Shown one piece after another: positions 1 through 64,000 of a DNA stretch of 64,000 bases. Within the stretch, counting starts at the first letter, position 1. The number at the start of each line of letters is the position of its first letter. Below the pieces are notes generated by a model. The model saw nothing but the letters and a program-made list of their open reading frames with translations. It had not been told where the DNA came from and did not search any database. Origin of the DNA: a virus; IMG/VR virus record IMGVR_UViG_3300031261_000003, positions 1 through 64,000 of that record, one strand, 5' to 3'. The position numbers and the translations under genes are program-made.

Positions 1-4
1 TGTC

Positions 5-202
5 GTGAAACAAATCTATTCGGCTACCGGCTGCGCGTCGGCCATCGAATATCTCGGCGACATAGCCAACGGCCGGCGTCCGAAGCCGAAAGACGCCGAA
101 CTTGAAATTCTCAACGAGCAAGCGCGCCAGATTGTCCGCGTGCTGCGCGGGCCAGATTTAGCGCAGTTGCTTGACGAACTTATGAAACGCGCCGCGCCAT
201 GA
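5..202 (+). CDS. hypothetical protein, 65 aa, possibly 5'-truncated
   Basis: A short acidic/basic helical protein read from a GTG codon very near the left edge, so the true start may lie outside the window. It ends in an ATGA overlap with the next gene, which places it in the same translationally coupled operon. No family was recognised. Leucine-rich helices (DLAQLLDELMKR) at the C-terminus suggest a small helical phage protein. Confidence 0.5.
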   Translation: MKQIYSATGCASAIEYLGDIANGRRPKPKDAELEILNEQARQIVRVLRGPDLAQLLDELMKRAAP

Positions 203-645
203 GGGAAATCCTGCCCGAGCGCGTTCAAACCGGGCGAGTCCGAACCGGCCCGATGGCCAGCGATGCGAATGACGGCGCAAACGGCAAGTTTTATGTCCTC
301 GGCCCGAACGGCGCCGTGCTGACGATCGTCGCCAATGACGCCAGCGACCCGGAAGCGCTGGGCTGGGAACACGTCAGCGTTTCGACCGAACGCCGTTGTC
401 CCAATTGGCCGGAAATGTCGTTCGTCAAAACCCTATTCTGGAGCGACGACGAGGGCGTGACGCAGTTTCATCCGCCGATCTCCGAATACGTCAACAATCA
501 TCCGTTCTGCCTGCACCTTTGGCGCAACGTCAACGAGCCCCTTCGCCTGCCGCCGAGCTATTTCGTCGGCATGAAAGACCACGGCGAAATGTCGAACGGC
601 GAGCGGTTCAAGGCGTTCATGGAAATGCGAAAGGCCGCGCCATGA
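199..645 (+). CDS. DUF7694-like phage protein
   Basis: 148 aa. The core from about residue 55 (WEHVSVSTERRCPNWPEM, then FWSDDEGVTQFHPP, YVNNHPFCLHLWR) matches my memory of a small phage/prophage domain annotated DUF7694, whose function is unknown. Conserved Trp, His and Cys residues suggest a compact fold, possibly nucleic-acid or metal binding, but that is inference. ATGA overlaps on both sides place it directly before the adenine methyltransferase, the usual setting for this family in temperate phages. Confidence 0.7.
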   Translation: MREILPERVQTGRVRTGPMASDANDGANGKFYVLGPNGAVLTIVANDASDPEALGWEHVSVSTERRCPNWPEMSFVKTLFWSDDEGVTQFHPPISEYVNNHPFCLHLWRNVNEPLRLPPSYFVGMKDHGEMSNGERFKAFMEMRKAAP

Positions 646-1679
646 CCGCCGCGCTTACCCGCTACGACGCCGCGCGCAGGGCGCTCGCTGAAGCTCGCGC
701 GGTCGATGAGGTCAAGCAAATCCTCGACAAGAGCGTTGCCCTCAAAGCCTACGCGCGCCAATCCAAAGACGAGCAACTTATGGCCGACGCGACGGTGATC
801 CAGCACCGCGCGACGCGCCGGCTCGGCGAAATCATGGCGGAGAAGCGAGAGGAGGGCGAGCTTCCCGAGGGACGCCCTAAAAAACGGGGCCTTGAGAGCC
901 CCGTTTTGCCAACGCTTGAAGCCCAAGGCGTCGATAAGCACCTAGCCCAACGCGCCCGAGCGGCGGCGGCGATGCCCGAGGCGCAATTCGAGGCCGCGCT
1001 CGCCAAGGTCAAGAGGCTGGCGATCGCAACTGTCGTCGGCGATACGTCGGTTATCAAGGAAGCTCGCGCCGAGCGGCAGTCTGATAAGCGCGCCCGCCGG
1101 CAAGCGCGTGAGATCGCCCTGGGCCAACGTCAAGCCGCGCTGCCGGATCGAAAATACGGGGTGATTTACGCTGACCCAGAATGGCAATTCGAGCCCTATT
1201 CGCTCGAAACCGGGATGGACCGGTCGGCCGACAATCACTATCCGACGAGCGATCTCGCAACGATCAAGGCGCGCGAAGTTGAGGCTATCGCGGCCGACGA
1301 CTGCGTTTTGTTTTTATGGGCCACCGTGCCGATGCTTGAGCAAGCGCTCGACGTCATGGACGCCTGGGGCTTTGAGTACAAAAGTCATTTTGTCTGGAAA
1401 AAAGACCGCATCGGCACCGGCTATTGGAGCCGCAACAAGCATGAGATTTTGCTGATAGGAACGCGCGGAAATATCCCGGCGCCGGCAATGGGCGACCAAT
1501 GGGACTCGGTGATCGACGCGCCCGTTGGCGAACATTCGGCAAAACCGGAGGTTTTCCTGAGCCTGGTGGAGCGGTACTTTCCGAGTCTTCCGAAAGTCGA
1601 GCTTAACTGTCGCGGCGTTCCGCGGCCGACTTGGGATGGATGGGGCCTGGAATCCGAGCAACCGGAGGCGGCAGAATGA
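642..1679 (+). CDS. MT-A70 family adenine-N6 DNA methyltransferase
   Basis: 345 aa from the ATG that overlaps the previous stop. The N-terminal 165 residues are a helical, charged region of the kind often found before phage MT-A70 domains. The catalytic domain starts near residue 170 (KYGVIYADPEW). The DPPW catalytic motif appears as DPEW at residues 178-181, a variant also seen in the family. FLWATVPM, then the segment ending NKHEILLIGTRGN, are typical of the fold. It probably methylates adenine in phage DNA to escape host restriction or to mark its own DNA. The long in-frame extension upstream of 642 is an overlap with the previous gene and was not used. Confidence 0.9.
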   Translation: MTAALTRYDAARRALAEARAVDEVKQILDKSVALKAYARQSKDEQLMADATVIQHRATRRLGEIMAEKREEGELPEGRPKKRGLESPVLPTLEAQGVDKHLAQRARAAAAMPEAQFEAALAKVKRLAIATVVGDTSVIKEARAERQSDKRARRQAREIALGQRQAALPDRKYGVIYADPEWQFEPYSLETGMDRSADNHYPTSDLATIKAREVEAIAADDCVLFLWATVPMLEQALDVMDAWGFEYKSHFVWKKDRIGTGYWSRNKHEILLIGTRGNIPAPAMGDQWDSVIDAPVGEHSAKPEVFLSLVERYFPSLPKVELNCRGVPRPTWDGWGLESEQPEAAE

Positions 1680-1906
1680 GGCCGCGCCTTCACGAATTTG
1701 CCTTATTTCAGAATCGCGCTTATAAAGGGCGGGCCGGGAGAGCGTTGGAAGCGCTGTCACCGGCCCTGTCCAAAGGTTTACCGTGCAATCGAGTCCAAAG
1801 GTCTGCTCGTGCAGGCACCGAATGGCGTACGCGCTTTATAGCGCCGTCTCGCCAAAATTTCAAGCGCGCCTTACAGCCGTCCACAGCGGCGGGTTCGCTA
1901 TGGTGA
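1676..1906 (+). CDS. hypothetical basic protein, 76 aa
   Basis: An open frame that begins with an ATGA overlap to the methyltransferase stop. It is Arg/Lys-rich without recognisable motifs. The frame of the following gene is also open over part of this stretch through an alternative GTG start at 1783, so the coding assignment is uncertain. It is kept because the 4-nt overlap is the rule throughout this operon. Confidence 0.35.
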   Translation: MRPRLHEFALFQNRAYKGRAGRALEALSPALSKGLPCNRVQRSARAGTEWRTRFIAPSRQNFKRALQPSTAAGSLW

Positions 1907-2118
1907 ACGCTCCCGCGCGCCATAAGTGGAGCGAGCCGTCGCGCCCGAGCGCTCTACGAACCGAACGAATTTGCCTGCGCTGCGGGATGATTCGCGTAAC
2001 GCGGCACGACGGCGGCGCGCAATCGCTTCCCTGGACGGAATATTACGACGGCGACGAGCGGCTTGACGCCGGGCCGGGCGGCAAAGCGACACCGCCTTGC
2101 GTGGAGCGCGCACCATGA
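1900..2118 (+). CDS. small zinc-knuckle-like phage protein, 72 aa
   Basis: The ATG near the end of the preceding frame gives 72 residues with a single CLRC knuckle (ERICLRCGMIRVTRHDGG) followed by WTEYYDGD. Small proteins of this type, with a CxxCG motif and a Trp/Tyr-rich tail, are common next to replication genes in phages. Their function is unknown. It ends in ATGA overlap with the next gene. Confidence 0.6.
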   Translation: MVNAPARHKWSEPSRPSALRTERICLRCGMIRVTRHDGGAQSLPWTEYYDGDERLDAGPGGKATPPCVERAP

Positions 2119-2486
2119 GCGCGCTCGGCCCTTGCGATCTTTGCGGCCGTAGCGCGCGGCTTTCCATCGCCTTGCTGCGAGAGCCCTGGTCGGCGAATCG
2201 CGTCTCTGTCGTCGCTTGCACGCGCTGTAGCGCCGTCGCTTGGCGGACGCTCGACGCGCCATTGCCTCGTCAGCGCCCGACGCCTGTGCGGCTTATTGCC
2301 GGGCCGGCGCGCGTTCGCGGTTGTTGGCTGAAAAAGGAAGTCGGCCGAATTGCCGCCCGCGAGGTTGGCGCGGGTGTGGGCGGAGACACCCACAAGGCAA
2401 TTCGGCCGGATCGTCTCAGTCGAGGCGCACACGCCAGTGCCGCTACTCGACTTATTAGAAACCCCGAGCAAGAGGTTTTTCGATGA
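2115..2486 (+). CDS. hypothetical protein with CxxC pairs, 123 aa
   Basis: The N-terminal half carries two CxxC pairs (PCDLCGRSARL and ACTRCSAVAW), a spacing compatible with a zinc ribbon. The C-terminal half is Arg/Ala-rich with no motif. Both ends overlap neighbours by ATGA. The role is unknown; a nucleic-acid-binding accessory of the replication region is plausible. Confidence 0.55.
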   Translation: MSALGPCDLCGRSARLSIALLREPWSANRVSVVACTRCSAVAWRTLDAPLPRQRPTPVRLIAGPARVRGCWLKKEVGRIAAREVGAGVGGDTHKAIRPDRLSRGAHASAATRLIRNPEQEVFR

Positions 2487-2692
2487 GGCCGAAGATCATA
2501 GACCGCACCGCACCTATTCCAAGCAAGCAAAGAAACAAGCGACCCAACAAGGCAACAAGTCACCAAGTTAGCAGAGGAACAAGTTCAATGAGCTTATACA
2601 AGAATCCGCCGCAATTGTCGAGAACCGACTCGGAAGGCCCGGAATTAATGGGGGGGTTTTTCCCGGTTATTAGAAACGGGGGGCGGTCATGA
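2483..2692 (+). CDS. hypothetical protein, 69 aa
   Basis: A low-complexity basic and Ser/Pro-rich open frame, coupled by ATGA upstream and ending on the start of the DUF1376-HNH gene. There is no recognisable fold. The local DNA (about 2490-2680) is less GC-rich than its neighbours and has a GGGGGG run near 2650, which may mark the edge of inserted DNA. Coding status rests mainly on the operon junctions. Confidence 0.4.
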   Translation: MRPKIIDRTAPIPSKQRNKRPNKATSHQVSRGTSSMSLYKNPPQLSRTDSEGPELMGGFFPVIRNGGRS

Positions 2693-3162
2693 GCGGTGGC
2701 GGTGGACGGATTCCCTTTGATACCGTGGATTACGTTACAACCACAGGAAACTTAACAACCGTAGAGCACGGCGCTTTTTTATTGCTCGCTTTTGCAAAGT
2801 GGAACATGGGCGAGTTGCCGGACGACGACCGACAGTTAGCGCAAATTGCCCGCCTTAGCCTGCACAGATGGAGGATAATTAAAAAAGCAGTCATGGGACA
2901 CTTAGAATGGGCCAAAGATCGTTATTGGGCGCCGATACAGGATAGGCCGCCTATATCAGATTCCGACCGCGCATTCGTCCATCAAAAATACAAATACACA
3001 TGCGTATATTGTAGCGACAAGGAAGGGCCTTTTGAGATTGACCACGTTGAGCCCTGGTCGAGAGGCGGAAAGCATTCTGTATCCAATTTTGCGCTGTCGT
3101 GCGGCCCCTGCAATCGGGCTAAAGGAACAAAAACACTAGCCGAATGGGGGATATTAAAATGA
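2689..3162 (+). CDS. DUF1376-like domain fused to HNH endonuclease
   Basis: 157 aa. Residues about 5-75 follow the DUF1376 pattern (DTVDYVTTTGNLTTVEHGAF, then LPDDDRQLAQIARLS and a WRIIKK helix), as in the next gene. From about residue 95 the chain becomes an HNH nuclease: CVYC, the DHVEPWSRGGKHSVSN core, and CGPCNRAKG. DUF1376 proteins usually resemble replication-initiator accessory proteins. Here the normal C-terminus is replaced by a nuclease, so this looks like a mobile HNH that has captured the N-terminal domain of its neighbour, or a truncated paralogue. It is AT-richer than the flanking genes and coupled by ATGA to the full-length copy. Confidence 0.8.
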   Translation: MSGGGGRIPFDTVDYVTTTGNLTTVEHGAFLLLAFAKWNMGELPDDDRQLAQIARLSLHRWRIIKKAVMGHLEWAKDRYWAPIQDRPPISDSDRAFVHQKYKYTCVYCSDKEGPFEIDHVEPWSRGGKHSVSNFALSCGPCNRAKGTKTLAEWGILK

Positions 3163-4217
3163 CCGATCTCCCATTCATGCCGATGTACTGGCCGAAGTTT
3201 TTTCAAGCTACGGCGTTCAAGCTAACCTTTGAGCAGAAGGGTTGCTACGCGCTTTTGCTGGGCCACGCCTGGGGCAACGACGGCGTTCTCCCTGACGACG
3301 ATCAACGCATAGCTAACACGCTCGGCATATCTCCGCGCAAATGGGCCGCGCTCAAGGCGCCGATCATGGCCTTTTGGTACAAAGACGAAAACGGCAATTG
3401 GTCGCAGGAAAAAATGCGGCGCGAATACGACCGCGCTCGGCAAAAAGTTGAGACGAATCGCATCAACGGAGGCAAGGGCGGCAGGCCGGAAAAAAACCCA
3501 AAACGCCCGGAAGTCGAGGACATGTTGCCCCACATGTCCGCGCGAAACGACGTAGAAGTCGCGGGGCAAATGGAAAAAAAACACAATGATTTCAACGAAA
3601 CTGCAAAAGCGAACGGTTTCTATTCGATTAACCATTCGGATAACCATCTTAGAGTCAAGACTCTAGAAAAAGAGTCTTCGTCGTCAAAAGACGCGCGCGC
3701 AATCGAACCGCCTGCCGAGCCCGACGAAAGGGACGACGACGATTTTCTGATCAAAAAACTAGTCAAGGCGCTAAGCCCTACGGTTCCCGAGTTGGTTGTA
3801 CGCAACGGAATCGGGGCGGTTAGGTCGTTGCTGGCTGAGGGCTGCGACCTCGACGCCGATATCCTGCCCGAGTACGCCGAGATTTCAGGGGCGCTCAAAG
3901 CCCCTATACGAACGCTCGACTCGCCCAAGTGGGACGACCGAGTCAGGGTTCGGCGTGATCTCAGGCTGAACGCGCCGCTGGTTGAGCCCGCGCCGCCGCC
4001 CGAAAAATACGAGTTCGTGCGCGCCGATTCGCCGATTTGGGGAGCTTGCTGCGCGTTAAGCGGCCACAAGAAAAACTTCGCGTCGCCAACGCGCGACAAA
4101 GACGGCCAGTTTCTCGGCGACGGTTGGAGCTTCAAGGTTTCGATCATAGTCGCCGCCAAATCGCCGCCGCTCCCTTTACCCCGCCCCGCCGCTCCTAACC
4201 ACGGAGCGCTTCATTGA
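3159..4217 (+). CDS. DUF1376-containing replication-type protein
   Basis: 352 aa from the ATG overlapping the previous stop. The DUF1376 domain spans about residues 1-90 (MPMYWPKFFQATAFKLTFEQ, LLLGHAWGNDGVLPDDDQRI, SPRKWAALK). A polar linker rich in Asn/Lys/Glu follows (residues 100-195), with KINGGKGG-like sequence, then a C-terminal domain near KLVKALSPTVPELV. In phages these proteins occupy the position of replication-initiator/helicase-loader genes, so a role in phage replication is the best inference. No nuclease or ATPase motif is visible. Confidence 0.75.
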   Translation: MTDLPFMPMYWPKFFQATAFKLTFEQKGCYALLLGHAWGNDGVLPDDDQRIANTLGISPRKWAALKAPIMAFWYKDENGNWSQEKMRREYDRARQKVETNRINGGKGGRPEKNPKRPEVEDMLPHMSARNDVEVAGQMEKKHNDFNETAKANGFYSINHSDNHLRVKTLEKESSSSKDARAIEPPAEPDERDDDDFLIKKLVKALSPTVPELVVRNGIGAVRSLLAEGCDLDADILPEYAEISGALKAPIRTLDSPKWDDRVRVRRDLRLNAPLVEPAPPPEKYEFVRADSPIWGACCALSGHKKNFASPTRDKDGQFLGDGWSFKVSIIVAAKSPPLPLPRPAAPNHGALH

Positions 4218-4576
4218 CCCGCAATCTCACGCTCCTAGCCGAGTATCGCGCTGCGCAAGCCAACCATGAGCGCACGCTCAACCTCGATTTCGACGCAGCC
4301 GACCGCCCTGGCGTCCAAGAAATCCCGTACATCGCGACGACGCTCGTCGAGCGCCAAGCGTTTATCGCCCGCATGAGGCTGAAATACCCCGACGCCTTCG
4401 CGCCGCCGTGCTGCGACAACGACGAGAGCCCAGCCCCGCCGCTTAATCCCGTCGCCGCGCTAGCGCGGGCCGTAGAGCGCAACCGCGAGCCGTTAGCGCT
4501 CTCGGCAGAGTTGGCGAGCCGGTGGGCCGCGCAGCCCCAGCCCCACGATCCTACCGAGGAGTCGATTCGTGGGTGA
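4214..4576 (+). CDS. hypothetical protein, 120 aa
   Basis: Read from a TTG codon overlapping the preceding stop. It is largely helical, with RAAQANHERTLNLDFDAADR early and a Pro-rich middle (CCDNDESPAPPLNP). No family was recognised. It belongs to the early plus-strand operon downstream of the DUF1376 protein. Confidence 0.5.
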   Translation: MTRNLTLLAEYRAAQANHERTLNLDFDAADRPGVQEIPYIATTLVERQAFIARMRLKYPDAFAPPCCDNDESPAPPLNPVAALARAVERNREPLALSAELASRWAAQPQPHDPTEESIRG

Positions 4577-4772
4577 ACGTAAACCTGTCATGGCAGTCGA
4601 AATCGTCTTGGAAATTCAAGACCGTATGTCAGCGGAAGGCGACGCCGCCGACTGGTCGCCAGAGTTGCTTGACGATATCGCGCTCTTGCTGGTCGAGAAC
4701 GGCTATCCAATCAAGGGCTTTGGCCCAAAAGATGCGGAAACCGTCAAGAATAGGAAAAACCGCGATGGGTGA
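4569..4772 (+). CDS. hypothetical acidic protein, 67 aa
   Basis: Starts at GTG within the end of the previous gene. An ATG seven codons later (MAVEIVLEIQDRM) is an alternative. The chain is acidic and helical (SPELLDDIALLLVENGY). No family was recognised. It overlaps the next small gene at its 3' end, consistent with coupling. Confidence 0.5.
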   Translation: MGERKPVMAVEIVLEIQDRMSAEGDAADWSPELLDDIALLLVENGYPIKGFGPKDAETVKNRKNRDG

Positions 4773-4998
4773 ACATAGGCTCGACAAACCCAAGCTCGGC
4801 GCAACCGGGCGCTATCCGCAAGGCAAACTATCACCTGACGACGAGGGCGAGCTGGCGATAGCCGTAGCGTGGGACCCCTACGCAAACATGCTGCGCGTCG
4901 AGTTCGGCAAGCCGGTTGCTTGGCTCGCTTTGTCGGCGGAGCGCGCGGCGGTGCTGGCATCGATGATCTTGAAAAAAATCCCGTCTAACTCGGCGTGA
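4765..4998 (+). CDS. hypothetical protein, 77 aa
   Basis: ATG inside the end of the preceding gene. The chain has a beta-rich middle (ELAIAVAWDPYANMLRVEFG, then PVAWLALSAERAAVLASMI), a pattern seen in small phage proteins of unknown role. The longer open frame upstream in this phase is antagonised by the two real genes and was not used. Confidence 0.55.
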   Translation: MGEHRLDKPKLGATGRYPQGKLSPDDEGELAIAVAWDPYANMLRVEFGKPVAWLALSAERAAVLASMILKKIPSNSA

Positions 4999-5592
4999 AT
5001 GAGGGCGTCTACAATGGCTTTGGCAATGCGTGACACTCTAGTCGGCGACGTCCTCATGACCGCGCGAGCCGCGGAACTCTCGCCGAAATATGCTCTGATC
5101 GCGACCGACCCTCGCCGGACGATCTCCGACCGCCAAGAGGCCGCCAGTTGCGCCGAGGCGCTATCCGTGGCGCTTGATCAACCCCACCAACGCGGCCGCG
5201 CTGGCAAGCGCCCCGAGGACGCCTTGACGATCTTTTGCCGGCGCCAACGCCTTCGCCGCGAGTGCCAGCAGGCGGGCCAGACTTACGACGAGGAGATTCG
5301 CGCCGAGAAATCCGCGCAGGGGTTTTACGTCGTTGGTCATGTTCCCGGCGCCGGCGACGACTTGGACGAGGCTCAACGCGAGGCTGACAACGAGCTGGCG
5401 ATTGCCGACCTTAAGGCGAGCAAGGCGGTTCTAAAGGGCGTGGACAAGGATTGCCCCGCCCGCATGGAAACGCTCTGCTACGACGGGTTATGGCCGCTAG
5501 GCGACGTGAAAATTCTACGCGACGGGCTGCTGGCGCTGGCGCTGCATTACGGCTTGCTTGATTGCGGCATCAACAGGGACAAGCCAATATGA
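4999..5592 (+). CDS. hypothetical protein, 197 aa
   Basis: The ATG follows directly on the previous stop; a second ATG five codons in is possible. The protein is mostly helical and charged with no recognised domain. Its end (CGINRDKPI) contains one copy of a 20-nt direct repeat, also present in the next gene. The length and position before the terminator suggest an accessory early function. Confidence 0.55.
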   Translation: MRASTMALAMRDTLVGDVLMTARAAELSPKYALIATDPRRTISDRQEAASCAEALSVALDQPHQRGRAGKRPEDALTIFCRRQRLRRECQQAGQTYDEEIRAEKSAQGFYVVGHVPGAGDDLDEAQREADNELAIADLKASKAVLKGVDKDCPARMETLCYDGLWPLGDVKILRDGLLALALHYGLLDCGINRDKPI

Positions 5593-5714
5593 CGCAGGAT
5601 AGCGAGACGCTGTATTCCGCAATGAAGGCGGCGGCTTGGGAGAGAGCGAAGGACGAGCTGCGCGCTTGCGTTGCTATCAGCGGTTCTCGGCATGGCGGCA
5701 TCAACAGGGACAAG
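5564..5714 (+). repeat. 20-bp direct repeat in two adjacent genes
   Basis: GCGGCATCAACAGGGACAAG occurs at 5564-5583 and again at 5695-5714, encoding GINRDK in both genes. The copies are identical and 131 bp apart. This is either a recent local duplication or a conserved peptide motif of the two products. Confidence 0.8.
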
Positions 5715-5789
5715 GCGGTTTGGGAGGCTTTCAATAAAAGCGTCGAGGATTTTATAGTTCACGTCGAGGAAAACAGATTGTCAGATTGA
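5589..5789 (+). CDS. hypothetical protein, 66 aa
   Basis: ATGA overlap with the preceding gene fixes the start. The chain is helical (SETLYSAMKAAAWERAKDEL) and carries GGINRDK, the same peptide as the C-terminus of the upstream product. No domain was recognised. Confidence 0.55.
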   Translation: MTQDSETLYSAMKAAAWERAKDELRACVAISGSRHGGINRDKAVWEAFNKSVEDFIVHVEENRLSD

Positions 5790-5816
5790 TTTAACGCCAA
5801 CTATTAGGGGCTCGCG

Positions 5817-6059
5817 ATGGCTGCGCAAAAGAACGTCGGCTATGACACCTTCCCGAAGCAAGGAACGTTCCTGAACCAAACCGTCGCTGTAGTCTTTCAC
5901 TACGATACAACTAGGACGTTATTCGGCGTTGTTGTCAGAGACGATTGCGAGGAGCCCGGCTTGATGATAATTAAGCTTGACGACGGCCGACACGTCATGG
6001 CGACCGAATGCCAATACCAACTGGTGAAGTCTGGAAAGCTTGGCGGCGGCTACGGTTAG
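5817..6059 (+). CDS. small beta-rich protein, last gene of the left operon, 80 aa
   Basis: A beta-strand-rich chain (TVAVVFHYDTTRTLFGVVVR, then LMIIKLDDGRHVMATECQYQ) suggesting a small barrel or SH3-like fold. Unlike its neighbours it is separated from the previous gene by 27 nt. An AGGGGC element lies upstream of the ATG. The element ACGCCA also occurs in this leader (5793-5798) but without a flanking stem. Function unknown. Confidence 0.6.
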   Translation: MAAQKNVGYDTFPKQGTFLNQTVAVVFHYDTTRTLFGVVVRDDCEEPGLMIIKLDDGRHVMATECQYQLVKSGKLGGGYG

Positions 6060-6112
6060 CCGCCTCTTGACTCCTTACAAAACTTGTGGAACACAATCAA
6101 CACCGATGAATC

Positions 6113-6146
6113 ACGCCCGTTGCCTAGCGCTGCGGGCGTTTTGTTG
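6113..6146 (+). terminator. Rho-independent terminator between convergent operons
   Basis: Stem ACGCCCG/CGGGCGT (6113-6119 with 6133-6139, 13-nt loop) followed by a T-rich run. It ends the plus-strand operon exactly before the stop of the first minus-strand gene. Confidence 0.75.
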
Positions 6147-6401
6147 TCAGGGCTTGTCGAATCCCACTTTAAGGTCGGCTTCCGCCCTGCGTTGCTGGCG
6201 GCTGGCTTCGTTGGCAGACGATCTCAGCGTAGCCTCAAGAACCTTAAGCGCCGAGGCGACCCATAGTCCGGTTGCCGTCGCGTTGTCCTCGTAGTTTATC
6301 CCCTCGTCGCCGCGGCGCTCACTCTCGGCATCGGCGAGTTTCTGAGCAGCTTGCAGCGCGCGGAGAACGATACGGGCTTGGTCGTCGGTTAGTGTGATCA
6401 T
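6147..6401 (-). CDS. small helical protein, paralogue of next gene, 84 aa
   Basis: MITLTDDQARIVLRALQAAQ followed by KLADAESERRGDEGINYED. The N-terminal 45 residues align with the upstream gene product (6398-6646) over DDNEAFLIFKALRLA and AEAERRGDAPDD, so the two are tandem paralogues. The helical start with an ERRGD turn may be a dimerisation or DNA-binding unit, but no family was recognised. Coupled by ATGA overlap. Confidence 0.6.
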   Translation of the reverse strand: MITLTDDQARIVLRALQAAQKLADAESERRGDEGINYEDNATATGLWVASALKVLEATLRSSANEASRQQRRAEADLKVGFDKP

Positions 6402-6646
6402 ACGTCGCCCCTCGCGATCTTGTGCAGTGCGTCCATGTCGCTCGGCGTCATACGCGGATCGCTGGCGAGCGTTGGTTTTGGCCGGCTGGCGTCTATCCGG
6501 CCCTCAACGAGCCCCGCCGCGAAATAGATAGCCCCGTTATCGTCGGGCGCGTCGCCGCGCCGCTCGGCCTCGGCCTTGGCAAGGGTTACGGCGAGGCGCA
6601 AAGCTTTGAAAATCAGGAACGCCTCGTTGTCATCGAACTGGATCAT
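6398..6646 (-). CDS. small helical protein, paralogue, 82 aa
   Basis: MIQFDDNEAFLIFKALRLAV, then KAEAERRGDAPDDNGAIYF. It is paralogous to the following gene (shared AE-SERRGD block) and more distantly similar to the protein at 8766-8999 (TDNEAAILMDGL). It forms a small in-phage family. ATGA overlaps on both sides. Confidence 0.6.
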   Translation of the reverse strand: MIQFDDNEAFLIFKALRLAVTLAKAEAERRGDAPDDNGAIYFAAGLVEGRIDASRPKPTLASDPRMTPSDMDALHKIARGDV

Positions 6647-7068
6647 GGCGCGAATCCTTCTAATTTTGCGAGCGCGACCTCTGCCGACCTAATGCGCTCA
6701 TTGATCAGAATATAATTTGTGTTTCCGAGGTCTTGGCGAAGCGTATGCTCAAACGCTGACCATGCGCCGCCTATGTCGAGGACTAGCCATTTTAACGCCT
6801 CCCGCGCCTGCGTCAGCAAGGCATCGCGTTCCTTTGCCGCCGCCTTGAATTGTTCTAAGCCGGCGCTCAAATCGGAAGATCGCCGGCCGCTCTTGATCGC
6901 GTCGTTAACGCAGAGCTTGACCCGCTCGACGCGCGACGCCGGTTCGTTCTCATTAAGCCAGCGCACCGTCTGCGCGTCGATCCCCTCGCGTTCCTCGTCG
7001 GCGACGTCGAGCGCCTTGTTCAGATCGTCGATCTCAGTTTGCAGGGTGTCGCGCTCAAGCGTGGTCAT
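6643..7068 (-). CDS. coiled-coil hypothetical protein, 141 aa
   Basis: The N-terminus is a heptad-like coiled coil (TLERDTLQTEIDDLNKALDV). The middle is helical and the C-terminus ends RIRSAEVALAKLEGFAP. Proteins of this kind are common in phage early regions without known function. Coupled to the downstream paralogue by ATGA. Confidence 0.6.
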   Translation of the reverse strand: MTTLERDTLQTEIDDLNKALDVADEEREGIDAQTVRWLNENEPASRVERVKLCVNDAIKSGRRSSDLSAGLEQFKAAAKERDALLTQAREALKWLVLDIGGAWSAFEHTLRQDLGNTNYILINERIRSAEVALAKLEGFAP

Positions 7069-7071
7069 GTC

Positions 7072-7383
7072 TCAAAACTCCTCGGGCAGCAAAATCGTCG
7101 TCCGCGAACAATCCGCCTCGGTCAGAATCCACACGGTATTTTCGCCGTGGCCCACGCAAGGTTTGTCGGGGTCGATAGGATACGCGCTAAGGATTCGTCC
7201 GTCCGTGGCAAGGGCTTCCGTGTCGGTTCCGGCTGCGGCGGCTCGGTTGACTTCCGCGTCCTCGTCGCTGACTACGCCGAAGTCGCCGGTTGCATGGCGA
7301 CGCAGTAACGCGCCCAAGTTGATTTCTGCCAACATTGCTCCCGGCGTAATGATCAACTCGCCGAGCGGAAATAATTGCTTCAT
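7072..7383 (-). CDS. mobile-element 'plasmid related protein' family, 103 aa
   Basis: The start at the ATG overlapping the upstream TGA (ATGA) gives MKQLFPLGELIITPGAML. The pattern LLRRHATGDFGVVSDEDAE, then DGRILSAY, VWILTEADCSRTTILLPEEF matches a small family I recognise from plasmids and integrative elements, often labelled 'plasmid related protein'. Its role is unknown. The 18-codon upstream extension is rejected because of the overlap. Confidence 0.75.
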   Translation of the reverse strand: MKQLFPLGELIITPGAMLAEINLGALLRRHATGDFGVVSDEDAEVNRAAAAGTDTEALATDGRILSAYPIDPDKPCVGHGENTVWILTEADCSRTTILLPEEF

Positions 7384-7667
7384 GGTGTAATATCCCTCAA
7401 ATCCTCGTCCGTCAGAGCCGCGCAATATTCGCGCCATTGCCTATGGACCGGAATCGGCATTTCGAACTGGCGAACTGTCATGGATAATGTACCGATGAAC
7501 GGCATTTTCAAAGGCGGTAGCTCAACGAGCAGGCCGTCTTTGACCATCCGATCGAGAACCCTGGCTTGAACCGGCGGCGAGAATTCGCCGCATCCGATGA
7601 GATCAAGCGCGCGGCGCTCGGATTTCGTGCGGCCGGGATGCTTTGTTTTCCATTGATCGTAGGTCAC
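7380..7667 (-). CDS. hypothetical protein, 95 aa, GTG start
   Basis: A GTG overlapping the upstream stop as GTGA gives a start at VTYDQWKTKHPGRTKSERRA. The longer frame to 7772 would overlap the upstream gene by 109 nt and is rejected. The chain may be a small winged helix (RRALDLIGCGEFSPPVQARV then VLDRMVKDGLLVELPPLK), but this is inference. Confidence 0.55.
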   Translation of the reverse strand: MTYDQWKTKHPGRTKSERRALDLIGCGEFSPPVQARVLDRMVKDGLLVELPPLKMPFIGTLSMTVRQFEMPIPVHRQWREYCAALTDEDLRDITP

Positions 7668-7867
7668 CGCGTTAACCTCATGAGCGCGGCGTGGGCGTCG
7701 CCAAGGTCTTTTCGCAGTTTGTCGATAACCTTCTCGACTTTCTTCGGCCCCTCGTCGCGGGAATTGATCCAATCGATTAGAAGCTTGTCGAGGTTGCCGA
7801 CTATAATCAGCGTGTCTTGTAGCGTCCGAATCTCGCGGTCATTGCCGGGGTTATGGATGGTGGTCAT
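7664..7867 (-). CDS. hypothetical helical protein, 67 aa
   Basis: MTTIHNPGNDREIRTLQDTL, then KKVEKVIDKLRKDLGDAHAA: charged amphipathic helices. Start and stop both overlap neighbours by 4 nt. No family recognised. Confidence 0.55.
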   Translation of the reverse strand: MTTIHNPGNDREIRTLQDTLIIVGNLDKLLIDWINSRDEGPKKVEKVIDKLRKDLGDAHAALMRLTR

Positions 7868-8178
7868 GGCGCTGGCTCCGTGGTGTTTTCCGCATCGGCG
7901 AGGGCGCAGATAGCCACCTCTGCCTCATGGAACGCCTGCGCTCTATCACTATGCATCTCTGCGACAACATCCGGCTGGCCTGGATGTTCGCGTCGTATAG
8001 CCGCTTCTCGCTTTGTGAGTTCGGCCGCTCGACACGCGCTCATATTGATGGCGGCCTCTCTCAGCGCCGCCGCGCGCTCGGAGCGGGCGAAGGCGACGAA
8101 ATCATAGAAATTAGGATCGCTGCCTGCACTTCGGCATGACGTGACCAATTCGCGCGCTCTTTGTTCAATCGTGCTCAC
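7864..8178 (-). CDS. hypothetical helical protein, 104 aa
   Basis: Alpha-helical, with repeated REAA/RAAELTKREAAIR segments and an Ala/Glu-rich C-terminus. Phage small-gene clusters often carry such Ala-rich helical proteins of unknown role. Coupled by ATGA to the downstream gene and preceded by a short gap to the 8196-8474 gene. Confidence 0.55.
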   Translation of the reverse strand: MSTIEQRARELVTSCRSAGSDPNFYDFVAFARSERAAALREAAINMSACRAAELTKREAAIRREHPGQPDVVAEMHSDRAQAFHEAEVAICALADAENTTEPAP

Positions 8179-8195
8179 GGTTGCCCCCCTGTAGT

Positions 8196-8474
8196 TTAGG
8201 CCGCGAAGCGCGGGCGAAAAGCGTTCTTGAGCGTCCCGGTCGCCCGGTCGAGATTGGCGGCGATGCCGTCGAGATCATGCAAAAAGTTGAACTCGTCGGC
8301 CGCCAGCAGCGCGTCGAGGCGCAGCGGCGCGGCGTTGAGGTGGGTTTCCGTGATGTCCATAAGTAGAGCCGTGCGGCTTTCGTAAGCGCTACGGACCCAG
8401 GGCAGCGCCCAGCCTCGATTCGTAATCTGCTCGATGACCTCGCGGTCGTTGTTGGAAATCTTGAAGCGGACCAT
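8196..8474 (-). CDS. hypothetical protein, 92 aa, first gene of coupled minus operon
   Basis: MVRFKISNNDREVIEQITNR with a helical body and ending in KNAFRPRFAA. The leader carries ACGCCAACCGGAGATTC, meaning the loop and ribosome site of the hairpin leader family seen upstream, but without a flanking stem. An AT-rich promoter region lies at 8495-8540. Likely the promoter-proximal gene for the cluster running left to 6147. Confidence 0.6.
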   Translation of the reverse strand: MVRFKISNNDREVIEQITNRGWALPWVRSAYESRTALLMDITETHLNAAPLRLDALLAADEFNFLHDLDGIAANLDRATGTLKNAFRPRFAA

Positions 8475-8483
8475 ATCGAATCT

Positions 8484-8540
8484 CCGGTTGGCGTTTGATT
8501 ATCTTATTAGCTAGCGATACAGATAGCAAGATAATTTGTT
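8484..8540 (-). promoter_or_regulatory. promoter and stemless ACGCCA leader
   Basis: On the minus strand, TTGCTA (about -35), 17 nt and TAAGAT (about -10) can be read within an AT-rich stretch containing GCTAGC, followed by ACGCCA and CGGAGA before the ATG. The ACGCCA plus ACCGGAGA block is the same as in the hairpin leaders, but its sides do not pair. Confidence 0.5.
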
Positions 8541-8748
8541 AATCAAGGAGCCCCAAGGCGTCGGCCGCGTTGGCGATGGTCATTCGCTTGGCGAGGTCAA
8601 GTCGGACGTCGGCGCGGTGCGCGCTGCCGTCGTCGTAAAGCGCGACGCTTACCGAACCGCGCCGGATGATAACCCGCGTTCCGCTGCCCTCGACGACGTA
8701 CTCAGGCCCCGCTCGCCGGGCTAGATTTATCAGTTGCGTGCGGCGCAT
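8539..8748 (-). CDS. hypothetical protein, 69 aa
   Basis: A beta-rich chain (EYVVEGSGTRVIIRRGSVSV, then ALYDDGSAHRADVRLDLAKR) ending NAADALGLLD. It may be a small single-strand-binding-like or barrel fold; no family recognised. It ends right at the promoter region of the next unit. Confidence 0.55.
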   Translation of the reverse strand: MRRTQLINLARRAGPEYVVEGSGTRVIIRRGSVSVALYDDGSAHRADVRLDLAKRMTIANAADALGLLD

Positions 8749-8765
8749 CGCTTACCCCCTTATGG

Positions 8766-8999
8766 TCAGGCGCCGGCAAAGCCGTTGCGGATTTCCGGCC
8801 CCTCGCCGTCGTCGTTGCGGGCGTCGGTCCGTTCCTGCTCGCGGGCGACGGCGAGCTTGGCGTGTAAGGATTTGGCGAAAGCGCGCTCGGCGGGCGATAT
8901 GCCGCGCTGGCTGCTTTCAAGCGCCGACCGAATATAGGCCGAAAGCCCGTCCATGAGGATTGCGGCTTCGTTGTCGGTTAGGTTGAGCTTCACAGTCAT
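8766..8999 (-). CDS. hypothetical protein, 77 aa
   Basis: MTVKLNLTDNEAAILMDGLS with helical body and a charged tail (REQERTDARNDDGEGP). The start resembles the two paralogues at 6147-6646. The leader has AAGGAGACC and a 7-bp hairpin just upstream, in the same position as the ACGCCA hairpins but with a different loop. Confidence 0.55.
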   Translation of the reverse strand: MTVKLNLTDNEAAILMDGLSAYIRSALESSQRGISPAERAFAKSLHAKLAVAREQERTDARNDDGEGPEIRNGFAGA

Positions 9000-9019
9000 G
9001 GCTTGGTCTCCTTGAGGTT

Positions 9020-9040
9020 GGCGGCCTTGCGCGGGCCGCC
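9020..9040 (-). promoter_or_regulatory. leader/terminator hairpin with CGCGCAA loop
   Basis: Perfect 7-bp stem GGCGGCC/GGCCGCC with loop CGCGCAA (minus strand), 20 nt upstream of the next ATG and 10 nt after the previous stop. It could be a variant of the leader hairpins or the 3' hairpin of the upstream gene. Confidence 0.55.
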
Positions 9041-9050
9041 GGTTGAGGTC

Positions 9051-9266
9051 TTAGGCAGCGAGATCGAGTTCGGCTTTGCCGGCTTTGGCGAGCCACTGAT
9101 CGATAACGAGAGCGTTAAATTCTAGGTAGTTGTCCATCAGCCAAACGTTGTCGGTGTCGCCCAAGGCGGCGAACTTCGCCCGGTCGGCGCGGTAGATGTC
9201 GGCGCGAGCGCGGCCGAAGCGAACGGCGTCGAGAGCGAATTTTACGTCATATTCGGCGTTGGTCAT
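9051..9266 (-). CDS. hypothetical protein, 71 aa
   Basis: The internal ATG (MTNAEYDVKFALDAVRFG) is chosen because it follows the hairpin leader. The upstream in-frame extension would run through the hairpin and promoter. Helical chain ending DQWLAKAGKAELDLAA; no family recognised. Apparently a single-gene unit. Confidence 0.6.
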   Translation of the reverse strand: MTNAEYDVKFALDAVRFGRARADIYRADRAKFAALGDTDNVWLMDNYLEFNALVIDQWLAKAGKAELDLAA

Positions 9267-9287
9267 TAGTTTGTCTCTAGTTCTGGC

Positions 9288-9305
9288 GGTCGGTGGCGTC
9301 CGGCC
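9288..9305 (-). promoter_or_regulatory. ACGCCA-loop leader hairpin (copy 1)
   Basis: Minus strand GGCCGG-ACGCCA-CCGACC: 6-bp stem with one C/A mismatch and the conserved hexaloop. It lies 21 nt upstream of the ATG, with AGAGA as the ribosome site. Confidence 0.7.
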
Positions 9306-9386
9306 CGCAAGAAAAAGAATACGAGATAACGAGATAATATGCAAGCTAATTATCAAGACAATGTGACACTTCGCACGCTTTTGTTG

Positions 9387-9659
9387 CTAGGCGTCAAACG
9401 CGGCCAGCTTGGCGGCGCGGCGCGCGTCGCGATCCGCTCGGATTTCCCTCTCAAAGCTCTTGACGTTCGCGCCGTTGAAAGCGCGAAGGCGCGTAAACGC
9501 GCGGGCCTGGGCCTGCTTGAGCGCCGACCAGTTCGCGTCTTTGTTGGCGTCCAACGTCAAGCCGTTTGCCGCCCTTGGATAGGCGTTGAGCAAAGCGCCG
9601 ATCTTGCGAACGGCCAGCTTTAAGTTTTCCTGAATCGCGAGAAAATCGGCGTAAGTCAT
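9387..9659 (-). CDS. hypothetical protein, 90 aa
   Basis: The start is at MTYADFLAIQENLKLAVRKI; the longer frame to 10052 overlaps other genes and is rejected. The sequence is helical and basic, with KQAQARAFTRLRAFNGANVK and REIRADRDARRAAKLAAF. It may bind nucleic acid, but there is no family match. It lies 4 nt downstream of the next gene and shares its promoter. Confidence 0.6.
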   Translation of the reverse strand: MTYADFLAIQENLKLAVRKIGALLNAYPRAANGLTLDANKDANWSALKQAQARAFTRLRAFNGANVKSFEREIRADRDARRAAKLAAFDA

Positions 9660-9663
9660 GAGA

Positions 9664-9891
9664 TCAGCCCTCCGAGGCGACATAAACCGCGTGGTCAATC
9701 GCGGCTTTCTTGCTCTTGAAGCGACGCTTGAGAGCGTTGCCGGCCGGATGCCAGAACCAATCGGCGCCCGCGCAAGCATGCGTGATGACCGACCAAAGGA
9801 CGCGCGTATCGGCGCGGCGGACAGCGATCTCAACGGCGCCATCGCCGAGCTTGAAGGCTTGAACCGAAACGACGTTGGAACGGATCTGCAT
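9664..9891 (-). CDS. hypothetical protein, 75 aa
   Basis: MQIRSNVVSVQAFKLGDGAV, then WSVITHACAGADWFWHPAGN. A compact alpha/beta chain with many aromatic residues. It sits behind the most extended ACGCCA hairpin, in which part of the AGGAGAT ribosome site is inside the stem. It forms a two-gene unit with 9387-9659. Confidence 0.6.
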   Translation of the reverse strand: MQIRSNVVSVQAFKLGDGAVEIAVRRADTRVLWSVITHACAGADWFWHPAGNALKRRFKSKKAAIDHAVYVASEG

Positions 9892-9900
9892 GGCGTATCT

Positions 9901-9923
9901 CCTGGGGAGTGGCGTCTCCCAGG
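9901..9923 (-). promoter_or_regulatory. ACGCCA-loop leader hairpin (copy 2, longest stem)
   Basis: Minus strand CCTGGGAG-ACGCCA-CTCCCCAGG: 8 bp with one bulged base. The 3' side merges with AGGAGAT, so folding would partly hide the ribosome site. A TTGCAA-N17-TATATC promoter can be read just upstream. Confidence 0.75.
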
Positions 9924-9994
9924 AATAGATATACGCGCGATTTGATTAGCTTGCAAACACATTCGCACATTAGCTTTATAATTAGTAATAAGGC

Positions 9995-10339
9995 TCAATA
10001 CCCCATCGCTTCGGCGGAGTAATCGCGCTGCCGCCCACGGCCCCACGTCCAAGCCGGATAAGGAACGGACTCGTCAGGAAACGCGACGACGGCGAGCTGA
10101 TCGAGGTTGCAGCGTCCGACTTCGCTGCGGTCCATGTGCCCATCGCAATCGCGCGCCGAAGTGTCGCACTCGAATTGTACATGGTCACCCTCATGCGTCC
10201 AGACGCTTTGTTCGCTCCAATAACCCTCGTCGGTTCCGCCGCCCGTTCGGTGCGCAATTTCCTGCCCAGGGCGAAGCGTAAGCCTGACTGGCGAGCCGTT
10301 TATTAGGGTCCAGAATCGAGCGTTGCGAAGCTTGGTCAT
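9995..10339 (-). CDS. hypothetical protein, 114 aa
   Basis: The ATG giving MTKLRNARFWTLINGSPVRL is preferred over an upstream TTG that would overlap the previous gene. The chain is beta-rich and aromatic (YWSEQSVWTHEGDHVQFECD, then CDTSARDCDGHMDRSEVGRC) with three Cys. Small phage proteins with this pattern are of unknown function. It is the second gene of the unit started at 10625, 13 nt downstream. Confidence 0.6.
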   Translation of the reverse strand: MTKLRNARFWTLINGSPVRLTLRPGQEIAHRTGGGTDEGYWSEQSVWTHEGDHVQFECDTSARDCDGHMDRSEVGRCNLDQLAVVAFPDESVPYPAWTWGRGRQRDYSAEAMGY

Positions 10340-10352
10340 GTTGGGGTTTCCC

Positions 10353-10625
10353 TCAGAAGTTGAAAGCGACCTGGCGCGCGTCAACAGCGGCGCGAGCGGC
10401 GCGAACGGCGAGATAGGCGCGAGCGAGTTCGAGGCGAACGAGGCGATCCTCGGCGCGACTGGCGAGAACGGCGGCGTTGTTCTCGTCGAGTCGCGCGGCG
10501 TAGGCTTGCGCCTTGGCGTTGGTCTTGAACGCGGTGCAAACCGGCTCGTCAGCCGCGCGAAAAAACATGATCTTGCCTTCGACGGCGAAAACGTTCTTTG
10601 CGAGCTTGGTAACGGTCGAGGTCAT
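10353..10625 (-). CDS. hypothetical protein, 90 aa
   Basis: MTSTVTKLAKNVFAVEGKIM at the start that follows the hairpin leader; the 25-codon extension upstream runs through the hairpin. An N-terminal beta unit (VFAVEGKIMFFRAADEPVC) is followed by an Ala-rich helix (LARAYLAVRAARAAVDARQV). No family recognised. Confidence 0.6.
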   Translation of the reverse strand: MTSTVTKLAKNVFAVEGKIMFFRAADEPVCTAFKTNAKAQAYAARLDENNAAVLASRAEDRLVRLELARAYLAVRAARAAVDARQVAFNF

Positions 10626-10645
10626 TGGCTTTTCTCCGCTTCGCT

Positions 10646-10663
10646 CGGACGTGGCGTCGTCCG
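10646..10663 (-). promoter_or_regulatory. ACGCCA-loop leader hairpin (copy 3)
   Basis: A perfect 6-bp stem: minus strand CGGACG-ACGCCA-CGTCCG. GCGGAGAAAAGCC follows before the ATG. A TTGCTA element lies upstream in the AT-rich stretch 10690-10740. Confidence 0.8.
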
Positions 10664-10752
10664 GTATGTTCTTTGTAACGCGACGCGCGCAAGATAGCAA
10701 GAGGATGTGCTAATGAAATATCACGCTATCAAATTATTATTGGCGCCTGTCA

Positions 10753-10781
10753 CCCAGAGCGCCCGATCCGAGCGCCCTGGG
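10753..10781 (-). terminator. strong 3' hairpin after 10789-11235
   Basis: CCCAG/CTGGG extended inward by GCGC pairs to about 12 bp including two G-T pairs, just downstream of the stop. There is no clear U-tract, so it may be a terminator or an RNA-end stabiliser. Confidence 0.5.
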
Positions 10782-10788
10782 CTCTTGG

Positions 10789-11235
10789 TTAGGCGTCCTT
10801 TAAGAACGCCGCGCGAGCTTCGACGAGCCCGACGCTCAAAGCGTCGCCGCTCTGGCGATTGGCTTCGTAGGCGACCTTCGCCGCGACAAAGCGCTTAAGC
10901 GTCTCTTGAGCTTCGGCCGGAACGCCAGCGCCCCAATTTTCGAGAAACTTCGCAGCCTCGGCCGCGTCGCAATATTCGCTAAGGCCGCGCGAAACGACAT
11001 GGCCCGCTTCGTCGAGATACATTGCCGCGCCGAACTTGCAGTATGTTCCGGCTTTTGGCTTGTTCCAAACGAGCCCGGCGCGATTCGGATTCGTCGTTTG
11101 CGAGACGAGGCGGCAACCGAAGCCCGGCTTGTATTCGATCCAATAGCGGATCGTGCAGCGAAGGCGATAGCCGTAGGGATAATCGGCGACGACGTAGGCG
11201 GTTTCTGGCGAGATATGTCCGACGAGGTTGGTCAT
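10789..11235 (-). CDS. hypothetical protein, 148 aa
   Basis: MTNLVGHISPETAYVVADYP, with paired beta strands (YRLRCTIRYWIEYKPGFGCR, then LVSQTTNP) and a helical C-terminus ending RAAFLKDA. The segment KAGTYCKFGAAMYLDEAGHV suggests a small two-domain alpha/beta protein. No family recognised. It sits alone between a leader hairpin and a 3' hairpin. Confidence 0.6.
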   Translation of the reverse strand: MTNLVGHISPETAYVVADYPYGYRLRCTIRYWIEYKPGFGCRLVSQTTNPNRAGLVWNKPKAGTYCKFGAAMYLDEAGHVVSRGLSEYCDAAEAAKFLENWGAGVPAEAQETLKRFVAAKVAYEANRQSGDALSVGLVEARAAFLKDA

Positions 11236-11249
11236 TGGCTTGTCTCCGT

Positions 11250-11265
11250 TCGGGTGGCGTCCCGA
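11250..11265 (-). promoter_or_regulatory. ACGCCA-loop leader hairpin (copy 4)
   Basis: Minus strand TCGGG-ACGCCA-CCCGA: perfect 5-bp stem, then ACGGAGACAAGCCA before ATG. A TTGCTA-N17-TAAGTT promoter is readable at about 11270-11315. Confidence 0.8.
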
Positions 11266-11331
11266 TAAAGCTAACTTAGTCGCTTGCAAACAAGATAGCA
11301 AGATAAAACGACAGGCTATCGCGTTTTAGCC

Positions 11332-11352
11332 GCGCCGGATCGCACCCGGCGC
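11332..11352 (-). terminator. 3' hairpin after the 30-aa peptide gene
   Basis: Perfect 7-bp stem GCGCCGG/CCGGCGC with a 7-nt loop, 12 nt downstream of the stop, followed on the minus strand by GGCTAAAA. No strong U-run. Confidence 0.5.
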
Positions 11353-11364
11353 AGCGCTAACGCC

Positions 11365-11457
11365 TTACGGCAGGAAGCGGTCTACGAGTTGCGCGTAGCC
11401 AACGACGGCGAGCGCGATAGTAACGAAAGCGCAATAGGACGTAACGGTATTGAGCAT
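11365..11457 (-). CDS. small hydrophobic peptide, 30 aa
   Basis: MLNTVTSYCAFVTIALAVVG followed by YAQLVDRFLP: one predicted membrane helix with a short polar tail. It has the full unit architecture (promoter, ACGCCA hairpin, GGAGA, gene, 3' hairpin), which supports real expression despite its size. It may be a membrane regulator or toxin-like peptide; this is inference. Confidence 0.6.
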   Translation of the reverse strand: MLNTVTSYCAFVTIALAVVGYAQLVDRFLP

Positions 11458-11473
11458 TGGTTTTCTCCGGTTC

Positions 11474-11491
11474 CGGCGATGGCGTTCGCCG
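11474..11491 (-). promoter_or_regulatory. ACGCCA-loop leader hairpin (copy 5)
   Basis: Minus strand CGGCGA-ACGCCA-TCGCCG: perfect 6-bp stem, then GAACCGGAGAAAACCA and ATG. The AT-rich stretch 11495-11570 upstream contains TATAAT-like and GCTAGC elements and probably also serves the divergent plus-strand gene at 11580. Confidence 0.8.
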
Positions 11492-11579
11492 TGCTTCAAA
11501 CTAGCGCTAATGTTATAACAAATTATAAAGACTATCCATTCGCAATGTAGTTCGCTAGCGAAATAGCAAGGGCAAACGC

Positions 11580-11801
11580 ATGTCGAAGCAAGAGTCTATC
11601 GCGACCTACGCCCGGTCTTGCTTCGTCGCGTCGTCCCTCGTTATCTCGAAATGCGAATGCGGCTGTGGAAATACAAAACTGCTCCTGCTCGACAGAAAAG
11701 ACCGCGTCCGCGCAACGGCGACGGCCGCGCCGGACGATCTTATCAAGATGGCGAGAACGGCCAAGACTGACGAGCCAATGCGCATAGAGCCGCTGAACTG
11801 A
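11580..11801 (+). CDS. hypothetical Cys-containing protein, 73 aa
   Basis: MSKQESIATYARSCFVASSL, then ISKCECGCGNTKLLLLDRKD. The CECGC cluster may bind a metal. It starts divergently from the minus-strand unit across an AT-rich control region and leads the plus-strand run up to the methyltransferase. Confidence 0.5.
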   Translation: MSKQESIATYARSCFVASSLVISKCECGCGNTKLLLLDRKDRVRATATAAPDDLIKMARTAKTDEPMRIEPLN

Positions 11802-11809
11802 GGTCAACA

Positions 11810-11968
11810 ATGTCGCCACTCCTTATAATCATAATTCTCGTACTGCTCTTTGGTGTTGGCGGCGGATACTACGCGCACAACAGCTACGGTCCGCAATGGA
11901 GTGGCGGCATCGGCGTTATAGTTGTTATTGTCGTCCTGTTCCTCGTCTTTGGCGGCGGAAGACTATAG
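11810..11968 (+). CDS. DUF3309-like small membrane peptide, 52 aa
   Basis: Two membrane helices (PLLIIIILVLLFGVGGG and GVIVVIVVLFLVFGGG) joined by a short loop with SYGPQWSGG. The Gly-Pro-x-W-S-x-G-G linker between two Leu/Val/Ile helices is the layout of DUF3309 peptides, common in alphaproteobacteria. Function unknown. The ATG is preceded by GAGGTCAAC. Confidence 0.7.
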   Translation: MSPLLIIIILVLLFGVGGGYYAHNSYGPQWSGGIGVIVVIVVLFLVFGGGRL

Positions 11969-11976
11969 GAGCCGCG

Positions 11977-12510
11977 ATGTTTTCCGACCAGCATTTGCAG
12001 GAAATGTTCTCCCGAATGGACGCCCTGTCGCGGTCGCCCTCGGCTAATTCGGCCAACCTCGACGGCCTAACTTCCCAATTGAGCGCCATCGCCGCCGCTC
12101 AAAGCGCGCAGACCGCGCTAATTCAGGCGATCACCACCCAAGGAAACCAGCTTATGAGCGCTTTGACCGATCTGCAAACGAGCGTGGCAAGCCTGACGAC
12201 GGCCGCCGCAACGCTGATCACGCTTGAGACGGCCGCCATTGCCAACGCCAGCGCCAGCGGCGACGACGCGGGCGTCGAGGCCGCAGTAACCAACATCAAC
12301 AAGATCACGGCGAATCTCACCGCCGCCGGCGCCGCGCTTCCCACCGCGCCCGCCGTCGTAACACCGGCTGCCGCCACGAGCACGCTTGCGCCGACCGCCG
12401 CGCCGATCCCTGCCCCGGCTGTTGCGCCAACCCCCGCGCCGCCTACCGCCGCCGCGCCGGCTGCGGCTGCGCCGGCTGGCGCCGTTCCGCCCGCCACGCC
12501 TCACACGTAA
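11977..12510 (+). CDS. Ala/Pro-rich fibrous protein, 177 aa
   Basis: The ATG follows AGGAGCCGCG. Residues 1-115 form a long Ala/Thr-rich helix (repeating LTTAAATLITLETAAI-like segments), probably a coiled coil; residues 120-177 are an Ala-Pro tail. It is similar in style to the reverse-strand protein at 33617-34051. A virion-associated or linker role is possible, but unproven. Confidence 0.6.
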   Translation: MFSDQHLQEMFSRMDALSRSPSANSANLDGLTSQLSAIAAAQSAQTALIQAITTQGNQLMSALTDLQTSVASLTTAAATLITLETAAIANASASGDDAGVEAAVTNINKITANLTAAGAALPTAPAVVTPAAATSTLAPTAAPIPAPAVAPTPAPPTAAAPAAAAPAGAVPPATPHT

Positions 12511-12534
12511 TTCTAACAGGCAACGAGGCGCGCC

Positions 12535-12795
12535 ATGCTGATCGGCCGGCACTCCGCAACAACGCGAACGCTCGGCGCGCCGCCGACTTGGAATCGCAAG
12601 ATCGACGGCGAGTGCGGTAGCCTGCCCGTCGCCGATCTCATGTCGCCGTCCGGCCCAGTGATGGAGTCCGCTTGGCTTCCGAACGCCGACGAGATCGAGC
12701 GGCTCATTGCCGGCGCGCCGATCATTCTCGGCGTTCTCGGCGAGGGTCATCCGCCGGTCTATCTCGGCGTTGGGGCCGCGCCCGATGCTTTATGA
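12535..12795 (+). CDS. hypothetical phage protein, 86 aa
   Basis: Starts MLIGRHSATTRTLGAPPTWN with a later GAPIILGVLGEGHPPVYLGV. The latter pattern, a short strand-turn-strand, is seen in small phage proteins of unknown role that precede DNA-modification genes. It overlaps the start of a 23-residue peptide frame. Confidence 0.55.
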   Translation: MLIGRHSATTRTLGAPPTWNRKIDGECGSLPVADLMSPSGPVMESAWLPNADEIERLIAGAPIILGVLGEGHPPVYLGVGAAPDAL

Positions 12796-12856
12796 TCTCG
12801 CGTTCTGCGCCGCCATCGCCCTGCTGGTCGTTGTTATGACGGTCGCGGCGACCTGA
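12785..12856 (+). CDS. possible 23-aa membrane peptide
   Basis: MLYDLAFCAAIALLVVVMTV then AAT. It would span a membrane once. It overlaps both neighbours (11 nt upstream, TGATG downstream), which is the local coupling style, but the size leaves coding doubtful. Confidence 0.35.
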   Translation: MLYDLAFCAAIALLVVVMTVAAT

Positions 12857-13422
12857 TGGCGGCGCGCAAAGCGACGTCGCCGCGTAAAACCGCGCTAACG
12901 CCGCGCGCTGACCTCGCCGTTGTCTATCGCGATCCGCGCGAGCTTGTCGCGTATGAACGCAATGCGCGCACCCATTCACCCGCGCAAATTCTAGAAATCC
13001 AAAGCTCGATTCTTGAGTTCGGATTTACCAACCCGGTATTATTGCGCGACGAGCGAAACATCGGCGCCGGCCATGCCCGAACTTTGGCGGCCGTCGGGCT
13101 TGGCCTTGCGCGCGTTCCGACGATAACTTTGCCCGACCTGAGCGAAGCGCAATGGCGAGCCTATGTCATCGCCGATAATAAGCTGGCTTTGAACGCCTCC
13201 TGGGACGAAAGCCTGTTAAAGCTCGAATTTGGCGCGTTAAAAGACCTTGGCTTTGAGTTGACGCTAACCGGCTTTACGCTCGACGAGATCGGCGCGCTCA
13301 CGCCGCTTCCAGGAACGCCGCCCGATGATTTCAAGAGCTTCGGCGACGACATTGATACTGAACACGAATGCCCGAGGTGTAAATTTAAGTGGAGCGGAAA
13401 ATCGGAACCCGAATCTTCGTAG
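12856..13422 (+). CDS. ParB-like nuclease-domain protein with zinc ribbon
   Basis: 188 aa. Residues about 20-115 are a ParB/Srx-type N-terminal domain (LVAYERNARTHSPAQILEIQ, GFTNPVLLRDERNIGAGHAR, IADNKLALNASWDE). In phages this domain is often fused to an adenine methyltransferase; here it stands alone and ends in a CPRCKFKW half-ribbon. It abuts a cytosine methyltransferase, so it may guide or regulate modification. It is not the ParA partner; that operon is at 58.5 kb. Confidence 0.8.
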   Translation: MAARKATSPRKTALTPRADLAVVYRDPRELVAYERNARTHSPAQILEIQSSILEFGFTNPVLLRDERNIGAGHARTLAAVGLGLARVPTITLPDLSEAQWRAYVIADNKLALNASWDESLLKLEFGALKDLGFELTLTGFTLDEIGALTPLPGTPPDDFKSFGDDIDTEHECPRCKFKWSGKSEPESS

Positions 13423-14693
13423 AAAACTTCTCAGGGTTTACGAAAGACGGCGTGAAGTTCGACGATATGGTTCACACGTTCTTTGAATGCACCAATCAGC
13501 CGATGCCGCCGATCATCGCCGGCCGCGCGATAAAATATTTCACCGATGACAAAGGCGAGGACATGGCGCCGGAAAATAAGCCGCCTTATTGCGTACCGCT
13601 CATGTCGAAAATCGCGGCGCTGCCGTGGAATGGATTCAAAGTCGTATCCACTTTTGCAGGCGCGGGCGGCTCCTCAACCGGCTATAGGATGGCGGGTTTC
13701 AAGGTGGCGCTCGCCAACGAATTTGTGCCGATAGCGCAAGACAGCTATCGCGCCAACATGGACCCTTCGACCGTCATTGATCCGCGCGGCATCCAAGAGG
13801 TCACAGCGGCTTCGATTCTTGAAGCTACGGGCCTCAAGGAAGGCGATCTGGACCTATTCGATGGGTCCCCGCCGTGCCAAGCCTTCTCGACCGCTGGCAA
13901 GCGCGCTAAAGGCTGGGGAACGGATCGTGCTTACGAACACGGCGCATGCCAGAAAAACGAAGACCTGTTTCCCGAATACATTCGCGTGCTGGCGGCCCTC
14001 AAGCCGAAAGTCTTCGTCGCCGAGAACGTCTCGGGCCTTGTAAAGGGCGTCGCCAAGGGGTTTTTTCTGGAAATCCTCGCTGGCCTCAAGGCGTGCGGCT
14101 ATCGCGTCGAGGCAAGAGTCCTAGACGCGCAATGGCTTGGCGTTCCGCAAATGCGCCAACGGTTGATCTTTATGGGCGTGCGAAACGACTTGGGCGCTAA
14201 TCCCGTATTTCCTAAGCCGTTGACCTATCAATATACGGTTCGCGACGCGCTGCCTTGGATTGTGCGATGCGAGGAAATGGCAGGATACAACGGGCATCAA
14301 ATGCTTGACTCGGGCAGACCTTCGCAGTCGATCTTATTGACGGGATCGCATCATTGCGAGGCGCACCTTGGAACGTTTCACGGCGACCGTTCTATTGATG
14401 ACGTCGCGCCGACCGTCCAAACACACGGCCGTCCCAAGACGCTTAATGAACTGACCATCGCCAGCGGCCCGGCCGGCATCGAACGCCGCAAATTCACAAT
14501 CGCCGAAGTCAAGCGAATCTGCGCCTTTCCCGACGATTTCATTCTCAAGGGCACATACGCGCAGCAATGGGAACGACTTGGAAATTCAGTTCCGCCGGTC
14601 ATGATGGCCGCCATTGCGGTAACGATCCGTGACAAAATCCTGATTCCAGCAAGAGAAAAGGCCGCGCCAGAGGTTCCGGCGCGGCTTGCCTAG
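13389..14693 (+). CDS. DNA cytosine-C5 methyltransferase
   Basis: 434 aa from GTG, overlapping the ParB-like gene by 34 nt; an ATG at 13467 is an alternative. Motif I is FAGAGGSSTGYRMAGF (about residues 84-99), motif IV is DGSPPCQAFSTAGKR with the catalytic Cys, motif VI is VAENVSG, motif VIII is near MRQRLIFMGVR and motif X is WERLGNSVPPVMM. The first about 75 residues are an extra domain. All catalytic motifs are present, so it should be active. It probably protects phage DNA; the target sequence cannot be read from the protein. Confidence 0.93.
   Translation: MERKIGTRIFVENFSGFTKDGVKFDDMVHTFFECTNQPMPPIIAGRAIKYFTDDKGEDMAPENKPPYCVPLMSKIAALPWNGFKVVSTFAGAGGSSTGYRMAGFKVALANEFVPIAQDSYRANMDPSTVIDPRGIQEVTAASILEATGLKEGDLDLFDGSPPCQAFSTAGKRAKGWGTDRAYEHGACQKNEDLFPEYIRVLAALKPKVFVAENVSGLVKGVAKGFFLEILAGLKACGYRVEARVLDAQWLGVPQMRQRLIFMGVRNDLGANPVFPKPLTYQYTVRDALPWIVRCEEMAGYNGHQMLDSGRPSQSILLTGSHHCEAHLGTFHGDRSIDDVAPTVQTHGRPKTLNELTIASGPAGIERRKFTIAEVKRICAFPDDFILKGTYAQQWERLGNSVPPVMMAAIAVTIRDKILIPAREKAAPEVPARLA
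14661..14685 (-). terminator. terminator of DUF3489 gene inside the methyltransferase 3' end
   Basis: Perfect 8-bp stem GCCGCGCC/GGCGCGGC with a 9-nt loop; on the minus strand it is followed by CTTTTCTCTT. It lies within the last codons of the convergent methyltransferase gene. Confidence 0.75.
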
Positions 14694-14694
14694 T

Positions 14695-15471
14695 TCAGCC
14701 GACTTTGTAAAAAGTCTTGCCGTCGCTTATCGTCTTGGTGACATTCAGGCCGAGTTTTTTACGAGCGATCTGTGAAATATTCCAACGACACGAGTCGAAG
14801 TTCCAACCTGTCGCGCTGGCAAGCTCCTCAATCGTTACGCCGGTTTTGCTGGATAGAAGCGAAACCATCGTGGAGATATTTGACGATCCATCGCCGCGCT
14901 TGCTGGCGGCCGTCTTGCCCTTCACGGCGGCGACCTTGGCGACTATCGCAACCTTGGCGACTTTGCCGCCCTTGGCGCTCTTAACGGCCTTGGCAGCTTC
15001 GCTCCAAGCCTTCGCGTCGAAGGGACCCCAAACCCAATCGCCGCGCCCGGTTTTCTTGGCGAAGAAATCGACGCCCTCGGCCGCGTCTTTGCCGAAAGCT
15101 TGGCGCGCTTCGGCGAGCGCCTGCGCTTGGCTCATGCAGTGGCCGCTTTTCGGCGTTGCCGCGCCCTTGACGACCACTTCCAAGGCAACCGCGGGTGGCG
15201 AGTCCAGTTCGGACGTCGGCAGGGCGTTCAACTCCGCGGCCGCGATCTGCTGGATGCGAGTGGCGGGCGTCTCGTCGGCCGGCGCGGCGAAAACGACGGC
15301 GAGCTTCGCGGCGGCGGAAACGCTCTGCATGGCCTCTTTCGTCTTAGCGCGGTCGGCGGCGGCCTTCGTTGCGCGCTTGGCGGCTTTGATCTCGGCGGCG
15401 GAAGCGTCGGCTTTGGCGGCGACGTCGAGAGCGTCAAAAGCGGCGGTGTTGTCGGCGGCGAGCTTGATCAT
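14695..15471 (-). CDS. DUF3489-containing protein
   Basis: 258 aa from the ATG behind the hairpin leader (MIKLAADNTAAFDALDVAAK). The first 130 residues are Ala-rich. A middle segment (GVDFFAKKTGRGDWVWGPFD) is followed by an Ala/Lys linker. The C-terminal 60 residues fit DUF3489, a winged-helix-like domain (GVTIEELASATGWNFDSCRW, ARKKLGLNVTKT). These proteins occur in alphaproteobacterial phages and genomes and are likely DNA-binding regulators, although no target is known. Single-gene unit with its own promoter and terminator. Confidence 0.8.
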   Translation of the reverse strand: MIKLAADNTAAFDALDVAAKADASAAEIKAAKRATKAAADRAKTKEAMQSVSAAAKLAVVFAAPADETPATRIQQIAAAELNALPTSELDSPPAVALEVVVKGAATPKSGHCMSQAQALAEARQAFGKDAAEGVDFFAKKTGRGDWVWGPFDAKAWSEAAKAVKSAKGGKVAKVAIVAKVAAVKGKTAASKRGDGSSNISTMVSLLSSKTGVTIEELASATGWNFDSCRWNISQIARKKLGLNVTKTISDGKTFYKVG

Positions 15472-15485
15472 GTTGGTCTCCGGTT

Positions 15486-15501
15486 CGGGATGGCGTTCCC
15501 G
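15486..15501 (-). promoter_or_regulatory. ACGCCA-loop leader hairpin (copy 6)
   Basis: Minus strand CGGGA-ACGCCA-TCCCG: perfect 5-bp stem, then AACCGGAGACCAAC and ATG. Upstream, TTGCGA-N17-TATCTC reads as a promoter in the AT-rich region 15503-15580. Confidence 0.8.
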
Positions 15502-15612
15502 TGAGACCAGAGATAACGTTGAGAGCACAAAATCGCAAGCTATTTTTATCGCAAAATAGCAGATTATAACTATCGCAAGGAAGCAGGCGCAAAATCAGTA
15601 TGGAGACGTAGC

Positions 15613-16125
15613 GTGACGGCACGCAAAGCGGCGGCCGATCTCTTGCCGCGCGGCCCGAAGCGCAAGCCAAGGCCGCCGCCCAATCCCAACGGCCGACCGC
15701 CGCACGAGCCGACCGAGGCCAATCGCCAGCTTGTCAAAACACTCGTCGTCGCCGGCTGGAACCGCGACCGTATCGGCGTCGCGCTCGATATCGACGCCGA
15801 GACGTTGCGCAAATATTACCGAGTAGAACTAGACCACAGCAAAGCTATAGTTGACGCAATGGTCACACAAAGCATAATACAAATGGCCTGTGGTGGCCCT
15901 GGCGCTGGCAATTGGGAAAAAGCCGTTCCAAGTATGGCTAGTTTTTATGCGAAATGCCGCATGAATTGGAAAGACCCTAAACTTGAGGTTAACTTATCCG
16001 GCGCTGTTGGTACTTACGATATGAGTAAAATGAGTGATGACGACTTACGGAGAGTCACGGAAATACTCAGCCGCGCCGAAATTTCCGCCCCTAACGGTGT
16101 TTCTAGCGGAGATCAGGAAACGTGA
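15613..16125 (+). CDS. terminase small subunit
   Basis: 170 aa from GTG. A basic, Pro-rich start (GPKRKPRPPPNPNGRPPHEP) is followed by a helix-turn-helix (VKTLVVAGWNRDRIGVALDI, AETLRKYY) as in phage small terminases, which recognise the packaging site and load the large subunit. The next gene overlaps its end in another frame. Position directly before the large terminase makes the call secure in role, less so in subfamily. Confidence 0.8.
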   Translation: MTARKAAADLLPRGPKRKPRPPPNPNGRPPHEPTEANRQLVKTLVVAGWNRDRIGVALDIDAETLRKYYRVELDHSKAIVDAMVTQSIIQMACGGPGAGNWEKAVPSMASFYAKCRMNWKDPKLEVNLSGAVGTYDMSKMSDDDLRRVTEILSRAEISAPNGVSSGDQET

Positions 16126-17575
16126 GGCCGCGCGCCAGCTCGCCGACGTCGAGCGCAACGCCGACGCGATCCGCGCAAGATGCAAGACGTTTTCCGGCTT
16201 CGTCCGCGAGGCGTGGCACGTTCTCGAACCAACCACGCGCTACATTCATAGTTGGCATATCGAGGCGATTTGCCAGCATTTAGAGGCTGTAACTGACCGG
16301 CGCATAACCCGGTTGCTGATCAACGTTCCACCCGGCTCGATGAAAAGCCTGCTGGTTTCAGTCCTATGGCCGGCTTGGGAATGGGGGCCAAAAGGTTTAA
16401 GATCGTTGCGCTATTTGGCGACAGCGTTCAACGAAGGGCCGGTTAAAAGAGACACGCGCAAGTCGCGCGATTTGATCCTTTCGGCTTGGTATCAAGCCTT
16501 ATGGCCCGAGGTTCGGTTAGTCCGGACCGGCGAAACGAGCTTCGCCAATTCAGACACAGGCACGCGCGAAGGCGTCGCGTTCAACTCGCTTACGTCGCAG
16601 CGCGGCGACCGTTTGATAATTGACGATCCGCATTCAATCAAAACCGCCGAGTCAGAAACCGAGCGCGAAGGCGTTACGCGCGGCTTTCGCGAAGGCGCCT
16701 TGAACCGACTTAATAATCAAGCCGAGTCGGCAATCGTAATCATCATGCAGCGCTTGCATGAAAAGGATATTTCGGGCGTTATTCTCGCGCTCAAAATGCC
16801 GTTCGTGCATCTGCGCTTGCCGATGGAATACGAGCGCGGCAACCCTTGCACGACGCCGCTCGGCTTCGTCGATCCGCGCCAATACGAAGGCGAGCTGCTT
16901 TGTCCGGAGCGCTTTTCCGCGTCGACCATCGCGCAAATGAAAAGCGACACGACCGCCTACGCCTGGGCCGGACAGTATCAGCAACGCCCCGCCCCGCGCG
17001 AAGGCGGCATGTTCCAACGTCGTTGGTTCGGCGAGCCCGTCGCCGCCGCCCCTATATCAACTAACGTCGTAAGAGCCTGGGATTTGGCGGCAACGGAAGC
17101 GGGCGGCGATTGGACGGTGGGCTTGCGCATGTCGCGCGCTCCCAGCGGAATCTTCTATATCGAACACATTGAGCGCCTTCGCGGTTCGGCGCTCGACGTC
17201 AAGAAAGCCGTCCTAAACCTCGCCAGCGCGGCCAATGATAGCAAGCGCGTCAAGGTCAGGCTTCCCCAAGACGTCGGCCAAGCTGGCAAAGGCCAAGTCG
17301 CGGATTATGCGCGCGATTTGGCGGGCTGGCTTTTGGACGTGGAGCGCGAAACGGGCTCCAAGGAAGTGCGCGCTGCGCCGTTCGCGGCGCAATGCGAAGC
17401 TGGAAACGTCCGACTCGTCGCCGGGCCTTGGGTTGAAACGTTTCTCAGCGAGCTAGAGACATTCCCGATGGGCGCGCACGACGATCAAGTTGACGCGGCC
17501 TCCGGCGCTTTTACGAGTCTCGTCAATCCAACGACGCTCGCCCGTCAAGTTCCCTTCAATCTCATGGGTCGTTGA
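16097..17575 (+). CDS. terminase large subunit
   Basis: About 492 aa from GTG (29-nt overlap with the small subunit); an ATG at 16034 is a possible longer start. The ATPase domain has an atypical P-loop VPPGSMKS near residues 77-84 and Walker B LIIDDPHS near 173-180. The C-terminal nuclease domain shows RAWDLAATE and the acidic AHDDQVDAASGAF. It cuts and pumps phage DNA into the prohead through the portal encoded next. Confidence 0.93.
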   Translation: MFLAEIRKREAARQLADVERNADAIRARCKTFSGFVREAWHVLEPTTRYIHSWHIEAICQHLEAVTDRRITRLLINVPPGSMKSLLVSVLWPAWEWGPKGLRSLRYLATAFNEGPVKRDTRKSRDLILSAWYQALWPEVRLVRTGETSFANSDTGTREGVAFNSLTSQRGDRLIIDDPHSIKTAESETEREGVTRGFREGALNRLNNQAESAIVIIMQRLHEKDISGVILALKMPFVHLRLPMEYERGNPCTTPLGFVDPRQYEGELLCPERFSASTIAQMKSDTTAYAWAGQYQQRPAPREGGMFQRRWFGEPVAAAPISTNVVRAWDLAATEAGGDWTVGLRMSRAPSGIFYIEHIERLRGSALDVKKAVLNLASAANDSKRVKVRLPQDVGQAGKGQVADYARDLAGWLLDVERETGSKEVRAAPFAAQCEAGNVRLVAGPWVETFLSELETFPMGAHDDQVDAASGAFTSLVNPTTLARQVPFNLMGR

Positions 17576-19089
17576 TGTTTCTAAGCCTTGTGAGCCGCCT
17601 CAAGCGCGATAAAGACTATCCGCCGCGCCAGTTCGCGATTGACGCTTACTCGCGCGTAAGAGACGGCGCGATTTACGATCATCTTGAGCATTCATTTCAT
17701 GAGGAGCAAGACGCGGCGAACAACGAATATATCCCGTTGCGCGATAGACGCCCCAGCGTGCGCTGCAACATTTGTCGCATCGTGGTTGACGATAGCGTGT
17801 CGCTTTTGTTCAGCGAGGGGCATTTCCCGACCATCAAAAGCGAGGTCGAGGGCGCGCCCGACGTCTTGCAAGGCTTCGTAAAGACAGGGCGCTTGAACGA
17901 CGTCATGATAGACGCAGCGACAACCGGAAGCGTCGGCTCGGTCGCTATCCAAATGCGAATCCTCGAACAGCGCGATAAGACATACCGTCTATTTTATGAG
18001 CCGCATTCGACGGAATTTCTGACGCCGATATTCGATCCGCAGGCACCCGACACGCTTTTGAAAATCGTGGAGAAATACAAGGTTCGCGGCGACGTTTTAC
18101 GCGCCCGAGGCTACGCTATCAGCGATCAAAACACGGCCGCCGCGTTTTGGTTCTCGCGCGAATGGAACGAACAAGGCGAAGTGTGGTTTCTGCCGTGGCT
18201 CGCCAATGACGACAAGGCCGTTGCGACAATCGACACATCGAAGGGCGTTGTTCATGGCCTCGGCTTCGTGCCTTGGGTTTGGGTGCGCAACCTGCCCGGC
18301 AAGCTAAAGCTGTTCGCGGGCGAACTTACCTATTCCGAGATTGATGGCGCTTGCACGTTTGCCGCCGCCATCGACACCATGATTGAGATTGAATATCTCC
18401 TAAGCCAGGGCGGGCGCGGCCTCAAATATACGGCCGATCCATTGCTAATCGTCAAAGAGCCCGCCGCGCCCGATAGGCAAATGGTGCGCTCGCCCAACAT
18501 GGCGCTAATCACGGCGGCCGAGGGCGACGCCAAGCTTTTGGAAATCGGCGGCACGTCGTTTGCGGTTCTCGTCGATTACGTGAAAGTTTTACGTGAACTT
18601 GCGCTTGAGAGCGTTCATGGCAACCGTTCGGAGCCGTCGAAACTCGCCGCCGCGCAATCCGGCCGCGCGATGGAGCTGCTAAACCTCGCGCTGATTTGGA
18701 TTGCCGATAGGCTGCGGATTTCCTACGGCGAGGGCGCGTTGCGCGAGCTTTTGCGCATGGCGCTGCTAGGCCACGCCAAGTTTCCAATCTCGGTTGAGGG
18801 CAAGCCGCTCGCCGCCGTCGCGCCGGACGCCGATATCACGCTGCATTGGCCGGCGTGGTATCACAAAACGTCGCATGATCTCCAAGAGGAGGCGACGACG
18901 GTGAAAACGCTGCGCGACGCCAAGGTGATTTCGCGCGAATCGGCCGTCAACTACATCGCGCCCTCCTATGATATCGAGGACATTTCGGCCGAACTGGCGC
19001 GCATCGAAAAGGATGCGAAAGACGATATCGCGTTGGTCGCCGATGCCGCCTCGGCGCAAGTCGTCGAGCAAGTGAGGGTCAGCGAATGA
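17575..19089 (+). CDS. portal protein
   Basis: 504 aa; ATG overlaps the terminase stop (TGATG). The length, position after terminase, and features such as VDDSVSLLFSEGHFP, GFVPWVWVRNLPGK and HGNRSEPSKLAAAQSGRAME fit an SPP1-type portal (gp6-like), the twelve-fold ring through which DNA enters. The C-terminus (about 440-504) is helical and charged (ELARIEKDAKDDIALVADAA), as in the portal barrel. It ends in ATGA overlap with a small gene. Confidence 0.85.
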   Translation: MFLSLVSRLKRDKDYPPRQFAIDAYSRVRDGAIYDHLEHSFHEEQDAANNEYIPLRDRRPSVRCNICRIVVDDSVSLLFSEGHFPTIKSEVEGAPDVLQGFVKTGRLNDVMIDAATTGSVGSVAIQMRILEQRDKTYRLFYEPHSTEFLTPIFDPQAPDTLLKIVEKYKVRGDVLRARGYAISDQNTAAAFWFSREWNEQGEVWFLPWLANDDKAVATIDTSKGVVHGLGFVPWVWVRNLPGKLKLFAGELTYSEIDGACTFAAAIDTMIEIEYLLSQGGRGLKYTADPLLIVKEPAAPDRQMVRSPNMALITAAEGDAKLLEIGGTSFAVLVDYVKVLRELALESVHGNRSEPSKLAAAQSGRAMELLNLALIWIADRLRISYGEGALRELLRMALLGHAKFPISVEGKPLAAVAPDADITLHWPAWYHKTSHDLQEEATTVKTLRDAKVISRESAVNYIAPSYDIEDISAELARIEKDAKDDIALVADAASAQVVEQVRVSE

Positions 19090-19364
19090 AGCGAGTCGAT
19101 AAATACGAAAATGTCTCGCCTGCATTTCAAACGCAATGGCTGGCGTTCCGCAACGCGATCATAGCAGCCACAGCAGACTTGGTTGAAACGGAAATCGGCA
19201 TATCTCCAGGCTACGCCTACAATCTTGTTGGGTGTCATGAAGAAGTCGAGCGCGGCATTGCGAAAGCGCGCAAGGGCGTTGATCCGGTAATAGCCATACA
19301 CCAAGAGTTTATCGTGGCAGAGGGCCTGTTGCGGCATCGCCTGCACTATTGCGTAGGGAATTAA
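19086..19364 (+). CDS. hypothetical protein, 92 aa
   Basis: MKRVDKYENVSPAFQTQWLA, helical, ending HRLHYCVGN. No family recognised. It lies between portal and scaffold, where small morphogenesis or accessory genes are common. Confidence 0.6.
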   Translation: MKRVDKYENVSPAFQTQWLAFRNAIIAATADLVETEIGISPGYAYNLVGCHEEVERGIAKARKGVDPVIAIHQEFIVAEGLLRHRLHYCVGN

Positions 19365-19583
19365 ATGGCCGACGATCCAACCAGTTTAACCGTTGCGATA
19401 GCTTGCGATGAGCTGTTTACTGGCATCAAGGCGGCCGTCAAAAAGCAACCGAATTCCGAGGAAGAACAAGCCGTCATTCTCGCGGTCGTTGAACTCGCCC
19501 GCGTCGGCTTTCTGGCGTTGCTCTCCATCGCGCAAAGCCTCGAAAGCCTCGCGCTCGACTCTGCGCGAAAAGCCGACGACTGA
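19365..19583 (+). CDS. hypothetical protein, 72 aa
   Basis: ATG follows immediately after the previous stop. Acidic helix with a hydrophobic middle (ELARVGFLALLSIAQSLESL), maybe a short amphipathic or membrane-associated helix. Unknown role. Confidence 0.55.
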   Translation: MADDPTSLTVAIACDELFTGIKAAVKKQPNSEEEQAVILAVVELARVGFLALLSIAQSLESLALDSARKADD

Positions 19584-19669
19584 AAAACCCCTTTCGGCCC
19601 CGCCTCGGGCGACCCCGACGCGAGATGCCGGCCCGCCGCCGATGCGGCCTAACCCAAGGCAGATGCCCG

Positions 19670-20311
19670 ATGAATTTACGTGAACGCCTGCTCGGCGCTG
19701 TTGCCCTCTATGGTTTGCGCTCGCCCGAAGGCGATCCGAGCCCGCCGCCCGTCCCGAACGTTCCTCCGGTTCCGCCCGCGCAGCGCGACCCCGACCGGCA
19801 TCCGACCGGCTATTCGCCCGAGTACGTCAAGGATTTGCGCGAAGAAACGAAGGGCTGGCGCTTGAAGGCGACAGAACAAGAGCAAGCGCGTAAAGCCGCA
19901 GAGACGGCCGCAGAGGCGGCAACCAAAGCGGCAGACGAAAAGATCAAGGCGATACAGGAAGCCGCCGCCAGCGAGCGCGAGACGCAGCGCAAGGCGGCCG
20001 ACGAACGTATTCTCCGCGCCGAATTGAAAGCGGCGGCGATCAAGGCGGGCATGATCGACCTCGACGGCTTGAAACTGGCCGACATGAGCAAAGTCAAGCT
20101 CGGCGAAAACGGCGAAGTCGAAGGCGCGGACGCGCTCATGACCGCGCTGAAAGAGGCCAAGCCCTATCTATTCGCCGCCGTGCGCTCTGGCACGTCGGAC
20201 CCCGCCAAACCGCCGCCGCGCGATCCGGCCGAACCGAAGAAGGCCAAGGATATGACGCCGGCCGAACGCGAGGCTTTCCTGAGAGAAAACCGCAAGAAGT
20301 ACGGCGGCTAA
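19670..20311 (+). CDS. capsid scaffolding protein
   Basis: 213 aa from the internal ATG (MNLRERLLGAVALYGLRSPE). A Pro-rich N-terminus is followed by a long Ala/Glu/Lys coiled coil (residues about 60-120: AAETAAEAATKAADEKIK, AASERETQRKAADE) and a compact C-terminus (LKAAAIKAGMIDLDGLKLAD; EREAFLRENRKKYGG). This layout and the position just before the major capsid gene match GP20-type scaffold proteins. Confidence 0.82.
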   Translation: MNLRERLLGAVALYGLRSPEGDPSPPPVPNVPPVPPAQRDPDRHPTGYSPEYVKDLREETKGWRLKATEQEQARKAAETAAEAATKAADEKIKAIQEAAASERETQRKAADERILRAELKAAAIKAGMIDLDGLKLADMSKVKLGENGEVEGADALMTALKEAKPYLFAAVRSGTSDPAKPPPRDPAEPKKAKDMTPAEREAFLRENRKKYGG

Positions 20312-20427
20312 CCAATCAACTCTAACCGGCGCAGGGCGCCAACGCGGCCGGCCGATGCTGGCCGCGACCAAACCCCGAGCCCGATGGCGAGCGGTGGAAA
20401 GCCCCCTCAATCATCAGGACTCCAATC
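20312..20427 (+). promoter_or_regulatory. leader of the major capsid gene
   Basis: A GC-rich 116-nt leader containing the palindrome GCGGCC/GGCCGC (20343-20364) that can form a hairpin. The ribosome site is weak (AGGA near 20415). Confidence 0.4.
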
Positions 20428-21795
20428 ATGCCTATCTCAAATTTCCCGGCCGCGTTGCAGCCGATCATTCAGCAGGGATTCCTCGAACAGACATTTCAGG
20501 AGTTCCTGCAATCGGCGCTCGGCTATCGCATGGCCGCCAAGCGCGAGAACTTCAAAACCAATATCGGCGAAACGCTCACCAAAACGCGCCCCGGCCTCAA
20601 GGCGCCGACGATCACGCCGCTCGGCGCGAGCGGCAACACCAACTTCGACAACGGCTTGACGCCCAACACGTTCACGGTCGAACAATTCAAGCTAACGCTC
20701 AACCAATATGGCGACACTATCGACCTCAACACCGTCACGAACCGCGTTGGCATCGTCGAACAATTCCTGCAAAATGCGCGAGTCAACGCCATCCAGGCCG
20801 GACAGTCGCTCGACCGCTTGGCGCGCAATAAGCTCTTTGCGGCCTACCTCGGCGGACAGACCCGCGTTCGCGTTACGCTAGGCGCGCCGGCAACGACGGT
20901 TTCTGTTGACGATATCACGGGCTTTGAAAATGCGCTCGTCAACGGCATTCCTGGCCCCGTTTCGTCAACCAACACGCTCGCCATCACCCTTGGCGCGAAT
21001 GTCTATACGCTTATCGGCGCGGCGTCCGACGCCTCCAATGTCTCGACGATTGCCGCGCCCTTCGGTTGGGCGCTGCCGACGCAGCCGGTGTCGAACGCGG
21101 CCCCAGGCCGCTCGGGCGTCTTGACGTTTTCGAGCAACGTCAGCGTCGCGGACGGCACTATCGGCAATGCCGTAAGTTCGGCCAATGGCGCGGTTGTGCT
21201 GCGGCCAAACGCGCGCGCGACGAGCATCAACCTCGTCGCGGGCGACCTCTTTACCATGTCGGCGACTCTCGACGCCGTCTCCTATCTGCGCCGCAACGCG
21301 GTCCCGGCGATCAATGGTTACTACAATTGCCATCTCGATCCGGTATCGGCGCGCCAGTTGTTCGCCGATCCGGATTTCAAGCAACTATTCCAAGGCCAAG
21401 CGGCGAGCCAAGAATATCGCATGGGAAAGGTGATTGAACTCCTCGACGTGCGGTTTGTGCCGACGACGGAAGCGCCGGTTCAGCCTCATCCGACCTATCC
21501 CAGCCTCAATATCCGTCGCCCTATCGTCGTCGGCGAGGGCGCGTTGCTGGAAGGCGACTTCGACGGCATTGGCGCAGCGGACACCGGGGATAGCGACGCC
21601 CAGGTCGATATTGTTGACGGCGTTGTGCAAGTCACGCGCGAGCCGATGGACAGGTTACGCCAGATTATCGCGCAGTCTTGGTACTGGATTGGGGACTTTT
21701 GCGCCCCAACGGACCAGACATTGAACGCAAGTATAGTACCTACAGCATCGGCGTCATATAACAAACGCGCCTGCGTTATTGAACATATAGGCTAG
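20428..21795 (+). CDS. major capsid protein
   Basis: 455 aa. The N-terminus (IIQQGFLEQTFQEFLQSALG, then DTIDLNTVTNRVGIVEQFLQ) and the body NKLFAAYLGGQTR fit a HK97-fold capsid. An insert of about 150 residues (from about 150 to 280) is beta-rich with Ala/Ser/Thr. The C-terminal part includes VSARQLFADPDFKQLFQGQA and the P-loop-like DVRFVPTTEAPVQPHP. Position between scaffold and connectors supports the call. The final codons (21720-21795) are AT-richer than the rest. Confidence 0.87.
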   Translation: MPISNFPAALQPIIQQGFLEQTFQEFLQSALGYRMAAKRENFKTNIGETLTKTRPGLKAPTITPLGASGNTNFDNGLTPNTFTVEQFKLTLNQYGDTIDLNTVTNRVGIVEQFLQNARVNAIQAGQSLDRLARNKLFAAYLGGQTRVRVTLGAPATTVSVDDITGFENALVNGIPGPVSSTNTLAITLGANVYTLIGAASDASNVSTIAAPFGWALPTQPVSNAAPGRSGVLTFSSNVSVADGTIGNAVSSANGAVVLRPNARATSINLVAGDLFTMSATLDAVSYLRRNAVPAINGYYNCHLDPVSARQLFADPDFKQLFQGQAASQEYRMGKVIELLDVRFVPTTEAPVQPHPTYPSLNIRRPIVVGEGALLEGDFDGIGAADTGDSDAQVDIVDGVVQVTREPMDRLRQIIAQSWYWIGDFCAPTDQTLNASIVPTASASYNKRACVIEHIG

Positions 21796-21844
21796 ATGCG
21801 CGGCTATATACATAGCTTTTGGATAACTCAGGGAATCACTTACT

Positions 21845-22159
21845 ATGGACGCTTCCTATATCAACGGCCTCGTTGCGCTAGCGGGCGGCGGGCAAACCAA
21901 CGCGACGCTGCTAACGAGAACTTTCAACCGCATCACGACGGTTGTCACAGCCGGCGACAGTTGCCAGCTTCCGGCCGCCTCGCCGGGGCTTACCATCTCA
22001 GCTTACAATGCAACCGCGAACAGCGCGAACCTGTTTCCTGGCCTTGGCGACGCGATCAACTCGCTCGGCGCGAATGCGGCGCTAGCGCTTCCGGCCAACA
22101 AAGGCGTGCAGTTGACGTGCATGGCGTCCGGCTTTTGGAACTCGATTCTGTCCGCTTGA
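21845..22159 (+). CDS. capsid-region repeat-module protein, one module, 104 aa
   Basis: A single copy of an about 90-residue beta module: start LVALAGGGQTNATLL, then RITTVVTAGDSCQLPAA, then NSANLFPGLGDAINSLGANA and end GFWNSILSA. The next gene has two more copies. The location after the capsid gene suggests a head decoration or fibre component, but this is inference. Confidence 0.65.
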   Translation: MDASYINGLVALAGGGQTNATLLTRTFNRITTVVTAGDSCQLPAASPGLTISAYNATANSANLFPGLGDAINSLGANAALALPANKGVQLTCMASGFWNSILSA

Positions 22160-22194
22160 GTGACGGTTCGCTCTAACCAATAGGAACGATCCGC

Positions 22195-22902
22195 ATGGAC
22201 GTGACCCCCGTCACCGCGCAAGAAATCCTGCGCAATCTCCAAATAACCGGGCTGTTTTACGAAAGCGCCGCCGACAACATAACGGCGTTCGCGGGCGGCG
22301 GACAAGCCGGCGCAACCATGATAACAACCGAGGTCGCGCGCATTACGACCGTCGCGACGGCCGGCGATAGCGTCGCGCTGCCGAATGCAATCGCCGGCCT
22401 AACACTCTCGTTGACGAACCACGGCGCGAAGCCGATGCAAGTCTACGGTCAAGCCGGCGATGTTATCAACGACATTGCGAGCGCCAGCGGCGTATCGCAA
22501 ATGATTGGCTCGGAAGTCATCTATTTTTGTCCAACCAACGGCAAATGGTACGCGAACGGTTTGGGTACGGGCTACAGCGGTTCGTTCGAGACGCAAAGCC
22601 CCGCTGACGGGTTGGTAGCTCATGCAGGCGGCGGACAAGACTCGGCGCTGCTTATCACAACCATGATTAGCCGGTTTACGGTCGTCGCGTCGGTTGGCGA
22701 TAGCGCCATTCTGCCAACTGGCGTCGCCGGCATGACCCTCACGATTATCAACGCCAGCGCCAACAGCATGAACATATTCCCCGACTTAGGGAGCACGATC
22801 AACGCCGGCAGCGCCAACGCCGCCTATGCGCTTGCCGCCGGAAAAACTTGTCAGTTTGTCACGACGCTGGCCGGCGCGTGGCACGCCATGCTTTCGGCTT
22901 AA
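22195..22902 (+). CDS. capsid-region repeat-module protein, two modules, 235 aa
   Basis: Residues about 25-130 and 140-235 are two copies of the module in the previous gene: AFAGGGQAGATMITTE and AHAGGGQDSALLITTM, TAGDSVALPNAI and SVGDSAILPTGV, ending GKWYANG and GAWHAMLSA. The N-terminal 25 residues are helical (TAQEILRNLQITGLFYE). Probable decoration or neck fibre protein; no family name is certain. Confidence 0.65.
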   Translation: MDVTPVTAQEILRNLQITGLFYESAADNITAFAGGGQAGATMITTEVARITTVATAGDSVALPNAIAGLTLSLTNHGAKPMQVYGQAGDVINDIASASGVSQMIGSEVIYFCPTNGKWYANGLGTGYSGSFETQSPADGLVAHAGGGQDSALLITTMISRFTVVASVGDSAILPTGVAGMTLTIINASANSMNIFPDLGSTINAGSANAAYALAAGKTCQFVTTLAGAWHAMLSA

Positions 22903-22917
22903 AAAAGAGAAAAGCCA

Positions 22918-23187
22918 ATGTCAGATGCAAGTTCCAAAGCCGCCGCCCGTCGCGCGACGGCCGATCCCGTCGAGCCGGCAACGCCAGCGCCAGCGCCAGC
23001 GCCCGAGCCGGCAACGCCCGCCCCGCGAACCGTCAAGAGCGTGCGGCTCGCCGCCGCTTACGGCTATATCAACGACGACGGCTATCAACGCGGCTGGCCG
23101 GAGGATTACACCGTCACGGACGCTGGCGAGATCGCCGAGCTTATGGCGCGCGGCGCGCCGCTGAAAGAGTTCGTTTATGTCGATTGA
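22918..23187 (+). CDS. small protein with Ala-Pro linker, 89 aa
   Basis: Residues 18-40 are an Ala/Pro/Glu repeat (PATPAPAPAPEPATPAP); residues 45-89 are a compact unit (LAAAYGYINDDGYQRGWPED, then MARGAPLKEFVYVD). A linker-plus-domain layout of this type is found in phage connector accessory proteins. Overlaps the next gene by 11 nt. Confidence 0.6.
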   Translation: MSDASSKAAARRATADPVEPATPAPAPAPEPATPAPRTVKSVRLAAAYGYINDDGYQRGWPEDYTVTDAGEIAELMARGAPLKEFVYVD

Positions 23188-23509
23188 GGCCGCGTTCTTC
23201 CCGCAAGCGACCGTCAATATCGCGGCGACGACGATAAGCCAAAATGTCGCGCTGCCGGCGACGACGCTTGGCCCCTATCAGACGGCGGACGGCGATAGCG
23301 TGCTGATTTACAATTCCGGCGCAACCATCGCCTTCGTCGAGTTTGGCGGAAACAACAGCGTCGTGGCCTCGCCCCTGTTGAGTATGCCGATTCCACCCGG
23401 CATGTCGCGTCTCATAGGTTGCGGCCAATATGTGTCGTTCGTCGCGGCCATTATGCTGACGGGAACAGGGACGATCTATTTCAGCCGGGGCAAGGGTCAC
23501 AACTACTAG
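23177..23509 (+). CDS. beta-rich head accessory protein, 110 aa
   Basis: All-beta composition (TVNIAATTISQNVALPATTL, DSVLIYNSGATIAFVEFGGN, GQYVSFVAAIMLTGTGTIYF). The fold type recalls small phage decoration or tail-neck proteins. No family recognised; the late-gene position is the main clue. Confidence 0.6.
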   Translation: MSIEAAFFPQATVNIAATTISQNVALPATTLGPYQTADGDSVLIYNSGATIAFVEFGGNNSVVASPLLSMPIPPGMSRLIGCGQYVSFVAAIMLTGTGTIYFSRGKGHNY

Positions 23510-23517
23510 GGGCTGGC

Positions 23518-23901
23518 ATGGCTTTCACCGACGCGCAGTTGACGGACATACGACGATTCTGTGGTTATCCGGCATTTGGCGTCGGCGCGTCCGGCTTTAG
23601 TTCCTGGCGATTTTTTGAGACTTACGGGCTGCTTGAATACCGCATGGCGAACTTGTCGGCCGCTGAAACCGCAGTCGTAACAACCACCTATCTTGCAAAC
23701 TTGTACACGTTGGAAAGCGCCATTCCGGGCGCGTCGGCAAACCTCGACACAGAGAGCGCGGCGGTCTGGAAGCACAATCCAAAGGAAGTGGCTGACCGCG
23801 CGAATTTATTCTCGTACTGGCGACGCGAACTCTGTTCGTTTCTCGGCGTTCCGACCGGCCCCGGCCTTGGCGGCGGCAATACAATTCGCATGGTGGTGTG
23901 A
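23518..23901 (+). CDS. head-tail connector protein
   Basis: 127 aa from ATG (MAFTDAQLTDIRRFCGYPAF). The start, with a DAQLxDIRRFxGYP pattern, and the later VTTTYLANLYTLESAI and FSYWRRELCSFLGVP are typical of small adaptor proteins that bind below the portal. It is followed by the stopper-type genes. Confidence 0.7.
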   Translation: MAFTDAQLTDIRRFCGYPAFGVGASGFSSWRFFETYGLLEYRMANLSAAETAVVTTTYLANLYTLESAIPGASANLDTESAAVWKHNPKEVADRANLFSYWRRELCSFLGVPTGPGLGGGNTIRMVV

Positions 23902-23920
23902 ACTTCCCGAGGAGGAGCCA

Positions 23921-24193
23921 TTGCACAACGTCGTCACGCTTCCCGGCATTGAAACGATATCTGACGAGCCAAGCGATATCGTGGTTGAGCGGCTTGAGAG
24001 CTTGCTTGCCGACGCTAAGGCGGGCCTCATTCGCGGCTTGTTCTACGTCGCCTATAGCGGCAACCAAAACGATACGTTCAGGGACGGCCGCGTAACCGAC
24101 GACATTTCGCGAGATATCTTGCTCTACGGCGTAACGATGGCCGCCGAGCGGTTGAAACGCGATTGCTTTAACTACTATATTGGACAGGATTAA
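23921..24193 (+). CDS. small connector-region protein, 90 aa, TTG start
   Basis: A TTG preceded by GAGGAGGAG gives LHNVVTLPGIETISDEPSDI, then LLADAKAGLIRGLFYVAYSG. The strong ribosome site decides the start; upstream frame extension overlaps the previous gene. Probably a connector or late accessory protein. Confidence 0.6.
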   Translation: MHNVVTLPGIETISDEPSDIVVERLESLLADAKAGLIRGLFYVAYSGNQNDTFRDGRVTDDISRDILLYGVTMAAERLKRDCFNYYIGQD

Positions 24194-24198
24194 GCGCG

Positions 24199-24876
24199 AT
24201 GGACGCCGCCGTCATTCAGTCCAAAATCTATACGGGATTCGCGAAAGCGGCCTCTTATGTAGGAAGTTCTTTCTCGCAATACCGCCCCGTCGCCGGTCAA
24301 CCGCCTATCGGCCCGGCGACGCTGGTGGGTTCCATCAACGCGGCGTTCACGGTCGCAACCGGCGACACGTTCACGTTCGGGCGGCCGGGGCTCAAGGCGA
24401 ATTTCTTCTACTATTGCCTCGCGGATGGCGCGCAAATTCAGGTTGGCGATATTCTAACCTCGCTGGCCGGAACGTACTACATCGCGTCGATGCAGCCGCT
24501 TGAAATGCCGGTTGCGGTGCTCTGCAACGCGCTGATTTCGTTCAACCGGCCGGCGTCCGCGCCGTCAACCGGGCTTGTCGCATATCAGGGCGTATCCGAG
24601 ACAACCGAAACGCAACTGGCGGCGGGCGTGGCCTTCCCCGCGTCGGTCCAGCTTGCCGCCTCGGGACGCAGCACAAAAAGCGACGCGCTGGCGGGCGATA
24701 GCGCCGGCCCGCTCAAATATACGGTATTTTTCCCGAGCGGATCGTTGGTCGCGCCGGCTTGGCCGATCCGCGAGCGCGATGTGGTTTACGACAATATCGC
24801 GCGAAGGTTTCAAGTCGCCGGCTATGAGGCGACGCCGATAGGGGCGCGGCTCGACACAACGAGGTTGATGGTTTGA
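24199..24876 (+). CDS. probable head-tail stopper/minor structural protein
   Basis: 225 aa. An N-terminal helix (AVIQSKIYTGFAKAASYVGS) leads to a beta domain (GDTFTFGRPGLKANFFYYCL, YYIASMQPLEMPVAVLCN), a pattern common in stopper or head-completion proteins. The C-terminal half (FPSGSLVAPAWPIRERDVVY) may be a second small barrel. Position between adaptor and tail-completion genes supports this. Confidence 0.6.
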   Translation: MDAAVIQSKIYTGFAKAASYVGSSFSQYRPVAGQPPIGPATLVGSINAAFTVATGDTFTFGRPGLKANFFYYCLADGAQIQVGDILTSLAGTYYIASMQPLEMPVAVLCNALISFNRPASAPSTGLVAYQGVSETTETQLAAGVAFPASVQLAASGRSTKSDALAGDSAGPLKYTVFFPSGSLVAPAWPIRERDVVYDNIARRFQVAGYEATPIGARLDTTRLMV

Positions 24877-24878
24877 TA

Positions 24879-25217
24879 ATGCCCGACGCGAAAGGATGGA
24901 AGCCCCGGCTTGCGTTGTCGGACGCCCTCAAGGCTGTGCTGCAAGCGATTGCGGCGCGAGAAATGGGCCGACAGGATCAACGACAAGCCTATCGGGACGC
25001 GCGAAGCAAAATCGAAACCGCGCTGGCGCAGGCGTTTCCCGACCATCGGCTTGAGGTTCGCCCGGCCGATAAGATCAAGCGCGCGATTCACGGCGATATG
25101 AGCTTTGTGGTTTTCGTCGATGGCCTGCCGGACCAAGGGCTTATCTTTGGCGTCGCCAAGGAAGACGGCACGTTTTACGGCGCGCCCGCCAATAGGAACA
25201 ACGCGCAACGTGGCTGA
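24879..25217 (+). CDS. minor morphogenesis protein, 112 aa
   Basis: From the second ATG, MPDAKGWKPRLALSDALKAV. The chain is helical then beta (HGDMSFVVFVDGLPDQGLIF). No certain family. It overlaps the upstream stop region if the first start is used; ATG 24879 follows the previous stop cleanly. It resembles small tail-completion proteins by position only. Confidence 0.55.
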   Translation: MPDAKGWKPRLALSDALKAVLQAIAAREMGRQDQRQAYRDARSKIETALAQAFPDHRLEVRPADKIKRAIHGDMSFVVFVDGLPDQGLIFGVAKEDGTFYGAPANRNNAQRG

Positions 25218-26061
25218 CGTTAGCGAGGTTACAAGCGCCATTGCGGCGCTCGCCGCCAGCGCGATCTATCCGCTCGGCAACGGATCGCAATCCGCCAGCG
25301 GCTACACAACGACGATTGCGCCCGGTTGGCCGGTTCCGGCCGATCTCGACGCGATTCTTGGCGCCGGCGCGGTCTACGTCTCGGTTTATCCCGAGGCGAC
25401 GTTCAAAGACACCACCAGGTTCGGGCGACTCTGGACGTCGAGCGTCGTGGTGACGCCAACGGTTACGATCACGCCGGCCAAGCAATTGCTCACGATTGGC
25501 GGCGCTGTGACCATCGGACACTACGTCTCGGCCGTCGTTCTCAACGTCGCCGCGTCCTACGCCGCGCAACTAGGCGACACGCTCGCCACCGTAGCCACGG
25601 CTATCGCGGCGCAGCTAACGGCCGGCGGCGTCTCAGCGAGCGCCGTAGGCCCGGCAATCAGCGTTCTCCGCGCCGACGTCCCCGACATGGCCGTAGCCTC
25701 CGGCGCGCCCGGAACCGCGATCATGGAAGTCGCCCGCCAACAACAGGCGTTCCTGACGACGATCTGGGCGCCAAGCCATGCGGCGCGCGTCGCGGCGGCG
25801 CTTTTTCTGACGCCGTTATTTTCGTCAACCGATTGGCTCGGGCCGTTCGCCGATACGACGCAGGGCAAACTAACGCAGCGTCAAATCCGGCTCGACGACA
25901 GCGGCGCGGCGCGCAACGAGTACCGGCTCGATCTGAGTTTCTGGGTCGAATACGCAACGACCGTCTCTGAGGTCGCCTACCCGATTACGATTTTCGCCGG
26001 CCAAACCAGCGTCGCAGACGGCACGGCCCAAGGCGCGACCTACACGCAAAACGCAGGGTGA
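25210..26061 (+). CDS. tail terminator-like / completion protein
   Basis: 283 aa from GTG overlapping the previous stop by 8 nt. The middle has a TITPAKQLLTIGGAVTIGHY ... LGDTLATVATAIAAQLTAGG block, which resembles the insert in the sheath protein. The C-terminal half (WAPSHAARVAAALFLTPLFS, ARNEYRLDLSFWVEYATTVS) looks like a tail-terminator domain. It precedes the sheath gene, as expected for a joining or terminator protein. Confidence 0.6.
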   Translation: MADVSEVTSAIAALAASAIYPLGNGSQSASGYTTTIAPGWPVPADLDAILGAGAVYVSVYPEATFKDTTRFGRLWTSSVVVTPTVTITPAKQLLTIGGAVTIGHYVSAVVLNVAASYAAQLGDTLATVATAIAAQLTAGGVSASAVGPAISVLRADVPDMAVASGAPGTAIMEVARQQQAFLTTIWAPSHAARVAAALFLTPLFSSTDWLGPFADTTQGKLTQRQIRLDDSGAARNEYRLDLSFWVEYATTVSEVAYPITIFAGQTSVADGTAQGATYTQNAG

Positions 26062-26065
26062 AAAC

Positions 26066-26383
26066 ATGGCGGATTATACGGTTTTAGTCGTTCGCGAGGT
26101 CTGGCATCACAAAGACCTCGGCCGGCATATCGAGCGCGGCGAGGTCATAACCAACCAAGCCGAGGTCAAGCAAATCCTCGCCGAGCGCCCGCATCACGTC
26201 ATTGCCCGCATGGCGACGCAGGACGAGGCCGACGAGATCGAAGCCGCTGCCGCCGCGCACGCGACGGACGAACCGACCACGCAAGCCCCCGCCGCTCTCG
26301 GAGCGCCAACGCCAGCCGCGCCAACGGCCGCCGTAAACCCGGCCGCGTCTTCCGCATCAACGTCGGCCGCGCCGAAGCCATGA
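26066..26383 (+). CDS. small protein with Ala/Thr-rich tail, 105 aa
   Basis: Residues 1-55 are compact (YTVLVVREVWHHKDLGRHIE, then VKQILAERPHHVIARM); residues 70-105 are an Ala/Thr/Pro tail. It overlaps the next gene by ATGA. Late-region accessory, function unknown. Confidence 0.55.
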   Translation: MADYTVLVVREVWHHKDLGRHIERGEVITNQAEVKQILAERPHHVIARMATQDEADEIEAAAAAHATDEPTTQAPAALGAPTPAAPTAAVNPAASSASTSAAPKP

Positions 26384-26634
26384 CGGAGCCGGACGATCTC
26401 TTTCCGCGTCCCTATGTCGAGGAGCTTCGGAAAAGATCGGACGGCTACCGCAGGCGCGCAAAAACTATCGCCGACGCCGCGATTCAATTCGCTATCGCCG
26501 CCGAATTGACAGCGCGCGGCGCGAGCCCGTCGCGCACGGCCGAGGTCAGCACAGCGCGAATCTCGATTGACGCCAACGGCCTCGTCGTCGGCGTCGAGGC
26601 CGCCGTTGCCGCGTTTCTCGACCAAGCCAAGTAG
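26380..26634 (+). CDS. hypothetical protein, 84 aa
   Basis: MTEPDDLFPRPYVEELRKRS with basic helix, then ARISIDANGLVVGVEAAVAA. No family recognised. It ends 52 nt before the sheath gene leader. Confidence 0.55.
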   Translation: MTEPDDLFPRPYVEELRKRSDGYRRRAKTIADAAIQFAIAAELTARGASPSRTAEVSTARISIDANGLVVGVEAAVAAFLDQAK

Positions 26635-26644
26635 CAACCTACCT

Positions 26645-26685
26645 ATCGAGCGCTTGCCGCCCTGGGGTTTCCAAATGGAGCCCCC
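26645..26685 (+). promoter_or_regulatory. sheath leader element with RBS hairpin
   Basis: ATCGAGCGC-T-TGCCGCCCT followed by GGGGTTTCC, AAAT, GGAGCCCC. The last part folds as a GGGG...CCCC hairpin with TCC/GGA at the tip, so the GGAG ribosome site is on the 3' side of the stem. The same element precedes the tube gene. Confidence 0.7.
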
Positions 26686-28599
26686 ATGTCGCAAATCGTC
26701 CAATTAGGCGCGGTAAATCTTGCCTCGCTCAACGTCCCGCAAGTCCTCGTTCAAGTTGTGCCGCCGCAGTTTTTATATGGCGGCGTACAAACCAACGTCG
26801 GCGGCGTCATCGGAACCGCGTCTTGGGGTCCAACAAACTCACCGCAGCCCTACGGCACGGTCGGGCAGGCTGCGCAGATCTTCGGCCCAACGATAAACCG
26901 CCTCTACGATATCGTTGGTCACTCGACGCTCGCCATGGCGCAAGGCGCGAATTTCCTCTACGGCGTGCGCGTGACAGACGGCACGGACACCGCTGCCTCG
27001 GCGCCCATTTATTCGCCCGCCCCGGTTGCGGCGACCGGCACGGTCACGTTTACGGTTCAACCCGTCGCCGCCAGCACTATGACGCTCAATGGCTCGATTT
27101 GGACGTTCGTCGCCGCGCTCACGACCGGCCTGCAAATCCTGATAGGCTCGACGCTGGCGCTAACGCTGACGGCCGCGGTTGCGGCGCTGGCGGCCTCGGC
27201 CGACGTCAATACTGCGAAAATGTCCTACTCGACGTCGGCGACCGTCCTGACGACGACGGCCGTTGCGACCGGCACAGGCGGCAATGCGTTGACGCTGGCG
27301 ACCGACGTTACCGGCGCCACGGTTTCGGCCGCTACGCTCGCGGGCGGCGCGGCCGGCACGCTCGGCATGACGCTCACCGGCAAATATACCGGATCGAACG
27401 GGCAGAACTTGAAGGGCCAGCTTGGGCCGGGCTCAAAGTATGGCTCGTATAAGCTGGTTGTCATCCTGCCCGGAAATTCGCCGGAAGTTTACGACAACAT
27501 CACCGGCTCGGGCCTCGCGCTTTGGATAAACTTGTGCGCCGCCGTCAACAACGGCAATTCATCTACGCGCGGGCCTTCGGCCATTGTCGTTGCGACCGTT
27601 GGAACGGCGACCGTCGCGCCGATCACCGGAACCAACGCCATTGCATTTACAGGCGGCACGGACGGCGCGTCAACCGTCACAACTTCGACTCTCGTCGGCG
27701 TCGATACGCTGCCGCGCACCGGCATGTATTGCCTGCGAAATACCGGCGTCAGCAAGGCCATGATCGCGGACTTGTCGGACTCGACGTCTTGGTCAACGCA
27801 AGTCGCTTTCGGCCTGTCCATCGGTTGCGAAATGATCGCAACGACGCCGGCCGGCGACACGATCACCAACGCGGCGACAGAGGTTGCGCTTGCCGGCATC
27901 GACTCGTTTACCCTCTCGATCATGTTCGGCGATTGGGTCTATTGGCTCGACACGTACAACGGGATTCCCATGCGGTTGTCCTCGCCGCAGTCCGTCAAGC
28001 TCGGCGTGCTCTGCGCTCTCAGCCCGCAGAACAATCCGCTCAACAAACCCATTCAGGGCATTATCGGCACGCAAAAAACGCAGTCCGGACTTCCCTACAC
28101 CGACAGCGATTTGCAGATCATCGGCAATTCGCAAATGGACGTCGTGGGCGTCAATCCCATGGTGGGAACGACGTATTTCTCGTGTCTTTTCGGAAAGAAT
28201 ACCTCGTCAAACCCCGTCACGCAGGGCGACGAATATACGCAGATCACGTATTTTCTGGCGAAATCGCTCTTTAAGATCGGCGCCCCCTACGTCGGCGCGG
28301 TGCAGACGATAGCCGAGCGGTTGCAGGCCCTAACCTCGATCCTGCAATTTCTCGCGTTGATTTCGGTTCCCGTTGCGCTCGGCGGCCCCGGAATCCTGTC
28401 GAGCTTGACCGGCGGGCAACCGTATCAAGTCATTCTGAACGCGACGAACAACAGCCAGACCAGCGCCGCGCTTGGCTTCCAGAACGCCTATGTCAAGTGC
28501 GTTTACGGCCCGATTGTCCGGTATTTCATCTTCTCGTTGGAAGGCGGCGCGTCCGTGATCGTCTCGACAACGGCGCCGAATATGAACCAAGCCGCGTAA
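26686..28599 (+). CDS. contractile tail sheath protein
   Basis: 637 aa. The N-terminus (PQFLYGGVQTNVGGVIGTAS, then WGPTNSPQPY) is the typical sheath start. An Ala/Thr-rich beta insert spans about residues 115-230. The conserved sheath domain follows (GKYTGSNGQNLKGQLGPGSK, later DWVYWLDTYNGIPMRL) and the C-terminus is VRYFIFSLEGGASVIVS. It surrounds the tube and contracts to drive it through the host envelope. Preceded by a leader shared with the tube gene. Confidence 0.88.
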   Translation: MSQIVQLGAVNLASLNVPQVLVQVVPPQFLYGGVQTNVGGVIGTASWGPTNSPQPYGTVGQAAQIFGPTINRLYDIVGHSTLAMAQGANFLYGVRVTDGTDTAASAPIYSPAPVAATGTVTFTVQPVAASTMTLNGSIWTFVAALTTGLQILIGSTLALTLTAAVAALAASADVNTAKMSYSTSATVLTTTAVATGTGGNALTLATDVTGATVSAATLAGGAAGTLGMTLTGKYTGSNGQNLKGQLGPGSKYGSYKLVVILPGNSPEVYDNITGSGLALWINLCAAVNNGNSSTRGPSAIVVATVGTATVAPITGTNAIAFTGGTDGASTVTTSTLVGVDTLPRTGMYCLRNTGVSKAMIADLSDSTSWSTQVAFGLSIGCEMIATTPAGDTITNAATEVALAGIDSFTLSIMFGDWVYWLDTYNGIPMRLSSPQSVKLGVLCALSPQNNPLNKPIQGIIGTQKTQSGLPYTDSDLQIIGNSQMDVVGVNPMVGTTYFSCLFGKNTSSNPVTQGDEYTQITYFLAKSLFKIGAPYVGAVQTIAERLQALTSILQFLALISVPVALGGPGILSSLTGGQPYQVILNATNNSQTSAALGFQNAYVKCVYGPIVRYFIFSLEGGASVIVSTTAPNMNQAA

Positions 28600-28623
28600 C
28601 GCTCGCAACCCGAAAACCAGCCC

Positions 28624-28669
28624 ATCGAGCGCGTGCCGCCCTGGGGCTTCCTAACCGGAGTCCTCGGCC
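28624..28669 (+). promoter_or_regulatory. tube leader element with RBS hairpin (second copy)
   Basis: ATCGAGCGC-G-TGCCGCCCT then GGGGCTTCC, TAACC, GGAGTCCTC. Of the 28 nt from ATCGAG to TTCC, 26 match the sheath leader, and the stem changes (CCCC to CCTC) keep pairing through a G-T pair. The GGAG lies in the stem again. Confidence 0.7.
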
Positions 28670-29107
28670 ATGTCGCTCAATCAAATCACCTTCGGGCATA
28701 GCGTATCGTTCAATATCATTTCGCCGATTACCGGCGCGATCCTGACGCTGACCAACATAACCGAGTTCGACAGCAAGCAAGTAACCGAAAAAGTCTCGTC
28801 GAAGCCGCTCAACGCGCCGCCCATCGTTGTGCATACGCCTAACGGCTGGTCGGGAACGATCACGTTTGATCGGTCTGACAATACGATAGACAGCTTTTTT
28901 GCTGCGCAAGAGGCCGCCTACTGGGCGAACGCGCAAACTTACGCCGGCACGATCTATGAATTTATTCTCGAACTCAACGGCGCGGTTTCGCAGTACCGAT
29001 ACGACAGCGTTGCGCTGACGTTGCAGGACGCGGGCAAGAAAGCCAGCCAAACCAAAATCACCCTCAAAGTCGAGTTTGAAGCGAGCCAGCGTGTGCTCGT
29101 GCAATAG
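28670..29107 (+). CDS. tail tube protein
   Basis: 145 aa, beta-rich (SVSFNIISPITGAILTLTNI, WSGTITFDRSDNTIDSFFAA, ALTLQDAGKKASQTKITLKV). It follows the sheath gene, as in other myoviruses, and precedes the tail chaperone. It builds the inner tube on which the sheath assembles. Confidence 0.82.
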   Translation: MSLNQITFGHSVSFNIISPITGAILTLTNITEFDSKQVTEKVSSKPLNAPPIVVHTPNGWSGTITFDRSDNTIDSFFAAQEAAYWANAQTYAGTIYEFILELNGAVSQYRYDSVALTLQDAGKKASQTKITLKVEFEASQRVLVQ

Positions 29108-29120
29108 GAGCATCACCTAA

Positions 29121-29507
29121 ATGGGCCAGCCGATTGTCACCATAGGCGACGCGCCGACGCCGACGCAGCAAGTCGTGGCCGACGCCAACCGCGTTGTCGA
29201 AGTGACGGACGCGCGGCAACGCGTGCTCGGCGTGCGCCGCATGAACATGAGCATTCGACGCCGCGTCTACAAAAGCTTGACCAACGCCGCCTTAGAGAAC
29301 AACCGCTATATGGGTCTCGTCATGGTCGCGGCCTGCGTCGTCACCATCAATCGGGAACCGGCAGATGCGCTGACGATGGGCGCAAACGAGTTGGTGTTTG
29401 ACAGCCTAATCGACCGGCTTGACGATGACGGCTTTGAGGCGGTCGGCAAGGCGATTGCGGACAATTTCGCGCCGCCGATAACTAGGGACGAAATAAAAAA
29501 CGAGTAG
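29121..29507 (+). CDS. tail assembly chaperone, short form
   Basis: 128 aa. The position between tube and tape measure and the helical second half (ADALTMGANELVFDSLIDRL, EAVGKAIADNF) fit the G-type chaperone that coats the tape measure during assembly. The end is special: the last codons read ATA-AAA-AAC-GAG-TAG, a canonical A-AAA-AAC slippery heptamer (29495-29501), so part of the ribosomes should shift -1 into the downstream frame. Confidence 0.78.
   Translation: MGQPIVTIGDAPTPTQQVVADANRVVEVTDARQRVLGVRRMNMSIRRRVYKSLTNAALENNRYMGLVMVAACVVTINREPADALTMGANELVFDSLIDRLDDDGFEAVGKAIADNFAPPITRDEIKNE
29495..29501 (+). promoter_or_regulatory. -1 frameshift slippery site A AAA AAC
   Basis: Exact X_XXY_YYZ heptamer in the zero frame of the chaperone, two codons before its stop. 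Slipping continues in a frame that stays open for 59 codons. Confidence 0.75.
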
Positions 29508-29680
29508 TCGATGGCGACAGGCGTGTGACGTCGCTCTTAGTCGGCCATGGCTTTAGCTTTGATTTGGTCGAAAGCTGGTCGGAGGAGGAGCGACTTACGC
29601 AAGTCATCATCATCGGCGAAATGAACGGCCGTGAATTTGATTATGAGCGCTGGCGATGGGCGCCGCTCAAGACGGACTAG
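29501..29680 (+). CDS. tail chaperone -1 frameshift extension
   Basis: Open only in the -1 frame after the slippery site and with no ATG near its beginning. It encodes HGFSFDLVESWSEEERLTQV, then GEMNGREFDYERWRW. The WSEEER... and EFDYERWRW style matches the T part of GT-type chaperones, such as the gp41/gp42 pair of Mu-like phages. The fused product would have about 186 residues. It ends 3 nt before the convergent gene. Confidence 0.72.
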   Translation, partial: RVVDGDRRVTSLLVGHGFSFDLVESWSEEERLTQVIIIGEMNGREFDYERWRWAPLKTD

Positions 29681-29683
29681 CGC

Positions 29684-30145
29684 CTAGCGCAGCAACACGG
29701 CCCCGCCGATCAACCATGTTAGAATCGTCGGACCCTCAAGGCTCGCCGGCAGAACGCGGTCAGCAAGCGCATAGCCCGCCGCCAAGATCACAACGCGAAC
29801 CAACGTTGACAGGCGCCGCCAGCGCGAGCGTTGCGCCAGCGCTTGCGGTTGCGACAACGAACAGCCGACTCTATCGGCGGCGGCGAAAACGGCGGCAATC
29901 GCCATGTCGGGAGTCACCTTAAACCACTCGCCGGACGCGCGTTGACGCCCTAAGATCGTATGCGCCATTTGCTCGATCCTGTAGGCGTGACCGTAGGCGG
30001 GCGCCGTAAAAACCAAGCGAAGGCGAAAGGGTGAGGCTGTCTGCAAATTGGCAAGCCGCGACGTCGGATCGTTGCTGATGCCGATTTTGACGAGATCGTG
30101 CTCGCCCAAAATCACATAGATATAATCGCCCGACTGCATGCGCAT
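29684..30145 (-). CDS. T5orf172/GIY-YIG-like protein with membrane tail (reverse-strand insertion)
   Basis: About 153 aa (start at one of two ATGs, 30145 or 30139). Residues 5-85 show a T5orf172/MUG113 pattern (DYIYVILGEHDLVKIGISND, SRLANLQTASPFRLRLVF, IEQMAHTILGRQRASGEWFK). A basic linker follows, and two membrane helices near the C-terminus (LVRVVILAAGYALADRVL, TILTWLIGGAVLL). It sits backwards between tail chaperone and morphogenesis genes, so it is an extra gene ('moron'). Nuclease activity is uncertain; membrane anchoring is unusual for the family. Confidence 0.7.
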   Translation of the reverse strand: MRMQSGDYIYVILGEHDLVKIGISNDPTSRLANLQTASPFRLRLVFTAPAYGHAYRIEQMAHTILGRQRASGEWFKVTPDMAIAAVFAAADRVGCSLSQPQALAQRSRWRRLSTLVRVVILAAGYALADRVLPASLEGPTILTWLIGGAVLLR

Positions 30146-30216
30146 AACAACGGCCCCCGACAAGCCTAGCTTACGCTATTTTGTTGAAAGTTGCTATCTT
30201 GATATCTTGCCTGGAA

Positions 30217-30636
30217 ATGGCGCGACGACTTGAGCGCGCGTCTATACGAGCCAAGAACGAATTGGATATCCCCACCGAAGCGCTCATGGTTATGGTTGAG
30301 GCGCAGGCGCGCGAGGTTATCGGGACGTATCGGTTCGGCTGGCCCGAACTGGCGGAATCGACGCAGGCGGATCGTATCGCCCAAGGCTATCCGGCCGACG
30401 AGCCGCTACTGCGAACCGGCACGCTCGCGGCGAGCATCGAACACAAGGTCGAGTTATCGGCGACCGGCGCGCAAGGGCTTGTATACTCCGAGGATATCGT
30501 GGCGCTGTGGCAGGAAATGGGAACGAGCCGAGGCATCCCGCCCCGTAGTTTCCTTTTCAAGAGCTTATGGTTGAGCACAGAATTTATGGCGTCAACCTAT
30601 CGCAAATTCGCCGAGCAAATTCTCACCGGGACATGA
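30217..30636 (+). CDS. phage virion morphogenesis / neck protein
   Basis: 139 aa from the ATG after a TTGCTATCTTG-containing control region. It starts MARRLERASIRAKNELDIPT; WPELAESTQADRIAQGYPAD, then LLRTGTLAASIEHKVELSA, is the pattern of HK97 gp10/Mu gpG-like neck proteins (LxxTGxLxxSI). EDIVALWQEMGTSRGIPPRS and FLFKSLW complete it. The gene order here is unusual because this protein normally precedes the sheath. Confidence 0.72.
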   Translation: MARRLERASIRAKNELDIPTEALMVMVEAQAREVIGTYRFGWPELAESTQADRIAQGYPADEPLLRTGTLAASIEHKVELSATGAQGLVYSEDIVALWQEMGTSRGIPPRSFLFKSLWLSTEFMASTYRKFAEQILTGT

Positions 30637-30639
30637 GCC

Positions 30640-33183
30640 GTGATTGAAGCTGGCAGCGTCGGCGCGATTTTCGAAATCAAGGATGAAGCGTCGTCGGTTC
30701 TTCGCGCGCTCATGTCGCAATTCGAGCGGCTTGACGGCGTTATCAAAGCCACCAAGGAAAGCCTAAGCACGCTGCGCCTGCCGGCCGGCTTGTCGCGCGG
30801 CCTCGCCGTCATGAACGAAAACATGGCGAAGCTTGCTATCAGTTCCGACAAGGCGATGGCGGGCGTTTCCTCAAGCCTCGCCAAGATCGACGCGGCGGCC
30901 GATACGGCGTTGACGAACGTTTCCGCAAGTTTCGGCAAGCTCGATACGATCATTGACGGAACCAAGATTCAAGTCGGCGAACTCTCGGCCGAGCTAAAGC
31001 GCGTCGGCGAGCAAATGGCGCTGATCGGACGCGGCTCGGGCGCGCTGCGTCCCCCTAGCCTTCGCAACGGAACGGGCGGGCATGGCGGCGGCGGTGGCGA
31101 GGGCGGCGGCCTGCATTTCGGCCGCTTTGGCGGCGAACTCCCAGGCGGGTCCCATGTCAGCGTCGGCCAGAAATCCGATGGCTTTTTTGAGTTGATCGGC
31201 GGCGCCGCGCTGTTGGAAGGAACCAAAAAGATCATCGAAGCCCGCATGGCGCTTACGAGTCTTGAGGCGCACGCCAAGGCGGCCGGCTACACCAACCAAG
31301 AACAATCCGAGATTATGGCCGCATCTTGGGCCAACGCCGCAAAGAGCGTCAACACAACCGCAACCGAGTCCTACAAGAACATTCTCGAACTCGCGCAAGT
31401 GACGGGCTCCTACGGCGAAGCGATCAAAATGCTGCCGTCGTTCACCTCGGCCAACGCGGCGCTGGCGTCGTTGAAAGATCAGGATTTGCGCGCCTCCGTC
31501 AGCGGCAAATCGCAAACCTACGACTTCGCTCGCTCGCTCGAATTGCTCGGCGTGACGCAGGACGACGCCAAACTATCGGCGATGACGGCTACGATCACGC
31601 GCGAAATCATCGGTATGCGCGGCCTCGTGGACGGGTCGAAGATGTTCCAGGGCATCCAGAACGCGGGCGGCTCGCGCTACGCTTGGAACGAAGATTTCGT
31701 CGGGCATGTGCTTGGCCCGTTGTTGCAGGCGTCGCCGCGCGCGGGCGCTGGCCTTTACCAGTTGGACCGCAGCTTTGGCTCGGGCGTCGCGACGCAGCAA
31801 ATGGCGCGCGGCGCAGAAAAGTACGGCTTCTGGTCGAAGGAAGACGAAGCCTATGACGACGCTGACCACAAGCGCTTCAAGGGCATGAAAACCGGCTCGA
31901 TCGCCGGCTACGACATGCTGCGCTCCAACCCCGAGGAATGGGCTCTCAAGGTCGCGCTGCCGCTATTCCAATCGCATGGCGTCAATATCGACGACACCAA
32001 CGAAATGGGAAAGGCGATCAACGAAATCAGCCGAGGCAACAAGAACCTAAATGTGATTCTTGACGAACTGCTGTTGCCGGGAACGCGGGCGCAGCTCGCC
32101 AAAGAGCGGATCAATATCGACAAGGTTCCTGGCGACGCGGGCGGAATCCTCATGGCGAATGATCCCGGCCTGAAAATGGCGGCGCTCAAGGACAAATGGA
32201 ACGACTTGATGACGGCGCTTGGCGGCCCGTTGATTGATCGCGCCATGGCGGGCGTCACCAGTTTAACCAATTCGTTCAATACGATGGCGCAGTTTTTCAA
32301 CGCGCATCCGAATATGGCGAAGGCGGCGGTTGATTTGACGGCGTCGGCCGGCGCCATGCTCGCGATCAGCGGCGCGATGAAAATGACCAAGTTTCTCGCG
32401 GGCGATCTATTCGGCATGGGTTCTGACGCCAAGCTGAACGCGTCGGCCGTGGCGCTCGACGGCTCGGCCAAGGCGTTGACGACGGCGGCCGAACGACTTG
32501 GGACGGCGGGCGGCAAAGCGGGCGCTCCCGGCTCTAGCAGCGGCCCGGGCGGCAGCGACATTCGCCCGATCAATACCGGGTTCGCGTTGTTCAACGCGCT
32601 TGGCATCATGGCGACAATGCCAAACGATGTAGGGTCCAAAGACTGGATCAAAGCCGGCGACGATCTCAACAAGAACGCTGACGACTTCATGGGTCAGTAT
32701 CTCCCCGCATGGATGCTGCATGGCGGGCTCGGCGGCAAGGCGGCCGAAGCGCTCAACCCGATCTCGTCGGCCAACGCCTCGCCCTACGGCACGCTGCCGG
32801 CTTTCAAGCAAGGCGATATGGACAACCACGGCGACGGCCCGGCCGCTCTGGCGCTCGGCGTCAACAAAGACCTCGGCGCGGCGCTGACGAAAATCCCCGG
32901 CGACGTCAACCCAACCGTGACCTCGGCGTTTTCCTCGATCACGGCGGCGATCACGGCGGCGCTCAACTCCATGGCGGCGAGCGTCAAGGCGGCGGCTGAC
33001 GCCATTCCTACAGGCGGCGCGACGGCTCCGCTACAGGTGCATTCGTCATTGACGATGGACGGCAAAAAGGTTGCCCAAGCCGTGACGACGCATCAAATGC
33101 TCGCCACGCGAACCGCCAAATCGACGGGCGGCTTTGATGGAACGGCCGATCCGTCGCCAACCGATTACGGCTGGATCGGCTGA
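30640..33183 (+). CDS. tail tape measure protein
   Basis: 847 aa from GTG. The N-terminal 130 residues are a long coiled coil (RALMSQFERLDGVIKATKES). A Gly-rich hinge (GTGGHGGGGGEGGGLHFG) is followed by a helical body with SLEAHAKAAGYTNQEQSE and a hydrophobic segment (AVDLTASAGAMLAISGAMKM). The largest gene between chaperone and baseplate genes is the tape measure, which sets tail length and may help DNA cross the inner membrane. Confidence 0.85.
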   Translation: MIEAGSVGAIFEIKDEASSVLRALMSQFERLDGVIKATKESLSTLRLPAGLSRGLAVMNENMAKLAISSDKAMAGVSSSLAKIDAAADTALTNVSASFGKLDTIIDGTKIQVGELSAELKRVGEQMALIGRGSGALRPPSLRNGTGGHGGGGGEGGGLHFGRFGGELPGGSHVSVGQKSDGFFELIGGAALLEGTKKIIEARMALTSLEAHAKAAGYTNQEQSEIMAASWANAAKSVNTTATESYKNILELAQVTGSYGEAIKMLPSFTSANAALASLKDQDLRASVSGKSQTYDFARSLELLGVTQDDAKLSAMTATITREIIGMRGLVDGSKMFQGIQNAGGSRYAWNEDFVGHVLGPLLQASPRAGAGLYQLDRSFGSGVATQQMARGAEKYGFWSKEDEAYDDADHKRFKGMKTGSIAGYDMLRSNPEEWALKVALPLFQSHGVNIDDTNEMGKAINEISRGNKNLNVILDELLLPGTRAQLAKERINIDKVPGDAGGILMANDPGLKMAALKDKWNDLMTALGGPLIDRAMAGVTSLTNSFNTMAQFFNAHPNMAKAAVDLTASAGAMLAISGAMKMTKFLAGDLFGMGSDAKLNASAVALDGSAKALTTAAERLGTAGGKAGAPGSSSGPGGSDIRPINTGFALFNALGIMATMPNDVGSKDWIKAGDDLNKNADDFMGQYLPAWMLHGGLGGKAAEALNPISSANASPYGTLPAFKQGDMDNHGDGPAALALGVNKDLGAALTKIPGDVNPTVTSAFSSITAAITAALNSMAASVKAAADAIPTGGATAPLQVHSSLTMDGKKVAQAVTTHQMLATRTAKSTGGFDGTADPSPTDYGWIG

Positions 33184-33620
33184 TGTCGGACGGTTTTACG
33201 CTCGGCGGCCTTGTTTTCGACAATTGGGAAACGCCGCCTGAAATCGCGCTTCCCAGCGGCCACAAGGTCAATATCCACAAGCTCGTTGGCGGGCAGCGGC
33301 AAGTTGATGCGATGGGCGCCGATCCCGAGCCGCTATCGTGGACAGGCCGCGCGAGAGGCCAGCGCGCCAGCGGCGACATGCAAGCTGTCAAAGCCATGTG
33401 CGATTCCGGCGCGACGGTTTCGTTGACGTGGAACGAATTTTCTTACCAAGTGATCATTACGAAATTCGAGCCGAAATACAAAAAGCCAATCGAGTGGACG
33501 TATTCGATCACGGTTGAGATTGTCAGCGACCCCTCGGCGGGCGGCGGCGGCTCCGGGGCGTCTTCCCTTGACGCTCTTGTCGGCGGAGACATCGCAACCA
33601 TCATGAGCTTGATTTTTTAG
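33183..33620 (+). CDS. baseplate/tail protein before hub, 145 aa
   Basis: Beta-rich N-terminus (GLVFDNWETPPEIALPSGHK), LVGGQRQVDAMGADPEPLSW, and NEFSYQVIITKFEPKYKKPI, ending in a Gly/Ser tail. The pattern matches a small tail protein group encoded right after the tape measure in Mu-like myoviruses and similar contractile elements. Overlaps the tape-measure stop (TGATG). Confidence 0.7.
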   Translation: MSDGFTLGGLVFDNWETPPEIALPSGHKVNIHKLVGGQRQVDAMGADPEPLSWTGRARGQRASGDMQAVKAMCDSGATVSLTWNEFSYQVIITKFEPKYKKPIEWTYSITVEIVSDPSAGGGGSGASSLDALVGGDIATIMSLIF

Positions 33621-34051
33621 AGCGATGGCGACGGCTCGACGGGATGCGGCGCGGGCGCAACGTCTGCGCCGTGATCGGGCGTAACATGCTCGGGCGCGAC
33701 AACCGGCGTGCTGTAGGCGGGCGCAACGGCGGCGACGGCAGTTGTAACAGCATCGGCGACGGCGACGGTTGTAGGCGCGGCGACGGCGGCCGAGAGCGTA
33801 TGCAGCGCCGAGTTGATCTGTTCGGTTACGGCGTCGAGCGCGGCGGAATCAATCGCCGTTTCGTTATGCGTCGCAAGCGCAGCGGCGGCGGCGGCAGTCG
33901 GGCCGGCGAGCGCGGCGGCGGCGGCGGCGAGGTTTTCAAAGCTGGCGTTCATTTGGATTTCTTTCTCAAAGAGGATGGCGAGGATGGCGTCAAGTTTGTC
34001 TTCGATCCGCTCGAGCGCGGCGGTCGTATCGTCTCTCCATAGGTCTCGCAT
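33617..34051 (-). CDS. Ala-rich coiled-coil protein inserted on reverse strand
   Basis: 144 aa from the ATG giving MRDLWRDDTTAALERIEDKL; an internal ATG at MNASFENLAAAAAALAGP is possible. It is an Ala/Thr-rich helix with a His/Pro tail (PEHVTPDHGADVAPAPHPVE), similar in style to the 11977-12510 protein. The stop overlaps the convergent tail gene stop by 4 nt. It lies between tape-measure and hub genes and is probably an extra gene. The much longer frame to 34672 is spurious. Confidence 0.5.
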   Translation of the reverse strand: MRDLWRDDTTAALERIEDKLDAILAILFEKEIQMNASFENLAAAAAALAGPTAAAAAALATHNETAIDSAALDAVTEQINSALHTLSAAVAAPTTVAVADAVTTAVAAVAPAYSTPVVAPEHVTPDHGADVAPAPHPVEPSPSL

Positions 34052-34096
34052 GGTGTCTTTCTTGCGGCTTATCCAACAAACGAAGGGGCTCTCCCG

Positions 34097-34438
34097 TTGA
34101 GCACACCGGCCGCCGTGGTCACAGCGCTCAATGCGCTGCAATCGTCCATCCAAAGCGCCGGCACGTTGCAGGGCGCGTCTGACGCCGTGCTTTCGCCTAT
34201 TGTCACGGCCTGCCTTGCCGCGCAGGCGGCGATTACGGCGGCCATAGCGGCGACCGACGCGCAGATAGGCAACGGCTCGGGGCTGGCCTCCGGTCCCGGC
34301 TTGGACGCCGGCGCAACGGCCTCCGCCGCCGTCGCTTATCTCGCCGCGCAGATCGACGCCAACCAAGCGCAGCACAACTTGCTCACCCTGCAAGCCTATG
34401 TCCAACGGATCGAACTCAACATTGCGGCGAGGCTGTAA
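34097..34438 (+). CDS. Ala-rich helical tail-region protein, 113 aa, TTG start
   Basis: TTG preceded by GAAGGGGCT. The chain is helical with Ala/Thr and a Gly-rich turn (DAQIGNGSGLASGPGLDAGA), ending LLTLQAYVQRIELNIAARL. Tail-linker or accessory protein, unknown; flanked on both sides by reverse-strand genes. Confidence 0.55.
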   Translation: MSTPAAVVTALNALQSSIQSAGTLQGASDAVLSPIVTACLAAQAAITAAIAATDAQIGNGSGLASGPGLDAGATASAAVAYLAAQIDANQAQHNLLTLQAYVQRIELNIAARL

Positions 34439-34439
34439 T

Positions 34440-34766
34440 TCAAACGATCCGAAGCCCGCGTTCGATTTCCGGCCAAGGGCCGAGAAACACCTCTCTATAG
34501 GCGACGTCGCCGCATCGAAAAAGCGCCCTGGCGCGTACAAATCCTTTCTCTTCAATGCGCGGCGGGTTCGTTTTTCTGTCGCACACAAAAATGAAGTCCT
34601 TGATTCCATACTTGGCTTTTTCGGCGTCAACCATCGCCAGCAGAATCGTCTGAATCGGGTTCCACGCCTCACGCGGCAACAACCCGCCGCACGACAAAAG
34701 CGTCATGCTCCAAGCGCTTTCAAGAAATGCGCAGAACTCGCGAATCTGTTCGTCGCTGCATTCCAT
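34440..34766 (-). CDS. reverse-strand protein resembling a sheath C-terminal element, 108 aa
   Basis: From ATG (MECSDEQIREFCAFLESAWS). Later YGIKDFIFVCDRKTNPPRIE and KGFVRARALFRCGDVAYREV are faintly like the C-terminal 'IKDYRVVCD..NNTP' unit of tail sheath proteins. No confident family. Its stop lies 1 nt beyond the convergent plus-strand gene, and its start region reads divergently from the next tail gene. Confidence 0.5.
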   Translation of the reverse strand: MECSDEQIREFCAFLESAWSMTLLSCGGLLPREAWNPIQTILLAMVDAEKAKYGIKDFIFVCDRKTNPPRIEEKGFVRARALFRCGDVAYREVFLGPWPEIERGLRIV

Positions 34767-34796
34767 CCGGCTCACTCCGCTTAAAGGCGCAACGCG

Positions 34797-35063
34797 ATGG
34801 CCGATATCAACGATCTTCCGACCGTGCTTTCGCCGATCTCGGCGGTCACAGCCAATACGGGATTCTCGACGCTGTTTCATGTCGCCGCGATCTACCTCGG
34901 CGATCATACCATGTGGGATAGGGTTTTAGCGCTCAATTCCTCGCTTATAAACGCCGACGGCTTTTGGGAGTACGACCTCTCAACAGTCGCAACCGTCAAC
35001 GTCCCGCCCGCTGGCTCGGCCGCCAGCACAGGCGGAATCCTGCAATCGTTTCCCGTTCCGTGA
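34797..35063 (+). CDS. small tail/baseplate protein, 88 aa
   Basis: MADINDLPTVLSPISAVTAN, then FHVAAIYLGDHTMWDRVLAL. A helix-poor chain with Gly/Pro at the end. Length, position before the hub gene and the terminal overlap are like a gpX-type or LysM-like small tail protein, though no LysM motif is visible. Confidence 0.6.
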   Translation: MADINDLPTVLSPISAVTANTGFSTLFHVAAIYLGDHTMWDRVLALNSSLINADGFWEYDLSTVATVNVPPAGSAASTGGILQSFPVP

Positions 35064-36043
35064 AGGTTTCCGCGCAAATCGTCGTCAACGGCAGTCCGAT
35101 CAACGTCAAATCGCTAGAGGTTTCTCTAACCAAAACGAAGAAATCCGAGACGTTTTCGGCCAGCGTCGCCATGTACGATCCGGCTGCGCAGGGCCTTGAT
35201 AGCGCGGACGGCGCGCAAGCCTCTTGCCTCATCAACGGCGCGCAAATCGGCGGCTCGTTCCAACTTGAGCACGTCGATTATAGTTTCGACGGGACCGAAG
35301 TCACCTTAAGCGGTCGCGACAATTCGGCCGACATGATCGACACGCCGAATACGAAAACCTTTACCAACCAGACGCCTAAGCAAGTTATTCAGGCGCTGGC
35401 GCAAGGCGTCGGAACCAATATCGACGACATGGGCGCAAACGCCGGCAAAATATATCAGCTCGATTGGAACGCCATCACGCATCGCGCCAGCGCTTGGGAG
35501 GCGATTCAGCATCTTGCCGACCTTTACGGCAAGGCGGCCTATGTGACAGGCGGCACGCTCTACGTCAAAGACATGGACGAAAGCTTGCCTGTCTATTCGT
35601 TACAATGGTCGCGGCCTTCGGCGAGCGGCGCGGCAACGAGCAATATCTTGACGCTGAAAGCCTCGCGCAATTTCCAAATGTCCAAAAAGATCAATGTCAC
35701 CGCGCACGGCCATAACTACAAGCAAAAGCAAACACTTACCGCGACGGCGAGCGCGGGCGGATCGGGCTCCGGCGCGTTAAATTACAACTACGTCATTCCA
35801 AGCGCGACGCAGGACCAATTGCAAAACGTCGCGACCAAAAAATCAAAGGAACACTCCAGGCACGCCCTTGATATCGCGGTCGAAATCCCTGGCGACACCG
35901 GCGTTGTAATCCGAATGCAGTTGCGGCTTTCCGGCACAGGAACCGTGTTCGATACGCTGTTCGATATGACCGACGTTTCGCACAAGGTGGATTTTGACGG
36001 CGGCTATACGACGACCATAAAAGGCAACGCGGCTGGCGCTTAA
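35060..36043 (+). CDS. baseplate hub protein (gpD/Mu gp44-like)
   Basis: 327 aa from GTG overlapping the previous stop. An N-terminal barrel (VSAQIVVNGSPINVKSLEVS, VEVTLSGRDNSADMIDTPNT) precedes a helical unit (TPKQVIQALAQGVGTNIDDM) and SAWEAIQHLADLYGKAAYVT. The R-D-N-S-A-D-M-I-D motif is typical of hub proteins. It forms the central ring onto which the spike is mounted. Confidence 0.82.
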   Translation: MKVSAQIVVNGSPINVKSLEVSLTKTKKSETFSASVAMYDPAAQGLDSADGAQASCLINGAQIGGSFQLEHVDYSFDGTEVTLSGRDNSADMIDTPNTKTFTNQTPKQVIQALAQGVGTNIDDMGANAGKIYQLDWNAITHRASAWEAIQHLADLYGKAAYVTGGTLYVKDMDESLPVYSLQWSRPSASGAATSNILTLKASRNFQMSKKINVTAHGHNYKQKQTLTATASAGGSGSGALNYNYVIPSATQDQLQNVATKKSKEHSRHALDIAVEIPGDTGVVIRMQLRLSGTGTVFDTLFDMTDVSHKVDFDGGYTTTIKGNAAGA

Positions 36044-36516
36044 TGCTTGATTTAACAAACCTTATTCGCCGTGAGTGCGGCCGGTTGCTCATGCGCTGGG
36101 CGCGAACTCGCCATGTGTTGGTGACAAGCTACGATCCGAAAACCAATTCGATCAAGGGAACCTTTCAGCCGGAAGGGCATATGTCGGGCTGGATTCCGAT
36201 CCAGACGCAGGCCGCCAGCGCCAACGGAGTCAGCGTTCAGATCGGTCCGGCAATTGGCGATTTGGCGGTTGTCTCGTACGTCGAGGGCGACCCCGAGGCG
36301 TCGTTTGTCATCGGCTTCAAACATAACGACGTCGATCGCGCGCCGGGAGCGCCGAGCGGAACAGTGATCATCAAGCATAACCAAAGCGGCGTTACGCTGA
36401 CCATTAGCGGCTCTGGTCATACGCTCACGGCGCCCGGTCAAACGATAGCGTTGAGCGGCGCCACGATTACAACGAATGGCAATCATACCCTTACGGGCGG
36501 CGGGAACCTCGCTTAG
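36043..36516 (+). CDS. baseplate spike protein (gpV/Mu gp45-like)
   Basis: 157 aa. An OB-fold segment (VLVTSYDPKTNSIKGTFQPE, SGWIPIQTQAAS, IGDLAVVSYVEGDPEASFVI) is followed by a Gly/Thr-rich beta-helix end (IKHNQSGVTLTISGSGHTLT). The start shares its A with the hub stop (TAATG). It acts as the membrane-piercing spike beneath the hub. Confidence 0.85.
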   Translation: MLDLTNLIRRECGRLLMRWARTRHVLVTSYDPKTNSIKGTFQPEGHMSGWIPIQTQAASANGVSVQIGPAIGDLAVVSYVEGDPEASFVIGFKHNDVDRAPGAPSGTVIIKHNQSGVTLTISGSGHTLTAPGQTIALSGATITTNGNHTLTGGGNLA

Positions 36517-36774
36517 GTGGCAGCTATCGCTAGGCTCGGCGACGCTATCAGCCACGGCGGCGCAGTAACGTCGGGCTCTCCAAATTGGAGCTGCAACGGC
36601 ATCCCGATTGCGAGAGTTGGCGACTCCGCATCCTGTCCTATTCATGGAACTGTCTCGATCACTTCCGGCTCGCCAAATTGGCAATGCAACGGCATCCCCA
36701 TCGCCCGCGTCGGCTCGTCGCTCTCTTGCGGCGCAACGATAACCTCGGGCTCGCCGAATTGGAGCGTAAGCTAA
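36517..36774 (+). CDS. PAAR-domain spike tip protein
   Basis: 85 aa from GTG, 1 nt after the spike stop. Three repeats of the SGSPNW/NGIPIARVGDS unit and several His/Cys (GDAISHGG, CPIHGT, SCGA) are diagnostic of PAAR proteins that cap the spike with a metal-bound point. Confidence 0.85.
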   Translation: MAAIARLGDAISHGGAVTSGSPNWSCNGIPIARVGDSASCPIHGTVSITSGSPNWQCNGIPIARVGSSLSCGATITSGSPNWSVS

Positions 36775-37196
36775 TGGCCGATTTATCGCATTTCTGGGGG
36801 CAAGACCTCGTTGCCAGCCCGAGCGGCGATTTATTGCTCGTACAGCCGTTGAGCGCCCAAAATATCTCGACGCTCAACGGCAATGACGAGGGAACGCAAA
36901 GGATTTACCGCCGCCTCATGACGGCCATTGCCGGCGCCGGCCAGCTATCGGGTGAAGACATTTTCGCGCCCGACTATGGCGGCGGCATCCCGCAACGCAT
37001 TGGCGCGGTCATGGACCCCGATGGTTTGCGCGCCGCTATCCGCGCCCAAATGTTTCAAGAGGCTGCCGTTGCCAACTCCCCGCCGCCGCAAATCAAGGTC
37101 ACGCCGCAACTGCCGTCGAGCGCCTTCGTTGATATCCAATTCAGCAATGCGCAAACGGGCCTGCCGGTCTCGCTTTCCTTCGATTCTTCAAGCTAG
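36774..37196 (+). CDS. baseplate wedge protein (gpW/gp25-like)
   Basis: 140 aa from ATG overlapping the PAAR stop. LMTAIAGAGQLSGEDIFAPD and YGGGIPQRIGAVMDPDGLRA fit a gp25/W lysozyme-fold wedge protein (Mu gp46 in order), which starts sheath polymerisation. The larger frame upstream overlaps the PAAR gene and is rejected. Confidence 0.8.
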   Translation: MADLSHFWGQDLVASPSGDLLLVQPLSAQNISTLNGNDEGTQRIYRRLMTAIAGAGQLSGEDIFAPDYGGGIPQRIGAVMDPDGLRAAIRAQMFQEAAVANSPPPQIKVTPQLPSSAFVDIQFSNAQTGLPVSLSFDSSS

Positions 37197-37207
37197 AGGC
37201 GCGTTGC

Positions 37208-38335
37208 ATGGCTGTGCCGCTGCTAAAGAGTTTCGCGACGTCGGTTTCCAACCAAATCGCGGCGATCCAAACGGCGTCCAAGTCGCTCGTCAATTTTACG
37301 ACGGGCTCTGTTTTGCGGGCAACCGTGAACGCCAATGCGGCGGTGGGTCTTTGGTTGCAAGGCAATACGCTCTATACCATAGCGCTCTCGCGGTTTGCCT
37401 CGTCCTATGGCAAAGACGCGGACTCATGGGGCGCGGACTGGGGTTTCCTTCGCAACGGCGCGCTGCCTTCAACCGGCTACGTGACATTTTCGCGCTTTAC
37501 GGCGACCAATAGCACGACGATTCTTGTTGGCGCGCAAGTTCAAACGCAGGACAAGACGCAGCAATTCACCGTCGTTGCCGACGCGACGAATGCGGCGTGG
37601 AACGGATCAAACGGTTTTATTATCCCGGCGCTCGTTGCCTCAGTCACGCTCAAAATGCAATCCGTCAACGCGGCGGCGGCGGCCAATGTCGTTGCGGGCG
37701 CCGTCAATACCATGGTCACAACGATTTCCGGCATCGATTACGTCAACAACGCGCTGGCGTTTACAGGTGGCGCGGACACGGAAACCGACGCCTCCTATAA
37801 GTCGCGCTTTCCCAACTTTCTGCTATCCTTGGCGCGCGGCACGTCGGGCGCCATTACGGCGGCGATTGAAGCGATACAGGTTGGCACGCAATGCAACGTT
37901 TTGTCGAACGTCAACTTGGACGGCACTGCCAATCCCGGCCATTTGACGATCATCGTTGACGACGGAAGCGGTGCGCCGCCGCCGTCGTTTCTCGCCATGG
38001 CCTCGGCGCAAGCCGCTCTCAACGTCGCGGACGGCATTAGCTGGGCGTTGTCCGGGCCGACGATCATCACCATAAACGTCTCGTTCACGCTCGTGACTGC
38101 CTCGGGCTATACGCACGCAACGCTCGTCGCCAACGCGCAGAACGCCGTCGTGATTTTCGTTGACGCGATAGCCGACGGCGGCTCGCTGTCGTGGTCGCAA
38201 TTGTACCAAGTGATTTATAATTCCTCGCCCGGAATCACCGACGTTTTGGGCCTGCTGATCAACGGTTCGACGGCAGATATCGTGCCGGCCAGCATTTACG
38301 ACGTCATCAAAACCGGAACAGTTGTAGGGACTTAA
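37208..38335 (+). CDS. baseplate J protein (Mu gp47-like)
   Basis: 375 aa. Conserved segments GYVTFSRFTATNSTTILVGA, FVNNALAFTGGADTETDASYKSR-type region near 37740-37810, and SPGITDVLGLLINGSTADIV are typical of baseplate J wedge proteins. It joins wedge to hub and changes shape on contraction. Gene order gp46-gp47-gp48 follows. Confidence 0.87.
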   Translation: MAVPLLKSFATSVSNQIAAIQTASKSLVNFTTGSVLRATVNANAAVGLWLQGNTLYTIALSRFASSYGKDADSWGADWGFLRNGALPSTGYVTFSRFTATNSTTILVGAQVQTQDKTQQFTVVADATNAAWNGSNGFIIPALVASVTLKMQSVNAAAAANVVAGAVNTMVTTISGIDYVNNALAFTGGADTETDASYKSRFPNFLLSLARGTSGAITAAIEAIQVGTQCNVLSNVNLDGTANPGHLTIIVDDGSGAPPPSFLAMASAQAALNVADGISWALSGPTIITINVSFTLVTASGYTHATLVANAQNAVVIFVDAIADGGSLSWSQLYQVIYNSSPGITDVLGLLINGSTADIVPASIYDVIKTGTVVGT

Positions 38336-38340
38336 CGCAA

Positions 38341-38940
38341 ATGGCGACTCTCGGCTCGCTCGCCGACTTTCAGGCGCGGCTTAAAAAGCTCATGCCGCGC
38401 TCTTGGTTTCCAAATCCGGCGCCGGTTCTCATGGGCGCGCTGGCCGGCGCCGCCAATGTCTTTTCGGACGCCTACGCTCAACTTAAATATGCCAAGCTGC
38501 AAACGCGCATCGGCACGACGACGGACGCAAACCTTGAGATTGCCGCCGTCGATTTTGTCGCCTTGCGCATCCAACGCCGGCCGGGCGAGAGTGACGCGGG
38601 CTTTCGCGTCCGCATCATTCAGGAAGCCCTTCGCCTGCGCAATACGCGCGCCGCGATGATAGCCGCGCTGACGCAACTAACCGGGCGGGCGCCAACGATT
38701 TACGCGCCGTGGTCAACCAACGATTGCGGCGCGATGGACGCGGGCGGTCTGGCTTGCGACGTCGCCGGTTGTACGGCGACGGGCATTGACGCGGCGAGCA
38801 CGATTCGCAACGCGGTTTTCATCAACGCCTTTCGTCCGCTCGGCGGCAGCGGCTTGGCTGTCTCCGACGCTGAAATCTACGCGATGGCTTATAACGTCGC
38901 GGCCGCCGGCGTCACGGCATGGGTTAACATCCAAAATTGA
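38341..38940 (+). CDS. DUF2313-like tail protein (Mu gp48/gpI-like)
   Basis: 199 aa. GSLADFQARLKKLMPRSWFP, ANVFSDAYAQLKYAKLQTRI and QRRPGESDAGFRVRIIQEAL match a DUF2313/tail protein I pattern, a linker between baseplate and fibre. It lies 6 nt after the J gene. Confidence 0.78.
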   Translation: MATLGSLADFQARLKKLMPRSWFPNPAPVLMGALAGAANVFSDAYAQLKYAKLQTRIGTTTDANLEIAAVDFVALRIQRRPGESDAGFRVRIIQEALRLRNTRAAMIAALTQLTGRAPTIYAPWSTNDCGAMDAGGLACDVAGCTATGIDAASTIRNAVFINAFRPLGGSGLAVSDAEIYAMAYNVAAAGVTAWVNIQN

Positions 38941-38962
38941 AAAGCCGATAGGAGTTCGTTGT

Positions 38963-40588
38963 TTGGATAGACCAGAATTTTACTATGGCGAGATCCTCCG
39001 CAATTTCGACCTCCTGTCCATCGGCCAAGACGCCATGGCGGGCCTTGCGCAGCTTACGCAGGCGGTTCTAGGCCAAGCCGGATCGGTCGCCATTGGCCTC
39101 GGCGCGTCGCCGGGAGGCGGCCTGACGCTCGCGATTGCGGCCGGACAGTTTTATCAACTCGCCAACCTCGAAGCGACCGCGATGGGCGGTGGCGGCGGCG
39201 GCGGCCTTCCGATCAACACGACGCAAATCCTTAAACAGGGCCTGTCGCTGACCGCGCAAACCGTGACGGGCTTTCTCGCGCCTGCCACGGTTGGTCAGTC
39301 GATAAACTATCTTGTCGAGGCGCAATATCAAGATCAAGAGTACGGCTCTGTCATCCTGCCGTACTACAACGCCTCCAATCCTGCCGCGCAATATTCCGGC
39401 CCCGGCAACAACAATCAGATGCAGAGCTACGCGCGAAAAGGCATTGTGGCCTTGCAAGCCAAGGCCGGCGCGGCGGCGACAACGGGCTCGCAAACGACGC
39501 CGGCCGGCGATAGCGGCTGGACCGGGCTTTATGTCGTCACGCTGGCCTATGGCGCGGCAACCATCGTCTCGGGCAATATCGCGCCGCTGGCGGGCGCTCC
39601 GCTGCTGGCGGGCCTGCTAAATTCGCATCACAGCGGCGGCGCGGGACAGGCGCCCAAAATCCTCATGGCCGAGCTGGCGAGCGCGTCGAGCGCCAATGCT
39701 GGCGCGGGGCTCTCGTCGGTTTATTCTTACGCTGGAAACCCGAACACGCTCGTTGCTGGCGTCGCGGGCATCGCCGGGGCGTCTTCTCCCGATGTTGTGT
39801 GGGATACGGTCAATAATATTTGGTGGGTCTGTACGGCCTCTGGAAACGCCGCTTCGGCCGTTTGGACGGAAGTCGGAGAGTCCGCGACGTGGCCCAACTG
39901 GTGCGGAACGTCAACGGGAACCGCCAACGCTCAAATTGTCGCGCCGCCTTCGTCCATGCCGACGTTCTCGACCGGCGCTATGATCGTCTGGAAAATCGGC
40001 GCCGGCTTGACCAATACCAGCGCGACCACGGCGACGGTCGGTTCGTTCGGAACCTTCGCCGTGCGCAAGGACGGCCCGACCGGACCTATCGCCTTGACGG
40101 GCGGCGAGCTTGTCGCCGGCAATATCGCGTCCGCTCGCTACGACGGCGCAAATTTGCAACTGACGGCGACAGAACTCGGAACGGCGGCGCTTGCCAACGC
40201 CTCCTCGAATACCGGCACGGTTGCTGCCGTCTATGGCGCAATCGCGTCGGGCCATGTCGCTGGATTCAACGATGCGCTCGGGACGCTGAAAGACCTTGGG
40301 CCGCTTGTTACGGGCAGCCAGTTCATTACGACGAATCAAGTTCTGTCGCCTGGGTTTTTCGAAGTCGATACCTCGGCCGGTCCCGTCACGATCACGCTTG
40401 AGCCGACGCCCAACGGCGGCGACGCCTATCAATTCTTCGATGCCAGCGGAACGTTCGCGCAAAACAACCTTATCCTGAATCCGAACGGCGCGACCATCCA
40501 AGGCATGACCACAAACTTGTTGTGCGACGTCGCCGCGATTGCTTCGTTTAACATCGTCTACAAGTCTGGCAATTGGAGCCTGCAATAG
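38963..40588 (+). CDS. tail fibre protein, 541 aa
   Basis: The TTG start is inferred from the frame and an upstream ATAGGAG site; the long upstream extension overlaps the previous gene. A conserved N-terminus (DRPEFYYGEILRNFDLLSIG, GQDAMAGLAQLTQAVLGQ) that probably attaches to the baseplate is followed by beta-rich Gly/Ala/Ser/Thr repeats and a C-terminal segment (TLEPTPNGGDAYQFFDASGT). A poly-Gly run (MGGGGGGGLP) lies near residue 75. Confidence 0.75.
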   Translation: MDRPEFYYGEILRNFDLLSIGQDAMAGLAQLTQAVLGQAGSVAIGLGASPGGGLTLAIAAGQFYQLANLEATAMGGGGGGGLPINTTQILKQGLSLTAQTVTGFLAPATVGQSINYLVEAQYQDQEYGSVILPYYNASNPAAQYSGPGNNNQMQSYARKGIVALQAKAGAAATTGSQTTPAGDSGWTGLYVVTLAYGAATIVSGNIAPLAGAPLLAGLLNSHHSGGAGQAPKILMAELASASSANAGAGLSSVYSYAGNPNTLVAGVAGIAGASSPDVVWDTVNNIWWVCTASGNAASAVWTEVGESATWPNWCGTSTGTANAQIVAPPSSMPTFSTGAMIVWKIGAGLTNTSATTATVGSFGTFAVRKDGPTGPIALTGGELVAGNIASARYDGANLQLTATELGTAALANASSNTGTVAAVYGAIASGHVAGFNDALGTLKDLGPLVTGSQFITTNQVLSPGFFEVDTSAGPVTITLEPTPNGGDAYQFFDASGTFAQNNLILNPNGATIQGMTTNLLCDVAAIASFNIVYKSGNWSLQ

Positions 40589-43500
40589 ATGAGTAGCCTT
40601 TCGCAGTTCATCAAAAACGGCCAACAGTTTCAAGCCCGCGCCGGCTCGGCGGCGATCAATGTCGGCGACCTCCTCGTAACCGGCGGCCCCGGCCTTGAGA
40701 TATTTACGGCGGCCACGCTCGACTATGCCAAAACTACGTCGGCAATCGCGCTTCTGCCGCCAACATCGCTTGCCGCGTATGTAAACGGTGGCGGCGCTCG
40801 CCAACAAATTGCGCGCGATTCCCTTGGCAATATCTTTGTCGTCACGACCAACGCGAGCGGCAATCTCGTCGTCAACAAAAGCGCGCCGCTGTCGGCATCG
40901 GCCGCTACGGCGATTTTGGATGCAACGGCGACCAGCGTCAACACGGCGAAGCTCGTTCAGCTTTCCAACGGCATGTTTGCCGTGGTTTATGCTCGCGCGG
41001 CGGGCGCCCTGTATTTTGTCATTTTTGATAGCTCGCTGAATTTCGTCGCCGGGCCGACCTCCGTTGCGTCGGAATACGCCGCAACGAACGTCGTTTATCA
41101 TGACGCGATCGCGCTCAACGGCGGCGGCTTCGCCCTTGCGTTTCAGACCCCGGCCGGAACGGCGATCAACCTCGCGACCTATTCCAACGTCGGCGCGGCG
41201 GTCCTGGCGGCCGCCTCGATTCAGACGCTCGCCAGCACGAACGCTCAAGAATTTATCAGACTCGGGCAGCTGACGAACGGAAATCTCGTCGTCGCTTATC
41301 GCGGCGCGATGACGGCGGGCGGCACAGCGGGTACAGGCTTTACCATCGTCAGCACGGCGGGCGTCAACGTCGCTGGTCCCACGAACGTCGATAGCGTGGC
41401 GACGCTGGGCTTCCTCGAATTGTCGGTCATCTTCGGCGGCGCGACCTTCGCCCTTGCCGAGGCCAACGGGACCACGATCAAGGCGGGCGTCTACAGTCAA
41501 GCCGGCGCGCTGGCGGGCTCGCTGTATTCGGCCGCCGACACGCTCAACTCGACGACCTATCCGCAAGTTAAGCTGACCAACGACGGCGCGCAATATTGGC
41601 TCGCCTATTTCGGTTCCGCCGCCTTTGGCGTCAACGTCGTGCAAATCCCGCTTGCCGGGGCGTCGTTGGGCCTTTCGCTTTCTGGCATTGGCGCGAATAT
41701 TTATGGCGTAAACACATGGGCGCTCGACGCGGAAATCATCAACGGCTTGCTGGTGGTTCTTGGCGCATCATCAAGCACGCTCGGTCAATACTGGTTCACG
41801 GTCGGCCTTCCCGACGCTTCGCTCGGCATCAACGCGCCCTATTTACGCGTCGGTCCGACTTCCAATGGCTTGCCAGCGGCAACGACCGGATCAAATTGGC
41901 CGCGCGTAATCTCCTCGGGCGCCGGGCTTTATCGCGGCGCTTCGGCGCCGCCAACGCAGCCGGTCAACCCGGCGACGAACGGCGACTTCGCCGCGATCTT
42001 CGTTTACGACCAACAAAGTCCGTCTGCAACTTACCTCGCCGTTCAAAAAGTCGAGGCGTCGGCCATTGTCGGCGCCGCCCTATCGGCCGTCGTCGCGGGC
42101 TTATCCGGCTCTCTCGTCACCATCAACGCCGGCCCCGGCCAATATGTGACGAATGCCGTCGCCGGAACGCAGGGGGTCAGCTTCAACCATACAACCGCAA
42201 CGCCGGAAGGCATTGCAGGGGTGCTCTATACGTTTGGCGGACAGTTCGGCTCCACCATCCTCGGCGCCTCGGCCGCCTCCGCCGGCTCGTCAAACTTCGG
42301 AGGCGTCGCCGGAAATTTACAGGCGGCGGCAGGACCCTATGCGATCAACATAAACGATCTTGTGGAGATTAATTCAGTCGGGCAACTTTCGACAGTCACT
42401 TGTTCTGACAATGCCGCTGTCGCAAATATAGGCGGGACGCCCATCGCGAAAACAACTGTAACGGCGTATGTCCCGCTTGCAACAACGTCATGTGACACGC
42501 CTGCTGGCGTTGGCGCAACCCTTAAAGAAGTTTTTCTAAATACCACTGATGGTTCTATCTATTGTGCTGCGCCATATCTCGCAAGCAACTATGGCCTGAC
42601 CCTGTATAAGTACACGTCCGCTGGCGCGTTGGTGGGTTCGGTTGTTCTTGATTCTTCAGCTAATCAGCCGGCACACATATATATCGTTCAACTGTCGAAC
42701 ACGACTTTGGGCATTTGCTGGTCGCCCGCCGGCACGGCCGTTAAATTTGCTATTATTGACCTGTATCTGAATCCGATAGTGGCGGCGACAACGGTTGTCG
42801 CATCTGGCGTGTCCTCAAGCGCGGCGGCCATTGCGCTGAGCGGCGGCGGGATCGCGATAACCTATGGCACGTCATCGGGAACCTATTTAGGGATATATTC
42901 AAATACAGGCAGCACGGTTTATAGTCCAACCCTGATTGCGGGCTCGCCAACGACGGCGAATACCATTATCACGCCCGCGCAGTTGTCGAATAGCAACATC
43001 GTTATTGCGTCGATTGCGCCAAGCGTCGCCAATTGCGTGGGATATTCGATCCGGTCAATTACCGGCGTGTCCGTCCTGGCATATACGGTTCTTGATACGG
43101 CGACGTGTGGCCCTATAATTTATGGTCCCTTCATTTCCGCGTTGCCAAGCGGCTATTTTTGTATTGGTATTTCTGAGGCGACTCACTACGCCTCGGCGTG
43201 GGTCCTATCAAACGCAGGAACCATTCAAGGCGCTCCGTTCATTGCGTCCGCGTTCGCTGGCCTAACCACACTTAACCTCGGGCAGCTAGGGCTGTCGATG
43301 GTTAATGACGGCACGAACTTTTGGTTTATTTGCAGCGCATCTTCCGGTCCCGGCGCAATAATCTTTATGCCAATCACAGGAACCGGATATGTCGCAACGC
43401 TCACGGGAAACACAGGCACTATAAATGCGATTATTGATCGCGGACTACTTCTGCTCTATACCTACGCCGCCAATCTCGTCATAACGTTCACGATCAACCA

Positions 43501-43861
43501 AGTGACAGGCCGTGTCGTTCAGATTGCCTCCACGTCGCCGGTCATAGGCTCCACGCCCCTGTCAATGTTCGCTGCCGGCGATTCGTCTGTATTGCTCGGG
43601 AGCATTATAACAACGACTTCCTTCTCGGTGGTGAAATACCTAAACTCCGCGATTGTCGGCGTCGCGCAAGCCGCGATAGCGGCCGGCAATGCCGGAACGC
43701 TTATTTCCTACAGCTACGGCGCCAATTTGGGCCTGGCCGGGTATTCGATCAACCCGATTATTGGTTCGCCGGGAAAAGGATTCAACCATTCGGCCTCAAA
43801 TATCGTCGGCAATCTGGGAACGATGTTTCCGGCCGCAGTTTCCCTTGGGGGTATCGCCTAA
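40589..43861 (+). CDS. long tail fibre with internal duplication
   Basis: 1090 aa; ATG follows the stop of the preceding gene. It has two copies of a large beta-propeller-like unit. First about residues 10-590 and second about 585-1090: VQLSNGMFAVVYARAAGALY matches VQLSNTTLGICWSPAGTAVK, and GVSFNHTTATPEGIAGVLY matches GKGFNHSASNIVGNLGTMF. The second copy is noticeably AT-richer. Probable receptor-binding fibre; the repeated strand-turn pattern (about 45 residues) suggests a blade-like fold, which is inference. Confidence 0.7.
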   Translation: MSSLSQFIKNGQQFQARAGSAAINVGDLLVTGGPGLEIFTAATLDYAKTTSAIALLPPTSLAAYVNGGGARQQIARDSLGNIFVVTTNASGNLVVNKSAPLSASAATAILDATATSVNTAKLVQLSNGMFAVVYARAAGALYFVIFDSSLNFVAGPTSVASEYAATNVVYHDAIALNGGGFALAFQTPAGTAINLATYSNVGAAVLAAASIQTLASTNAQEFIRLGQLTNGNLVVAYRGAMTAGGTAGTGFTIVSTAGVNVAGPTNVDSVATLGFLELSVIFGGATFALAEANGTTIKAGVYSQAGALAGSLYSAADTLNSTTYPQVKLTNDGAQYWLAYFGSAAFGVNVVQIPLAGASLGLSLSGIGANIYGVNTWALDAEIINGLLVVLGASSSTLGQYWFTVGLPDASLGINAPYLRVGPTSNGLPAATTGSNWPRVISSGAGLYRGASAPPTQPVNPATNGDFAAIFVYDQQSPSATYLAVQKVEASAIVGAALSAVVAGLSGSLVTINAGPGQYVTNAVAGTQGVSFNHTTATPEGIAGVLYTFGGQFGSTILGASAASAGSSNFGGVAGNLQAAAGPYAININDLVEINSVGQLSTVTCSDNAAVANIGGTPIAKTTVTAYVPLATTSCDTPAGVGATLKEVFLNTTDGSIYCAAPYLASNYGLTLYKYTSAGALVGSVVLDSSANQPAHIYIVQLSNTTLGICWSPAGTAVKFAIIDLYLNPIVAATTVVASGVSSSAAAIALSGGGIAITYGTSSGTYLGIYSNTGSTVYSPTLIAGSPTTANTIITPAQLSNSNIVIASIAPSVANCVGYSIRSITGVSVLAYTVLDTATCGPIIYGPFISALPSGYFCIGISEATHYASAWVLSNAGTIQGAPFIASAFAGLTTLNLGQLGLSMVNDGTNFWFICSASSGPGAIIFMPITGTGYVATLTGNTGTINAIIDRGLLLLYTYAANLVITFTINQVTGRVVQIASTSPVIGSTPLSMFAAGDSSVLLGSIITTTSFSVVKYLNSAIVGVAQAAIAAGNAGTLISYSYGANLGLAGYSINPIIGSPGKGFNHSASNIVGNLGTMFPAAVSLGGIA

Positions 43862-44268
43862 TGGTCTATCAAATTAAGAACATCGCGTCGGGGGAGATTG
43901 ACGCCGTTGCGTCGTTACCCCTCTGGATCGAGGGGGTTTGGGAATGCGGCGATCAGCGGTTTACCGACCCTGCAAAGACTCTGTATGAAATGCCGACGAC
44001 TCTTCAGTTGACGGCGATGGCTTTATATCTTGCGTTCACTCCGGCCGAGCGCATCGCGATCAAGAAATCAACCGATCCTATCGTCGAGGACTTTTGGGCC
44101 ACGTATGAACTTGCGGCCGATCAAAAGGCGACGATTGATCCGACTCTTGCGAGCTTTGTTGCGGGCCTAACCTATCTCGCGACGCCGACGACGGCGACGC
44201 CGCCTGGCCCTGGCATCCTCGCCAGTCCGGCGCGCATTGCGCAAATCCAAGCCGGAATCGCGCAATGA
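43861..44268 (+). CDS. tail fibre accessory/assembly-type protein, 135 aa
   Basis: Starts MVYQIKNIASGEIDAVASLP at the stop of the fibre. Helical second half (TPAERIAIKKSTDPIVEDFW) and Pro-rich tail. Position directly after the fibre and size are like a fibre assembly chaperone, but no family is certain. Confidence 0.6.
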   Translation: MVYQIKNIASGEIDAVASLPLWIEGVWECGDQRFTDPAKTLYEMPTTLQLTAMALYLAFTPAERIAIKKSTDPIVEDFWATYELAADQKATIDPTLASFVAGLTYLATPTTATPPGPGILASPARIAQIQAGIAQ

Positions 44269-44363
44269 TGCTTCTCGCGGCAATTTTCTTCACTTGTCTG
44301 TGGTTCGCGCTCGATTTCTTCGTTCTCGATAGCGACGAGTTCGCGCTTGGAGAAGATCCTTGA
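44265..44363 (+). CDS. small membrane peptide, possible holin-type, 32 aa
   Basis: MMLLAAIFFTCLWFALDFFV, then an acidic tail (LDSDEFALGEDP). One membrane helix. ATGA-type overlap with the upstream gene and TTGA overlap into the endolysin make it the first gene of the lysis group. Coding is supported by the two overlaps and the helix. Confidence 0.55.
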   Translation: MMLLAAIFFTCLWFALDFFVLDSDEFALGEDP

Positions 44364-45196
44364 GCCTTTCCCTCGACGCTCCAACGCTCGACAAAATGTG
44401 GCCGCACGCCGCGCCGGAACTTCGGGCCGGCATGGTCTCGACGAGCGAGGCGGTCTTTGAGAAATACGCTATAGTCGAGCTTGCCGACTTGGTTGATTTT
44501 ATGGCTCAGGTCAGCGAGGAGTCGGGGGGCGGCATCGCGACCGTCGAAGACTTGAACTATTCCGCCGAGCGCCTTTGCCAAGTCTGGCCGAAGCGATTTC
44601 CGAGCCTTGAGATCGCCGCGCCGTTCGCGAGCAACCCGCGCGCGCTCGCCAACAGCGTTTACGGCGGGCGCAATGGAAATGTCGCCGGCAGTAATGACGG
44701 CTGGGCGTTTCGCGGCCGTGGTCTGATCCAGCTAACGGGTCGTGAGCTTTATGGCGAGATAGCCAAAGCGACCGGACTCGATTTGATTGCTCATCCCGCC
44801 ATAATCAATTCGCCGCTTCACGCGCTGGAATGCGCCGCCGCGTACTGGCAAATGCGAGGGATTTCCGCGCTCGCCGCCGCCGGAAATTTCAAACAAGAAA
44901 CGCGCCGCATAAATGGCGGATACACGAACATGGCCGCGCGTAGGGCTTGGCAGGCCAAGTGGCATAATGCGCTCACGTTGACCGAGGACATGCACCCGTC
45001 AGGATTCCTCGTCGGTTCAAAGGGCTGGGCGCAAAGCCAATTGCTCGCGGCAGGCTGCGATCCGCAGGGGGTCGACGGCTTTTGGGGCGACGATTCCCGA
45101 GCGGCGCTGCATAGTTTTGAGATTGCCAAGGGCTTGCCGGTCGATGGCGGCGACCTTTCCCCCGCGACGATCGACGCGCTCAAGCTCGTGGCGTGA
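44360..45196 (+). CDS. endolysin, GH19-like with peptidoglycan-binding domain
   Basis: 278 aa from TTG overlapping the previous stop. The catalytic part has VSEESGGGIATVEDLNYSAE (probable acid Glu), WPKRFPSLEIAAPF, and GRGLIQLTGRELYGEIAKAT, typical of GH19 chitinase-like muramidases. The C-terminus (LLAAGCDPQGVDGFWGDDSR, then SFEIAKGLPVDG) is a peptidoglycan-binding repeat domain. No signal peptide is visible, so it needs a holin. Confidence 0.88.
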   Translation: MSLSLDAPTLDKMWPHAAPELRAGMVSTSEAVFEKYAIVELADLVDFMAQVSEESGGGIATVEDLNYSAERLCQVWPKRFPSLEIAAPFASNPRALANSVYGGRNGNVAGSNDGWAFRGRGLIQLTGRELYGEIAKATGLDLIAHPAIINSPLHALECAAAYWQMRGISALAAAGNFKQETRRINGGYTNMAARRAWQAKWHNALTLTEDMHPSGFLVGSKGWAQSQLLAAGCDPQGVDGFWGDDSRAALHSFEIAKGLPVDGGDLSPATIDALKLVA

Positions 45197-45314
45197 CGGA
45201 TATGCATCGTTAGCTTCGCTAAATCGTCCATAGCTTTTGCTAGCTAACGATAACAAAAGATAGCCCAAGCCCTCTAGTTTTCGTCAACCGCGACTTGCTC
45301 GCCAAGGAAAACCC
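45197..45314 (+). promoter_or_regulatory. AT-rich promoter region before lysis genes
   Basis: Four TAGC/GCTA elements (45209-45265) with TTGCTA followed by GCTAACGATAACAAAAG and ATAGCC. The same style of element precedes the early units. No ACGCCA hairpin here. Confidence 0.45.
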
Positions 45315-45770
45315 ATGTCTCAAGTTGACTTGTCGCCATTGGTTCAAGCCATGACGCCTATCATTTTGGCCGTGGTCAGCGCGGTTCTTTCGCTGATCGC
45401 AACGCTGGCGCTCGCCGAGTTGAAAAAGCTGACCGGCATCAAAGTCGAAGCCTCGCGCGTCAAAAAAGTCGTGGATTATGCCGATATCCTCGCCAAGCGC
45501 GAAATTCTAGCAGCGAGCGGCAATCTCGCAACCGCGTCGATCTCGGTCAAGAGCCCATTGGTCGCGGGGCTCGTCAACGAAATGCTGGCGCATTTGCCGT
45601 TTGAGCTTGACCAACTCGACGTCACGCCCGAGGGCGTGGCGAATATCGTTGCTGGCTCCCTTGGAGACCTACAGGCCAGGATGACGTCGATCTCGCCGCC
45701 CGAGCCGCCCGCCAAGACCACCGCCGCCAGCGGCGCTCTAATTACCTCCTCGCCGCCGCTGTCGCGATGA
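45315..45770 (+). CDS. LLH-type phage holin
   Basis: 151 aa. One N-terminal membrane helix (PIILAVVSAVLSLIATLALA) followed by KKLTGIKVEASRVKKVVDYA, resembling LLH holins (helix plus long cytoplasmic helices). An AAGGAAAACCC ribosome site precedes the ATG. It would open the inner membrane for the endolysin. Confidence 0.75.
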   Translation: MSQVDLSPLVQAMTPIILAVVSAVLSLIATLALAELKKLTGIKVEASRVKKVVDYADILAKREILAASGNLATASISVKSPLVAGLVNEMLAHLPFELDQLDVTPEGVANIVAGSLGDLQARMTSISPPEPPAKTTAASGALITSSPPLSR

Positions 45771-45868
45771 GCAACCGCTCGCATATTTCGGTTGAGATCG
45801 CGATCCGCATTGCCCTCGTCGTCGCCGTCATCCTCGTTATCGCCTACGCGGCCGGCGTCTTTAACTAG
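45767..45868 (+). CDS. small membrane peptide, 33 aa
   Basis: MSNRSHISVEIAIRIALVVA, then VILVIAYAAGVFN; one membrane helix after a basic start. ATGA overlap with the holin gene supports real coding. Possibly an anti-holin or spanin-like piece, which is inference. Confidence 0.55.
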   Translation: MSNRSHISVEIAIRIALVVAVILVIAYAAGVFN

Positions 45869-45879
45869 GAGCCGCCGCC

Positions 45880-46023
45880 ATGCTCTCGCAAGACGATCTC
45901 GCGGCGTTCCTCTGGCTCATCGCCAATGGATTCCTCAGCGTTTCGGCGGCAAGTGACTTTGCTAAAGATAACAATATAGAACGCTATATTGCTGCTATTA
46001 CTAGGCTTTGCGCCAGCATGTAG
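45880..46023 (+). CDS. small protein of lysis region, 47 aa
   Basis: Preceded by AGGAGCCGCC. MLSQDDLAAFLWLIANGFLS then helical SAASDFAKDNNIERYIAAIT. Unknown; too polar for a membrane protein except for the first helix. Confidence 0.5.
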   Translation: MLSQDDLAAFLWLIANGFLSVSAASDFAKDNNIERYIAAITRLCASM

Positions 46024-46165
46024 CAAAATCGCCACAGCGTACGAGATTATAGCGGAATTGTGGTAGCTGCCTTGTTTCGGTCTACATTGGAAAATAATTC
46101 TCATGGCTTGCGAAACGTCTGGGTTACTGCTCTTGCAAGCCTTAGAAAACGAGGGAAATGGGGCT

Positions 46166-46414
46166 ATGGCGTCCGCGCCGGTTGGGGAAAGAATTGCCGT
46201 TCTCGAAACTCAGTCGGCTGAGAATCGCGAGCGATATATGAACGTAAACAACAAGCTCGACTTGTTGCTGGCGCAGTCCAACCAGCGTGTCGGCGCGAAG
46301 CTGACGCTTGGCGCCTTATCGAAAATCTTCGGCGGCTTCGGGATATCATTGACGATGGTTGGCGGGGTGGTTGCGTTTCTCATCTCGGAATTTTGGGCGC
46401 ATGGAAAGTTCTAG
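46166..46414 (+). CDS. XhlA-like coiled-coil membrane protein
   Basis: 82 aa from the ATG after GGGAAATGGGGCT. An N-terminal coiled coil (VGERIAVLETQSAENRERYM, NVNNKLDLLLAQ) is followed by one membrane helix (GFGISLTMVGGVVAFLISEF). The layout matches haemolysin XhlA-type lysis proteins. It ends the plus-strand lysis group, overlapping the convergent gene by 4 nt. Confidence 0.65.
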   Translation: MASAPVGERIAVLETQSAENRERYMNVNNKLDLLLAQSNQRVGAKLTLGALSKIFGGFGISLTMVGGVVAFLISEFWAHGKF

Positions 46415-46641
46415 CCGGGCTCGCCGTCGTCGAAAGATTCCAGGTTCCACCAATCTCGCTGACAGGCGGAACAGAAACGCGCCGCATAGCCGTTTTGCGT
46501 CGAAATAATCAGCGGGGAACTTTCGTCTGGCAAGACGGCCGCGCAGTATGAGCAAACCGAAGTGGCCGGGCTGTCTGGCCTTCCCCATGTGACGCGGTTC
46601 CACAAGAATCCTTCATTTGGTTTGAGTTCGTATTGGCTCAT
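46411..46641 (-). CDS. zinc-ribbon-like small protein, 76 aa
   Basis: CSYC and CSAC pairs (residues about 30 and 57) enclosing a beta segment indicate a treble-clef or ribbon. Starts MSQYELKPNEGFLWNRVTWG. Unknown function; convergent with the last lysis gene, to which it overlaps at the stop. Confidence 0.6.
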   Translation of the reverse strand: MSQYELKPNEGFLWNRVTWGRPDSPATSVCSYCAAVLPDESSPLIISTQNGYAARFCSACQRDWWNLESFDDGEPG

Positions 46642-46687
46642 GGCGATGCCCTAGCGTTCAATCAACTGCGCCTCCCACGTCACCTTA

Positions 46688-46733
46688 CGCCGCCTCGTTG
46701 CTCCTGTCATGGAGCGCGGGGCGGCGGTTTTTT
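46688..46733 (+). terminator. terminator downstream of lysis genes
   Basis: CGCCGCC/GGCGGCG outer stem with an inner GCTCC/GGAGC stem and a final T6 run. It would end plus-strand late transcription. Confidence 0.72.
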
Positions 46734-46753
46734 GCGTTTAAGGCGGCCTATCT

Positions 46754-47356
46754 TTATCGGCGAGCCTCTTGGTTTGCTTTAAACTTAGCCTTCCATATGG
46801 CGATTGAATTATCAAGCTCAGTTGGTTGCTTGATTTCCAGCGTTTTCGGCGGTGCTATAGCAAGAGAAGAAACTTGAGTATTTGTTCCTGTAGGAAAATC
46901 GGATTTAGAAGACAGAGCAAGGGACAGCGCGGGTTTTGGATCGTGAAATTCATACGCGTTCGACGTTCGGATGACGCGAACGACCGCCTTGCCAAGCTCG
47001 GCGTTCCAAACGCGGACGCGGGCGAGCCGGTTGACCCAGGACAGTATCCCCGATCCTTCAAGCGCCTTTAGCGCCTCGGCGACAGTCGAGCGGGCGCAAT
47101 CGGCGCGCTCGGCTATCTTCTCGTAGCTCGGAAAGCAAAGGCCGCTACGGGCGTTGTGGAAGCCCCATAACAGCGCCTTGAGGACGGCGCAGGCTTTGGC
47201 CGTCAGTTTTCCGTATGCCTTGCCCTCGGCCTTCCTAAGCATCAGCGAGGCGGCCACGGCCATGATCCGCGCCTTGGCGTTGCGGTCGAGCGCGCGCGGG
47301 CGCCCGTAGCCGAAAACCTTGTCTCGGCGTCTGTCTAAGCGGTTGAAAATGAGCAC
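46754..47356 (-). CDS. helix-turn-helix protein (alphaproteobacterial 'HTH domain' family)
   Basis: 200 aa. PRALDRNAKARIMAVAASLM, then YGKLTAKACAVLKALLWGFH, and CFPSYEKIAERADCARSTVA match a widespread alphaproteobacterial family of HTH proteins carried on mobile DNA. The last 80 residues are polar and less conserved. A DNA-binding regulator or replication protein; no other replication initiator is clear, so a role in plasmid-like replication is possible. Confidence 0.75.
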   Translation of the reverse strand: MLIFNRLDRRRDKVFGYGRPRALDRNAKARIMAVAASLMLRKAEGKAYGKLTAKACAVLKALLWGFHNARSGLCFPSYEKIAERADCARSTVAEALKALEGSGILSWVNRLARVRVWNAELGKAVVRVIRTSNAYEFHDPKPALSLALSSKSDFPTGTNTQVSSLAIAPPKTLEIKQPTELDNSIAIWKAKFKANQEARR

Positions 47357-47700
47357 GGTTCCTCCGTTCGGTAGTCAGGACCGCCGACGAGGAGGAGACG
47401 ATTTTGGACAAAGCTTCGCTGTTGCCCGAAATTTAGGGCTTGCGTCGAACAACGATTTCGGGAATTATGAGGTTCTCAGGATCTCACAATTCCCGGCTTT
47501 GCCGGACACCGACCCCGCCCTTATCGGCGGGTTTTGTGTTTCTAGGGCTTCGATTCTCCTAAAACGACGCAGATTGCCGGGCGATTCCCGGCCTAGCCGC
47601 CTAAATTGCGCTTTTTCTAGGCGAAAGCAACGAAGGCTTTTCCGCTGCGCCCGATTCGGCTAAGTTGAGCGTGTGAGCCCGCCAGCAACGGAGCGATGCG
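47357..47700. other. 344-bp intergenic stretch with hairpins
   Basis: Contains the minus-strand leader of the HTH gene, a hairpin CCGGC/GCCGG (47493-47505), a terminator-like CCCGCC/GGCGGG plus TTTTG (47514-47535), and an inverted repeat CGCCTA/TAGGCG (47598-47603 and 47618-47623). The region has no credible gene on either strand. Confidence 0.5.
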
Positions 47701-47979
47701 GTGAACGTTGTCATCGACGATCCAGCCGAAGGGCGCTTGCCGCGCATAAAATCATTGTGGGCGTTCGTCAGCATCGACAACGACGGCGACGAAGGCGTCT
47801 GCGCTGCGATGCTAGGCGACATCGCGGTTCCGTTGATCGCCGCCGACGAAAAGCGGCTTAAAAGTCTTCGGCCGCTCGCCGAGGAGATCGCGGCGCGGAC
47901 AAGCAAGAAGATAGTCCTGGCGCGGTTTACCGAGCGCGTTGACGAGGAGGTTATTGATCCGAGCGCCCGCGATGTCTGA
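47701..47979 (+). CDS. hypothetical protein, 92 aa, GTG start
   Basis: MNVVIDDPAEGRLPRIKSLW, FVSIDNDGDEGVCAAMLGDI and IAADEKRLKSLRPLAEEIAA: an alpha/beta chain of the kind found in small phage accessory proteins; no family name. Ends overlapping the next gene. Confidence 0.55.
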   Translation: MNVVIDDPAEGRLPRIKSLWAFVSIDNDGDEGVCAAMLGDIAVPLIAADEKRLKSLRPLAEEIAARTSKKIVLARFTERVDEEVIDPSARDV

Positions 47980-48187
47980 GTCCGACGAGACCGCCGCGCT
48001 TCGCGCCGAGAATGCAAGGCTCCGTGAAGCCCCAGAGCCCTTTGCCGAATACGCCGAATGGGTCGCGACCAACCGGCCCGGATGGGACCATGATTTGTTT
48101 TCGTTCCATATCGATTTTCCCGGCTCGCTGTTCTCTATGCGGGCATTTCGCCAAGCTCGCGATGCCTTTTTGAGTGCGCGCCCATGA
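47972..48187 (+). CDS. hypothetical protein, 71 aa
   Basis: From the ATG giving MSESDETAALRAENARLREA, with WVATNRPGWDHDLFSFHIDF. The N-terminus looks like a short coiled coil. Coupled to the following interrupted gene by ATGA. Confidence 0.5.
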   Translation: MSESDETAALRAENARLREAPEPFAEYAEWVATNRPGWDHDLFSFHIDFPGSLFSMRAFRQARDAFLSARP

Positions 48188-48387
48188 ACAGCGAGCCAAC
48201 GGAACTACCCGGCGTCTATACGGCTTGGCAAAAGGCCCGCGACGGCGATCTTAACGTCTGCCCCGATTGCGGCTCGGCTGATTTCAGTTTCCGCCGTTGG
48301 GATAGCGCTTGCGGCGGCTTCTAGGACTATCAATACCGTTGCGACGATTGCGGCAAGACCTGGTGGACCGAAAGCGCGGACTCATGA
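48184..48387 (+). pseudogene. zinc-ribbon gene interrupted by an in-frame TAG
   Basis: Reading from ATG (4-nt overlap with the previous gene) gives CPDCGSADFSFRRWDSACGG F, then TAG at 48322-48324, and then DYQYRCDDCGKTWWTES in the same frame. The two CxxC pairs lie on either side of the stop and together make a normal zinc ribbon. The frame ends in a further ATGA overlap to the next gene, so the original gene was about 67 codons. This is a single-base amber mutation, sequencing error or rare readthrough. Confidence 0.7.
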
Positions 48388-48707
48388 AATATCAAGACGC
48401 CTTGGTCGCATGGACCCCTCGCACGGACAAAATAGACGTCGGGCCGCTTATTAGTGAAGATGCGAGGGATTGGTCGCGCCCCTATTCCCACACGGGCGGC
48501 GCGGCCTATGTCGCCCTTCGTGAATGCAAAAACGAGTTTCAGCGCGATATGATGATGTTTATCGAGTTTCATTCGATTGTCGTTAGAGACAGAGTGGATA
48601 TCGACGCCGCGCATAAGGCATTTCTCAAGATTGACGAGTACAGGCGACGCATTGCGCCTGATATTAAGGGCGCCGATCATGACGGGGATTATATGGGCGG
48701 CTGGTGA
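48384..48707 (+). CDS. hypothetical phage protein, 107 aa
   Basis: From ATG (MKYQDALVAWTPRTDKIDVG). Middle (SHTGGAAYVALRECKNEFQR) and end (KIDEYRRRIAPDIKGADHDG) are well conserved-looking but unplaced. Last gene of the operon; a strong terminator follows 26 nt later. Confidence 0.6.
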   Translation: MKYQDALVAWTPRTDKIDVGPLISEDARDWSRPYSHTGGAAYVALRECKNEFQRDMMMFIEFHSIVVRDRVDIDAAHKAFLKIDEYRRRIAPDIKGADHDGDYMGGW

Positions 48708-48732
48708 CGCACGTTTTCTTAGCGTGCTGTTA

Positions 48733-48768
48733 AGCCCTCGGTTCAATCACACCGGGGGCTTTTCTTTT
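48733..48768 (+). terminator. Rho-independent terminator
   Basis: 9-bp stem AGCCCTCGG/CCGGGGGCT (one T-G pair), 10-nt loop and TTTCTTTT tail, downstream of 48707. Confidence 0.85.
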
Positions 48769-49091
48769 AAGAGATCGTTGGCCAGGGATCGCAAATGGTC
48801 ACAAACATCCTGGCTGGAAAATTCGCCCTGCTTTGTCCATTCGCTATGTCCGGCCATGTCGTAGAAATCAGCCGCCGCTCTCAGCGCCGTTGCGCTTTCG
48901 CGGTCTATCGCGGCTATGGCGGCGGCGGCGAGGCGGTCGCAATCAATTGTGCCGTCAAATAGGATGGTCGTTCCCGCAATCTCGTCGCCGGATTCGTTGA
49001 CGGGAAATTGCCAGAAATTGCAAGGACCGCCCGAGCCCTTTTGCAGTTCGGCAAGGATCGCCAGCGCAACCCGTTCAAGTTCGTTGTTCAT
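48747..49091 (-). CDS. hypothetical protein, 114 aa
   Basis: From ATG (MNNELERVALAILAELQKGS). Alpha/beta with FDGTIDCDRLAAAAIAAIDR and SLANDLLKEKPPV. The gene overlaps the stop of the TPR gene by 17 nt and its end runs through the plus-strand terminator. No family recognised. Confidence 0.55.
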   Translation of the reverse strand: MNNELERVALAILAELQKGSGGPCNFWQFPVNESGDEIAGTTILFDGTIDCDRLAAAAIAAIDRESATALRAAADFYDMAGHSEWTKQGEFSSQDVCDHLRSLANDLLKEKPPV

Positions 49092-51009
49092 CGTCGCGCC
49101 TCTCTCGCCACGTCTGCCACATATCGCGATAGGCGGCTTCCATTTTACGCGCAAAACCGGGCGCGTCGCATAACGGCGAGGCCGCCATGCGCGGCCGCAA
49201 AGTTCGGCGCAGCTCGGTTAGGCGCTTGGAATCGCCGGCCAGCGCGGCGGCGATCTCGACATAATCTTCAACGGAGTCGGCGACGAGATCGGGCAGGCCG
49301 ACTTGCGCGAGCAAGCTCGCGCCGACGCGGGCTGCATGACGGTCGCCGCGAAGCGTAACAACCGGCACGCCCATCCACAGCGTATCGCAAGTCGTCGTTG
49401 CGCCATTGTAGGGGAACGGATCAAGCGCAATGTCTAGGCGGCCGTAAGACCCGAGGGCGTCTGCGATGTTGGATGACCACCCCTCCAACTCAATCCGATC
49501 CGCCGCAATGCCGCGTTCGCCAAGCTTGCCGAGAAGCAACGCGCGGGCGCCGGCGTCGGCGAACGGCTTTCCCTTTAGGAGCAAGCGCGCGTGAGGAAGC
49601 CGCGTCAACAGCCGCGCCCATGCGTCTAAGGTCGATGCCGAAAGCTTCGCCGGATTGTTGAACGAACCGAACGTCACGACGCCCGTCATCAAGCTCGGCG
49701 GCGCGGCCGGCTCGGGGGCGTCCTGCGCGGCGCCGTAGCAGAAGTAGCCGTCCGGCAGGCGCACAAGCGTTTCGCTGGCCCAAGCGTCGGCCCCGACCGG
49801 ATCGGTTATCGCGTCAACGAGCTGGTAGTCGATAGCGTCGAGGCCCGTCGTGTTCGGATAGCCGAGCCAAGTCGCTTGCACAGGCGCGGCCTTGCGGGCG
49901 AAAACACCGAGCCGATTATTCGCGGTGTGGCCGGCAAGATCAACCAAAATGTCTATGCCGTCCGCTCGAATGCGTTCGGCAAGCGCGTCGTCGGTAAGCC
50001 CCGCGGTTGTCAACCACTGCTCGGAGAGTTCGCGCAAACGCGCCGTTACCGCGTCCGGCCGCGCAACCTCGGCGTAGCAGAAAATCTCCACCGCTTCTCG
50101 ATCATGCTCCCTCAACAGCGGCTCGAAAAAGCGCGAAACCGGATGCTCGCGCAAGTCCGGCGAGACATAGCCGATGCGCAGCCGCCGCCCCGCTTGGCGG
50201 GCGTTGGCGAACGCAACAGGCGTCGTCGCTTGCCGGCATAATCTCGCGCCCCATTCTCGATGCTCGGCGAAAAGGCTTTCGGCCGTCTCTCGGTCGTTAT
50301 AGTTCAGATACAACAGCAGGTTGCCATGCGCCCCTGCATAGTCCGGCTTGATCGCGATAGCGCGGCGGCAGGCGGCGATAGCTTCGTCTAACTTTCCTTG
50401 ATCCACCAACGCGGCGCCAAGATTGGAATACGCCTGCGCATAGTTTGGTCTGAGCGCGAAAGCGCGGCGATAGGAAGCAATTGCCTCGTCTAGTTTGCCC
50501 TGGCCTTGGAGCACGACGCCAAGGCTGTAGTGCGCCTCCGCAATGTCGGGCTTGATGGCGATGGCGCGACGGCAGGCAATGGCTGCTTCGTTGCCTCGGC
50601 GCAGTAATATCAACGCAGCGCCAAGATTGGAATGAGCCAAAGCAAAGTCTGGGTTAAGATCAATGGCGCTCTGGCAGGCGGCAACCGCTTCGTTGGACTT
50701 TCCTTGATCCACCAACGCAGCGCCGAGGTTGGCATAAGCCTCGGCGTGATGGGGGCTTAGCGCGACGGCGCGGCGATAAGCGATGACCGCCTCGTCTAGC
50801 TTGCCCTGACCTTGGAGTGCATTGCCGAGGTTGGCAAAAGCGTGGGCGTGATCGGGGTTAACGCCGATGGCGCGGCGATAGCACGCCTCGGCCGGCAACA
50901 ACCGCCCCGCAAGGTGATGTTCTACGCCTTCCGTCATGACGTCGGCGGCGCTCTCTGGCGCGATTGAGGGCTTGAGTTTTGCGCTGGCGCGCCGCTGTTG
51001 ACGGTTCAT
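49075..51009 (-). CDS. TPR-repeat O-GlcNAc-transferase-like glycosyltransferase (GT41/SPINDLY type)
   Basis: 644 aa. The N-terminal about 235 residues hold six TPR units (e.g. HAFANLGNALQGQGKLDEAV, AHYSLGVVLQGQGKLDEAIA), which usually bind partner proteins. The C-terminal catalytic part has RIGYVSPDLREHPVSRFFEP, ILVDLAGHTANNRLGVFARK (with the His), APVQATWLGYPNTTGLDAID, LLLKGKPFADAG and DPFPYNGATTTCDTLWMGVP, as in O-GlcNAc transferases and their bacterial relatives. It probably transfers a sugar from a nucleotide donor to a protein. Such full-length enzymes are rare in phages; the target may be virion or host surface proteins (inference). Confidence 0.88.
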   Translation of the reverse strand: MNRQQRRASAKLKPSIAPESAADVMTEGVEHHLAGRLLPAEACYRRAIGVNPDHAHAFANLGNALQGQGKLDEAVIAYRRAVALSPHHAEAYANLGAALVDQGKSNEAVAACQSAIDLNPDFALAHSNLGAALILLRRGNEAAIACRRAIAIKPDIAEAHYSLGVVLQGQGKLDEAIASYRRAFALRPNYAQAYSNLGAALVDQGKLDEAIAACRRAIAIKPDYAGAHGNLLLYLNYNDRETAESLFAEHREWGARLCRQATTPVAFANARQAGRRLRIGYVSPDLREHPVSRFFEPLLREHDREAVEIFCYAEVARPDAVTARLRELSEQWLTTAGLTDDALAERIRADGIDILVDLAGHTANNRLGVFARKAAPVQATWLGYPNTTGLDAIDYQLVDAITDPVGADAWASETLVRLPDGYFCYGAAQDAPEPAAPPSLMTGVVTFGSFNNPAKLSASTLDAWARLLTRLPHARLLLKGKPFADAGARALLLGKLGERGIAADRIELEGWSSNIADALGSYGRLDIALDPFPYNGATTTCDTLWMGVPVVTLRGDRHAARVGASLLAQVGLPDLVADSVEDYVEIAAALAGDSKRLTELRRTLRPRMAASPLCDAPGFARKMEAAYRDMWQTWRERRDDEQRT

Positions 51010-51290
51010 TTTCCGGCCTCCGGTTGCGTGCGGGCGCGAATAGCGTTGGCAATCCACGACCCGACGCGGCGCACGAATCCTTCTTCGATATCAAACAGCG
51101 GATTGTCAGCCGCAGTTGCTGCAATCTTCGCACATTCCTCGCGCTCTTTTGCGAGCGCGGCATTTGCGGCGGCGAGGTCGGCGCGGAGTTTATCGTATTC
51201 CGCCTTCCATCCCACGGCCGCCTCGGCAGCGTTCCCAGGCACGCGACCATCAGGGAATTGAAGCCGGCAAATGGGTGGGTCTATCAACAA
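51006..51290 (-). CDS. coiled-coil hypothetical protein, up to 94 aa
   Basis: KAEYDKLRADLAAANAALAK is a heptad coiled coil; the end is VGSWIANAIRARTQ. Overlaps the TPR gene by ATGA. The first start is a TTG with no clear ribosome site; a GTG at 51242 is an alternative. Confidence 0.5.
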   Translation of the reverse strand: MLIDPPICRLQFPDGRVPGNAAEAAVGWKAEYDKLRADLAAANAALAKEREECAKIAATAADNPLFDIEEGFVRRVGSWIANAIRARTQPEAGK

Positions 51291-51305
51291 GAGTAGATCA
51301 TAGTT

Positions 51306-51395
51306 CTACGCCGCGGCTTTCCTAAGCGCGGCGCGGAGGGCTTCGACCTCTGACATGAAATAATCCGGGCTCCCCGGAAACGGTTCGTTCGTCAT
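51306..51395 (-). CDS. 29-aa peptide
   Basis: MTNEPFPGSPDYFMSEVEAL then RAALRKAAA. The AAAGGAGATTTGGA leader gives a strong ribosome site, and the start overlaps the upstream stop by ATGA. The longer frame shown by some start choices is spurious. Function unknown. Confidence 0.5.
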   Translation of the reverse strand: MTNEPFPGSPDYFMSEVEALRAALRKAAA

Positions 51396-51670
51396 TCCAA
51401 ATCTCCTTTCGTTGCTTGCGGCGGGCGGCAATCGACGTCCACAAACTCGACGAATTTGAGCCGCTGCGCGATCTGGCCCATAGCGAATTCGTTTTTGTGT
51501 CTGTTCCAAAACCCACGGCAACAGGCGTCTTTGCTATGGTGGCAAACGCGGTGGCCTTTGAAACCCATGTATTTATCGCGGACTTGATCTTCCAGCGCCT
51601 TAATATTCAACGGCGAGTCCCTGCGATAAATGCAGGTCGCGCACGCCTTTCTTTGGACCTTGAATGCCAA
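51392..51670 (-). CDS. Cys-rich small protein, 92 aa
   Basis: MAFKVQRKACATCIYRRDSP, CHHSKDACCRGFWNRHKNEF. The pairs CATC and CHH...CC probably bind zinc or another metal. Such Cys-rich proteins are frequent in phage accessory groups and of unknown role. It precedes the 29-residue gene. Confidence 0.6.
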   Translation of the reverse strand: MAFKVQRKACATCIYRRDSPLNIKALEDQVRDKYMGFKGHRVCHHSKDACCRGFWNRHKNEFAMGQIAQRLKFVEFVDVDCRPPQATKGDLE

Positions 51671-51681
51671 TTTGCGCCGTC

Positions 51682-52116
51682 CTATTTCGCGGTGAGAGGG
51701 AGGGCGCGGATTGCTTCAGCAATGCGCAGCGCACAAGGAGGCCGAATCTCGCGCTGATAGACGCCCTCATTTGAGTGGACCAGCGCGATATCCCTCGCCT
51801 CAACCGCCACCCTTGCCGCCGCCTCTCGCATCTGTTCGGCGGTGCACGAAAACTCATCCGGGCTGTAGCCTCCCGGTCCTGGCGAGGGGTGGCTATTCGC
51901 CTTCGCCTCGCGGAGCTTGGCGAGGGTGGCGCGGGCGGTTTCAAGCGGGAGTAACCACCCCTCAAATCGCCCGCCCTCCGTAATCTCGGACCATGGAGCC
52001 CCGTCGCCATTAAGATGAAGTCCGTAAACCCCTCCGCTTTCTGCTATCAATTCGTCAAGAGTTTCGACAATTGATGCCAGCGCCTTCTCGGCTTCGGCAA
52101 GAAGTTCTTCGGACAT
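51682..52116 (-). CDS. hypothetical protein, 144 aa
   Basis: The ATG with GGAGAAACCC leader (MSEELLAEAEKALASIVETL) is preferred over the frame running into the IS element. Two helical parts, the second with CTAEQMREAAARVAVEARDI, joined by a loop. The IS605-type element lies just upstream, so its natural promoter may have been separated by the insertion. Confidence 0.55.
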   Translation of the reverse strand: MSEELLAEAEKALASIVETLDELIAESGGVYGLHLNGDGAPWSEITEGGRFEGWLLPLETARATLAKLREAKANSHPSPGPGGYSPDEFSCTAEQMREAAARVAVEARDIALVHSNEGVYQREIRPPCALRIAEAIRALPLTAK

Positions 52117-52147
52117 GGGTTTCTCCATTGGCGCTGGTCGATTTATG

Positions 52148-52330
52148 TGACAACTCCCCGGCCTAAAGGCCGAGGCTTCTAGCTTCTCAGGCAACAGCGC
52201 GAACGCGGTTCTTGCGAACTGCGCTACGTCTGACATTGCCTCCACTAGCAGCAGCGGGCTGCCCGCCCGCCAATATCCGCAACCCTTCGGCGCGGATATT
52301 CCTTGCCGCGTTGATGTCCCTGTCGTGGTG
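52148..52330 (-). ncRNA. probable omega (reRNA) guide RNA
   Basis: By family analogy, the RNA covers the 3' part of tnpB and the RE palindrome; the guide begins just outside the RE. Here the guide would come from sequence near 52120-52147, at the AT-rich stretch with CATAAATCGACC. Extent is inferred, not seen directly. Confidence 0.45.
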
Positions 52331-53350
52331 TGCGGAACACTTGGCGCACGTCCAAAACCGAACATCGAGCGGCATCTTTTCGCAAACGAATCCACATTCG
52401 GAGCAGGCTTTCGAGCTTGGATACCAGCGGTCGCACTTGACGAACGCCTTACCGGCGCGTGTGGCCTTGTATTCCAAGAAGTTCGTCAGCATGGACCAAC
52501 CCACGTCGGCGGTAGCCTTCGCGAGATTATGGTTCGACATGATTCCCTTCACATGCAGGTCCTCGACGGCGATGACTTGGTTTTCGTTGACGATCCGTCG
52601 AGACAGTTTGTGCAGATAGTCTTTGCGGGCGCACGCGACGCGCTCATGCGCGCGAGCCACCAGCTTGCGAGCCTTATCGCGACTTTTGGAGCCTTTCATT
52701 TTGCGGGAAAGCGACCGCTGTTTCCGCTTGAGGTTACGCGTCGCCTTTTTCAGATGGCGCGGATTGTCGAACTTCGAGCCGTCGCTGGTGACGGCGAGAT
52801 GCGTCAGGCCAACGTCAACGCCGATAGCTTTTCCAACGGTCGAAACCTTGGGCGCTTTCTCGTCGTCTTCGGTGAGGATGGCAGCATGAAACTGGCCGCA
52901 GGCGTTGCGCGAGACGGTGACGGTTTTGATGCGCCCGTCGATCTCGCGGTGAACAACGCATTTGGTCCAGCCGACTTTCGGCAGATAGATTTTCGCGCCG
53001 TCCAGCTTTACGCGCTGCGGATATTGGATCGACTGGCGGTCGCGCTTCGACTTGAAGCGCGGATAGCGACCTCGTTTGGCAAAGAAATTCTCGAAGGCGC
53101 GCGCGAGGTTTTGCAGCGATTGTTGCAATGCCTGGGAGTCGGCCTCGCCAAGCCATTCAAACTCTTGCTTGAGTTTGGGCAGGCGGATCGCCATCGCATG
53201 ATAGTTCAGCCCTTTGCCGGTGGCGCGATAGAGTTCGCCGGTCAACGCAAGGGCATTGTTCCAGGCCCAACGCGCGCATCCGAACTGGACGGCCAGCGCT
53301 TGCGCTTGAGCGTCTGTTGGATAGAGGCGAATGCGCGTCGCGTTGAGCAT
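52187..53350 (-). CDS. tnpB: TnpB RNA-guided nuclease
   Basis: 387 aa. RuvC residues are intact: D179 in GVDVGLTHL, E263 in VIAVEDLHVKG and D345 in HHDRDINAARNI. A Cys4 finger (C316, C319, C335, C338) lies between the last two. The N-terminal domain starts TRIRLYPTDAQAQALAVQFG. With its reRNA/omega-RNA it can cut DNA beside a target motif. The length is normal for TnpB, and no frameshift is visible, so it may be active. Confidence 0.9.
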   Translation of the reverse strand: MLNATRIRLYPTDAQAQALAVQFGCARWAWNNALALTGELYRATGKGLNYHAMAIRLPKLKQEFEWLGEADSQALQQSLQNLARAFENFFAKRGRYPRFKSKRDRQSIQYPQRVKLDGAKIYLPKVGWTKCVVHREIDGRIKTVTVSRNACGQFHAAILTEDDEKAPKVSTVGKAIGVDVGLTHLAVTSDGSKFDNPRHLKKATRNLKRKQRSLSRKMKGSKSRDKARKLVARAHERVACARKDYLHKLSRRIVNENQVIAVEDLHVKGIMSNHNLAKATADVGWSMLTNFLEYKATRAGKAFVKCDRWYPSSKACSECGFVCEKMPLDVRFWTCAKCSAHHDRDINAARNIRAEGLRILAGGQPAAASGGNVRRSAVRKNRVRAVA

Positions 53351-53370
53351 GTTTTATATATACGCGCACT

Positions 53371-53739
53371 CTATCTAACTAGCAAGGAGAGACGCCTTGC
53401 GGCGCTGGCCTTATATCCACGCCCTAAACGACGGGGTTTTGCGGCCAGTACGTTAACGCGAACGGATACCGCATGTTCCGGCGAAGCTATTCCGCAAGCG
53501 TAGGGCGCGTCCATTGACAATTCGCCGACGTCGAGAAGAAACCAAGTCAGAGGCGGCGATGACCAAAGGCCGACGCGAATCGGCTTCGACCGAAACGCTT
53601 TGAATTCGCCGGCCGTTGGCTTCGCAACGTGGCAGACGAGCATCAGGCTAAACGCTTCGTCGGCCGGCGATAGAACGGCTTGCATACCGTCCGGAGCGCG
53701 GCCGTAGGGCCAAGGCTTGCCGACTTGAAGTTGCATCAT
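53371..53739 (-). pseudogene. phage gene truncated by the IS605-type insertion
   Basis: Begins MMQLQVGKPWPYGRAPDGMQ with AGGAG upstream. It contains DEAFSLMLVCHVAKPTAGEF, LWSSPPLTWFLLDVGELSMD and CGIASPEHAVSVRVNV; from about 53440 on the chain is encoded by the element (AKPRRLGRGYKASAAR). The original C-terminus is lost or lies beyond the element near 52145. Function unknown; phage-type alpha/beta protein. Confidence 0.65.
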
Positions 53740-53982
53740 TTTTGCTCCTATCAAAAATCAAATCCGGCGCTTATCTGGCCTTTTTCGCGTCAAAAGCGCT
53801 GGCGGTGTCGGGGCTCGCCATGTCCGACAATGTTGCATTAAAAGCGCGGATACGGCCCTAAAAACAGATCGCCAATTGCTCGACGCTATTTGAAACTTAA
53901 CGCGGGGCGGCGCTTAGTCAACCAAGTTGCTTTATCCCGCTAAGAAGCCTTAAGATCGCCTGCAAGAATAGGGGATGGCGAA

Positions 53983-54096
53983 ATGAAATTCAAAAAAGGC
54001 GACAAGGTTGAAAAGGGAATTATATATTTTAGTCCCTTGACAATCGCGGGGGAGTCAGATACCTTGTTTTCAACAACAAGGGAGCTACGCAAATGA
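53983..54096 (+). CDS. small basic protein, 37 aa
   Basis: MKFKKGDKVEKGIIYFSPLT then DTLFSTTRELRK. Preceded by AGGGGATGG. Coupled to the next gene by ATGA. AT-richer than the surroundings. Confidence 0.5.
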   Translation: MKFKKGDKVEKGIIYFSPLTIAGESDTLFSTTRELRK

Positions 54097-54266
54097 CCAC
54101 CGCCCAAAAGAAAGAGAAAATCCTCTCCGCCATCGCTTCTCGCGGATGGTTCACTGCCGAGTGCTACTGGAATGAAGCCTGCGAACTTCGCAACGCTGGA
54201 CTAGTCCAGCTTAGCGAGCGTTTCTCCACGGGCGGCAACCGCAAGCCAGTATGGGTGAAGGCATGA
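54093..54266 (+). CDS. small helical protein, 57 aa
   Basis: MTTAQKKEKILSAIASRGWF, then NEACELRNAGLVQLSERFST. A winged-helix-like pattern (helix, W-F, ELRNAGLV) ending in KPVWVKA. Overlaps on both sides by ATGA. Confidence 0.55.
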   Translation: MTTAQKKEKILSAIASRGWFTAECYWNEACELRNAGLVQLSERFSTGGNRKPVWVKA

Positions 54267-54460
54267 AAAAGACAGATGAAGAGAACACATTCTATAATGA
54301 CCCTGCTCTAATAGAGTGTCGCGCTCAGATAGATAGAGCCTTGGGCGGCCTTAATACGCTGCATCTAGGCCCACTCGATTACAATGTTGCAACGACTGTC
54401 GATAATTTGCTCGCGGCGGTCCGCCTTTTGGAAGAATTCGGCAGGAGGAATGCGCCATGA
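54263..54460 (+). CDS. hypothetical protein, 65 aa
   Basis: MKKTDEENTFYNDPALIECR, ending LLAAVRLLEEFGRRNAP. Mostly helical. The ATG overlaps the previous stop by ATGA and its own stop overlaps the following start the same way. Confidence 0.55.
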   Translation: MKKTDEENTFYNDPALIECRAQIDRALGGLNTLHLGPLDYNVATTVDNLLAAVRLLEEFGRRNAP

Positions 54461-54702
54461 ACACATTGGTAAATGACGGCAAATTTCTGACAGTTGCGGC
54501 AACGCCCACGGCGGAACAAGCGGCTGAAGCGCGGGCTCCGATAGGGGTTAGCGACCAAGCAATGACGGGAGCGTGGCGCGTTATTATCGGGCGCGTGCCT
54601 GACCGATACGTAGCCTACTACTATCATGATAACGATGATGCGCGCTTGAAGGTGGCGCTGACGGCTCGAGCCGAACGCTGGATTGCCGCCCATGAAAGGT
54701 GA
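54457..54702 (+). CDS. hypothetical protein, 81 aa
   Basis: MNTLVNDGKFLTVAATPTAE, then RVIIGRVPDRYVAYYYHDND and LKVALTARAERWIAAHER. A mixed alpha/beta chain. No family recognised. Overlaps the next gene. Confidence 0.55.
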   Translation: MNTLVNDGKFLTVAATPTAEQAAEARAPIGVSDQAMTGAWRVIIGRVPDRYVAYYYHDNDDARLKVALTARAERWIAAHER

Positions 54703-54910
54703 CCTGCGCTTGCGTCAGTCTGATGATTTGGAGCTAGTTGAACGTATGGCGGAAGCAGGGTGGAACGCCAATCCAGGCAGACCCGCCGCTCTGACTTGGG
54801 CGTGTCGGGAAAGCGCATTGATGCGCAAGGAGGCTTACGAACTCCGACAAATGATGCAAGCCGCGCTGCGGGTTGTTCACGCCGCCTACGCCCGAGATCA
54901 AATCATCTGA
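54692..54910 (+). CDS. hypothetical protein, 72 aa
   Basis: MKGDLRLRQSDDLELVERMA, AALTWACRESALMRKEAYEL. An all-helical chain. A TTG three codons upstream is possible. Unknown role; part of the coupled small-gene group before the transposase. Confidence 0.5.
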   Translation: MKGDLRLRQSDDLELVERMAEAGWNANPGRPAALTWACRESALMRKEAYELRQMMQAALRVVHAAYARDQII

Positions 54911-54930
54911 GTTCTGAAGGGAAATAGGCC

Positions 54931-55179
54931 ATGAGCGTTATCCCCTGCCACCGAGGCGGCCATCTCTGCAATTGGCCCATATGCCCACAGGATTGCGACG
55001 GCAGACTTGGAGCGGATGCGTATTCAGCAGCCTTAGACCGTTTTGCACCTAACGACGACAGGCAATGCGCCGACTGCGGCTATCCCGTAGGAGATCGGCC
55101 GGTTTTTCTCGGTGGCGTTTGGTTTTGCGCGACGTGCAATCCCGCGATTTCTCATTTTGGTAGAGACATGGAATCATGA
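54931..55179 (+). CDS. zinc-binding small protein, 82 aa
   Basis: Many Cys/His: CHRGGHLCNWPICPQDCDG, then CADCGYPVG and WFCATCNPAI. Two metal sites are likely. The AGGGAAATAGGCC leader precedes ATG. Its stop overlaps the transposase start by ATGA. Confidence 0.6.
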   Translation: MSVIPCHRGGHLCNWPICPQDCDGRLGADAYSAALDRFAPNDDRQCADCGYPVGDRPVFLGGVWFCATCNPAISHFGRDMES

Positions 55180-56093
55180 GTAAATCAACAATATCCACCT
55201 TCGAACTTTTTGCGATGTTCCCCGACCAAGATGCCGCTCGCTCATATTTGGAGGAGCGGCTTTGGCCGAATGGTCCGCGCTGTCCTGTCTGCGGCCTTGG
55301 CGAGCGGATCACGACCCGCAAGGGCGGCTTCTATCGCTGCAACCAGTGCAAGGAAGACTTCACCGTCCGCACCGGAACGGTTTTCGAGCGTTCGCACGTC
55401 CCGCTGCATAAGTGGGTTTACGCGATGTATTTACTCGTCACGGCGCGTAAGGGCATTTCGTCAATGCAACTCGCGAAGGAAATCGGAATCACGCAAAAGT
55501 CCGCATGGTTTGTGTTGCACCGCCTCAGAGAAGCTTGTGGGAGCGATCTCGAAAAGCTCCAAGGCATTGTCGAAATTGATGAAACCTATGTTGGCGGAAA
55601 AGAAGCCAACAAGCATGAGCACAAAAAGCTCAAAGCGGGACGCGGCACAGTAGGAAAGACTGCTGTTGTCGCAATGCGTGAGCGCGGCGGCCGCATGAAG
55701 GCAATGCCCGTCGAAGACGCCGATATGGCGACGCTCCACACGAAAATTCATCAGAATGTGGAAGTCGGCTCGACGCTCCACACTGACGAGGCAGCCGTCT
55801 ATCGCGGCCTTAACGGCCTGTTTTTCGACCACGAAACCGTCAACCATAGCGAAGGCGAATACGTCCGAGACGACGTGACCACGAACGGCGTCGAGAGCGT
55901 CTTTGCGGTCATGAAACGCGGGATCATTGGCGTCTATCACCATACCAGCAAGAAGCATCTAGGCCGCTACGTCGACGAATTTTCCTTCCGCCTGAACGAA
56001 GGCGACGTAAAGCGCCACACGCTACAGAGGCTTGATAGCTTCATTGACGGCGTTGCAGGCAAGCGCCTGACTTATAAAGCTCTCACGCATTAG
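55176..56093 (+). CDS. IS1595 (ISXO2-like) family transposase
   Basis: 305 aa. A zinc ribbon (CPVCG...CNQC, about residues 34-58) is followed by an HTH and a DDE domain: IDETYVGGKEANKHEHKKLK, LHTDEAAVYRGLNGLF, and NGVESVFAVMKRGIIGVYHH as typical for ISXO2 transposases. The ATG is coupled to the preceding small gene, and no terminal inverted repeats or target duplications were found by eye. It may be a passenger fixed in the operon. Confidence 0.88.
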   Translation: MSKSTISTFELFAMFPDQDAARSYLEERLWPNGPRCPVCGLGERITTRKGGFYRCNQCKEDFTVRTGTVFERSHVPLHKWVYAMYLLVTARKGISSMQLAKEIGITQKSAWFVLHRLREACGSDLEKLQGIVEIDETYVGGKEANKHEHKKLKAGRGTVGKTAVVAMRERGGRMKAMPVEDADMATLHTKIHQNVEVGSTLHTDEAAVYRGLNGLFFDHETVNHSEGEYVRDDVTTNGVESVFAVMKRGIIGVYHHTSKKHLGRYVDEFSFRLNEGDVKRHTLQRLDSFIDGVAGKRLTYKALTH

Positions 56094-56101
56094 GAGCACC
56101 C

Positions 56102-56248
56102 ATGAAACCCGATCACAAGAAGGCGCTGGATGCCGCTGCGGACAAGGTTTTGGCGTTCCGCCCGAAGCCAAAATCAGAGCCCGCGAAAGCGCGAAAACTA
56201 CGAAAAGCCAAGATCATACGCGAGAGGAAAAAGGACGTGAGGGAGTGA
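56102..56248 (+). CDS. small basic protein following the transposase, 48 aa
   Basis: MKPDHKKALDAAADKVLAFR, then KPKSEPAKARKLRKAKIIRE: highly basic. I recall similar short basic reading frames after IS1595-type transposases in alphaproteobacteria. May be a DNA-binding partner; unproven. Coupled by GTGA to the next gene. Confidence 0.6.
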   Translation: MKPDHKKALDAAADKVLAFRPKPKSEPAKARKLRKAKIIRERKKDVRE

Positions 56249-56679
56249 ACTATATAATTCCCGTTGAAAAGGTCGCTGGATACCGCTTTCCAGGCATCGT
56301 CGTGAGCGTTTACGAGACGCTTTCCGGCGAGGTCCGCTATGACGTAGAGGCGGATAACCCGGACTTCGCGGGGATGCTGCATATCTTCTCGGAAACTACC
56401 TTGAAGGCCCGCACCGAGATTGCCCCATCGCCTCCACCACCCAAAGATCAGAGGAACGAGATTGCTGATCGAGTCGCAGACGCGATTATGGCGGAGATTC
56501 CGACAATAAGCGTGCGTGAGGCTAAATCCGCAGCGCTAGCGGCGTTGCACAGTATAAGGGAACCGTCCGAAGAAATGACAGCGAAGGCCGCTCTCTGCTC
56601 CGGTATAGCAAAGTCTGTTCCGTTAATATGGACGGCGGTGATTGACTACGCGCTAGACCCCGGAAAGCCATTTCCTTAG
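56245..56679 (+). CDS. hypothetical protein, 144 aa, GTG start
   Basis: MNYIIPVEKVAGYRFPGIVV: beta-rich N-terminus to about residue 45, then a linker with SPPPPKDQ and a helical C-terminal unit (IADRVADAIMAEIPTISVRE). Two-part protein of unknown role. Its stop overlaps the convergent HNH gene. Confidence 0.6.
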   Translation: MNYIIPVEKVAGYRFPGIVVSVYETLSGEVRYDVEADNPDFAGMLHIFSETTLKARTEIAPSPPPPKDQRNEIADRVADAIMAEIPTISVREAKSAALAALHSIREPSEEMTAKAALCSGIAKSVPLIWTAVIDYALDPGKPFP

Positions 56680-57107
56680 TCAAACAAATCCCGTATAGCA
56701 TTCATTGATCGACGTTTCGCTCGGCGTAGAGTGTATGTAATTCTACGCTGCGCTAAATGGTGTTGTTTATCCTGTGCAAGATGACATCTGGGACAGAGCG
56801 CCTTTAGATTTTTCCAGGTATTATTTCCTGGGTTGTTATCTAGATGGGCTGTCGATAGCCAAATTGTTTTCATCTTAATTCGGTCTAGCGCCGGGAATAC
56901 GGCCCGTCTTCGTCCGCGTTCGTCGCGCCATAGGCCAGCGTCAGCATCCCACCAATAGCCGTCTACTTGTACGATAAGCTTACCGTGCGGCCGCTTGCAC
57001 GCTTCGCACTTTCCTTTCGCGCGGCCGAAGCGTATTTCACGCGAAAGTTCCTTCCAATCAATCGGGTAAAAAAACCTCAGCGATTTCTTGATCGGCATTT
57101 CGATCAC
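56676..57107 (-). CDS. HNH-endonuclease-like protein 1
   Basis: 143 aa from GTG (GTGA overlap; ATG 57098 possible). CEACKRPHGKLIVQVDGYWW, STAHLDNNPGNNTWKNLKAL and CPRCHLAQD contain the H-N-H pattern with two zinc CxxC pairs. It probably nicks or cuts DNA. Third gene of the resolvase operon; AT-richer than the phage core. Confidence 0.75.
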   Translation of the reverse strand: MIEMPIKKSLRFFYPIDWKELSREIRFGRAKGKCEACKRPHGKLIVQVDGYWWDADAGLWRDERGRRRAVFPALDRIKMKTIWLSTAHLDNNPGNNTWKNLKALCPRCHLAQDKQHHLAQRRITYTLRRAKRRSMNAIRDLFD

Positions 57108-57556
57108 TTTAATTTATGTATCGCGGATATTGCGTTTCTAAAAAAGAAATCAGAAAACAAGTTGCGAAGGTCTGGTGCTGGACTCGGATCGTATGGCTCA
57201 ATAGCTTCGTCGAATAAATGCGTAATCCGATTGCAAGTGTTTTCGCCGCTACGAAGGCTAACGATCATACGGAAATCGTCAAACATACTGCGACGTTCCG
57301 TCGATGGGCCTATAAGGCGCGCTTGCCATTGCTCGATTGTAAAACCATCCGTTAGCGGGTGACATATCCGACAAAGCAAGACGAGGTTGTCTGAGGCGTC
57401 CGCGCCACCGTCACAATGCGCGATGATGTGAGCCCTTTGCGTTTTTTGCTTAAAACGGCAAAACATACAATCATCAAGCTGCCCGTCATAACCGGCCGCG
57501 CTCCAATAGGCGAATATCTGGTGTTTCGTTGGCGTTGAGTTCGTATTGCGGCCCAT
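57104..57556 (-). CDS. HNH-endonuclease-like protein 2
   Basis: About 150 aa. CMFCRFKQKTQRAHIIAHCD, GGADASDNLVLLCRICHPLT is an HNH core (CxxC...H...N...CxxC). The C-terminal half is helical and acidic with no motif. Starts TGATG at the resolvase stop and ends in GTGA overlap with the next HNH. AT-rich. Confidence 0.75.
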   Translation of the reverse strand: MGRNTNSTPTKHQIFAYWSAAGYDGQLDDCMFCRFKQKTQRAHIIAHCDGGADASDNLVLLCRICHPLTDGFTIEQWQARLIGPSTERRSMFDDFRMIVSLRSGENTCNRITHLFDEAIEPYDPSPAPDLRNLFSDFFFRNAISAIHKLK

Positions 57557-58224
57557 CACGCGCTCTCTCTTAGTTGATCCAGAACCTTTTTGACGGCCAT
57601 ATGGCTGATATTAAAACCGCTAGCGGCGGCGATATCACGAAGCGACTTTCCAGCGGCCCGCATAGCAACCATGCGAACGATTGAAGCCTGCTCAGCCTCG
57701 TCTGGAATGAGCCGCTTTTTCTTGGCTTCTACGATGATGTGATATCCGAAGGGACGCGCGCCGCCGAGAAAATGCCCGCGTTCTTTTTGGTCGGCTTTTA
57801 CTTGACTGATGCGCTCGCGAATCCTGTCGCGCTCGGCCTCGGCGAAGGCGGCGGCTATTGTGAGAAACGTCTTGCTAAAACCATTGGCCGCCATGTCGCC
57901 ACCTAAGTCGAGAAGGTGAAGAGTGACGCCTTTCTCTTTCAGGCGCGCGACAATCTGCAACGCGTCGAGCGCGCTTCGGAACATACGGTCTAACTTGGCC
58001 GCAATAATTATATCGCCGCGCTGGATTCGTGCGACCAAGGCGCGGCCAATCGGCCGCTGGTCAATTGGAATTGAGCCAGAGACTCCTTCCTCAATCATAA
58101 TGTCGGTTACGTCGAAAGCGTGCATGTCCGCATACCCTCGGATCTGGCGCTGTTGAACGTCAAGGCTCTCGCCGAACTTCGCTTGTCGCCCCGTCGAGAC
58201 TCGACAATACCCAAAAATCGCCAT
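57556..58224 (-). CDS. serine site-specific recombinase (resolvase)
   Basis: 222 aa. S10 in GYCRVSTGRQ is the catalytic Ser; IIAAKLDRMFRSALDALQIV and FLTIAAAFAEAERDRIRERI are standard; a C-terminal HTH (SLRDIAAASGFNISHMAVKK) binds DNA. The length is that of resolvase/invertase enzymes, not large integrases. Divergent from the ParA operon; likely resolves multimers of the plasmid form, with a res site in the gap. Confidence 0.88.
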   Translation of the reverse strand: MAIFGYCRVSTGRQAKFGESLDVQQRQIRGYADMHAFDVTDIMIEEGVSGSIPIDQRPIGRALVARIQRGDIIIAAKLDRMFRSALDALQIVARLKEKGVTLHLLDLGGDMAANGFSKTFLTIAAAFAEAERDRIRERISQVKADQKERGHFLGGARPFGYHIIVEAKKKRLIPDEAEQASIVRMVAMRAAGKSLRDIAAASGFNISHMAVKKVLDQLRESA

Positions 58225-58480
58225 TTTCCCCAGCCCCCGCTGTGTAAACGCGCAAACGCCTTTACGATTTTTGATTTGCGCCGTAAGCGCCTTTTAGCGC
58301 CTTGCCAAACTTGCCCGCAAAACCCTTTCCCGAACCTTACAAACCCCTCTTGACAAGCCGTTAAGAATCATCCTCGCGACTCGCCGTCAAGCTTCTTTTA
58401 TCGCTTTAGATTATGCTTGCAATAGCTCTTTATAACGAGCTATAACGCTAACTGACGAAAGCGACTCGACGAGGGGAACC
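58225..58480. promoter_or_regulatory. res/partition/origin candidate region
   Basis: Between divergent resolvase and ParA operons. Contains an inverted repeat GCGCAAA/TTTGCGC (58250-58256 and 58275-58281), three direct repeats AACGCCTT, AGCGCCTT, AGCGCCTT (58255, 58286, 58296), and TAGCTC/GAGCTA (58430-58449) overlapping TTGCAA and TATAAC promoter-like boxes. These could be res, parS and operator elements. Confidence 0.55.
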
Positions 58481-58666
58481 ATGCCAGCGAAAGCTGAAAA
58501 TCACGATCCGACCGCGCCGAGCGCGTTCGCAAAATCCATGCTGCGGCTCCCGACGTTCGATCTCGCGCAAATGCGCAAGACGCTCGCGCTCAAGCTCGCG
58601 GCCATCGACGCGGAGCTAGGCAAGCGCGGCGAGGCGACGACAACGACCTTGGGGGCAAAAACATGA
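58481..58666 (+). CDS. small protein preceding ParA, 61 aa
   Basis: MPAKAENHDPTAPSAFAKSM with helical RLPTFDLAQMRKTLALKLAA and an end GEATTTTLGAKT. GAGGGGAACC is the ribosome site. It overlaps parA by ATGA. Possibly a regulator; not recognised. Confidence 0.6.
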   Translation: MPAKAENHDPTAPSAFAKSMLRLPTFDLAQMRKTLALKLAAIDAELGKRGEATTTTLGAKT

Positions 58667-59304
58667 AAGTTATCACTTTTGCTGCGCAAAAAGGCGGCGC
58701 CGGAAAAACGGCGTTCGCCCAGCATCTTAGCGTTCTTGCCGAGACCGGCGGCGCCAATGTCTTGCTTATCGATACCGACCCGCAAGGCTCGCTCAACGCT
58801 TGGTATCAGTTGCGCGGTAGCGGGACGCCGATACTTATCAAGTCAACCGGAAAAGACTTGCGGCGGTTCGTCGATAGGGCGCGCAAGGATCGCGTGGATT
58901 ATTGCCTAGTCGATACGCCGCCGCACGCTCAACAGTCGATCCTCGACGCTATCGTGGTTTCTGATCTCGTCGTTGTTCCGCTGCGGCCGGCGTTCTCCGA
59001 TCTCAACGCGATTCCGGCGACGCTTGAACTCGCACAATCGGCCGGCAAAGCGCCGCTCGTCGTTATAAACCAAGCGCCTGTGGCGTCTGCTTGGGGCGAG
59101 CCGGCGCAAGTCAGCCAAGCGCGCGAGCTTATAACCGGCTTGGGCTCCAAGGTCGCACAAACCGTTATCGTCATGAGAGTCGCTATCCAGCACGCCCTTG
59201 CCGGCGGACAAACCGCTGGGGAATTTGAGCCCTCTGGAAAGGCCGCCGCCGAGATCGCGGCGCTTTGGGCGGAAATCAAAACCGAACTTGAAACGGAGAA
59301 ATAA
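58663..59304 (+). CDS. parA: ParA-type partition ATPase
   Basis: 213 aa. The deviant Walker A motif KGGAGKTAFAQH is at residues 10-21, LLIDTDPQGS at 34-43, and VDTPPHAQQ at 83-91. No N-terminal HTH, so it is a small type Ib/ParF-like ParA. It moves plasmid copies using the adjacent RHH protein as adaptor. It supports a plasmid-like lysogenic state. Confidence 0.9.
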   Translation: MKVITFAAQKGGAGKTAFAQHLSVLAETGGANVLLIDTDPQGSLNAWYQLRGSGTPILIKSTGKDLRRFVDRARKDRVDYCLVDTPPHAQQSILDAIVVSDLVVVPLRPAFSDLNAIPATLELAQSAGKAPLVVINQAPVASAWGEPAQVSQARELITGLGSKVAQTVIVMRVAIQHALAGGQTAGEFEPSGKAAAEIAALWAEIKTELETEK

Positions 59305-59306
59305 AA

Positions 59307-59543
59307 ATGGCAAAGCCCCGCGCGCTAACGATTCTTCCCGTCGTCAAAAAGGGAATGCAGGCGCCGTCCGATCCTGAAACATCGAGTGAAAACGACGAAA
59401 AGCGCGTTTCCGTCGTGATCCGCGTAACGCCGGCCGAGCGCAAAGAGCTTCGCCTCATGGCTATGGAAGCCGATACGACGGTGCAACGGCTTGTCGAGGA
59501 TTTGATTCAAGGCGTGCTTGAGAAGGACCGGAAAGCTAAATAA
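59307..59543 (+). CDS. ribbon-helix-helix ParG-like partner
   Basis: 78 aa. Flexible basic N-terminus (PRALTILPVVKKGMQAPS) and a C-terminal RHH fold (KRVSVVIRVTPAERKELRLM, DTTVQRLVEDLIQGVLEK). Immediately follows parA. ParG-type proteins bind the centromere and repress the operon. Confidence 0.8.
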   Translation: MAKPRALTILPVVKKGMQAPSDPETSSENDEKRVSVVIRVTPAERKELRLMAMEADTTVQRLVEDLIQGVLEKDRKAK

Positions 59544-59550
59544 CTAGCTA

Positions 59551-59572
59551 GCGTGCGAGTAAAATCGCACGC
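59551..59572. repeat. perfect inverted repeat after the partition operon
   Basis: GCGTGCGA-GTAAAA-TCGCACGC: 8-bp arms and 6-nt loop, flanked by CTAGCTAGC and AATTAGC. Terminator-like in shape but lacking a T-tract; may also be a binding site. Confidence 0.6.
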
Positions 59573-59591
59573 GATTTAATTAGCTTTACAA

Positions 59592-59792
59592 TTAGTGTCG
59601 AATTTGCCGCGTTAGAAATATCTCGGTTTTCAGTTGCGCCCAATTGCGAGGATCGACGTAAACCGAGTCCACGTAGAGCCGCGTCGCATCCTCAAGCTCG
59701 TGCAATACCGTCTGAATTTTTTCCTCAGCGCGCTTGAGGAGCCGTTTTTGCGCGGGCGTAAGCGCGGGCTCGTTCTTAGGCTCGTCGCTCAA
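59592..59792 (-). CDS. hypothetical helical protein, 66 aa
   Basis: MSDEPKNEPALTPAQKRLLK then EEKIQTVLHELEDATRLYVD. A charged helical protein of unknown function. GAGGAGAG lies upstream. Convergent with the partition operon. Confidence 0.55.
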   Translation of the reverse strand: MSDEPKNEPALTPAQKRLLKRAEEKIQTVLHELEDATRLYVDSVYVDPRNWAQLKTEIFLTRQIRH

Positions 59793-59810
59793 CGGACTCT
59801 CCTCCAGATG

Positions 59811-59830
59811 CCCCGGCCTTCAGGGCGGGG
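59811..59830 (+). repeat. solitary IS605-type terminal palindrome
   Basis: CCCCGGCCTTCAGGGCGGGG with flanks GATG and AAGACGTTAA resembles the RE palindrome of the tnpB element (both GA-GCC-CGGCCTT-AGG). No tnpB accompanies it. May be a remnant or a short palindromic element, or merely the 3' hairpin of the adjacent gene. Confidence 0.45.
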
Positions 59831-59836
59831 AAGACG

Positions 59837-60244
59837 TTAAAGCAAGCCCCAGGAAATCTTGGCGCGCCTGACGTAGACGCGAGGGGTGGCGCCGGCTTTG
59901 GCGAATATCGCGTCCCTGGTAGCGGCCGGTTCGCGTTCGCCGTCAGCAAGGGCGTCACAGCCGATCCCGGCCCCGCAAAGCAGCTTCGCCCCCTCGCTCA
60001 AGGCATCAACGCCGTTCAGCGCCGCGAGGACCGGCGCGTAGGCGCGCGGGTTGACGATCAAGCCGCAAGTGCTCCTTGCCTCTCCGTCGTAGCCAATTCC
60101 CTCTCCGACGTAGCCAAGCGCCGGACAAGGGCCGTCGCTGCGTTGGAACACAATAGCGCCAAGCGGACAGAGCCGCGCTTCGCAACACTGTCCGCAATGG
60201 TTGCAGGCCGCTCCATAGGGCGGCTTGTCGGGCGTCCCGCTCAA
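59837..60244 (-). CDS. Cys-rich (YkgJ-like cluster) protein, 135 aa
   Basis: CNHCGQCCEARLCPLGAIVF near the N-terminus plus further Cys (CGLIVN, LLCGAGIGCD) suggests an iron-sulphur or zinc cluster as in YkgJ-type proteins. Overlaps the next gene by 4 nt. Unknown role in the recombination group. Confidence 0.6.
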   Translation of the reverse strand: MSGTPDKPPYGAACNHCGQCCEARLCPLGAIVFQRSDGPCPALGYVGEGIGYDGEARSTCGLIVNPRAYAPVLAALNGVDALSEGAKLLCGAGIGCDALADGEREPAATRDAIFAKAGATPRVYVRRAKISWGLL

Positions 60245-61500
60245 GCGCGGCTCGTGGCTGGCTTCATCTTGGTTTTGGCGTGCGCGACCAGGGCGTCCAC
60301 CAATTCGCGCGATAAAAGCTTGCGCTCGCCGGGCTCAAGATTGTCGAGGAAGTCGCGCAGCGCGGCGGGGCCGGCGTCGGCCCGCGCCCGGGCGGTTTGC
60401 GTCAGGTCCGCGAGCAACGCCGCGTTCGGATCGGTCGGCGCCGGGCCGGAGTCATGTTCCGTCCCGGCGCCTTCCGCCGACGCGGCGGGCCGTGATGACG
60501 CCGCGTCGGTTCCATTGGCCGCGCCGTTGCCGGCCGGCTTGTCGTTGATAGCGCCGTTTAAGCGGCCGTCCGAGGAAGCGGCGACATAATCGGCGTTGCC
60601 GTTTTTCGTAATCTCGCCCGTATCCGGATCGACCTTTTCGTTCGCGCCTACGCCGGCCATTTTGTCGAGAGCGTCGGCGAGAGACGCCGGCCGCTCGCCG
60701 GGTTTAGCCGCAACGGGGAAGGCTTCTTCGACGGTAACCTCACCGTTTTTGATCGCCGCGCGGGCGCCGTTGAGCGTCAGCAGATGGTCGAGGTTTATAT
60801 CGCCTTCGCCCTGCACGCCGAGCGCTGCAAAAACGCGATCTGGCGTAACGCCCATGACGCCGAATGCCTTGATTGCGAGCGCTCGACGACTTGAGAGCGT
60901 CTTGATATCGCCGCGTATGACCTCCTCGACAGCCGTATATCCACGACGAGCGACGCCCTTTGGAATGCCGGCCAGGATCGCGTTGCGCCGAGCAATCGAG
61001 CAAGCTGCGGCGCCGGCAAGCTGAATCATGTCGTTGTCGATTCCCTTGCCGCGCTTTTCCTGTATCGGCCGACGAACGCGAGCCACTTGAATTACATTCG
61101 TCTCCAAATCCTGAAATACGCCCTCGGCTTCCACGTATTTTTCGATGCGGTCGACATGGACAATACGTGCCGCGACTCGGCAGTTACCCCATTGGCTCGC
61201 CATGATCTCGGCGAAACGGATCGACGGGCCTTGAATGGTCTTTCCGCCACGCGGTAAAGCATAGATGCACTCGGCGGCGGTGTCCTCGTCGAGCGTCGCA
61301 AGCGTCGTTATCTGGTTTACGGCGCGTTGAATGCTTCGCGGCATGGCGCGAGCCGTTGCGACTTGCTGATCGACTTCGGCGCGGGCAAGGCTGACAGCTA
61401 GGCTTTGCTGCACGGCGCTCAAACCGCCGCCGCCGTCGTATCCGACAATCTCGGTCGATTCTTCCGAATTGCGGGATGGGGAAACTTGGTTGACACTCAT
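60241..61500 (-). CDS. conserved phage protein of recombination/replication cluster
   Basis: 419 aa. PRSIQRAVNQITTLATLDED, YALPRGGKTIQGPSIRFAEI, MASQWGNCRVAARIVHVDRI and ARRNAILAGIPKGVA are hallmark segments of a common phage protein that I know only as 'hypothetical'. It lies beside a DEDD exonuclease, so an annealing-type recombination role is possible but unproven. The final 120 residues are an Ala/Gly/Asp linker plus a short helical end (ALRDFLDNLEPGERKLLSRE). Confidence 0.65.
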   Translation of the reverse strand: MSVNQVSPSRNSEESTEIVGYDGGGGLSAVQQSLAVSLARAEVDQQVATARAMPRSIQRAVNQITTLATLDEDTAAECIYALPRGGKTIQGPSIRFAEIMASQWGNCRVAARIVHVDRIEKYVEAEGVFQDLETNVIQVARVRRPIQEKRGKGIDNDMIQLAGAAACSIARRNAILAGIPKGVARRGYTAVEEVIRGDIKTLSSRRALAIKAFGVMGVTPDRVFAALGVQGEGDINLDHLLTLNGARAAIKNGEVTVEEAFPVAAKPGERPASLADALDKMAGVGANEKVDPDTGEITKNGNADYVAASSDGRLNGAINDKPAGNGAANGTDAASSRPAASAEGAGTEHDSGPAPTDPNAALLADLTQTARARADAGPAALRDFLDNLEPGERKLLSRELVDALVAHAKTKMKPATSRA

Positions 61501-61581
61501 TTTGTTGCTCTTTCGGTTGCTTTGTTGCTAGCGAAATTGCTCGCTAACAATATTGCGTTATAATTAGATAATAAGCAAGCG
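61501..61581 (-). promoter_or_regulatory. AT-rich promoter region without ACGCCA hairpin
   Basis: Minus strand carries TTGCTT-N17-CAATAT, TTGTTA-N17-CAACAA and several GCTAGC/TAGCGAG elements, the same vocabulary as the early promoters. No ACGCCA is present; AAAGAGCAAC lies before the ATG. Confidence 0.45.
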
Positions 61582-62271
61582 CTATCCCGCGCGACGCCGC
61601 GCGAGTTCATGCTTGATGGTGAATTTGACGTCGGGGTCGAAGTCCTGGCCTTCGCCCCAGCGGAGATAGTCGGTGGGAACGTCCGTCCAAGCCATGCCGA
61701 AATGCTTGCCGAATCCGACTTTGCGCAGAACGGCGGCCTTGGTCGAAAGCCTCAACAAGTCGTCTAGGCTACGCTCCTTGAGCATTTCAACCAGAAGCGC
61801 CGTCGTCAGAACGGCGTCGAACAACGCCCGGTGAGGGGCGACTCCGCTAGGGCGAGGAAGCCCGCGCCAATAATATAGCACCGCGTTCTTGAAGCTTGGC
61901 GCCTCCGGCCAAACATGCAGAGCACAGCGATATGTATCGATCCAGCGCTTTTCTTTGAGCGTCGGCAGCATGTCGCGGTCGAAGCGGGCATTGTGCGCAG
62001 CGAGAAGGTCAACGTTTGCAGGGAGAACAAGGCCAAGCGCCTCCTCAAGGTCGGGCGCGTTGGCGACGTCCGAGTCGATAATGTGATGAACGCCCATCGC
62101 CTCGAACGAAATAGGCCGGTGCGGATTGACGAGTATCGAGTTGGATCTGAAACCGCCAACAACGCTCCCCTCGGTCGGGTCATAAAACATCTCGACCGCC
62201 GCAATCTCAACCACTCGGTCGGTTGTGGGATCGAGGCCAGTTGTTTCAGTGTCAATGACATGGATAATCAT
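61582..62271 (-). CDS. DEDD 3'-5' exonuclease (DnaQ-like)
   Basis: 229 aa. ExoI DTETTGLDPTTDRVVEIAAV, ExoII LLAAHNARFDRDMLPT, ExoIII HRALFDAVLTTALLVEM; the acidic residues of all three are present. Common in phages next to the conserved protein at 60241-61500 and likely processes DNA ends. Coupled to the upstream HNH-like gene by ATGA. Confidence 0.88.
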   Translation of the reverse strand: MIIHVIDTETTGLDPTTDRVVEIAAVEMFYDPTEGSVVGGFRSNSILVNPHRPISFEAMGVHHIIDSDVANAPDLEEALGLVLPANVDLLAAHNARFDRDMLPTLKEKRWIDTYRCALHVWPEAPSFKNAVLYYWRGLPRPSGVAPHRALFDAVLTTALLVEMLKERSLDDLLRLSTKAAVLRKVGFGKHFGMAWTDVPTDYLRWGEGQDFDPDVKFTIKHELARRRAG

Positions 62272-62951
62272 CGGAAAGACGCCTTCGTTTCCTTGGCGAT
62301 GGTCGCGCCGCGCAACCTGCGAGCATATACAGATCGTCCGGTGACAATAAAATACACTGTAGATTTACTAACTCCGAACATGATCGCGATTTCTCTAAGA
62401 GGCGTTCCGGTCTTGGATACCTCTAAGACCTTCTCAACGTCCGCGAGTTCAAGAGCGGATGGACGACGAATCCTTCGATTGTTGCTCTGCTCTTTGTTTG
62501 TGGCCCAGCGGCAGTTTCCTGGCTCGTAGTTTCCATCGTTATCTGGGTATCTATCAATTGAATGCTTAGGCGTAGGCTTCCGCCCCATGTCCTCCAAAAA
62601 AGTTTCAAAGCTATTTAGCCAGCGGCTACAGACCTTGATGCCGCGTCCTCCGTAACTCGTAAATTTCTTATTTGTAGGCGTAGTACATCGGCTCTTCATT
62701 CCTGCCCACGATCTGTACTCCGACGAAAACACACCGCCTTTCGTATGGCCGTGCGTTTCGTTTGCTCCCCCATGTGTACACCCACAAGATTTTGTGTTTC
62801 CACTATTTAAAGCGGCGGCAGGAATACGTAGTCGTTTGCCACAATCGCAAATGCAGTCCCATAATATTTTTCCGCTACGCGTCCTCTCGTCTGTAGATGC
62901 TATCGCGCGCAGCTTACCGAAGCGCAACCCTGCAATCTTCGCGGCGATCAT
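62268..62951 (-). CDS. HNH/AP2-type homing-endonuclease-like protein
   Basis: 227 aa. A Cys4-like N-terminal unit (CICDCGKRLRIPAAALNSGN, CGCTHGG) is followed by the core EYRSWAGMKSRCTTPTNKKF, YGGRGIKVCSRWLNSFETFL, SIDRYPDNDGNYEPGNCRWA and EQSNNRR. A C-terminal HTH is likely (TPLREIAIMFGVSKSTVYFI). The gene fits exactly between its neighbours with 4-nt overlaps and is clearly AT-richer, as expected of an inserted mobile gene. Confidence 0.78.
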   Translation of the reverse strand: MIAAKIAGLRFGKLRAIASTDERTRSGKILWDCICDCGKRLRIPAAALNSGNTKSCGCTHGGANETHGHTKGGVFSSEYRSWAGMKSRCTTPTNKKFTSYGGRGIKVCSRWLNSFETFLEDMGRKPTPKHSIDRYPDNDGNYEPGNCRWATNKEQSNNRRIRRPSALELADVEKVLEVSKTGTPLREIAIMFGVSKSTVYFIVTGRSVYARRLRGATIAKETKASFR

Positions 62952-63718
62952 TTGAACATGGCCCGTGTGATCTGTTCGATACTTGTACCGTTGATTTTCC
63001 TTATACCCATTTTTATCGCTTGATCTAACGCCGATTGTATTGCTTCTCGTTTTATATATGGCTTTAGGTCAGAGATATTTAGCGCGTCCCAATCGGTTAT
63101 GGTTCCCTTCCAAGTGGTTCGCGCGCTCGCCAAAACGCCGCTTTCCGTTCGCGTCCGCACGAGATCGGCGGCTTTCGCTTTGCCAGCTAGATCGGCGGCG
63201 TAGGCGGCTTCCGACGCAGCCTCGGCGGCGGTATTGGCCGCAACCTCCTCGGCCGGCGTCGTAAAGGCCGCAAGGTCGCGCTGGCGCTGTTCTTCGGCGC
63301 GGGCGGCGTCGGCGGCGGCTTGGGCTTTTGCGCGGGCGGCGCGGTCGACTTCGCGCTGGTAGTCGTCGCCTATCGCTTGGAAGGTATCGCCGATGCGTTT
63401 TAAGCGGTCGAGGAAGACGGCGAAGAAAGATTGCACGTCGTTGCCAGCCTGCAAATAAGGAGCCTTGGCGATCGTGCGAGCGCCGTCCGTCCGTTTCCAG
63501 AGCGCTCGCGCGTCCTTGACCAATGCGCCGACCGCATCAAGATCGGCCGGCGTCGTAATCTTTTTTGGCGCGACGTTGGCGCGAGCGGCAAGCGTCTCGA
63601 CGTCGTGGCGAGTCTGCGCGCGATCCTCGGCCAACTGCTCGCGCAGATCGCGCGGCGGGCGGTTGTCACCAATAGGCGGCGGCGGCGTGAAGTCGGTCAT
63701 TTTTCCCTGCGTATTCAT
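62948..63718 (-). CDS. hypothetical phage protein, 256 aa
   Basis: Pro-rich N-terminus (FTPPPPIGDNRPPRDLREQL), then a long coiled-coil-like helix (RVDRAARAKAQAAADAARAE, with EEQRQRDLAAFT). C-terminal unit ends SIEQITRAMFK. A recurring early-phage protein type of unknown role. The last about 35 codons are AT-richer than the rest, next to the inserted HNH gene. Its leader has the ACGCCA hairpin. Confidence 0.65.
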   Translation of the reverse strand: MNTQGKMTDFTPPPPIGDNRPPRDLREQLAEDRAQTRHDVETLAARANVAPKKITTPADLDAVGALVKDARALWKRTDGARTIAKAPYLQAGNDVQSFFAVFLDRLKRIGDTFQAIGDDYQREVDRAARAKAQAAADAARAEEQRQRDLAAFTTPAEEVAANTAAEAASEAAYAADLAGKAKAADLVRTRTESGVLASARTTWKGTITDWDALNISDLKPYIKREAIQSALDQAIKMGIRKINGTSIEQITRAMFK

Positions 63719-63732
63719 GATGTTTTCTCCGT

Positions 63733-63746
63733 AGCGTGGCGTCGCT
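63733..63746 (-). promoter_or_regulatory. ACGCCA-loop leader hairpin (copy 7)
   Basis: Minus strand AGCG-ACGCCA-CGCT: 4-bp stem, then ACGGAGAAAACATC and ATG. AT-rich promoter region (63750-63806) with TTGCTA upstream. Confidence 0.72.
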
Positions 63747-63806
63747 GGATTGGTTACAAATTATCGTGCTATATCGCGCGCCAATTAGCAAGCGATATTG
63801 CTATCC

Positions 63807-64000
63807 TTAGAACGGGCCGGAATACGAGAGCGGCACGGCGGCCGGCTTGGCGGCTCGCATCGCCTTCGCGCTCGCCGCGAATTGCTCTTTCACGGAAAGC
63901 TGCGGGTATTCACTCGGCGCGACCGTAAAGCCCTTGCGCCGAATGATCTTGACGCCAAAGGTCCGGCCGTCCGCGATCCGCGCCGCGCTCGCGTTGCCGA
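63807..64000 (-). CDS. partial phage protein, C-terminal 63 aa
   Basis: Runs off the right edge. Visible: GNASAARIADGRTFGVKIIR, then RKGFTVAPSEYPQLSVKEQF and PLSYSGPF at the end. Codon pattern is consistent with coding. No family recognised from this part. Confidence 0.55.
   Translation of the reverse strand, partial: GNASAARIADGRTFGVKIIRRKGFTVAPSEYPQLSVKEQFAASAKAMRAAKPAAVPLSYSGPF

Follow-up and report, generated by a model that had tools for sequence, protein, structure and literature searches.

The stretch of DNA analysed here, which we call the window, comes from an uncultured contractile-tailed virus; it comprises 64,000 nucleotides (positions 1 to 64,000 of the 69,434-base IMG/VR record IMGVR_UViG_3300031261_000003) and carries a tail sheath gene followed by a tail tube gene, each preceded by a copy of the same short element (Table 1). 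The sheath is identified by profile match and the tube by predicted fold. The family profile of the 637-aa protein matches solved tail sheaths, and by tblastn half the length of the protein aligns at 39% identity with the sheath annotated in Komagataeibacter phage phiKX1. For the 145-aa protein, a search of PDB sequences with the tube profile returned no match; its AlphaFold model (mean pLDDT 74) has a fold matching tail-tube proteins from phages and from contractile injection systems. The sheath also contains an insertion of about 115 residues, around residues 110–225 (phrog_28344), which nearly all aligned relatives lack; the sheaths of two relatives, L239 and L254, have a different insertion, further along.

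Table 1. Genes and leader features at the sheath–tube locus, in positions of the window
Feature	Position	Strand	Basis
Weak upstream extension of repeat, sheath copy (AACCTACCT versus AACCAGCCC)	26636..26644	+	40-nt repeat, 85% identity
28-nt leader element, sheath copy	26645..26672	+	26/28 identity with 28624–28651
Predicted Shine–Dalgarno-sequestering hairpin, sheath copy (GGGGUUUC versus GGAGCCCC)	26664..26684	+	RNAfold; stability above 98% of shuffles, occlusion not significant
Shine–Dalgarno GGAG, sheath gene	26677..26680	+	Sequence; 5 nt before ATG 26686
Tail sheath gene, 637 aa, with inserted domain absent from most relatives	26686..28599	+	Profile match to solved tail sheaths; tblastn to phiKX1 sheath; alignment
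Weak upstream extension of repeat, tube copy	28615..28623	+	40-nt repeat comparison
28-nt leader element, tube copy	28624..28651	+	26/28 identity with 26645–26672
Predicted Shine–Dalgarno-sequestering hairpin, tube copy (GGGGCUUC versus GGAGUCCU)	28643..28664	+	RNAfold; shuffle comparison
Shine–Dalgarno GGAG, tube gene	28657..28660	+	Sequence; before ATG 28670
Tail tube gene, 145 aa	28670..29107	+	AlphaFold model matches tail-tube proteins in PDB; homologous to gene after sheath in relatives

The original prediction was that a 28-nt sequence recurs, with 26 equal positions, ahead of sheath and tube, and its coordinates, its identity and both genes were verified. Read directly, the two 28-mers (ATCGAGCGCTTGCCGCCCTGGGGTTTCC and ATCGAGCGCGTGCCGCCCTGGGGCTTCC) differ by T/G at position 10 and T/C at position 24. 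They sit on the coding strand and end 13–18 nt 5′ of the start codon, with both GGAG Shine–Dalgarno (SD) sites falling 3′ of, and outside, the repeats. Similarity reaches weakly upstream (34 of 40 positions over 40 nt), and the conservation of the 28-mer is sharply bounded, the flanking bases and the SD spacer diverging between the copies. Allowing up to 3 mismatches, we found no third copy in the 64-kb window, where none is expected (0 in 100 shuffles), and no further copy in the full virus record. Among the 2145 gene-leader pairs of this genome, the sheath and tube leaders are by far the most similar, with a score of 22 against 12 for the runner-up. No Rfam family reached its gathering score within 26500–28800, the single sub-threshold chance match lying inside the sheath gene, and blastn of the window leader against phages gave nothing beyond chance matches of 18 bases to Gordonia phages.

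The exact repeat was then compared with the leaders of relatives, gathered as sheath relatives from viral contigs and genomes, as capsid relatives, and from plasmids and phages, which together yielded about 195 deduplicated sheath–tube pairs. The 28-mer is absent from these pairs, except in L008, which belongs to the same virus (its contig shows 2 differences over 6.6 kb) and which we rejected as independent support. Ten other exact matches to the core in IMG/VR (TGCCGCCCTGGGGNNTCC) lie in unrelated sequence with no adjoining sheath or tube start, and we regard them as chance. The original prediction had called for the element to be sought in related contractile phages and had named, as an outcome that would refute it, relatives with the same two genes and no shared leader; the absence observed here comes close to that outcome. 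Across the sequences compared, the exact 28-nt repeat is limited to this virus lineage.

At the same two sites, relatives have a shared leader consisting of a GC hairpin, a T-run, GGAG, about 6 nt and the ATG (for example, AGCCGCCTTCGGGCGGCTTTCGCATTTCTAGGAGGCAGCCATG). To count these leaders, we used 113 sheath–tube pairs dereplicated at 85% identity, scored terminator-like hairpins with perfect stems and took the expectation from shuffles. Such hairpins precede the sheath gene in 31 of the 113 pairs (2.6 expected), the tube gene in 25 (1.4 expected) and both genes in 17; around the end of the tube gene they occur in 3 pairs (2.4 expected). In these leaders GGAG follows the stem mostly 6–13 nt on and the ATG usually 6 nt further, with the hairpin standing upstream of the SD and not around it. 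Hairpin leaders are strongly clustered on the sheath/tube tree, in one clade that consists mainly of soil viruses and of prophages of Burkholderiales and Xanthomonadales. The sheath of the group is matched by only two cultured phages. A limited literature search found no description of the hairpin–GGAG leaders of this phage group, which are probably undescribed so far.

A covariance model, R1, was built from 42 hairpin leaders. Because these leaders were picked for having stems, covariation within the hairpin was left out as evidence, the enrichment over shuffles being the unbiased test. In the structural regions of eight relatives, 29 of 29 model matches fall on the coding strand and, besides sheath and tube, they include the immediate neighbours of the capsid gene on either side. 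Its occurrence at other structural genes means that the hairpin leader does not serve sheath and tube exclusively; it is a more general signal, present at some structural genes and with the greatest regularity at these two. Individual hairpin–GGAG leaders at other structural genes can be seen at L257:9329-9370, L257:11344-11386 and L256:3828-3869.

By position, the window element corresponds to these hairpin leaders, and position is the only link between them. The element lies directly before sheath and tube in long stop-to-start gaps, of 51 nt before the sheath gene and 70 nt before the tube gene; the median gap before the tube gene is 59 nt in the hairpin group and 18 nt elsewhere. In neither window leader did we detect a GC stem of at least 5 pairs with a T-run before the GGAG. 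A search with the R1 model misses the window leaders: it scores 6.2 bits (E 9.1) at 26665-26688 and gives no hit at the tube leader. We rejected membership of the window element in the hairpin family. We also rejected the window tube leader (GGGGCTTCCTAACCGGAG) as a decayed hairpin, its likeness to the leader of L258 (GGCGGGCTTCCTATTTCCGGAG) being loose, visual and without statistical support. On the sheath/tube tree, the window sits on a long branch among sequences lacking the hairpin. The relative closest to it by capsid is L254 (77% identity), in which a hairpin, TCTTTT and GGAG stand ahead of a sheath gene cut off by the contig end; no sheath or tube was found by profile in L255, which is close by capsid, or in L256.

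We would give an even chance to the reading that the 28-mers form the conserved core of an RNA leader of about 40–50 nt, duplicated (or mutually converted), specific to the lineage and acting in RNA. The site before sheath and tube probably controls the amount of tail protein made. At the RNA level, the element would affect read-through, initiation or the stability of the message. The hairpin of the relatives would either shield or set the ends of messages or serve as a leaky terminator just past the upstream stop codon, and it would leave an initiation site directly downstream. In the window virus, where the hairpin form is missing, the element could pair with the SD instead. The likely effect would be equal stability and equal initiation strength for the two most abundant tail messages, and a trans-acting repressor would not be required.

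A narrower reading, which we consider unlikely, is that the leader is a translational control hairpin in which GGGGYUUC hides both GGAGs and whose opening, either on its own or through a tail protein, would match the synthesis of sheath to that of tube. The original prediction had proposed that GGGG...TTCC pairs with GGAG in both copies, with base changes that keep the pairing. RNAfold indeed pairs GGGGYUUC with GGAG and the next bases in both leaders, and in one common register, GGGGYUUC against GGAGYCCY, 8 of 8 pairs form in each copy; the minimum-energy registers of the two leaders are not the same. Both SDs are predicted to be closed, with an openness of 0.03 (sheath) and 0.00 (tube), the 7th and 3rd lowest of 81 SD-bearing gene starts (from crude gene calls), and the folding energies, better than 98–99% of shuffles, are reached by 2.2% (sheath) and 0.6% (tube) of shuffles that keep GGAG. 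Equal closure of the SD, however, is attained by 13% (sheath) and 8% (tube) of those shuffles and is not significant against composition-matched shuffles. The hairpins differ at three pairs, and all three changes preserve pairing, but each is one-sided, to or from G–U, with no double compensatory change between the two copies. Further, because the left arm is shared by descent, the two hairpins are not independent witnesses, and because that arm takes only 9 of the 28 conserved bases, the model leaves the conservation of the other 19 unexplained. Nor is the element kept in relatives, whose SDs are mostly less closed than those of the window. Translational matching of sheath and tube synthesis by the window element is possible.

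Helices of this kind have precedents in phage mRNA: the SD and/or AUG is sequestered at the starts of T4 e, soc, 49 and I-TevI, and in the documented case of gene e this helix keeps long early transcripts silent (reviewed in PMC3014915). A helix of the e and soc type may form at the window SDs, which are predicted to be closed, with the shuffle frequencies given above; unlike gene e, the window has no known promoter inside the helix.

A broader proposal, to which we attach a low probability, extends to the whole group: mostly uncultured contractile-tailed phages and prophages, together with plasmid-borne phages, would fuse an intrinsic-terminator hairpin directly to the ribosome-binding sites of sheath and tube and of a few further structural genes, upstream translation would tune read-through to give a self-adjusting output ratio, and the window virus would have swapped the hairpin for an SD-closing 28-nt element. 

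For the hairpins of the relatives, two known systems offer a comparison. In E. coli, translating ribosomes repress termination at intrinsic terminators close to a stop codon (PMC4824070). The leaders of the relatives, as putative terminators, likewise have terminator anatomy shortly after the upstream stop, whereas the window leader has neither stem nor T-run. A second comparison is offered by the intergenic CUUCGG hairpins reported in T4 and other phages, one T4 copy of which is described as stabilising the gene 32 message (Tuerk 1988, as cited in PMC8948821); the hairpin of the relatives may stabilise its message likewise. Compared with hairpins as described there, many relatives have GC stems with UUCG loops in their intergenic leaders, but their T-run leads straight into GGAG and their loops are often not UUCG, and the window leader is without such a stem.

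It is also improbable that the repeat is a by-product of duplication or gene conversion, or a recombination boundary, with no regulatory role. Direct repeats do flank the sheath gene on either side, and leaders resemble each other within genomes among the relatives too, with 20 identical bases in L203: in the hairpin clade, sheath and tube leaders of the same genome are more alike than those of different genomes (permutation p=0.002, to which shared composition may contribute), with no such resemblance outside the clade (p=0.49). The likeness within the clade also counts in favour of the RNA-leader reading. A neutral duplicate should drift evenly, however, and here conservation is confined to the 28-mer. 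Least probable of all is a DNA-level site, a phage-specific promoter or operator at sheath and tube only, which would suit a coding-strand repeat that is exact, sharply bounded and ends a short distance before the start codon, but no sigma-70-like promoter lies near either copy, the full record holds two copies in all and none before the capsid gene, and relatives carry hairpins at these sites and no repeated motif.

The nearest described repeated element adjacent to gene starts is the Start-Associated Sequence (SAS/ESAS) of Cluster K mycobacteriophages, a 13-bp sequence (GGGATAGGAGCCC) containing the SD that is present 11–19 times per genome, only at non-structural genes, with inverted repeats upstream of about half the copies (PMC3203893). 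As with the window element, this is a short asymmetric repeat placed directly before start codons in one orientation (PMC3203893), and in both GGGATAGGAGCCC and the window leader the SD has a G run on one side and a C run on the other. The window element differs in having two copies of 28 bp, at structural genes, with the SD outside the repeat; copy number, gene class and SD position thus all speak against classing it as an SAS, and we rejected that assignment.

Elsewhere in this genome, a further hairpin leader is common to two minus-strand genes, which start at 15471 and 11235; it stands directly before the SD, at 15469-15501 and 11233-11265 on the minus strand, and its two versions (CGGGAACGCCATCCCGAACCGGAGACCAACATG and CGGGACGCCACCCGAACGGAGACAAGCCAATG) have the same loop core, one of the two having an additional A–T pair. 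A 102-nt unit is present in four tandem copies at 50318-50833, inside a minus-strand open reading frame at 49075-51057. The window also contains a ParA-like partition gene (58663-59304), a resolvase or invertase gene (57556-58224) and an IS-type transposase gene (52187-53350), and sheath/tube relatives are found on plasmids of Pantoea, Rhodovastum, Aquitalea and Paraburkholderia, which together suggest a phage-plasmid lifestyle.

How contractile phages set the dosage of sheath to tube from one operon is seldom addressed. On the reading we favour, that of a duplicated RNA leader, a conserved site before both genes would hold a shared leader, of which two forms exist across a large and almost entirely uncultured group, and it would offer a defined target of 40–50 nt for experiments.
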